A stretch of 37,356 bases of DNA from Sulfurospirillum sp. (GTDB lineage Bacteria > Campylobacterota > Campylobacteria > Campylobacterales > Sulfurospirillaceae), in NCBI GenBank assembly GCA_021206415.1, contig JAJOKG010000052.1:1-37356 (forward strand), read 5' to 3'. Positions 1-37,356 of this stretch are shown one piece after another; within the stretch, counting starts at the first letter, position 1, and each line of letters opens with the position of its first letter. Made by a program: the position numbers and the translations under genes. Below the pieces are notes generated by a model. That model was not told where the DNA came from and did no database searches. It worked only from the letters and a program-made list of their open reading frames with translations.

Positions 1-193
1 GTGATTAAGGCTACAACCATTGGTGGCTTTTTAACAAAGCTTAGACTTTTCATCACTGCGTATGCTATCAACTGCTTTTTGAAGCTTAGTGATGACAAAA
101 AAGCTCTTCTGTTTAACTAGCAGTTTGACTTAATTTTAATTCATTTTAGCAAGAGCGAGAGTATAATGCATCAAAATTCACTAAAGGATTACT

Positions 194-949
194 ATGTCTA
201 AAATTGTATTAGTTACAGGAGCAACATCAGGTTTTGGTGAAGCAACGGCTACTAAATTTGCTATGGCAGGATATAAAGTTATTGTCACGGGTCGAAGACA
301 TGAGCGTTTAGAAGCATTAAAAAACAGACTTCCAAAGTGTGATATTTTACCTCTTTGTTTTGATGTCAGCAAAAAAGAAGAAGTTTTTCAAGCCATTGCT
401 TCGCTCCCTCAAGCCTATAAAAACATTGATATTTTGGTCAATAATGCGGGACTTGCATTGGGATTGGAACGTGCTAATGAGGCAAATTTAGATGACTGGG
501 AAAAAATGATAGATACAAATATTAAAGGGCTTTTATATGTCACCAAAGCTGTTTTGCCTATGATGGTAGAGCGCAAAACTGGTTACATTTTCAACCTCAG
601 CTCTACAGCAGCCAGTTGGCCGTATGAAGGGGGCAATGTTTATGGCGCAACCAAAGCATTTGTCAAACAGTTTTCCCTGAACCTTCGAACCGATTTAAAA
701 GGAACACATGTGCGTGTAACAAACATTGAGCCTGGATTTTCACAGACAGAGTTTTCAGACGTACGTTTTAAAGGTGATACGCAAAAAGCACACCAACTCT
801 ATGAAAACACCACACCCCTTTTAGCAGAAGATATCGCTCAGACCATTTTTACCCTTGCAGAACTTCCTGCGCATGTTAATGTCAATCGCATTGAAATTAT
901 GCCGACATGTCAAAGTTATGCCGGTCTTGTGGTTGAAAAGAAGAGTTAA
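194..949 (+). CDS. SDR-family NAD(P)-dependent oxidoreductase (YdfG-like)
   Basis: ORF with TGATSGFG cofactor loop, NNAG motif and YGATK active-site motif of classical short-chain dehydrogenases. Confidence 0.92.
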
Positions 950-954
950 ATCTT

Positions 955-984
955 TTTACATGTAAGAACTTTCTTACATGTAAA
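955..984. terminator. Perfect 14-bp stem hairpin made from two TTACATGTAA copies
   Basis: TTTACATGTAAGAA-CT-TTCTTACATGTAAA directly after the SDR gene; the two arms are exact reverse complements. Confidence 0.6.
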
Positions 985-1002
985 TCTTATTTTGAGGAAC
1001 CA

Positions 1003-1236
1003 ATGAATCCAAACGAACACAAAAACAACCCTTTGCATGGCATTACCTTAGAGAAGATGTTGAGTGAATTGCACGCACACTATGGCTGGGAGAAACTTGA
1101 TGAGATGATGCGTATGAACTGCTTTCATGAAAATCCTAGCATCAAATCGTGCTTGAAATTTTTTAGAAAAACACCCTGGGCACGCACAAAAATAGAAAAA
1201 CTCTACCTTCACTTTCGCACACAAACAACAAAGTAA
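1003..1236 (+). CDS. VF530-like small DNA-binding protein (DUF2132 family)
   Basis: 77 aa with the [13 protein letters not shown]...LHYGWEKL-type pattern typical of VF530 family. Confidence 0.8.
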
Positions 1237-1240
1237 ATCA

Positions 1241-2099
1241 GTGACATACGCAAAGGCTTTTGGCATTACCGCAATGGGGATGATTTTGATGAGTTTTGAA
1301 TCCCCTCTTATTAAAATGACCCTTGTGAGTGCGCAAAATTTTACGTTTTACTTTGGTCTATGTATGTTTACGACAATGAATCTCACCCTTTTTTTGAAAC
1401 ACAAAACAGCCTTTTTTGCACTTTATAAAAAAGATTTTTTGATTATTTTTGCCAGTGGTTTTTGTATTGCGCTGAGTAATCTTTTTTTTTATTCTGGCGA
1501 TCAAGCACACCAGTGTGGCAAGTGCTGTTTTTATTTTAAGTACAGGACCGCTGATTAGTGCGGGGATTGGGTTTCTCTTTTTCAAACAAAAAACGCCTTT
1601 GCGCACTTTCATCGCTATCTTTTTTGTTTTTCTTGGATTGGGGTTTATCCTCTTTCATGATGTGGCTCTTGGCAATATGAAAGGCAATCTTTACGCGTTT
1701 GGCTGTGTTTTTTCTTTTGTATCGATGCTAACCATTTTAGAACGCAACAAAGAAGCAAATCGACTCGCATGTTTTGGAACGGGAGCGCTTTTGGCTTCTT
1801 GTCTAGCCGCACTGAGTGCGCCTATTGTTCTGCCAGATAGTTATTCACTGAGTATTATTGTAGGGGTTGGAGCTTTCTTAACACCGCTTTCTCGTGCGCT
1901 CATAGGCATAGGAACCAGATTCTTATCTTCAGTAGAAGTAGCCCTCTTAACGATTATTGAACCTGTTCTTGCCCCATTTTGGGTCTGGATTTTATTGAAG
2001 GAAGCACCGCATCCAAATACACTCTTAGGCGGTGCTATCATTGTTACAACCTTAATCATTCACTCGATTAAAACACATCAAGCGCATCAAAAAGACTAA
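1241..2099 (+). CDS. DMT/EamA-family transporter, frameshifted (apparent +1 in T9 run at 1482-1490)
   Basis: Track ORFs 1241-1558 and 1515-2099 join as ...NLFFILAIKHTSVASAVFILSTGPLISAGIGF if one T is removed; multi-TM EamA-like. Confidence 0.8.
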
Positions 2100-2509
2100 T
2101 GGTCTGAGGCAGTCAACTGTCCATAAAGTACATTCAAATCACCTAAAACCCATGCATCAACAATCTTATCATCTTCAAATTTGAAAAAACAAGCCCCTGA
2201 GTAGCGAATACGATTTCCTGTGGGCTCAAACCCAAACAGTTTGCCTGTATGTGAGCCTGTGTAAACCAATCGTACAGCGGCTTTATCGCCTTCAACGACC
2301 ACATCTTCAATCACATGGTACAGGTTTGAAAATGCACCAAAAAGCATTTTGGCATAGTCACCAAAACCATTAATACCTTCCACTTTCATACCTAGTGAAC
2401 CTCTAAAATTAATGGTAGGACTTAAAAAATGATGTGCTTGGTCAAGCTTTTGCTCGTTCCAAACCACCTCATAATACTCTTCAATAATCTGACGTAGTTG
2501 TTTTGCCAT
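2096..2509 (-). CDS. SnoaL/NTF2-like ester cyclase-type protein
   Basis: 137 aa ORF: RQIIEEYYEVVWNEQKLDQAHHFLSPTINFRG... resembles SnoaL-like polyketide cyclases. Confidence 0.75.
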   Translation of the reverse strand: MAKQLRQIIEEYYEVVWNEQKLDQAHHFLSPTINFRGSLGMKVEGINGFGDYAKMLFGAFSNLYHVIEDVVVEGDKAAVRLVYTGSHTGKLFGFEPTGNRIRYSGACFFKFEDDKIVDAWVLGDLNVLYGQLTASDH

Positions 2510-2828
2510 TGGCTTTTTTTTCCTTTTTCTGGTGCCTGTTTTGCAGTAGATTTGGAAGCTGGGGCATTTGCACCATTTTCAAACCAACTCTCACTTGCAT
2601 CGTATTCAAATTCAAACACTTTATCAAAACCTTTTTTTTCTAACTCACTATCAAGGTTTTGAGGCGTGAGGCCTTTTTTTCTTGCAAACTTCAAGAATCT
2701 CTTCAATATCTTCCTCGGGAATGCCACCATAACGCATCTCTAAAACTGCTTCGTTAGCCGTCATTATCTCTTTCTCATCTAAAAAATAGCCCTAAGACAC
2801 TAGGGTCATTTACCGTCTGAACGCTCAT
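2481..2828 (-). CDS. Conserved hypothetical small acidic/helical protein, three apparent +1 indels
   Basis: Removing one base from each of the A/T runs at 2781-2786, 2674-2680 and 2514-2521 gives MSVQTVNDPSVLGLFLDEKEIMTANEAVLEMRYGGIPEEDIEEILEVCKKKGLTPQNLDSELEKKGFDKVFEFEYD...GKKANGKTTTSDY*. Confidence 0.55.
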
Positions 2829-2913
2829 TCAAACACCGCCACTACATCCTTACTATAACGTAGCAAAATTATAATCATTTTTTTTCAAAAAAAAACCTAA
2901 AAATTACCTCAAT

Positions 2914-3682
2914 CTATTCATAATATTCGCTATCTTTTTTATCGGTAACAAACATGTGTCCAGGGGCATGCGTGATGGCAAAAGGAAGTTTCATCTGCGT
3001 AATCACATTTTGAGGGGTCACACCACACGGCCAAAAGAGTGGAATTTCATCTTCTTTAATGACAATGGCATCGCCATAATCAGGATGTGTGACATCGTTA
3101 ATACCTATCATCTCAGGATAGCCCACTTGAATGGGTGAACCGTGCATTCTAGGAAAATGACTGGTCACCACACACGCATCGGCAACTTTTTCTTTTTTTA
3201 ATGGGGCGCATACTCACTACCATCTCTCCACTAAAGCCTCCTACAGGTTTAAGGGCAATGTTGGTGCGATACATCGCCACATTTTTTTGCTCATCCACAT
3301 GGCGAAGAGGCATCCCGTTTTCAATAAGTGCTGTCTCAAATGAGAAGCTACACCCAATCAGAAAAAAGACCAAATCAGGCGTATAGTAAGGCGTTATATC
3401 CGTTACCGTTTCCACCAAAACGCCCTCACGTAAAATGTTGTATTTGGGGATTTCATTTAAGATATTTGCCCCAGGAGCTAAGAGTTTTGAAACATGCCCC
3501 TCTTCAATCACCTCAAGCACAGGAATGGCTTTTGAATTTTCACGAGCAAAGGCTTCGAACTCTTTGGCATAAACACGAGGCAGAGCAACCATATTCATCT
3601 GAATATACCCCGGACACTCTCCTGCTGTCGGACGGGTAAATTCACCTTTGGCAATTTTAGCACGAAGCTCTTTTGGACACAT
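2914..3682 (-). CDS. DUF1445 family putative hydro-lyase / D-glutamate cyclase-type protein, frameshifted (~3193-3199)
   Basis: Track ORFs 3149-3742 and 2914-3171 join (..RPIKKEKVADACVVTSHFPRMHGSPIQVGYPEMIG..) if one A is removed; GEFTRPTAGECPGYIQ and HGSPIQVG motifs of DUF1445. Start chosen at 3682, which has an AAAGGA ribosome site. Confidence 0.8.
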
Positions 3683-3763
3683 TTTCATCCTTTTTTTGAC
3701 ACACATTGTAGCAAATTTTAGGTACAATTTTTTTAACGTCAACTTTTACATGTAAGGATTTTT

Positions 3764-4600
3764 ATGCAGAGATTTCACAGCGTTGAGGAGATTGTTCTAC
3801 AACACTCCACACGTCACATGGACAAAATTCAAGCGCAGTTTCCTTTTGAGCACACAAAAAAAGCGGTCAATGCCTTTGTGCAACTTGAACGAGGCGTGGT
3901 TTTCATCTACACAGGATTTTACGTCGCAGGCTACGCTGAAACCGATGGTCCCATTGGTGCGTACTTTTTAGCTAAAGCGTTTGAAAAAATTGGCTTTAAA
4001 CCCGTCATTGTGACGGATTCCTTTTGTGAGGGCTATTTTCCTGAGATTGAAACCCTTTATATTCCGCTTTCAGGCTTACATGTAAACGAATACGAAGCCC
4101 TTTTAAACGAGCACAAACCCGTTGCTCACTTTTCTATTGAACGTTGCGGTCAAAATGCGCAGGGCGATTACCTCAACGCCAGAGGTGTTTCGGTGAAAGA
4201 GTTTACCGCACCTGTGGATGAACTCTTTGCATTAGGAAGTAAAAGTGCTCCTAGTTTTGGCATTGGTGATGGGGGAAATGAAGTGGGTATGGGAAGTTTT
4301 GCCAAAGCGCTTCAAAATAAAGAATTTTTCTATGATTACTGCGTCATTGCATGTGATTATCCCATGATTGCTTCAGTCTCAAATTGGGGTGGATATGGCT
4401 TTATTGCAGAGCTTGAGCGGGTTTTACATGTAAACCTTCTACCTTCGTTTGAAGCGGTTGAGCAGTACCTAGCCTTCATCGTTTCTAAAGGCTCTGTGGA
4501 TGGCATTAAACGAGAATCGGTCATGTCCGTGGATGGAAAAGAGTGGGAGATAGAGCCTGAAATTTTACAAGCACTGAAAGATTATGCAACCAAAGGATAA
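3764..4600 (+). CDS. DUF4392 domain protein (D-glutamate cyclase C-terminal-like)
   Basis: 278 aa; GIGDGGNEVGMG and NWGGYG motifs typical of DUF4392 proteins. Confidence 0.8.
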   Translation: MQRFHSVEEIVLQHSTRHMDKIQAQFPFEHTKKAVNAFVQLERGVVFIYTGFYVAGYAETDGPIGAYFLAKAFEKIGFKPVIVTDSFCEGYFPEIETLYIPLSGLHVNEYEALLNEHKPVAHFSIERCGQNAQGDYLNARGVSVKEFTAPVDELFALGSKSAPSFGIGDGGNEVGMGSFAKALQNKEFFYDYCVIACDYPMIASVSNWGGYGFIAELERVLHVNLLPSFEAVEQYLAFIVSKGSVDGIKRESVMSVDGKEWEIEPEILQALKDYATKG

Positions 4601-4603
4601 GCG

Positions 4604-5026
4604 ATGAAAGTGATCTGTTCACACTGTTTAGCAACCAATAACGTCCCAAAACTAGACGTCTATAAAAAAGCTAATTGCGGAAAATGCAAAGCTTCTTTGC
4701 TTGACCCGCACCCTATCGCACTGAGCAGCGATAACATAGAAGCCATTTTAAAAAGTACCGATGTGCCCATCATTGTCGATTTTTGGGCACCGTGGTGTGG
4801 ACCATGCAAAATATTCGCTCCTGTCTTTGAACAAGCCGCACGTGCCTACCCGCTTCGTGTTTTGTTCGCCAAAGTTGATACCGAAGCTGAGCAATTTTTA
4901 GCCTCACGTTTTAAAATCCGCTCCATTCCAACTATAATTGTCTTTAAAGATGGCAAAGAAGTGGAACGTGTTAGTGGAGCGATGAACGATGAAGGTTTGG
5001 ATAGATTTGTGGAGAGGTTTTTGTAA
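4604..5026 (+). CDS. trxC: Thioredoxin 2 with N-terminal zinc-binding cysteines
   Basis: CSHC...CGKC N-terminal Zn motif followed by FWAPWCGPCK active site. Confidence 0.93.
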   Translation: MKVICSHCLATNNVPKLDVYKKANCGKCKASLLDPHPIALSSDNIEAILKSTDVPIIVDFWAPWCGPCKIFAPVFEQAARAYPLRVLFAKVDTEAEQFLASRFKIRSIPTIIVFKDGKEVERVSGAMNDEGLDRFVERFL

Positions 5027-5107
5027 TTTTTCTTTCATTTTGAAATATTTTTAATCACCTCTTTTTTACTGGGCTATGATAAGCACATTAAAACAGTGAG
5101 GTGAGAA

Positions 5108-5458
5108 ATGATTTTAGGAAAATGCCCCTTTTGTGGTGGCAATGTGCTTTCACAAAAGATAACCGCTAGAGGTCAAAAAATAAATCTTTACCATTGTGAG
5201 CATGCCATCAAAGAGCGTGATATGAATGATGATTATGTTTTTAGTGCCACGTCCACCTGTCGTTTTCAAGTTTACTCCAATGCACTCTTGCGCTGGAATA
5301 AACGAAGTTTGAGTGAGTCTGAGATGAAAAAACTGCTTCAAGAGGGACAAATTGTAGTGCGCTTGCATGGGAAAAAAGGAACACGTGAATATTTTAAATA
5401 CGTCGTTACTGATCCAGAATATGGCCTGAGCATCTTGTGGGATAGCGAAGTTGCATAA
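5108..5458 (+). CDS. Hypothetical protein with CPFCGG zinc-ribbon-like N terminus (topoisomerase C-terminal zinc-finger-like)
   Basis: 116 aa ORF; CPFCGGNV...HCEH...C pattern, ribosome site gtgagg before ATG. Confidence 0.7.
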   Translation: MILGKCPFCGGNVLSQKITARGQKINLYHCEHAIKERDMNDDYVFSATSTCRFQVYSNALLRWNKRSLSESEMKKLLQEGQIVVRLHGKKGTREYFKYVVTDPEYGLSILWDSEVA

Positions 5459-5478
5459 ATCTTTACATGTAAAAGAAG

Positions 5479-6783
5479 TTAAGAGCCAAATACAGGAGAA
5501 GGCATGTCGATATAATAGCCTTGAGAATAATCAATACCTAACTGTTTTACAGCGGAAAGTACTGTACTAGAATGCACAAACTCTGCCACGGTTTTAATAC
5601 CCAATTTTTTAGAAAAGCTCACAATGGTTTCCACAACAATTTGCGCATTTCTGTCTTTATCAAGTTCTTTAATTAAACTGCCATCTATCTTAATAAAATC
5701 AGGCTTTAATTTAATGACATACGAAAAGTTGGAAAAACCACTTCCAAAATCATCTATGGCAACCTTGGCGCCATAACGTTTAATTTCGTAAAAAAAGAGC
5801 AAGACTTTATTAAAATCTTGCACTTTTTCAGATTCTAAAAGCTCAAATGTTACACGATGCCCCATATTTGATGTTCTTAATTTTTCAATAATAAAATCAC
5901 AAATCTCTGGATTTATAATATCTTCAAAGGAGAGATTGATACTAAAATCAAAGAGGTATTCTTCAAAAATTTTAAAACTCTTTTCAATAATCATCATGGT
6001 AATTTTGTCATACACCTTAATGGTTTTTGCGACAGGAATAAAGTTATTGGGATCGTGAATCACCCCTTCTTCATCAATTAAACGAGAGAGTGCTTCAAAC
6101 TTTACAATTTCATTGGTTTTATTATTAATAATGGGCTGAAAATAGGGCACAATCCCCGAAGCATCGACAATAGCTTTACGTATTTTTGAAGCATATTTAA
6201 GGTTGTTTTCATACTCTTGCGAAAAGCTCATACTGTCTTCATAAATCCAATACTTAAGTTGCTGTTGTTTTGCATATTTAAGCGCCATATTCACTTTGGA
6301 AAATATATCATGATTAGATCTACTCGCACTTGAGGAGAGGGTGCAATCAACATAAATTTCTGTTTGTGCATAGGCATATTTTAAGTGTGTTAATTTTTTA
6401 GAGAGAGATTCGATGTACTCTTTTAGAAGATAAAAATTCATCTTTTCTTTGATTAAAATCGCAAATTCATCTCCAGCAATGCGATAAACCGTTCCATCTT
6501 TTTGGCTCTCTTTTAAGCTTTTAGCAAAAGACTCCAAAATAAAATCCCCCACAACAAAACCATAAAAATCATTCAAAAGTTTAAAATTATCAATATTGGC
6601 AAGAATCAGTGTAAATTCATTCTGCTCTTCAAGATCATGACGTAATTTATAAAGGTTGGGTAAACGTGTCAAAGAATCGGCATAAAACTGTTCAACAAGG
6701 CTTTCTTGCATTAATTCTAATTCTCGTGAGAGCATGTCAATCTTTTCAGATGAAGAGATCTCTTTTGGGACACTTTGTTGCAT
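5479..6783 (-). CDS. GGDEF-EAL bifunctional c-di-GMP signalling protein
   Basis: RIAGDEFAIL (GGDEF variant AGDEF), FEALSRL (EAL), DDFGSGFSNF and KIDGSLIKEL motifs. Confidence 0.9.
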   Translation of the reverse strand: MQQSVPKEISSSEKIDMLSRELELMQESLVEQFYADSLTRLPNLYKLRHDLEEQNEFTLILANIDNFKLLNDFYGFVVGDFILESFAKSLKESQKDGTVYRIAGDEFAILIKEKMNFYLLKEYIESLSKKLTHLKYAYAQTEIYVDCTLSSSASRSNHDIFSKVNMALKYAKQQQLKYWIYEDSMSFSQEYENNLKYASKIRKAIVDASGIVPYFQPIINNKTNEIVKFEALSRLIDEEGVIHDPNNFIPVAKTIKVYDKITMMIIEKSFKIFEEYLFDFSINLSFEDIINPEICDFIIEKLRTSNMGHRVTFELLESEKVQDFNKVLLFFYEIKRYGAKVAIDDFGSGFSNFSYVIKLKPDFIKIDGSLIKELDKDRNAQIVVETIVSFSKKLGIKTVAEFVHSSTVLSAVKQLGIDYSQGYYIDMPSPVFGS

Positions 6784-6928
6784 TGTCTGCCTTTATTGAA
6801 ATCTTAAATAATGGGGAATTATCATTGTAGCAAAAGTTGAATAAATTATAAAAAAACCTATACAAGAGGCTAATTCTTCTTGAAGTTTTTTGTGTTACAA
6901 TTTTTAAACCTCAACAAAAGGAGATAGG

Positions 6929-7285
6929 ATGTCTTTGAAAAAATATTGTGTGGTACTTATTCCATTCTTATTCATACTCAACGCATATTCAGCAGGAAGA
7001 AACAGTGAAGTTGAAGTCCCTCGAACAGCGTACAAAGATCCTTACAAATACTACATTTTATCAGATACGAAACAAGCGACCATTCATCAAGTGAGCCTTA
7101 AGCGCCTTAGTTACGACACCATCTTATACATCAAAGTAGAAATCAACTGCCCTTCACGTGTCTTACGAGAAATGGGACATAACATTAACTCCCTCAAAGC
7201 CATTACAACTAACACTCCTACACAATGGTATCAACCCACTATTGGAAGTGCACAAGCAGATATTATCACCTACGTGTGTCGCTAA
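6929..7285 (+). CDS. Hypothetical exported protein
   Basis: 118 aa with N-terminal signal peptide MSLKKYCVVLIPFLFILNAYSAG. Confidence 0.65.
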   Translation: MSLKKYCVVLIPFLFILNAYSAGRNSEVEVPRTAYKDPYKYYILSDTKQATIHQVSLKRLSYDTILYIKVEINCPSRVLREMGHNINSLKAITTNTPTQWYQPTIGSAQADIITYVCR

Positions 7286-7644
7286 GAGAGCAATTGCTTT
7301 AACAGAGGCTCCATCTCTTCATAATCATCACGCTGGCTAAAGGCTTCAAAGAGTTGCATTTTCAGTGCAAAAACTTGCGAATCAAAAAATATGCTAGAGC
7401 TTCCAAAATCAAGCCCACTGATGCCTAGCGTATTCATGGCTTCCCACACTTCAGGAGAACTAAGCGTACTCAGTGCATCTTGAGCAATCAGCTGTGTCAG
7501 CCACGAATTATCACCCTCATTGGCTTTTATAGAGTCATAATGGAGTAAAAAATCCTCAAAACTCCCCTCTTCTTTCTTGATAGAGTTGTACATTCCATAC
7601 CCAATGCCCGCATATGGGTCTAGCTCAAACAGTCTGCTTTCCAT
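7282..7644 (-). CDS. Hypothetical protein
   Basis: 120 aa intact ORF convergent with the previous gene and ending in a 4-bp overlap. Confidence 0.6.
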   Translation of the reverse strand: MESRLFELDPYAGIGYGMYNSIKKEEGSFEDFLLHYDSIKANEGDNSWLTQLIAQDALSTLSSPEVWEAMNTLGISGLDFGSSSIFFDSQVFALKMQLFEAFSQRDDYEEMEPLLKQLLS

Positions 7645-7804
7645 GGCTTACTCCTTTTACATGTAAAAGCAAAAAATATACCTTTTTATCTTTACATGTA
7701 AAAACATGACAAATCGTTCATTAAGTGAAAGTTTGATAAAATGCACGGATTTGGTTACTCGCAACCAACCCCCCATCTCATATCATAACGAAGAGGTACT
7801 GCTC

Positions 7805-8743
7805 ATGGTGTATCAGCACAAAGATTTGATTGGTCTAAGAGACCTCTGTAAGGAAGAAATTCTTTCGTTTATTGACTTAGCCAAAGAATTTAAAGCACTC
7901 AATAATAGTGATGTCAAAAAATCTCCCTCTTTACACGGTAAAACGGTCATTAACGCATTTTATGAAAATTCCACACGTACCCGTGTCTCTTTTGAAGTCG
8001 CTGCAAAACGCCTTGGCGCTGATGCCATTAACTTTTCAGCATCTCAAAGTAGCTCCAAAAAAGGGGAAACCTTGGTGGATACCATTCACAATATGGAAGC
8101 GATGAAAACGGATATTTTTGTTTTGCGCCATCCAAACTCTGGTGCAGCGCACTTTGTCGCTCAAAACAGTGATGCTTCCATTGTTAATGCAGGCGATGGT
8201 CTTAACGAACACCCTACACAAGGCTTGCTTGATTTGTTTACCATTTTAGAGCATAAAGGAAGTTTTGAAAATTTAACGGTTTCTATTATTGGCGATATTG
8301 CCCACAGTAGAGTTGCACGCTCAGATATTTGGGCGATGCGAAAACTAGGTATTAACGTTAAACTCTTTGGCCCTCCTACCATGCTTCCTGTACATATGGA
8401 AGTGTTTGACTGTCATGTCTGCTCTTCCATGGAAGAAGCGGTGGAGGGAAGCGATGTGATTATTATGCTTCGTATTCAGCTGGAGAGACAAGATGGCACA
8501 CTCTTTCCCTCTGTTCGTGAATACTCCAAATTTTTTGGACTTACCTCTACACGCATGAAACTGGCAAATAAAAACGCCATCGTTCTTCATCCAGGACCGA
8601 TTAATCGAGGTGTGGAGATGAATTCCGATGTGGTCGATAACAAGGATTACTCCGTGATTTTAAATCAGGTTGAAAACGGTGTTGCTATTCGTATGGCAGT
8701 CCTTCATACCTTGAACCTTTATAGAAAAAGTAGGAATATGTAA
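7805..8743 (+). CDS. pyrB: Aspartate carbamoyltransferase catalytic subunit
   Basis: FYENSTRTRVSFE and HPTQ motifs, RIQLER loop, LHPGPINRG. Start placed at 7805 (MVYQHKDL) because a -10-like GATAAAAT lies at about 7735 inside the longer track ORF (7706). Confidence 0.93.
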   Translation: MVYQHKDLIGLRDLCKEEILSFIDLAKEFKALNNSDVKKSPSLHGKTVINAFYENSTRTRVSFEVAAKRLGADAINFSASQSSSKKGETLVDTIHNMEAMKTDIFVLRHPNSGAAHFVAQNSDASIVNAGDGLNEHPTQGLLDLFTILEHKGSFENLTVSIIGDIAHSRVARSDIWAMRKLGINVKLFGPPTMLPVHMEVFDCHVCSSMEEAVEGSDVIIMLRIQLERQDGTLFPSVREYSKFFGLTSTRMKLANKNAIVLHPGPINRGVEMNSDVVDNKDYSVILNQVENGVAIRMAVLHTLNLYRKSRNM

Positions 8744-10020
8744 TGAAAACTTTAATCAAAAACGGCATTATTGTGAATAGCGATGGTCAAATAAAAGCAA
8801 ATGTACTTATTGAAGATGAGATGATTGTAGATATTATTGAGCATGAAGTGCAAGCCGATACAGTCATTGATGCATGTGGTAATTACATTATGCCAGGGCT
8901 TATTGATATGCACGTGCATTTTAGAGACCCAGGGCAAGAGTATAAAGACGATGTCATCTCAGGCAGTGAAACCGCCGTTGCGAGTGGGGTAACCACCTGC
9001 CTTCCGATGGCAAACACGTTTCCTATTAATGACAACAGCTCGATTACTCGTGCGATGATTCAAAAAGCTAAACAACGAGGCTTGATTGATTTATTGCCTA
9101 TTGGGGCGATTTCACAAGGTTTGCATGGAGACCGCATTGTTGAAATGGGCGATATGATTGAAGCAGGAGCAGTGGCGTTTTCAGACGATGGACTCCCCGT
9201 ATCTGATAGCAGTGTTATGCGAGATGCCTTAGAGTATTCTCGTGGATTTAACTCCTTTGTCATCAGCCACTCAGAGGATTGCTCACTCTGCCGTAAAGGC
9301 GTGATGCATGAGGGTGAAATTTCAACCATTTTAGGTCTTAAAGGTATGGCTTCTGAGAAAGAGGAGATTATGATTTCTCGGGATATGCTTTTAGCCAAAC
9401 TCACCAAAGGGCATATTCATATCGCACATGTAAGTTCTGCGTGGTCGCTTAAACTCATTGAACTTGCTAAACAAGAGGGGATTAACATTACCTGCGAAGT
9501 CACTCCACACCACTTTAGCTTTTCTGATAAAAACCTTCTCTCCTACAATACCCACTTTAAAATGTCTCCACCGCTTCGTAGCGAAAATGACATTAACGCT
9601 ATTCGAGAAGCGCTTAAAAGTGGTTTGGTGGATGTCATCGCAACTGACCATGCCCCACACCATAACGATGATAAATTTGTCGAGTTTGACAATGCCCCTT
9701 TTGGTATCTTAGGACTGCAAACCCTTGTGCCACTCACCTTAAAATTGGTCAATGAAGGAATCATTTCCCTTGAGCGCATGGTTGAACTCACCTCAGCCAA
9801 CCCCGCAAAAATTTTGAACCTCAAAACAAAGGGAAAAATTGCCAAAGGAATGCTTGCGGATATTGCGATTATTGATCCCAATAAAGAGTATATTTACGAT
9901 GAGAGCATCAACAAATCAAAATCCAAAAACTCGCCACTTTTTGGAGAAAAACTCACAGGTGCTGCGGTGATGACACTTAAAAATGGTCGTGTGGTGTACG
10001 ACTTTCCTCACTGTTTATAA
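8743..10020 (+). CDS. pyrC: Dihydroorotase
   Basis: DMHVHFRDPG metal motif, TDHAPHH; TAATG overlap with pyrB. Confidence 0.95.
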   Translation: MKTLIKNGIIVNSDGQIKANVLIEDEMIVDIIEHEVQADTVIDACGNYIMPGLIDMHVHFRDPGQEYKDDVISGSETAVASGVTTCLPMANTFPINDNSSITRAMIQKAKQRGLIDLLPIGAISQGLHGDRIVEMGDMIEAGAVAFSDDGLPVSDSSVMRDALEYSRGFNSFVISHSEDCSLCRKGVMHEGEISTILGLKGMASEKEEIMISRDMLLAKLTKGHIHIAHVSSAWSLKLIELAKQEGINITCEVTPHHFSFSDKNLLSYNTHFKMSPPLRSENDINAIREALKSGLVDVIATDHAPHHNDDKFVEFDNAPFGILGLQTLVPLTLKLVNEGIISLERMVELTSANPAKILNLKTKGKIAKGMLADIAIIDPNKEYIYDESINKSKSKNSPLFGEKLTGAAVMTLKNGRVVYDFPHCL

Positions 10021-10037
10021 GCCTTACATGTAAAGAT

Positions 10038-10065
10038 GCAAGAGGTGCATTACAGCACCTCTTGC
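10038..10065. terminator. Bidirectional hairpin between pyrC and the convergent LDH/MDH gene
   Basis: GCAAGAGGTGC-ATTACA-GCACCTCTTGC, perfect 11-bp stem; it also encodes the last codons of the minus-strand gene. Confidence 0.7.
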
Positions 10066-10979
10066 GCCATTTTTTGCATCGCTTTCGCACTTACATGTAA
10101 CGCTTCAAGTTCTTCTGGAAGCAGTTTATACTTTAAAATTTTACTCGCACCTTTTTTTGTTACCACCACAGGGACATTAAGCACCACATCATGCAAGCCA
10201 TATTCACCATCAAGGTAGACACCCAAAGGTAAAACCGAGTGTTCATCATTGGCAATGGCTCGAATGATGCGAAATACACTCGCCGCTGTGCTGTGGTTGG
10301 TGTTGCCTTTTTTGTAAAATATCTCAAAACCTGCGTTTAAAACACTTTGATAAATCTCTTCACGGTTGAGTCGTGGTAAGCCATTGAGCTCACAAAATGT
10401 GTCGACATCCAATCCACAAATATTGCAAATACTCCACGGAAGCGTACTTCCCTTACCGTGTTCACCCAAAATATACCCATTGATATTTTTAGGATCAATG
10501 CCTACTTTTTTACTCACAATTTTCATAAATCGAGCCGTATCGACCAGCGTGCCTGAACTAATCAAACGCTCCCTTGGATAAAGCGCTTCTTTGTAAGCAA
10601 TGTGGGTAAGAACATCCACAGGATTGGTCACCATGATAAGAATGGCATGAGGAGCATAGGTATAAAGTTTATGAATAATCTCACGAATGAGTGTGGCATT
10701 TTCATGCAACAATTCATCTCGTGTTTGACTCCCCTTCAGTTGTGCCCCTGCGGTAATGACAATTACATCGCACTGCGCACAATCCACATAATCCCCACTG
10801 TGCAAATGGGTGTTACGTGCATAGGTAAATGACTCCACATACGAAAAATCTGCCACCTCTCCCAATGCCTTTTCTTTGTTGCGATTGACTAAGACAATCT
10901 CGCTCATATTTCCCAGTGTCAAAAGGTAATTCACCAGCTCAACCCCAACACCACCCGCTCCAATAATCCCTACACGCAT
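10050..10979 (-). CDS. mdh: Lactate/malate dehydrogenase family protein
   Basis: GIIGAGGVGVELV Rossmann motif, VTNPVDVLTHIAYK, GEHGKGS catalytic motif. Confidence 0.85.
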   Translation of the reverse strand: MRVGIIGAGGVGVELVNYLLTLGNMSEIVLVNRNKEKALGEVADFSYVESFTYARNTHLHSGDYVDCAQCDVIVITAGAQLKGSQTRDELLHENATLIREIIHKLYTYAPHAILIMVTNPVDVLTHIAYKEALYPRERLISSGTLVDTARFMKIVSKKVGIDPKNINGYILGEHGKGSTLPWSICNICGLDVDTFCELNGLPRLNREEIYQSVLNAGFEIFYKKGNTNHSTAASVFRIIRAIANDEHSVLPLGVYLDGEYGLHDVVLNVPVVVTKKGASKILKYKLLPEELEALHVSAKAMQKMAQEVL

Positions 10980-11115
10980 GAACTTCCTTTAAACAAATGA
11001 CAGTATAACACGCATTAAGGTGCGTTAATGTGTTAAAAAATAAGCGTATTAAGGGTACTTCTACGCTTCGCTTGACATGTGTGAAAAGGAGTCTTGAGGA
11101 AAATAAGGAAAAAGA

Positions 11116-11143
11116 AACGCTCGAACTGGGCGATTCGAGCGTT
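11116..11143 (-). terminator. Intergenic hairpin, possible terminator of the tRNA-Asn transcript
   Basis: AACGCTCGAA-N8-TTCGAGCGTT perfect 10-bp stem; on the minus strand followed by TTTCTTTTTCC. Confidence 0.5.
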
Positions 11144-11301
11144 GGTATAAAAAAATTTTTTAGATTGTTCACAAAAAGGAGGTTTTTGTCTTACACGTAA
11201 AAGTATAGGGGATAAGCTTAAATAATAAACGAACAATTATTAAACAAATCATAAATAAACGTAAAAAATAGAAAGATTTTCAAGGGAGGATTTAAAAAGA
11301 G

Positions 11302-11376
<75 letters not shown>

Positions 11377-11540
11377 ACACCTGAATGAGGTCGAAATTAT
11401 AGTAAAAAAATATTTGATTGTCAAGAGATTTTAGAGAAAAAATTAAAAAAAGGCTTATTGCCTATTTTTCCATCACTCTATTCAAGAAAAAGTCAGTCAA
11501 AAAAAGGTACTATTATAACCTATACTAATAAGGAGTTATC

Positions 11541-12492
11541 ATGAAAAGACAACTTGCTCTATTGACACTTACAGGGGCGTTAAGCGTTCCAATGTTTGCG
11601 GCTGAGTTTATCACGATTGGAACGGGTGGTGTTACAGGAACTTATTATCCAACAGGTGGTGCCATTTGCCAGATGGTCAACAAAAACAAAAAAACCACAA
11701 ACATTCGTTGTTCTGTTGAATCAACAGGCGGTTCAGTTTACAATGTAAATACCATTAAAGCAGGTGAACTTGATTTTGGTATTTCTCAAAGTGATACAGC
11801 TTATCAAGCGTATAAAGGAGAAGGTAAATTTGAAGGTGCGGCTGCTGTTCCTGAGCTTAGAAGTGCCATTGCTATCTACCCTGAACTTTTAGCGCTCGTT
11901 GTCAGTCAAAAATCAGGTATCAAAACGATCAATGACCTTAAAGGGAAAAAAATCAACATGGATTCACCAGGTTCAGGTACACGTATGACTGCTGAAATGG
12001 TTTTTGATGCATTTGGTCTTAAAACTTCTGATTTAGCGCTTGCTAATGAACTTAAATCAAGTGAAGGTCCAACTATGCTTCAAGATAACCACATTGATGG
12101 TTACTTTTTTATGGTAGGACACCCAACTGCAAACATCAAAGATGCAGCGAATTCTGTTGATATCTCTATCGTTCCTATTGAAGGAACAGGGATTGATGCT
12201 ATGATCAAAAAAATATCCTTATTTTGCGAAAGGAACTATTTCTGGCTCATTTTACAAAGGTGTGCCTAATGATGTTCCAAGTATTGGTGTAAAAGCAGTA
12301 TTAGTTACGAGCACAAAAGTAAAAGATGAAGTTGTTTATCAAGTGGTTAAAACGATTTTAGATAACTTTGAAAAATTCAAAGAACTCCACCCTGCATATA
12401 AAACCATTGCCAAAGAGAGTCTACTTGAGGGCTTAAGCGTGCCACAACACCCAGGTGCGATTAAAGCATTTAAAGAGGCTGGACTCCTCTAA
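11541..12492 (+). CDS. TAXI-family TRAP transporter solute-binding protein, frameshifted (extra A around 12207-12213)
   Basis: Signal peptide and FITIGTGGVTGTYYPTGGAICQMVN motif; removing one A gives DAMIKKYPYFAKGTISGSFYKGVPNDVPSIGVKAVLV joining the two track ORFs. Confidence 0.9.
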
Positions 12493-12558
12493 TTTCTTTT
12501 TACATGTAAGGCTTGAGAGAGTCTTACATGAGTTTATTTATTTATAAAGGTTACGCTA

Positions 12559-14634
12559 TTGAAGACATTAACACAAAGATTAGATGACGAAAAGCTCATC
12601 AATGAATTTGAGGGACAAAGAGACTTTGAAAAAGGGAGTTGGCAATACTGGCTTATTTCAGTCATTGCTTTTTCATGGTCGCTCTACCAGCTGTACATTG
12701 TTTTAGACCCAGGAAATAGCGCCCACGTAAGGTCTATTCACCTTGCTTTTGCCATCATTCTTGCTTTTTGTATGCACTCTATGTATAAAAGTATTACATT
12801 AAAATCAAAAATTACATGGTACGATTTTTTAATTGCCTTCGTAGGTGTTACAGTAGTTCTATACCAATGGTACGCTTATAGAGACTTAGCGATGCGCTCA
12901 GGTGCGTGGACACAAACTGATGTTATCGTAGGTGTTTTAACGATGCTTACCGTCCTTGAAGCCTCTCGTAGAGTTATGGGACTTCCTTTAATGATTGTTG
13001 CTATTGTTTTTCTTGCATATGACTATTTTGGTCCATATCTTCCTGATTTGATTGCCCATAAAGGGGCAAGCCTTAACAAAATTGTCGGTCAAATGGTCTT
13101 AACAACAGAAGGTATTTTTGGTGTACCTTTGGGTGTAAGTGCTAGTTTTGTCTTTTTGTTTGTTCTTTTCGGTGCTCTGCTGGATAAAGCAGGGGCTGGT
13201 GAGTATTTTATTAAGCTAGCGTATACACTTTTGGGTCGTTTTGATGGAGGTCCCGCAAAAGCTGCGGTTGCATCTTCTGGGCTTATGGGAGTTATCTCAG
13301 GCTCCTCTATTGCCAATACCGTCACAACAGGAACATTTACGATTCCTTTGATGAAACGCCTAGGTTTTAGTGCCCACAAAGCAGCGGCTGTTGAGACAGC
13401 TTCATCGGTTAATGGTCAACTTATGCCTCCTATTATGGGTGCGGCAGCGTTTATTATGGCGGAGTTTTTAGGGCTTGATTATACAGATGTTGTCTATGCG
13501 GCATTTATTCCCGCATTTACCTGTTATTTTGCCCTCTTTTATATTGTGCATTTAGAGGCTAAAAAGCAAGGGATTAAAGGTGAGGATCAGAGTGTTTTAG
13601 GACGTGCATTTCCCCTCTTTTTAAAAGGCTTGCACTATTTTATTCCTATTTTCTTTTTGATGTACACCCTGATTATTTTAAGACAATCTGCGCAAAGTGC
13701 GGCCTTTAGTGCTATTATGTTTTTGATGATTATCATGGTCGTTCAAAAACCCTTTAAAGCATGGATGAACAAGGAAAAAATAACCTTAGCTATCTGTTTA
13801 GAGGGTTTTTCAGATATTGGTGTTGGTATGGTCAATGGTGGCAAGAATATGGTTTCTATTGCCATTGCAACCTCTGTGGCGGGCATTATTGTAGGGTCTG
13901 TCACCTTAACGGGTATTGGGCTTATTTTATCGGAAGTGATTGAGCAATTATCAGGTGGCTATATTTTAGCAATTCTCTTTATGACTGCCATTGTTTCACT
14001 TATTTTGGGTATGGGACTGCCAACCACGGCGAATTATATCGTTATGGCATCACTCACAGCACCCATTATTGTTGAATTAGCCGGCAATAGTGGCATTATT
14101 GTACCTTTAATTGCAGCTCACATGTTTGTATTCTACTTTGGTATTTTAGCCGATGACACACCACCTGTGGGTATGGCAGCCTATGCTGCCGCTGCGATTG
14201 CAAAAAGCGATCCTATTGTTACTGGAATTCAATCTTTTATTTATGACATTCGAACAGCAGTTTTACCTTTTATGTTTTTCTTTAATAATGAACTCTTGCT
14301 GATTCATAGTGTTAATCCAGAAGATCCCAATGATGTTTCAGCTTGGGTTTGGATTACGAATCCTTTGGAAATTTTAGTGATTTTTACAGGGGCTGTTTTG
14401 GGTATGTTTGCCTTTACATCTGTTACACAGAGTTTTGTTCTCATGAAAATCCACACATTTGAGAGAATTCTCTTAATTTTAGTTGTTCCGTGTATGATGC
14501 TTCCTAAAATAGTTGCAAGTTATTTAGGGCTTCCATCGCATTATTTGGTCTATGCCATTGGATTAATTCTTTATGGAGTGGTTTATATGGGGCAGCGTAT
14601 TAAGTATCAAAAAAGGCACACACTTGTAGCTTAA
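12559..14634 (+). CDS. TRAP transporter fused 4TM/12TM permease (TAXI type)
   Basis: 691 aa; SGSSIANTVTTGTFTIPLMKR and NGQLMPPIMGAAAFIMAE motifs; TTG start. Confidence 0.93.
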   Translation: MKTLTQRLDDEKLINEFEGQRDFEKGSWQYWLISVIAFSWSLYQLYIVLDPGNSAHVRSIHLAFAIILAFCMHSMYKSITLKSKITWYDFLIAFVGVTVVLYQWYAYRDLAMRSGAWTQTDVIVGVLTMLTVLEASRRVMGLPLMIVAIVFLAYDYFGPYLPDLIAHKGASLNKIVGQMVLTTEGIFGVPLGVSASFVFLFVLFGALLDKAGAGEYFIKLAYTLLGRFDGGPAKAAVASSGLMGVISGSSIANTVTTGTFTIPLMKRLGFSAHKAAAVETASSVNGQLMPPIMGAAAFIMAEFLGLDYTDVVYAAFIPAFTCYFALFYIVHLEAKKQGIKGEDQSVLGRAFPLFLKGLHYFIPIFFLMYTLIILRQSAQSAAFSAIMFLMIIMVVQKPFKAWMNKEKITLAICLEGFSDIGVGMVNGGKNMVSIAIATSVAGIIVGSVTLTGIGLILSEVIEQLSGGYILAILFMTAIVSLILGMGLPTTANYIVMASLTAPIIVELAGNSGIIVPLIAAHMFVFYFGILADDTPPVGMAAYAAAAIAKSDPIVTGIQSFIYDIRTAVLPFMFFFNNELLLIHSVNPEDPNDVSAWVWITNPLEILVIFTGAVLGMFAFTSVTQSFVLMKIHTFERILLILVVPCMMLPKIVASYLGLPSHYLVYAIGLILYGVVYMGQRIKYQKRHTLVA

Positions 14635-14636
14635 AG

Positions 14637-14662
14637 GTTAGTGGGTAATATCACCCACTAAC
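14637..14662. terminator. Bidirectional terminator hairpin
   Basis: GTTAGTGGGT-AATATC-ACCCACTAAC perfect 10-bp stem between convergent genes. Confidence 0.75.
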
Positions 14663-15569
14663 TTACTTTATAAAAATTAACTCCTGCAATACTTTTTACA
14701 TGTAAAACATTTTTATCCACTAACGCATTAAGATTTTTCAAACTCTCTTCATCAAAACAAAGCGCTATATCTTCAAAACTTTGAGGTCTTCGTTTTAATA
14801 ATGCAACAATTTCTTCCTTGCAAAAATGACGTTTCGTTGGAATATAATTTTTCTTATATGCAATAGTAACATGTAGGTTTTCAAGGAAATGGGAAAGTTC
14901 AATTAAACGCTCAATGCTTACGGCCTTAACAGCATAAGCAGGTGGACGGTCAATAGTGCCTACATCAATACGATCAGGTTTAATCTCTTGTAACACAGCA
15001 TTTAGTGCTTGAAACTCTACCTCACTATCATTCAAGCCTTCAACAACCAATATTTCAATCACAAGCTCACCACGATAATGCGCTCTAAACTCTTTCATTC
15101 CCTCTATAATATTAGCAATATTAATCCCTTTATGTGCGCGATCCAATTTTTTAAAACACTTCGGATTCACACAATCTAAAGAAAGTTTAACGATGTCTAA
15201 TTTTGAGAGAATGGACTGAATTTCAGGTTGATCAATAGTTGAGCCATTTGAGAGAATAAGCAATTTATGCTCTTTTTTTATTTTCAGAATTTCATCCACT
15301 AAATGCGCTAAATCAGGATAAAGTGTCGGTTCTCCATTGGCTGTAATCGTAATAACATCTATGTTTTCATACTTTAATAATGCCTCTTTAAGTTCATCTA
15401 TAATCTCCTCTATCAAAGGCGCTTGACTTACTTTTTGAACCGTTTTAGCCCCTTTTAACTCACAATATAAACAATCAAAATTACACTGTTTATTCTCAGG
15501 ACTCAAATCAATGCCTAAAGATTGTCCAAAACGTCTTGAAGTAATGGGACCAAAAATCAAAGAGCTCAT
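14658..15569 (-). CDS. Radical SAM protein (COG0731-like)
   Basis: GPITSRRFGQSLGIDLSPENKQCNFDCLYCE: CX3CX2C cluster motif; ANGEPTLYP. Confidence 0.85.
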   Translation of the reverse strand: MSSLIFGPITSRRFGQSLGIDLSPENKQCNFDCLYCELKGAKTVQKVSQAPLIEEIIDELKEALLKYENIDVITITANGEPTLYPDLAHLVDEILKIKKEHKLLILSNGSTIDQPEIQSILSKLDIVKLSLDCVNPKCFKKLDRAHKGINIANIIEGMKEFRAHYRGELVIEILVVEGLNDSEVEFQALNAVLQEIKPDRIDVGTIDRPPAYAVKAVSIERLIELSHFLENLHVTIAYKKNYIPTKRHFCKEEIVALLKRRPQSFEDIALCFDEESLKNLNALVDKNVLHVKSIAGVNFYKVS

Positions 15570-15595
15570 AGAAAATCCTTACATGTTAAAAGAGG

Positions 15596-15617
15596 TTTGC
15601 CCTCAAAAGAGGGCAAA
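15596..15617. terminator. Terminator-like hairpin downstream of hemE
   Basis: TTTGCCCTC-AAAA-GAGGGCAAA, 9-bp stem. Confidence 0.6.
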
Positions 15618-15620
15618 AGA

Positions 15621-16643
15621 TTAGAGTTTAGTGCGAGATTGAACTTGTTGAATAAAATACTTAGCATGTTCTACAGGAATATCAGGCAAAATACCATGAC
15701 CTAAATTGAAAACATGACGCTCATTTTTCATCACATCAACAATGTGTGAAATACCTGCATCAATCGCCTCTTTGCTGTAAAGACGGGTCGGTTCCATATT
15801 GCCCTGAAGCACATATTTATGCCCTAATTTCTCTTTAGCTAACTCAATGGGTGTTGACCAATCCACACCAAAAACATCAAATTCACCATCAATTTTATCG
15901 AGATAGCCACTGATACCTTTAGGAAATAAAATAACAGGAACATGCGGATATTTGCTTTTGAGATAAGCACTGATCTCTTTCATATACGCCCAGCTAAATT
16001 CAAAATACGCACGCTCTTCAAGTGCTGCCGCCCATGAATCAAAAATCATCACGACATTCGCACCACTTTGAATCTGACGCTCCATATAACCCTTTAACAC
16101 TTCTGTTACTTTAGCTAATAAGGCATGCATAAAACTAGGATCAGAATAAATAAGTTTCTTTACCAAAGCATATGTTTTGGTGCCTTGCCCTTCAATCATA
16201 TACGTAGCAAGCGTCCACGGTGCACCACAAAAACCAATAAGCGCTTTATCGGCTGCAAGTTTTCCACGAATAAGACGAATCGTCTCATACACATACTCCA
16301 AACCGTCAATCGCTTTTTGCACATCAAGTTTGTCTAAGTCAGCTTGATTTTTAATAGGGTGTGAAAAAATAGGACCTTCGCCTTTTAAAAACTTCAGCTC
16401 CATACCCATCTCTAAAGGAACCACTAAAATATCACTAAATAAAATAGCTGCATCAACCCCTAAAATATCCACCGGTTGAAGTGTCACTTCACACGCTTTT
16501 TGGGGGTCTTTACACAAAGAGAGAAAATCACCCGCTTGCGCTCTTACTTCCATATATTCTGGCAAATAACGTCCCGCTTGTCGCATCATCCACACTGGAG
16601 TATACGGCGTTTTTTTACCCAAACATGCATCGACAAAAATCAT
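15621..16643 (-). CDS. hemE: Uroporphyrinogen decarboxylase
   Basis: [15 protein letters not shown] and [16 protein letters not shown] motifs. Confidence 0.97.
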
Positions 16644-17153
16644 TAGTGTTTTCCACCCTTATGTAAAAAATAAAGTCCAATGGAGAGTGCCGCAATAGAG
16701 ATGGAAAAATAGAGCATCTCCAAAGCACCTTTATATTCTGTGTGCAAAATACGTTGGAAAAAACTCACAATGAGCACCATTACAATGACTTTTGCAATTT
16801 TATCTTTAAGCTCATCTAAGGAGCTTACATAGAGTATTTTATCGCCACCGCTTCCTTTGGCAACATCAATGTCTGAGACGAACAACTCATAAATACCAAA
16901 ACCAAAAATCAAAAGCACCACCGCAATCAAATATAAATCAATGGCGCCTATGATTTCAGCAACAACATCCGCATGAAAATCTTCAGGATGAACCCCTTGA
17001 AAAAAAATACTGATAGGTACTAATAAGCACGTGGTATAAATCAGCACTACCAATAACAAATAAGGCAAACGAGGACAAAATACTAAATACAACTGCTAAA
17101 AGGATGATGAGCCTACTGGACCATAACCCTTTCTCAAAAAGTTTTTCTATCAT
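16643..17153 (-). CDS. YqhA/UPF0114-type membrane protein, frameshifted (A8 run 17000-17007)
   Basis: Start [91 protein letters not shown] recovered when one base is removed; TAATG overlap with asd. Confidence 0.8.
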
Positions 17154-18181
17154 TACGCCTCTTCTAGTTTAATCCATTTTTGTGCAATTCTCACCGCATT
17201 GGTTGCAGCACCTACACGAATCTGGTCTGCCACACACCACAAATGAAGCACGTTATCACGGTTAATATCTTTACGAATTCTTCCTACATAGGTATCATTT
17301 GTATCGGTTGAAATAATGGGCATTGGGTACTCTTTTTTGGCTGGATTATCAATCACAATAACATTTTCTGCATTTTTAAGTGCCTCAACTGCTTTTTCAA
17401 CATTCACATCTTTTTCAAAATGAATCGTAATGGCTTCAGAGTGACTTCGCATAACAGGAACACGTACACATGTTGCACTAATTTCCATTTTTTTACCCAA
17501 TATTTTTTGGGTTTCATTCACCATTTTCATCTCTTCTTTAGTGTAATCATTGTCCATAAAAACATCAATATGAGGAATGACATTCAAAGCAATTTGGTGG
17601 GCAAACGTTTTTGGCTCGCATTGGTCTAATTTGAATGCAAAAAAGTCTTGCATTTGATTGACCAACTCTTCCATGCCACCTTTTCCTGCACCACTTACTG
17701 CCTGATAGGTTGCGACATCCACACGTGTAATATTAAAAAGTTCATCCAATGGCTTTAAAACTTGAACCATTTGAATGGTTGAGCAGTTTGGATTGGCGAT
17801 AATACCTTTAGTTTGCCATTGTTCAATATCACTTGGGTTGCACTCAGGAACCACTAAAGGAACATCTGCATCCATTCTGAAATGGCTGGTATTATCAATT
17901 ACAACAGCACCCGCTTCTGCAGCAAAAGGTGCGTAGTGTGCCGAAATATCACCGCCCGCACTAAAAAATGCAATTTCAACATCGTTCTCTTCAAACGCTT
18001 TTTCAGTAAGTTCAAGAACTTTATAGGTTTTACCTTTTAGTTCAACTTCCAAACCAACGCTCTTACGGCTTGCAAGCGGAACTAAATTATTGATAGGAAA
18101 ATCAACCTCTTCTAATACACGAACTAACTCTTCACCCACGGCACCCGTAGCTCCAACGATGGCTACATTGTACTTTTTCAT
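17153..18181 (-). CDS. asd: Aspartate-semialdehyde dehydrogenase
   Basis: VGATGAVGEELVRVLEE, NPNCSTIQMV catalytic Cys motif. Confidence 0.96.
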   Translation of the reverse strand: MKKYNVAIVGATGAVGEELVRVLEEVDFPINNLVPLASRKSVGLEVELKGKTYKVLELTEKAFEENDVEIAFFSAGGDISAHYAPFAAEAGAVVIDNTSHFRMDADVPLVVPECNPSDIEQWQTKGIIANPNCSTIQMVQVLKPLDELFNITRVDVATYQAVSGAGKGGMEELVNQMQDFFAFKLDQCEPKTFAHQIALNVIPHIDVFMDNDYTKEEMKMVNETQKILGKKMEISATCVRVPVMRSHSEAITIHFEKDVNVEKAVEALKNAENVIVIDNPAKKEYPMPIISTDTNDTYVGRIRKDINRDNVLHLWCVADQIRVGAATNAVRIAQKWIKLEEA

Positions 18182-18269
18182 TTCTCTTACCTTGTTTTTT
18201 ATATTAAGACTTTTTTAATAACCTAATAGCACGAATATTAAGTTATCAAAAAAAGTCTATTGTATTACT

Positions 18270-19432
18270 TTATGCACTAAACCAATGACGACTTTCCAAG
18301 AAAAGATCTTCTTTGCTAATTGCCTCACCCTCACTTAATATAACCGCCCGCTCCACTACGGAAATCAACTCTCTAATATTTCCTGGCCAGCGGTAACTCA
18401 TTAATGATTCAACAGCTTCTTCTGAAAAATAACGCTTTTGTAAGCCATATTTTTGAATGACTCGCTCCAAAATTACCTCACAAATCGGCAAAATTTCTTC
18501 TTTACGTTGCCTAAGAGGAGGAATTTCAATAGGAATCGTATTGAGCCTATAATATAAATCCTCACGAAATCGTCCCTCTTTAATACTTTTTTGGATATCA
18601 GCATTGGTTGCGGAGACAATGCGCACATCAATCGGAATCTCTTTGGTTCCACCCACACGTACCATCACACGTTCTTGAATAACCCTAAGAAGCTTGGCTT
18701 GCAACATCATAGGCATTTCACCAATTTCATCTAAAAAAAGTGTGCCCCCATTAGCAACTTCAAAATAGCCTTTTTTCTCAGTCGTGGCATCTGTAAATGC
18801 CCCTTTTTCATACCCAAAAAGCTCACTTTCCAACAAATTTTCAGGAATTGCCGCCATATTAATGGCAACAAAAGGGTTTTTAGCACGTGGAGAGTTTTTG
18901 TGAACATAATTTGCAAATAACTCTTTACCCACACCACTCTCACCTAAAAGGAGTACGCTTACATCCGTTTTGGCAGCTTTTCTTGCAATATTTAATGCTT
19001 TTTCAAGTTCTGGTGATGTTGCGATAAAATCACCTGTATCTTCTTTGGTCGTGTCTATTTTTCAAAACTCTCTTTAACTTTCGTTCGAATTTTATCATGG
19101 CGCTTAATTGCTTCTACAAGTGTCTCAATTTCAAATGGCTTCGTAAGAAAATCTTTCACACCCAAACGAACCGATTCAATGGCACGACTCAGTGTTGCAT
19201 TGCCCGTAATGACAATCACATCATACTGGCCATCAAGTTTTTTAATAAACTCGATGCCATCCATCCCTGGCATATTAATATCTGTGACAATCAAATCTAC
19301 ACTGGTATCAATTTTTTTAAGAGCATCCAAAGCACTTTTATAGGTCGATATTTTAAATTCTGCATATTCCCCTAGAGCAATTTCCAGAGATTTTCTCATA
19401 TTAATATCATCTTCTACAATGGCAACGTGCAT
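18270..19432 (-). CDS. flgR: Sigma54-dependent NtrC-family response regulator (FlgR-like), frameshifted near 19057-19061
   Basis: Receiver domain (DLIVTDINMPGMDG) and AAA+ domain (GESGVGKELFA, GYEKGAFTDA, GGTLFLDEIGEMP) join as SFEKIDTTKEDTGDFIATSPELEKALNIARKAAKTDVSVLLLGESGVGK with one added A. Gene name is inferred from Campylobacterota FlgR architecture. Confidence 0.8.
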
Positions 19433-19449
19433 ACCTAAATATTCCTAGC

Positions 19450-19853
19450 TCAAAAAAGTTTTATCCGAATGGTTTTTATGGTAGCGAATTCATCTTTAAA
19501 ATCTACTGTAAAACGGACAGGTTCAATGACAAGCTCAACTCTGTCATTGCCGTGTTTTAGGTATTGTTCTCTGCGAGAAAGGAGATGTGTTGAGAGAGGG
19601 TAAAAACACGGAAGAATTTCATCATAATGTTTTCGAAGAAACTGCTCTAAGGGAAGCTTTTGTGTATTATAAAGCGGAAGTGTGCATAACACTTTCGCTT
19701 CACCTTCATAAGGAACACTGACTGAGGCAATATTTTTTTTGCTCGTATACAACAAGAGCGTTTACAGTGACAATTTTGTAGGAAAACCAAAAAAAGTTCA
19801 CTGCAAAAAAGCCCTTGTGCAATAACGACTAATAAGCAAAAAGTTCGTGCCAC
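19450..19853 (-). CDS. Small hypothetical exported protein, two apparent +1 indels
   Basis: Removing one T near 19787-19793 and one A at 19733-19740 merges both track ORFs: MARTFCLLVVIAQGLFCSELFWFSYKIVTVNALVVYEQKNIASVSVPYEGEAKVLCTLPLYNTQK...IRIKLF. Confidence 0.65.
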
Positions 19854-20266
19854 CTACGTGCGCTCATTGTAATTTCCATACGAACACTGTACAAACCATC
19901 TTTTAATGTAGCATCTGTAATGGCAGCATCTTTCACGAGTGCATTAACAGAGGCAACAATACGTGAATCCTTCAATGCCGCATCTTTAACGGTCTCACTT
20001 GAATTAATTTTTACACCATATAATTTTTCGCCCAACTGTCGATAACCATCCGTAATGGCTGCACGTTTTGCCAAAGCAATGGCTTGAGCTGGAGAAACCG
20101 TATTTTGCGGTGCAATGCCCTCGCCATAGACAACAAACGATTTCTCATTACTAAAATCATACGCTGCAGCTTTTGGATCTTTTGCAGGCGCTTCTTTACT
20201 GGAACATCCAGAGACCAACATGACTAAACCCAAGCTTGCCAAAAGTGTTATAAACCATCTACTCAT
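19829..20266 (-). CDS. LPP20-family lipoprotein
   Basis: LGLVMLVSGCSSKE lipobox; ALAKRAAITDGYRQLGEKLYGVKINSSETVKD typical of LPP20 domain. Confidence 0.85.
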   Translation of the reverse strand: MSRWFITLLASLGLVMLVSGCSSKEAPAKDPKAAAYDFSNEKSFVVYGEGIAPQNTVSPAQAIALAKRAAITDGYRQLGEKLYGVKINSSETVKDAALKDSRIVASVNALVKDAAITDATLKDGLYSVRMEITMSARRWHELFAY

Positions 20267-20305
20267 GCATACACCTTTAAATATTTTTATTTTTTTAAGC
20301 AACTA

Positions 20306-22841
20306 CTATTCCAACTCTTCACTGGCAGGATTTTCATCCGAAAGCAAAGAAATGTCTTGTGTTGCACTCTCTTCGTCTATTCCTTCAATATCTAACTCTT
20401 CATCTTCTTCTTTTGGACAACGAGCAAGGCTCTGAACCACATCTTTACCTTCTACGGAAACTACTTTCACACCACTGGTATTACGTCCAGCTTTTCGAAT
20501 TGTTTCCATATCCACACGAATCATTTTTCCACTGCTGGTGAGTGCCATCAAGTCTTTATCTTCATCGACAATAACAACACCAACTAAATCGGCTGTTTTT
20601 GGTGTAAGTTTCATAGCAATAACACCTTTGCCACCACGATTTTGAAGCCTGTACTCTTCAGCTGTTGTTCGCTTACCAATACCTTTTTCTGTTACCGTTA
20701 AAAGCTCTTCTTGGTCGTTGTAAATAACCGCTGCACCTACAACACAATCATTCTCTTCTTTGAAACGAATACCTGTCACACCACGTGCTGTTCGTCCAAT
20801 TTCACGTGCATCACCCACTTCAAAACGAATACACATACCTTTTTTTGTTACAATAAAGAGATTTTTTGCCTCTTGCGTCACAATCTTAGCGGTTACTAAA
20901 CCATCATCATCATCTAAGGTAATCGCTCTCACACCTACGGAGCGAATATTTTTAAATTCACTTAATTGGTACGTTTAATGACACCATTTTTAGTAAAGAA
21001 CGCCAATGATTTGGTTTCATCAAAATCTGTCGTTGGGATAATTGCCATAATTTTTTCATCGGCTTGCAGTTGAATTAAATTCACCACTGCTTTCCCTTTT
21101 GCGGTTCGGCTACCTTCAGGAATTTTATAGACTTTTAACCAGTAGAGCTGTCCACGATCTGTTACAAACATCAAAGTATCGTGTGTATCAGAGACGAAGA
21201 AACTCTCAATAAAATCATCATCATAGGTGGTAACAGCAATTTTGCCTTTACCGCCACGTTTTTGTTTTTCATACTGTTTAAGAGGTACTCGTTTGATGTA
21301 ACCTCGATGCGTAATGGTCACAACCATCGGTTCGTTAGCGATCAAATCTTCCACATCAATATCATCATAATCATCAACAATTTCAGTAATACGTTTAGAT
21401 TTGAACTTATCTTTTAACTCAATAAGTTCCTCTTTAATCAAATTATTGAGCAGCGCTTCACTACGTAAAATATCACTTAAACGTTGAATTTCAAGCAATA
21501 ATTCTGCCAATTCATTCTCAATTTTATCTCTCTCAAGTCCTGTAAGACGTTGGAGTCTCATATCTAAAATAGCGCCTGCTTGAACTTCACTCAGGTTAAA
21601 ACGCTCAATCAAACCATCTTTCGCACTTTTGGTATCCGCACTGCCTTTAATAAGCGCAATGATTTCATCGATATTATCCAGAGCGATTTTTAAACCCTCT
21701 AAAATGTGCGCTTTGGCTTTGGCTTTTTCAAGTTCAAAAATAGTACGGCGAATGATAACTGTTTTTCGGTGGCGTAAAAAGAGTTGTAACAGTTCTATCA
21801 GTGTAAAGATTTTAGGTTCTTTATTGTGAATCGCAAGAAGAATAACACCAAATGTCACTTCAAGATTGGTTGATTTATAAAGATTATTGAGAACAATATC
21901 ACTCATCGCCTCACGTTTGAGCTCGATGACCAAACGAATACCATCTCTATCACTCTCATCACGAATTTCACTAATACCTTCTATCATCTTCTCTTTAACA
22001 AGCCCTACGATTTGCTCAATAAGGCGCACTTTATTGACTTGATACGGCAATTCATCAATGACAATAATATCTTTATCCCTTTTTTCTCAATATGCACTTT
22101 TGAACGAATACGCACACGACCTCGCCCCGTACGATACGCTTCTAAGATACCCTTTTTACCAAAAATAATACCACTCGTTGGAAAATCAGGGCCTTTAATA
22201 AACTCCATAATTTCTTCAAGCGTTGCTTCTGGATTATCAATCAAAAGTAAAAGTGCGTCCAAAAGCTCATCCAAACAATGAGGAGGAATATTGGTCGCCA
22301 TACCAACGGCAATACCGCTTGAACCATTTAAGAGTAAGTTAGGTACACGGCTTGGCAAAACATCAGGTTCCATCATACTGTCATCGTAGTTAGGTACAAA
22401 ATCAACCGTATCTTTATCCAAATCACGCAACAACTCTTCCGCAAGGACTGTCATACGAGCTTCGGTATAACGCATTGCAGCAGCACTATCCCCATCAATA
22501 GAACCGAAGTTTCCTTGACCATCGACCATAGGAATACGCATAGAAAAGGGTTGAGCCATACGAACGAGGGCATCATACACCGCTATATCACCGTGCGGGT
22601 GGTACTTACCGATAACATCACCGACAATACGTGCTGACTTTTTGTAGGGACTTCGAGATGAAATCGCCAAATCATTCATTGCATACAAAATTCTTCGATG
22701 CACGGGTTTGAGTCCATCACGTGCGTCAGGAAGTGCACGCCCGATAATAACGCTCATTGAATAATCCAAATAACTCGTTTTAATGGATTCTTCAATGCTA
22801 ATCGTCTTAATATCTTGGTTGGTATTAAAAATATTGTCCAT
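20306..22841 (-). CDS. gyrA: DNA gyrase subunit A, split by two apparent -1 indels (about 20963-20966 and 22080-22085)
   Basis: Three consecutive track ORFs give Gyr[38 protein letters not shown] (active Tyr), and C-terminal beta-pinwheel repeats. Joins: [29 protein letters not shown] and [21 protein letters not shown]. Confidence 0.95.
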
Positions 22842-22870
22842 TCACTAACCTTATCGTAATAATATGCTTC

Positions 22871-22899
22871 ATTCTAGCGCCCTTTTCCTTTCTTTTCAA
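22871..22899 (-). promoter_or_regulatory. Putative gyrA promoter TTGAAA-N17-TAGAAT
   Basis: -35 TTGAAA (22899-22894), 17-nt spacer, -10 TAGAAT (22876-22871), ahead of the gyrA ATG at 22841. Confidence 0.55.
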
Positions 22900-22900
22900 T

Positions 22901-22927
22901 AGGGGTCAGGGCTTTACTTTTAACTTT
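22901..22927 (+). repeat. Left terminal inverted repeat of RAYT element
   Basis: 27/27 match to the reverse complement of 23712-23738; contains the transposase stop codon. Confidence 0.9.
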
Positions 22928-23678
22928 TGAAGATTTTACACACACCTGCAACGCTTAAATTAAGATATCGGGCAATGTCACTCTTCGTATACCCATCATG
23001 ATATGCCTCTTTTATAGCATCATTTCGTTCACTTTTATGCTTTACATGTAAAAAATATTCCGCCAATGGCTTTACATGTAAAGGCATAATTTCCCCCTCT
23101 TTTTTCGTGTATTTTGTCTGTTTTAACGCTTCAATGTGCTTCAATTCAGCCTCATTTAATGGAATGTCTAAGGTGTTGAAAATCTCTTGTGTATTGTAAT
23201 GTTTCAACACAAAACTGTTCTGCAAAAACGGTGGAATGGCATCTTTTAAAATGCTGTAACTCGCACAATAGGGATACTCACCCACTTTTGCGCTGAGTTG
23301 TGCTTTAAGCGGATTGGTTTCGATGTATTTAAAGAGTGTAAAAAGATAGTGTTCATCGAGCACATACCATGACTTGAAACGGTCTTGCCACAAATGCCCT
23401 ACACGGTCGTGGCGTTTATTAAAGTAACTCGCATACTGTGCATTAAGCTGACGCATACCAGCAGAGAGATTTTCACGCTTATTTTCAAGGAGAATATGGT
23501 AGTGATTATCCATAAGACAAAAGGCATGAATATTAAATTTAAACTCCCTTGAAATCATTGCCATAAGGTCAATAAATTTGGCTTTGTCATGTTGATCTTC
23601 AAAAACATTTCCTTTCGCAACCCCTCTATTGTAAACATGATGGTAGCCTAAGTTTTCAATGCGTAAACGTCGTGGCAT
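22920..23678 (-). CDS. REP-associated tyrosine transposase-like (Y1_Tnp) protein with C-terminal HTH
   Basis: HVYNRGVAKGNVF, FCLMDNHYHILLE (HUH), MRQLNAQYASYFNKRHDRVGHLWQDRFKS (catalytic Tyr region), C-terminal GYTKSDIARYLNLSVAGVCKIFKS helix-turn-helix. Confidence 0.92.
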   Translation of the reverse strand: MPRRLRIENLGYHHVYNRGVAKGNVFEDQHDKAKFIDLMAMISREFKFNIHAFCLMDNHYHILLENKRENLSAGMRQLNAQYASYFNKRHDRVGHLWQDRFKSWYVLDEHYLFTLFKYIETNPLKAQLSAKVGEYPYCASYSILKDAIPPFLQNSFVLKHYNTQEIFNTLDIPLNEAELKHIEALKQTKYTKKEGEIMPLHVKPLAEYFLHVKHKSERNDAIKEAYHDGYTKSDIARYLNLSVAGVCKIFKS

Positions 23679-23711
23679 ACAGCTCCTTTTTTTTTGGAAC
23701 CATTATAACAT

Positions 23712-23738
23712 AAAGTTAAAAGTAAAGCCCTGACCCCT
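23712..23738 (-). repeat. Right terminal inverted repeat of RAYT element
   Basis: AAAGTTAAAAGTAAAGCCCTGACCCCT. Confidence 0.9.
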
Positions 23739-23833
23739 TTATTTTTAGCTTCCCATATCACATGAAATATCACACAAAGGGTATAAACTTTTTAAGTTAG
23801 TTTTTAAATATTATTTTATCTTAAGGAGTTTTT

Positions 23834-24382
23834 ATGAAAAAAAGTCTTTTGGTGACACTTGCTGTTACATTTTTAACCTCTCTTTCGCTTTATGCTTCAG
23901 AGCCAACATCTGCAAACATTAAAGCGCCGAGTCTTGAAGAGGTATTTAGCATTGATATTCAGGTTGAAAAACCTTTGGTGGTGGGGCAAGATGCAGAACA
24001 TGGGAGACGGCAGTTAATTTTGATTAAAGAGGGTGGAAAAGTATCGGGGAAAATTAAGGGTGAAGTCTTACCGTATGGTGTCGATAGCCAAATTATCAGA
24101 CCCGATGGTTTCACAGAATTGGTGGCTCGCTATGCCATTAAATTGGAAGATGGCAACACCATTTACATCAATAACGCAGGTGTGAGACGTATTAGCGACC
24201 CAGAAGCGGCTAAACAAGCATCGCAAGGTAAAATTGTTGATCCAAAATATGTCTACTTTGCAACGATTCCAACTTTTGAAGTCTACAATGAAAAATATAA
24301 ATGGATGGAGAAATCCATTTTCATCTGTTATGCAATGCGTCTACCAGACAAAGTCTTACTTCGTTTTTACGAAGTCAAATAA
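23834..24382 (+). CDS. Exported DUF3237-like protein
   Basis: Signal peptide; GRRQLILIKEGGKVSGKIKGEVLPYGVDSQIIRPDGFTELVARYAIKLEDGNTIYINNAGVR pattern of DUF3237. Confidence 0.8.
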   Translation: MKKSLLVTLAVTFLTSLSLYASEPTSANIKAPSLEEVFSIDIQVEKPLVVGQDAEHGRRQLILIKEGGKVSGKIKGEVLPYGVDSQIIRPDGFTELVARYAIKLEDGNTIYINNAGVRRISDPEAAKQASQGKIVDPKYVYFATIPTFEVYNEKYKWMEKSIFICYAMRLPDKVLLRFYEVK

Positions 24383-24388
24383 GCGAAG

Positions 24389-24415
24389 AAAGCCTTGCGC
24401 CTTTTGCAAGGCTTT
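24389..24415 (+). terminator. Intrinsic terminator-like hairpin
   Basis: AAAGCCTTGC-N7-GCAAGGCTTT, 10-bp stem after the DUF3237 gene. Confidence 0.65.
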
Positions 24416-24508
24416 CCCTAAATCTATTAAAAATTAACCACATTCTTTAAATCTCATACTGATATTTCTGTTATACTTTTGCTTTTTTATTTCACAAGGA
24501 TTTTTACC

Positions 24509-25822
24509 ATGAAACAGCATTCACACGCTTCAAAGAGGTTCTTAAATACACAAGATTATAAAACGCTCTCCCTTTCTGCTTTTGGTGGAGCACTCGAATT
24601 TTATGATTTTATTATTTTTGTCTTTTTCTCAAAAGTGATTGGCTCACTTTTTTTTCCTGCTGATATGCCTATTTGGCTTAGCCAACTTCAAACCTTTGGT
24701 ATCTTTGCCGCTGGTTATTTAGCACGCCCTTTTGGTGGTGTTGTGATGGCGCACTTTGGCGATTTGTTTGGCAGAAAACGTATGTTTACTTTTAGTATTC
24801 TTCTCATGGCAGTGCCTACCTTGCTCATTGGTTGTTTGCCAACCTATGCTGAACTGGGTTACATTGCGCCTGTTTTACTGTTGATTTTACGTATTTCTCA
24901 AGGCTTAGCTGTGGGTGGTGAAATTCCAGGAGCGTGGACATTTGTCGCAGAACATGTCCCCAAAGATAAAGTAGGACTTGCGTGTGGAACGCTGACTTCA
25001 GGATTAACACTGGGGATTTTATTGGGTTCATTGGTTTCTATTATGATGCAAAGCAATTTTAATGCTCAGGAGATGCACGATTGGGCGTGGAGAATTCCTT
25101 TTATTGTGGGTGGTATCTTCGGCTTTATTGCGATGTATTTAAGACGTTGGCTTAAAGAGACACCTATTTTTCTTGAGATGCAAAAGCGTACTAAACAAGA
25201 GGAGTCCAAAAAGCTTCCTGTGTGGAATGTCTTATCGCATCATCTCCCACAAACCATCCTTTCTATCTTACTCACATGGGTACTCTCTGCTGGGATTATG
25301 GTGATTATTGTGACCGCACACGTTTATCTGCAAGGACAGTTTCACTTTGAAGAGATGGATGTTTCTTTTTCACGTCTTTTAGCCACAGCAGGTTTAGCAT
25401 TGGGCTGTGTTTTTTATGGCTATCTAGCCGATAAATTTTCCATTGGCAAAGTAATTTTATGGGGCTGTGTTTTCGTTATTTTAGCCACTATTCTTTTCTT
25501 CTTCTCCCTCTCTTTTGGTGTCATATTTTTATACGTTGCTTATCCTATTGTCGGCTTTAGCATTGGTATCGTGGGTGCGTTTCCTTACTATATGGTGAGA
25601 GCCTTCCCTGCAAAAGTGCGTTACAGTGGTGTCGCATTTTCGTTTAATATCTCTTATGCGATTACAGGGGCTTTAACCTCGTTTCTCATTCCTATTTTGG
25701 CGAATTTCTTTAACAAATACGCCGCAGGATTTTACGTCATGACTGTTTATGTTTTAGGTGCGTTGATTGGCTGGTACTTAATGGCTAAGAATGTAGAAGA
25801 AACACTCTGCGAGGATATTTAA
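24509..25822 (+). CDS. MFS transporter (metabolite:H+ symporter type)
   Basis: GGALEFYDFIIFVFFSKVIG, RPFGGVVMAHFGDLFGRKRMF motifs; start MKQHSHA chosen from ribosome site aagga. Confidence 0.9.
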   Translation: MKQHSHASKRFLNTQDYKTLSLSAFGGALEFYDFIIFVFFSKVIGSLFFPADMPIWLSQLQTFGIFAAGYLARPFGGVVMAHFGDLFGRKRMFTFSILLMAVPTLLIGCLPTYAELGYIAPVLLLILRISQGLAVGGEIPGAWTFVAEHVPKDKVGLACGTLTSGLTLGILLGSLVSIMMQSNFNAQEMHDWAWRIPFIVGGIFGFIAMYLRRWLKETPIFLEMQKRTKQEESKKLPVWNVLSHHLPQTILSILLTWVLSAGIMVIIVTAHVYLQGQFHFEEMDVSFSRLLATAGLALGCVFYGYLADKFSIGKVILWGCVFVILATILFFFSLSFGVIFLYVAYPIVGFSIGIVGAFPYYMVRAFPAKVRYSGVAFSFNISYAITGALTSFLIPILANFFNKYAAGFYVMTVYVLGALIGWYLMAKNVEETLCEDI

Positions 25823-25845
25823 AAGGCTTTACATGTAAAGCCTTT
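25822..25845. terminator. 24-bp perfect palindrome between convergent MFS and comF genes, centred on TTACATGTAA
   Basis: AAAGGCTTTACATGTAAAGCCTTT. Confidence 0.6.
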
Positions 25846-26416
25846 ATCCCTCTTTCGCATCGGCTAATACAAGGGCAAAGAGCACATGAACACCCAGCTC
25901 TTGCAGTGCTTTATGCGCCTCTTTTAAGGTGGAACCTGTGGTAATGATGTCATCAATCAAAACGACATCTATTCCCTCGTTACATGTAATCCTAAAATCC
26001 CGTTTATTTGCCTCTCGAAACGCTCTACTTTTTCCCGAATAGCTCTCATGATTTTGCGCTCTTAAACTTCCATACAGGGGTGTGAGATAGGGCTTGGTTG
26101 CCTTGGCTAAAATGGCGCTATGTGAATAACCATGCCTTATATGATCATCAATGGGGAGCGCATAAATGCCTTTGGGCAATTCAAAGGTTTTTAGAAATTC
26201 ATAAAAAGTATGACGTCCTAATTGAGCAAAAATCTTTGCACCCACAAAGGTATGCTTGGTATGTAGTAAGGGAGCAATATCGCTGTAACGATAAAAAGAG
26301 TAAACCCGAAGCCCATCTTCGAGGATTCTAAAAGCAGGTGTTGGCGTTAAAAAAGTTGAGAGACAGGTTTTACAAAGCGGTTGCCAACTGAGCTTTAAAC
26401 ACAGATGGCAACGCAT
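25844..26416 (-). CDS. ComF family phosphoribosyltransferase-like protein
   Basis: N-terminal CHLC...PLCKTC zinc motif and VVLIDDIITTGSTLKEA PRPP loop. Confidence 0.85.
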   Translation of the reverse strand: MRCHLCLKLSWQPLCKTCLSTFLTPTPAFRILEDGLRVYSFYRYSDIAPLLHTKHTFVGAKIFAQLGRHTFYEFLKTFELPKGIYALPIDDHIRHGYSHSAILAKATKPYLTPLYGSLRAQNHESYSGKSRAFREANKRDFRITCNEGIDVVLIDDIITTGSTLKEAHKALQELGVHVLFALVLADAKEG

Positions 26417-26418
26417 GA

Positions 26419-28212
26419 TTAGTCAATTTTAAGAATGGTTAAAAAGGCTTCTTGAGGGAGCTGAACTTTTCCAATGGATTTCATTCGCTTCTTTCCCTCT
26501 TTTTGTTTTTCTAAGAGTTTACGCTTTCTGGTAATATCACCACCGTAACATTTAGCAGTCACGTTTTTACCCATAGATTTAACGGTTTCTCGTGCGATGA
26601 CTTTGGTACCAATGCTGGCTTGAATCGCCACTTCAAAAAGCTGACGTGGAACGATCTCTTTCATCGCTTTAACAAAATCACGTCCTCTGCTTTGCGCACT
26701 CACACGTGGAACAATGATGGAAAGTGCATCTACAGGCTCACCAGCAACGAGTAAATCAAGCTTCACCAAATCACCCACTTGATACCCAATAGGCTCATAA
26801 TCAAAACTCGCGTACCCTTTGGAGACGGATTTGAGTTTGTCGTAAAAGTCCATCACGATTTCATTAAGAGGAATTTCGTATTCTAAAAGTACACGCTCAG
26901 GGCTTAAATAATCCATCTTTTTTTGAATACCCCGTTTGTTGTTCATCAAAATGATGATATTGCCCAAAAACTCCGTCGGTGTTAAAACCGTTGCTTTCAC
27001 GTACGGCTCAGAAATCTCTTCAAATTCATTGACGGGTGGAAGTTGGCTGGGATTTTGAATATCAAGCACTTCTCCTTTTGTTGTTTTAACTTTATAGGTA
27101 ACCGTTGGTGCGGTAGCAATCAAGTCAAGATCAAACTCTCGCTCCAAACGCTCTTTGATGACTTCCATATGCAAAAGTCCCAAAAAGCCAACCCGAAAAC
27201 CAAAGCCAAGTGCAGCGGAAGTTTCTGGCTCATACGAAATGCTTGAGTCATTGAGTTTAAGCTTGTCTAATGCATCTCTAAGTTCTTCAAATTTATCGGT
27301 TTCAATGGGGTAAAGTCCCGCAAAAACAAACTGTTTGACTTCTTTAAAGCCTCCAACTGCTTCAGCAGTTTTGTTGCGATTATCCGCAATGGTATCACCA
27401 ACACGAACATCCCCTACGTTTTTAAGACCCAAAACCACAATGCCCACTTCACCTGTTTTAATTTCCATTGTTTTTTGCATCGCTAAAGGGTGAGGATACA
27501 TCAAGTTTAAGACTTCGTGTTTTTTACCTGTACCCATAACATAGACTTCTTGCCCTTTTTTAATAGAGCCATCATAGACACGCACTAACGCTAAAGCACC
27601 CAGATAGTTGTCAAACCAACTATCATAAATCAACGCTTTTGTCGGAGCATTCTCATCGCCTGTGGGAGCTGGGATTTTATCGACTAATGTATCAAGAAGT
27701 TCTCTAATCCCAATACCACTTTTAGCACTCACACTGAGTGCTTCAGAACAATCAAGCCCAATCGTATGCTCAATCTCATCTTTCACTCGATCAGGATCTG
27801 CTGCAGGAAGGTCAATTTTATTGAGAACGGGAATAATTTCTAAGTTGTTTTCAAGGGCAATATAGACATTGGCAATCGTTTGTGCTTCCACGCCTTGAGA
27901 GGCATCAACGACCAAAAGCGCACCATCACTGGAGGCTAAAGAACGACTCACTTCATAGGAAAAATCGACGTGACCTGGGGTGTCAATAAGATTAAGAATA
28001 TACGGTTGTCCATCTTTAACGTACGTTAAACGAACACTTTGCGCCTTAATGGTAATGCCACGCTCTTTTTCGATGTCCATGGTATCCATCATCTGCGCGG
28101 TCATTTCACGAGCACTCACCGCACCGCACTCTTGAATGAGACGATCGGCAAGGGTACTTTTACCGTGGTCGATATGCGCGATAATTGAAAAGTTACGAAT
28201 ATGTTTCTGCAT
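26419..28212 (-). CDS. lepA: Elongation factor 4
   Basis: [20 protein letters not shown]; 597 aa, C-terminal [21 protein letters not shown]. Confidence 0.97.
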
Positions 28213-29147
28213 TAAACAAACAATCCATTCACACTTTCATTATGATACACACGGCGAATCACTTCCGCAAACACAGGCGCAACGCTTAAGACCTTAATTC
28301 TATCACTGGTCTCTTTTAGAGGAATTGTATCGGTTACAACCAACTCATCCAATTCACCCTTCGCAATTCTTTCATACGCTGGACCGCTTAAAACCGCATG
28401 CGTACAACACGCCATAACACTAGTTGCGCCACGTTTTTTCAAGACTTCAGCTGCTTTAACAATGGTTCCTGCCGTATCAATCATGTCATCCACCAAAATC
28501 ACATCTTTGCCACTTACATCACCAATGATGTTCATCACTTCAGATTCATTAGCCTTTTCACGACGCTTATCGACAATGACCATATCCACGCCTAGAAGTT
28601 TTGCAAAACTTCTAGCCCTTGCAACGCCACCAATATCAGGACTTGCAATAATAGGATTTTTAAGATTTTTCGCTTTAACGTAATCATTAAAAACAATAGA
28701 GCCGTAAAGGTTATCCACAGGAATATCAAAGAAGCCTTGGATTTGTCCCGCATGCAAATCAATCGTCACCACACGATCAATCCCTGCAGTTTGCATCATA
28801 TTGGCAACCAACTTTGCTGTAATGGGAACACGAGGGGCTGCTTTTCTATCTTGTCTTGCATATCCAAAGTAAGGAACAACCGCGGTAATGCTATTGGCGG
28901 AACTTCTTCTTAGGGCATCTGTTAAAATTAACAACTCCATCAAGTTAATATTAGCAGGTGCACACGTTGATTGAATAATAAATACATCTTTTCCACGAAC
29001 ACTCTCACTCACTTGAACACTAATTTCTCCATCACTAAAACGCTTAATTTCAGCTGCCGAAAGAGGCAAAGAGAGATGTTTAGCCACTCTTTTTGCAAAC
29101 TCTGGATTTGCCGTTCCTGCAAAGACTTTATAGCCTCTCATAATCAT
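28212..29147 (-). CDS. prs: Ribose-phosphate pyrophosphokinase
   Basis: [48 protein letters not shown]. Confidence 0.97.
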
Positions 29148-29261
29148 ATTTCCTTTACATTAAATAATGCTCTATTCTATCCAATAGGGACTTAAGGTAG
29201 CGTTAATACTTATTTAATCCTAAAGTGTCATAATGTCAAAAGAGTTCTTAGGAGGTTTTTC

Positions 29262-29728
29262 ATGAACAGCTTACGACGCTTTATTTCTCTCTCGCTTTTG
29301 TTCTCCTTTCTTGTCATGAGTTACACAGGAATTGTTCTTTTCTTCGCACCCAAAGGAAGAGTTGCCAACGCAACGCATTGGGAACTTTTTTGGATTAGAA
29401 AAAACAGAGTTTTCTGCTTTACATGTAAGCTTTATGCTTCTTTTTTTTAGTCGGTATGCTCTTTCATATTTACCTTAATTATAAGGCACTGCTTAGCTAT
29501 TTCAAAAATAAAATCAGAGAGTTTTCACTGCTTACCATAGAGTTTATGTTAGCCTTTGGGATTACACTTTTATTTTTCATTGGAACACTTTATAATTGGG
29601 TTCCTTTTAGTACCTTTCTTGATTTTCAAGAAGAACTCAAAGCTTCATGGGTAAAACCGCAAAGCTCCTTCAATCAAAAAAGTGATACGCATACCTACAG
29701 AAAACAAAAACTGAAAATTCAACCTTAA
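29262..29728 (+). CDS. DUF4405-like membrane protein, two apparent +1 indels
   Basis: Removing one T near 29386-29391 and one T in run 29441-29448 gives HWELFGLEKTEFSALHVSFMLLFLVGMLFHIYLNYKALLSYFKNK. Confidence 0.7.
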
Positions 29729-29755
29729 AAAAACATCTTATATAAAGGAGTTAAA

Positions 29756-30065
29756 ATGAAAAAAAGTTTGTGTACTCTTAGCACTCGTAGGTATCTTAAA
29801 TGCGGCCAATACCTCAAGAGGTCCTGTGGCTTTTGAAGCTTATGATACTAACAAAGATAACATCATCACGCAGGAGGAGTTTCAAAGTGTCAAAAATGAA
29901 CGCATGAGTGCAAAGGCTGAAGCCAATATGCCGATGCGAAATGCCATCAATGCTCCTGAATTTGGCGTTTTTGATACCAATAAGGATGGAAAAATTACCA
30001 AAGAAGAGTATCAAAAAGGACAGCTTGAGCGTATGCAAGAACGAGGTGGTAGAGGCAGACAATAA
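29756..30065 (+). CDS. EF-hand domain exported protein, one apparent +1 indel (A7 29759-29765)
   Basis: MKKVCVLLALVGILNAANTSRGPVAFEAYDTNKDNIITQEEF...DTNKDGKITKEEY: two EF-hand loops. Confidence 0.8.
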
Positions 30066-30076
30066 CCTTTACATGT

Positions 30077-30107
30077 AAAAAGGGGTGAATTAGTTTCACC
30101 CCTTTTT
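30077..30107. terminator. Bidirectional intrinsic terminator
   Basis: AAAAAGGGGTGAA-loop-TTCACCCCTTTTT followed by more T; located between convergent genes, next to a TTACATGTAA copy (30069-30078). Confidence 0.85.
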
Positions 30108-30475
30108 TTTTACGCACGACTGGAGATAAAAAATTCCTAAAACAATGAGAGCAAGTCCTAAGACTTTGTAGAGTGTCACACTCTCTGAAAACAAAAAAGA
30201 CCGAAGAGATAAAAAACCACCACAAACGTCAAACCCATAAACGGATAGGCGTAGCTCAGCTCAAACTTTGTCATCGCCGCCATCCAACACAAAGATGCCA
30301 CAAAAGCCGAGACAAAGCCACTTAAAATAAACGGGTCTAAAAACAGCTTCAATAAAAAAATAAGTTTTTCCAGCGTTGCTTCAGGCAAATGCCCATAGTT
30401 TGGAATACGCCACTTAATGACTAACTGCCCATACACGGTAAAAAAAATCGTTCCAAAAATGTATAAATGCGCCAT
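30096..30475 (-). CDS. SMR/EamA-like small membrane transporter (ArnE/ArnF-like), frameshifted near 30211-30216
   Basis: MAHLYIFGTIFFTVYGQLVIKWRI...FELSYAYPFMGLTFVVVFLSLRSFLFSESVTLYKVLGLALIVLGIFYLQSCVKKKG* when one T is added. Confidence 0.75.
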
Positions 30476-31608
30476 TAGCACTCGCTCCATTTGATTAAAA
30501 TCTCACACACCGCATCAATCTCTTCAAGGCTAATACCATAATAAAGGGGCAAACGAACCAATCGTTCACTCTCTTTGGTCGTATAGATATCTTCACCAAA
30601 CATACGACCGTATTTAAGTCCTGCTGGAGCACTGTGCAAAGGAAGATAATGAAAAACAGCGCCAATATTTGCTTCTTTGAATTTCTCTAAAAGTGCGGTT
30701 CGCTCTTCTAAATCTTTGACTTTAAAATAGAACATATGGGCATTATGCACACATCCTTCGGGTATATGTGCCAATTCAATGAACCCTTTTTTCTCCAAAG
30801 GCTCAAGCCTGTCATAGTACGCTTTCCATGCATTTAGACGGTGTTCTTGTATAGTCTCAGCTTTTTCAAGTTGCCCCCAAAGATAAGCCGCTTGAAGCTC
30901 ACTAGGCAGATAACTACTGCCGATATCCATCCAACCGTATTTATCAACCATGCCTCTAAAAAACTGACTGCGATTGGTTCCTTTTTCACGAATAATCTCA
31001 GCCCTGTGAGCAAACTGTTCATCATTAATCAACAACAATCCACCCTCACCACCACTGGTCACATTTTTCGTCTCGTGAAAACTAAAGGCACCTAAGTGAC
31101 CAATCGTTCCTAAAGGTTTACCCTTATAGCTTGCTTCAAAACCTTGTGCCGCATCTTCAACCACAAAGAGGTTGTGACGTGTTGCAATCTCCATAATCAC
31201 ATCCATCTCACACCCAACCCCTGCATAATGCACAGGCACAATCGCTCTTGTTTTAGGCGTAATCGCCGCTTCAATCAAACGCTCATCAATGTTCATCGTT
31301 TCAGGTCGAATGTCTACAAAAACTATTTTTGCTCCACGAAGCGCAAACGCATCGGCGGTACTCACAAAGGTGTAGCTTGGCATAATGACCTCATCACCCT
31401 CTTTAATGTCCAAAAGTAACGCTGCCATTTCAAGTGCGTGCGTGCATGAAGGCGTTAAAAGCGTTTTAGCACACCCATAGCGCTTCTCAAACCACGCTTG
31501 ACACGCTTTACCAAAAGTGCCATCTCCTGACATTTTTACACTATTCATCGCTTCTAAAACATACTTGTCTTCATTGCCTGTTCGAGGCGGTTTATTAAAA
31601 TGTATCAT
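30475..31608 (-). CDS. DegT/DnrJ/EryC1/StrS aminotransferase, WecE/RffA-like
   Basis: FNKPPRTGNEDKYVLEAM, VVEDAAQGFEASYKGKPLGTIGHLGAFSFHETKNVTSGGEGG (PLP lysine). Confidence 0.92.
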   Translation of the reverse strand: MIHFNKPPRTGNEDKYVLEAMNSVKMSGDGTFGKACQAWFEKRYGCAKTLLTPSCTHALEMAALLLDIKEGDEVIMPSYTFVSTADAFALRGAKIVFVDIRPETMNIDERLIEAAITPKTRAIVPVHYAGVGCEMDVIMEIATRHNLFVVEDAAQGFEASYKGKPLGTIGHLGAFSFHETKNVTSGGEGGLLLINDEQFAHRAEIIREKGTNRSQFFRGMVDKYGWMDIGSSYLPSELQAAYLWGQLEKAETIQEHRLNAWKAYYDRLEPLEKKGFIELAHIPEGCVHNAHMFYFKVKDLEERTALLEKFKEANIGAVFHYLPLHSAPAGLKYGRMFGEDIYTTKESERLVRLPLYYGISLEEIDAVCEILIKWSEC

Positions 31609-31636
31609 TTTTTTACTCTTAAATAAATTTTATAGA

Positions 31637-31739
31637 GTTGTGAGAACTCTTGGCACGCCTTTAGAGCTAAGCTCTAAAAGCTACGCTAACGCTGAGTTTT
31701 CCTCGGCGGAATGCCCACGCACCTTTGGGTGCTTTTTTA
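31637..31739. ncRNA. Candidate structured RNA / leader, GC-rich, strand uncertain
   Basis: About 53% GC by hand count in an AT-rich intergenic gap; hairpins GAGTT-GTGAG-AACTC, CTTTAGAGC-TAA-GCTCTAAAAG, and GCACC-TTTG-GGTGC-TTTTTT at the plus-strand end. Confidence 0.4.
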
Positions 31740-32436
31740 TTAATGAATCTGACTACTTTTAAGAAAATGTTTGGCGTTTTCGCCCTCATTTAAAATTAAA
31801 TCTATCACACTCACCCCATGCTCAAAGGGAGGAAACAGTTGGTGATACTCAGCATACCCACTATAATCCATCCACTCCACGCCAATTCCCGCTGCTTCAA
31901 AAATGGACTCATCCAAATAATCACGTGCAGCTGGACCACTGAGATAAGTCGTTGCCCCCAACTCCTGACACAACGCTAACAGTCTTTCACTTTTGCCCTC
32001 CGCTAAAACAAACTCTCTGGAGTCTCGAATTTTTGTTTTAATGTCAAGCATCCCACACAATGCATCAATAAAATAGCGATTAATCTCGCTAATATGTATC
32101 TGTGTCGCTCCTGCGTACAACGCTTCAAACTGCTCTTTATAGGCCTTAAAAAAAGGGTGCTTTAGCGTAACTTTGCGCAATGCTTTTCCAATGATTCACA
32201 TGCCACTTAGCATCGGTTATCATTGTCTCATTGATTTTTTGATGCAGACTCTCCTGACGCACAGCAATACTGAGCCACTGCAAACCATTTTGGGTTTTAA
32301 TCTTATTGCGGTTACGCCAATCATTTTTGGTGTATTGCATGTCATCGTACAACACAAACTCATCCACACTGCCAATAATGTCAAAATACCCCTTCCACGG
32401 GATATAATTTGATTGTAAAATTGCTACTTTTTTCAT
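31740..32436 (-). CDS. WbqC-like family protein, frameshifted (A7 run 32148-32154)
   Basis: MKKVAILQSNYIPWKGYFDIIGSVDEFVLYDDMQYTKNDWRNRNKIK; joins as ...SYAKAPFFKAYKEQFEALYAGA... with one base removed. Confidence 0.88.
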
Positions 32437-33362
32437 AAATTAATTGTCTCTTCAATAATATAAAGGGGGCGTCTTTTCACCTCATCAAAAATCTTGCCAA
32501 TGTAAAGCCCTACAATGCCAATAATGGCAAATAAAAGACCAAACATAAAAAACATTGACACCATTAAACTCGTCCAACCCTCAGTGGCAGTACCAAAAAG
32601 AAAATAACGAAGTACCAACCAACTGGCATACATCAAACTCACCAAAGCAATGCTAAACCCTAATTGAATCGAAAGACGAAGCGGTTTATTAGAGTGTGAC
32701 ACGATCGAGTCAATGGCTAATTTAAAAAGTTTTGAGAGATTATACGATGAACTGCCATACGCCCTTGGGGCATGTTCAATATCAATTTCCGTTTTTTTAA
32801 ACCCAACCATTTGAGCAAAAAGAAGAAAATCACGACTGTGTTCACGGTAACGATTGATTGTTTGAACCACTTTTTGGGAATAAATACCAAAATTAGCAAT
32901 GGAATTGTCATGCTTACTATCAGTAAAATAGTCCAACACCCTATTAAACGCACGAGAACCTAAACGTTTAAAGAAACTATCTTGCCTCTCTACACGTCTA
33001 CCAAATACAATGTCATAACCATCACGTGCGGTGTTGTAAAGCTTGATAATCTCTTCAGGTTTATCTTGCAAATCACAATCCATCACAACCACCCACTCGC
33101 CTTTGGCATGATCCAGTCCTGCTGTGATGGCATAGTGTTGACCAAAATTGCGGGAAAAATTAATGCCTTTAACCCTTTCATCACGTGCACAGAGCATTAC
33201 AATACGCTCCCACGAACCTTGAGGGCAAGCATCATTCACAAAAATAATTTCAAAATTATTACTAATTTGAGACAGAGACGTAACTAAACGCTCATACAGC
33301 TCAACCAAAGACTCTTTCGAACCATATACAGGAGAAACCACACTAATCTTGATAGACTCCAA
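32433..33362 (-). CDS. GT2 glycosyltransferase, DPM1/GtrB/ArnC-like with two C-terminal TM helices
   Basis: SVVSPVYGSKESLVELYERL, MDCDLQDKPEEI, C-terminal hydrophobic pair LGFSIALVSLMYASWLVLRYFLFG / FFMFGLLFAIIGIVGLYIGKIF; TTG start. Confidence 0.92.
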   Translation of the reverse strand: MESIKISVVSPVYGSKESLVELYERLVTSLSQISNNFEIIFVNDACPQGSWERIVMLCARDERVKGINFSRNFGQHYAITAGLDHAKGEWVVVMDCDLQDKPEEIIKLYNTARDGYDIVFGRRVERQDSFFKRLGSRAFNRVLDYFTDSKHDNSIANFGIYSQKVVQTINRYREHSRDFLLFAQMVGFKKTEIDIEHAPRAYGSSSYNLSKLFKLAIDSIVSHSNKPLRLSIQLGFSIALVSLMYASWLVLRYFLFGTATEGWTSLMVSMFFMFGLLFAIIGIVGLYIGKIFDEVKRRPLYIIEETINL

Positions 33363-33372
33363 GCAAAGACCT

Positions 33373-35061
33373 TTACATGTAAATTATGGAGCCGTTATTA
33401 TACGCTTTTTCCTTTGGTGGTTTTGCTGTTTTCTTTTCATAGAGTGGATTTTTTTCAAAAATGAAAATGGTGTACTTTCCATAGTTAAATTGTTCGATAA
33501 AATCAGGCATGTTCGATGCCTTAATGCCTTCATTAAATGCTTCAATATTATGTTTATCGGTTATAAAAAAGACTTTACCATCGGTTGAATCCTTCTGGTA
33601 CCAACGGTCATTAGAGAGCCAATGCTCAAGCTTAATACCCTCTTTGGAGATAATAATAGGGCGAATATCTACCTCGCTGTCACTAAAAACGGTGTAAATA
33701 TGTGAATCCCAATAGCTTGCGTAACCAAAATGAAGTCCTTTGCTTTTGAGCTCTTCCACAAAAGCAATACGCTCATCCACAAGACCTCTCCATTCTTTAG
33801 GAGAAACATACTGCCACGACAACCCAATAGCCAGCAATAAACAAAAAGAAAGAACCAGTTTCATAAATGTCGAAAAAAAAGCGCCACATCATCACATTAC
33901 AGACTAAAATCATCATGATAAAAGGAGAAATATAACGAATATTATTACGTGCAGCCCATGCATGTTCATGCAGTGAAGTGGTAGCATAGAGTGTAAAAAT
34001 CAAGAAAAATCCCACATAAGAAAAGAAAATAAAAAAAACGTTCCGTAGCACTCATTTGGAAGAAAGATCTTTTTACATGTAAAAGAGGAATAATAAGAAC
34101 AAAAGGATATAGAAAAAACTTAATCAAAGAAATTCCACCCTCCAACGAAGAGGCATAAATACCTTCACTCCATTCAGCCCCTATAAAATTAAAAAGCCCT
34201 AAAAAGGCGTGTGCAATATGTACGGGTAGCTGTTCAAGAGGAACCAACACTGCTTGGTTTGCACCCCCTGAAACTTTAAGGCTCTCTAAAAGCGTTTGAT
34301 GTGCCACAACACCTATACCGACAACACCTATGGCAAAGAGAATAATAACAATTCTCTTTACTGAACGAAAACGTCTGATGACACCTTGAAATGTTTTGTA
34401 AGAATCTTTTGCAAAATAAAGGGTTAAAACCAAAGCACCCAAAAAAGGAACCACATAGTAAACAAAAAAGCGTACAGGATTGGCAAGAACAAGTAAATAT
34501 AACAACGCCATAAAGAAGATAAAAGCTTTAATTTGTGTCGCTACACTCAGGACATGAGGGCTTAACTTACGAAAAATAAACATAAAAGCTATCATAAATA
34601 AAAAGTACCATGTATACGCTGCTTCACCGTACAATTCACGCAAATACATCGGTGAATATCCCACACACACGACCACGCCACCCATTAAAGAAGCCGCACG
34701 TGAAAACATTAAAGAGCGTAAAAATGCATACAAAAAAACTACCATAAAAAGCGTTACAAAGAAGACCGCAAACGCATGAGCAAAATACCCATTTTTTCCC
34801 AATAAAACCCAAGGAATCACTAAGATTTGTTTATAAAAAACCCATAAATCATTATTAACATACCACCAATGTGTTGGGAAAAATGTTCCTGCATAGACAA
34901 TCTCTTCAGCTAAAATATTAGCAATTGCGGCGTCTGAATTAAAAAAAAGCCCGATAAGTTTTAAAAATATAAAAACTTACCTCATACAAAACAAGACTTA
35001 AGAGAGAAAAAGCACCCAATAATGGCAGTGTTTTTTTGAATAATTGCTTTTTTGAGCGCAC
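33373..35061 (-). CDS. Large multi-TM protein, GT-C glycosyltransferase-like, three apparent +1 indels
   Basis: Track ORFs 33966-34820, 33797-34051 and 33373-33864 plus a 5' segment join when one base is removed at A8 33873-33880, A8 34031-34038 and the T/A run near 34969-34975: VRSKKQLFKKTLPLLGAFSLLSLVLYEVSFIFLKLIGLFFNSDAAIANILAEEIVYAGTFFPTHWWYVNNDLWVFYK... Confidence 0.65.
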
Positions 35062-35063
35062 GA

Positions 35064-35799
35064 CTACTCTTTGTTCGATAAAAATTCAATCGCACGTTTA
35101 TAATAACGGCTTTCTTCTAAACCTTCTTCTTTAAGCGCATTAATGTAAAGCACCAAACGTTCATCAATTTTACTAACAATTTCATCTATATCATCGGTAA
35201 GAATAATTAACTCAACATCTTCAGGACGAATGGCATGATGTTCCACCAGAGTGGTTTTAATAAAATCATAAAGCTTTTCCCAATAATTTTTACCGTATAA
35301 AAAGATACTAATTTTTGTAATTTTCTTTGTTTGGGTCAGGGTTAAGGCTTCAAAAAGCTCATCGAGTGTTCCAAATCCTCCTGGAAAAATAACATAGGCT
35401 AAGGAATATTTAATAAGCATGACTTTACGCACAAAAAAATAGTCAAAACTTAAATGCTTCGTCGTAAAATCATTCCCTGATTGTTCGTGAGGTAAATTGA
35501 TATTAAGCCCAATGGATTCACATTTACCAGATTCCAAGCCCCCTTTATTCGCTGCTTCCATAATCCCTTTAGAACCACCGGTAACAATTGCATACCCTTT
35601 TTTCCCAAGCCTATGGGCTAAGGTATAAGCATCTTTATAATACCGATTATTAGCATGAAACCGTGCACTTCCAAAAAAAAGTAACAGCAGGTCCTAAATC
35701 TTGAAGTTCATCAAAGCCTTTGACAAAATCAGACATAATGCGAAGCACGCTCCATTCATTGGTGCGCTCAATATCTTTAATACGCTTTGATTCGCTCAT
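35064..35799 (-). CDS. LOG-family (TIGR00730-like) nucleotide 5'-monophosphate phosphoribohydrolase, frameshifted (A8 run near 35676-35683)
   Basis: MSESKRIKDIERTNEWSVLRIMSDFVKGFDELQDLGPAVTFFGSARF...GYAIVTGGSKGIMEAANKGG...VIFPGGFGTLDELFE (PGGxGTxxE motif). Confidence 0.88.
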
Positions 35800-35808
35800 A
35801 CTACTTCT

Positions 35809-36669
35809 TTAACGTAATTTTTCTAAACGTTCACGCTTAGTGCCAATCTCTCCGATTTGCACACCAAAGTTACCATCTACAATAACCACTTCACCCATCG
35901 CAATAACTTTATCACCTACCAAAATTTCCAAAGGATCATTCGCCAATTGGTCTAACTCAATGACCGAGCCTATATCCATACTCAAAACATCTTTTAAAAG
36001 CATTTTCTTTGAACCAATACGCACACGAATAGGCAATCTTACATCTTTAATTAATTCTATATTACTGATTTCTTCTGGACTCATATTAGGAACTACTTTT
36101 TTAGGCTCTATCGGAGCAGATTCTTGAACAACTTCTTTAGGTGCAGAAGCCTGAGGTTCTTCTTCAACAAGAGGAATAAGCTCATGAGAAATAGCAAATG
36201 CAATTGTGTCATGTGAATTTTGAACCGCTAAATTGTAAATAAAAAGCTTTTCATAGCCTTTAAAATCAATTTGATCATTAGGTCCAATATACTCTATACT
36301 CTCAATATCAAAGTCAAGTTTTGGCATATTTTTCTGACTACCAAGGGAACGGGAAAAAGAGCTTAAAATATTGGAGATAATCTCTTTGGTTGCATCTAAA
36401 TCTTCTGCATCCATCTCCTCTTTTTCAGCACCATCTCCACCGAGCATCATATCGCCAACGGCTGTTGCAATAGATGTTGCCATAGTGACACGCATACGCC
36501 CTTGCATATCACCACCCACACTAACATCTAATTTGGCTAATGGAGGGCTGAGTCTAAGCTTACTCTCTGTGCTCTCTTCTTTATTCAGTTCAACATGAGG
36601 GGCGATACCTGTTAAGCCTTCAATGGTTGAAATAATTTCTTGTTGCAATAATTGTACAAATGTATTCAC
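35809..36669 (-). CDS. fliY: Flagellar motor switch protein FliY
   Basis: N-terminal CheC-like region (LDATKEIISNILSSFSRSL) and C-terminal FliN-like domain (IKDVRLPIRVRIGSKKMLLKDVLSMDIGSVIELDQLANDPLEILVG). Confidence 0.9.
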   Translation of the reverse strand: MNTFVQLLQQEIISTIEGLTGIAPHVELNKEESTESKLRLSPPLAKLDVSVGGDMQGRMRVTMATSIATAVGDMMLGGDGAEKEEMDAEDLDATKEIISNILSSFSRSLGSQKNMPKLDFDIESIEYIGPNDQIDFKGYEKLFIYNLAVQNSHDTIAFAISHELIPLVEEEPQASAPKEVVQESAPIEPKKVVPNMSPEEISNIELIKDVRLPIRVRIGSKKMLLKDVLSMDIGSVIELDQLANDPLEILVGDKVIAMGEVVIVDGNFGVQIGEIGTKRERLEKLR

Positions 36670-36672
36670 ACC

Positions 36673-37356
36673 TTACCCCTGTTGTGGTATATCAAACGAT
36701 GAAATTTTTGACTTACGAATTTGCTCTAACTCTTCGAGTTCGTCTTTAACTTCATCTTTATCGGTTTTCACCAAACGCTCTATCTTAATCGACTTATGAA
36801 AACGATGCAAGCCAATTTCTGCAAGAAAGAGCTCTTTTTTATCAATCATCACAATGGCTTTATCATCAGCTGCACGATCTAAGCGAATAATATCCCCTTT
36901 TTTAAGCTCTAAAAGTTCACCCACACTCAAATCTGCTTGACCAATAATCGCCTCATTAAAGACTTCTGCACGAGAAATAAGGGTATTAAGCTCTTTATTA
37001 CGACTCTTTTTCGCACTCGTTTCGCCTAACATGATATCACGATTGGCAAGACGAGAGAGGATAGGCTCCAAATAAATAACAGGATAACATAAGTTAATCA
37101 TACCGCTGGAATTTCCAATAATAATCTCCATCACCACCATAATAACAATTTCATTTTGGGAGACGATTTGTACAACGTTAGGGCTTGACTCTTTGGTCTC
37201 AATGGCAGGGTACATATCCGTAATGGGTGCCATCCCTCTTTAAGACGCTGCATAATAATACGTAAAATGGCATCTAAAAGATTCAACTCAATGTCCGTAA
37301 GCTCCCTTGTTGCTTCATACGATTCACCCAAACCACCCAAAAGTCTATCAATCATT
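36673..37356 (-). CDS. fliM: Flagellar motor switch protein FliM, 5' end outside the window, frameshifted near 37229-37233
   Basis: MIDRLLGGLGESYEATRELTDIELNLLDAILRIIMQRLKEGWAPITDMYPAIETKESSPNVVQIVSQNEIVIMVVMEI with one added G. Confidence 0.9.

Follow-up and report, generated by a model that had tools for sequence, protein, structure and literature searches.

The wbqC-wecE junction

The analysed window, 37,356 nucleotides of a Sulfurospirillum contig (JAJOKG010000052.1), contains a minus-strand operon in which a wbqC-like gene, present as two overlapping ORFs with an apparent frameshift near 32146-32180 that is either real or an assembly error, is followed by a wecE-like gene (Table 1). Between the start of the wecE-like gene (31608, minus strand) and the stop of wbqC (31740, minus strand) lies a gap of exactly 131 bp, in agreement with the approximate length given in the first-pass annotation, which had placed here a GC-rich structured element, seen either as an antisense small RNA of about 100 nt or as a structured leader of the aminotransferase gene.

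Table 1. Coordinates and assignments of features in the window.
Feature	Position	Strand	Basis or remark
GAGTTGTGAGAACTC	31635-31649		Hairpin piece of the first-pass annotation, present
CTTTAGAGCTAAGCTCTAAAAG	31659-31680		Hairpin piece of the first-pass annotation, present
GCACCTTTGGGTGC + TTTTTT	31719-31738		Terminal piece of the first-pass annotation, present
TATAGA	31631-31636		Present
Entire extent of the truncated repeat copy (HP1, core and HP4, but no HP5, the hairpin that forms the 3' inverted repeat)	31634-31738	+	BLAST family, R1 and R2 matches
R1 model match	31629-31757		92.6 bits
R2 core model match	31651-31736		82.6 bits, E 2e-32
HP1, 5' terminal inverted-repeat hairpin AGAGTTgtgagAACTCT	31634-31650	+	Aligns with 5' end of full-length copies
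HP2, GCCTTTAGAGC-TAA-GCTCTAAAAGC	31657-31681	+	Stem covaries across the repeat family
Conserved linker CTACGCTAACGCTG (family form CTACGYTRACRCTG)	31681-31694	+	Inner Y/R pair co-varies, C-G or T-A
HP3, GAGTTTTCC-TCGGC-GGAATGCCC	31694-31716	+	Compensatory changes in stem among orthologous copies
HP4, GCACCTTTGGGTGC plus T6, intrinsic-terminator-like, plus strand only, against operon direction	31719-31738	+	Terminator search, alignment
WecE-like DegT/DnrJ aminotransferase, next operon gene	30475-31608	-	TIGR02379, E 1.9e-197
wbqC-like flanking gene, split in two overlapping ORFs	31740-32436	-	PF08889 in both ORFs
Y1 gene (REP-associated tyrosine transposase-like), adjoining gyrA	22920-23678	-	Flanked by inverted repeat AGGGGTCAGGGCTTTACTTTTAACT

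All of the hairpins named in that annotation are present, and the element folds far more stably than shuffled sequences on both strands (z -3.3 on the plus and -4.6 on the minus strand, none of 200 shuffles being as good). The G+C content of 49.5% over positions 31637-31739, with 51% in the core, is high relative to the window mean of 38.7% but slightly lower than the approximately 53% first reported. The terminator-like hairpin said to end the plus strand was recovered, two such sites being found where 0.3 were expected, and Rfam gave no match for the window at gathering score or for the element at E <= 1, as anticipated from the earlier remark that no RNA family was recognised. The hexamer TATAGA, previously taken for a -10-like box, belongs to the conserved 5' end (TATAGAG) of a repeat and is therefore no evidence for a promoter of the element's own; a promoter search at the locus returned weak matches only.

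A dispersed repeat and an IS5-type insertion sequence in Sulfurospirillum

A BLAST search with the element found 11 matches in its own genome at E <= 1e-5, and 16 were obtained with the family consensus at E <= 0.001. Copies were detected in all 24 Sulfurospirillum genomes searched, with at least 16 in the window genome. Within the window, an R1 match at 25819-25925 (E 0.003) was weak and unconfirmed by R2, and was rejected. The BLAST search, for which the first-pass annotation had named a remnant of a known repeat as the refuting outcome, thus comes close to that outcome in identifying a repeat copy, although no earlier description of the repeat was found in the open literature searched by genus and by core sequence; the folded core of the repeat is apparently undescribed. 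Carriers of the exact core pattern in a named genome collection were Sulfurospirillum, Sulfurospirillaceae and Campylobacterales/Proteobacteria MAGs, and plasmid and phage collections searched with the repeat gave no match. The sole match in a viral collection was one core copy on an IMG/VR viral contig (L273, 5683-5768), where its neighbours, one gene on the minus and one on the plus strand, both seem to encode phage structural proteins.

An alignment of 41 full copies defines a unit of about 144 nt with the order HP1, HP2, linker CTACGYTAACRCTG, HP3, terminator-like HP4 and HP5. Copies are intergenic by a simple ORF-based call and often occupy the entire gap. Relative to neighbouring genes they lie in the same direction in 18 cases, in the opposite direction in 21, between convergent genes in 11 and between divergent genes in 12, and this lack of orientation preference speaks against a dedicated role as terminator, leader or antisense RNA. 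The core or element also occurs in head-to-tail tandems at L192 (1511-1935), where as many as four units lie within about 425 bp, and at L044 and L264 (the latter in G015).

The full-length copies carry AGASTTCTTGCARAACTC at both ends, in inverted orientation. In 26 of 38 copies, where 13 would be expected, the 3-mers on the two sides are the same; covariation is confined to these three positions, which read ANT. A TA target duplication, the first reading from the ends, was ruled out by this comparison of flanks. Empty sites in sister species confirmed insertion at several loci. Full-length copies are thus short, non-coding and multi-copy, with target duplications, empty sites and terminal inverted repeats in common with an autonomous element, as is characteristic of MITEs.

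Regarding this autonomous element, DDE transposases were searched for in the genus, and a scan of their flanks revealed a 916-bp insertion sequence (IS) that has AGACATCTTGCAAAACTC as its ends and is bordered by an ANT duplication; the duplication is identical on both sides in 18 of 19 ISs, a 907-bp cousin counted. The IS and the repeat have the same 18-bp ends, and in three MITE copies the 18 bp at the 3' end are identical to those of the IS. The IS contains two ORFs, which match HTH_Tnp_4, DDE_Tnp_4 (PF13359) and the IS5 family model NF033581, each ORF alone falling below the NF033581 whole-protein cut-off because the gene lies in two frames. The combination of DDE_Tnp_4 with HTH_Tnp_4, a length of about 0.9 kb and a 3-bp ANT duplication conforms to the IS5/ISL2 type, an ANT target duplication being typical of the ISL2 group. 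Given the same 18-bp ends and the same duplication, this IS5-family (ISL2-like) IS is the likely mover, and to judge from these sequence features it probably acts on the repeat in trans. It was detected in five of the 24 genus genomes, a sixth holding a diverged cousin, and was not found in the window genome, which is 86% complete. The 907-bp cousin, present at L165, L171 and L176 of G006, has ends AGACTTCTTTCATAACCC and likewise an ANT duplication.

The window copy departs from the full-length form in that HP5 and the 3' inverted repeat are missing, also in the orthologous copies, and no ANT duplication was found around it; lacking HP5, it is not movable by the IS5 mechanism as it stands. Eight species have a copy in the wbqC-wecE junction (G000, G002, G006, G008, G009, G015, G016 and G017), G015 with two in tandem; the junction is empty in 14 of the 22 species matched there, including the closest (G003, flanks 90% identical). 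In these empty relatives the gap is 17-24 bp and the stop of wbqC overlaps with the start of wecE, as in G013 (CAATGATCC); as read from these sequences, the insertion therefore separated two overlapping genes.

Distribution and covariation of the core

The covariance model of the full element gave matches in other families of the order. The core model was matched in 84 of 397 phylum genomes, all Campylobacterales (families f1, there in genus g1 only, f4, f6, f11 and f17), with no match in any of the seven genomes that represent other genera in the family to which Sulfurospirillum belongs. Copy numbers, counted from the matches listed per genome, are lower bounds. In other Campylobacterales families the core, comprising HP2, the linker, HP3 and HP4, occurs without the MITE ends. 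Ends of the Sulfurospirillum type are nevertheless present in one genome from another family (G403), which suggests transfer or shared activity. Several core copies in family f17 (L298, L299, L302 and L307) begin right after the apparent stop codon of a gene.

The stems differ in sequence yet stay paired, and the check for covariation across relatives proposed in the first-pass annotation thus gave a conserved structure with covariation. Among copies found by BLAST, 15 pairs have double changes, and the double-change cells number 62, compared with 20 in shuffles. Sets chosen by covariance model lean towards pairing, which the BLAST-found set does not. In the former the counts were 244 against 81 for distant copies, aligned by fitting to the model, 116 against 39 for the core alignment and 71 against 26 for further matches in a set almost free of gaps, where slid controls gave at most 18. 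At the window locus itself, HP3 of the G000 and G002 orthologs reads TTTTCC..GGAA and TTCTCT..AGAG, corresponding to two compensated pairs. The inner linker pair changes jointly, mostly between C-G and T-A.

G-U pairs are nearly lacking in HP2 (1 of 154 cells in the gap-free set and 6 of 283 in another count), whereas HP3 keeps one fixed U-G, which dominates the strand asymmetry of wobble pairs, otherwise about even. The near-absence of G-U in HP2 is more readily reconciled with a palindrome at the DNA level than with RNA, while the fixed U-G in HP3 leans the opposite way. HP4 is often followed by a T run, yet many distant copies have no T-tailed terminator.

Origin of the window copy and relation to known elements

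The first-pass observation of a structured element is thus confirmed, and the unit is a dispersed mobile repeat, not a locus-specific small RNA or leader. The position in the 5' region of the wecE-like gene and the terminator on the plus strand are what a leader or an antisense RNA specific to this locus could account for, but the element occurs at many unrelated loci with unrelated neighbours and in both orientations, it is absent here in 14 species including the closest, and the promoter matches are weak, so that such a role is very improbable. A REP-like element mobilised by a RAYT (Y1) transposase, with the minus-strand core forming a CGTAG-hairpin like the GTAG tetranucleotide of REPs, also appears improbable, if less so. 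CTACG adjoining HP2 is nearly invariant, placing GTAG 5' of the hairpin (CGTAG-HP2, minus strand), a REP-type tyrosine transposase gene is present in the window, and Y1 genes co-occur with the element in a sample of the order (25/38 versus 43/112, p 0.0045, a value that ignores relatedness). However, no copy of the element lies within about 1.5 kb of any of 20 Y1 loci, the inverted repeat that flanks the Y1 gene of the window is a different and unrelated one, 13 carriers of the element have no detected Y1 gene, and the full-length copies have DDE-type ends and a target duplication.

Another candidate explanation, possible but not favoured, is that the core would be a functional class of structured RNA, transcribed from the plus strand and ended by the terminator, with the MITE as its vehicle. 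The strong compensatory change, the conserved linker, the conserved U-G in HP3 and the frequent T run after HP4 point in this direction; the lack of a preferred orientation towards genes, the scarcity of G-U in HP2, unusual under constraint at the RNA level, the distant copies whose HP4 has no T-tailed terminator, and the closest species, which lost the element at the window locus or never had it, point away from it.

The window element is therefore best explained (probability roughly 0.85) as an old copy of a dispersed intergenic repeat, truncated at its 3' end and probably immobile, the repeat in its full-length form being a MITE mobilised by an IS5-type IS. According to this explanation, the Sulfurospirillum MITE of about 144 nt, with ends AGASTTCTTGCARAACTC and a 3-bp ANT target duplication, would be moved in trans by cut-and-paste through an IS5-family (ISL2-like) transposase, and an older hairpin core (HP2, linker CTACGYTRACRCTG, HP3 and HP4) would be nested inside it. 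On this view a copy entered the wbqC-wecE junction and now lies there as a hairpin spacer in the minus-strand operon, with a putative effect on processing or coupling. Against this stand the presence of the IS in only five of 24 genus genomes (and the cousin in a sixth) and not in that of the window, and the lack of an ANT duplication and of HP5 in the window copy. In addition, the core is commoner and better conserved than passive filling of a MITE should be, and orthologs keep its pairing, so that mobility alone may not explain it. Tentatively, the three-hairpin core with its linker could be an undescribed, Campylobacterales-wide structured element, selfish or functional and acting as RNA or as single-stranded DNA, with different vehicles carrying it between families, the IS5-type MITE in Sulfurospirillum and another mover elsewhere.

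What appeared to be an orphan non-coding RNA is thus one copy of a dispersed element whose likely mover can be named, and this assignment prevents false annotation of small RNAs or riboswitches at hundreds of loci. The analysis also brings out a core with stems that vary almost without restriction yet stay paired across several families; whether hairpins of bacterial repeats are kept by RNA function, single-stranded DNA transposition or palindrome correction thereby becomes testable in culturable Sulfurospirillum species.

Bacterial MITEs with hairpin transcripts include the Correia elements, ERIC and the Coxiella QMITEs (review PMC10969869; PMC5896051), which the repeat resembles in being short, non-coding, intergenic and structured, with tens of copies and terminal inverted repeats, and some of which have terminator-like parts (SPRITE), as the repeat does; it differs from them in its sequence, in duplicating ANT instead of TA, and in a covarying core that recurs across several families without MITE ends. 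Regarding IS5/ISL2 elements, the two-ORF layout of the partner IS corresponds to that of the published ISL2-group elements ISCaa2 and ISCaa3, of 914-916 bp (PMC3196728), and the ends and 3-bp ANT duplication of the repeat match those of the partner, whereas the repeat has no transposase and shares the ends alone. With REP/BIME it has in common palindromic intergenic units, tandem pairs and a GTAG adjoining a hairpin on one strand, but unlike the REP/BIME and RAYT system it is unlinked to a RAYT gene, has terminal inverted repeats and a target duplication, and forms a larger multi-hairpin unit. The repeat is a new family of a known kind of element, with a covarying core that is unusually widespread.
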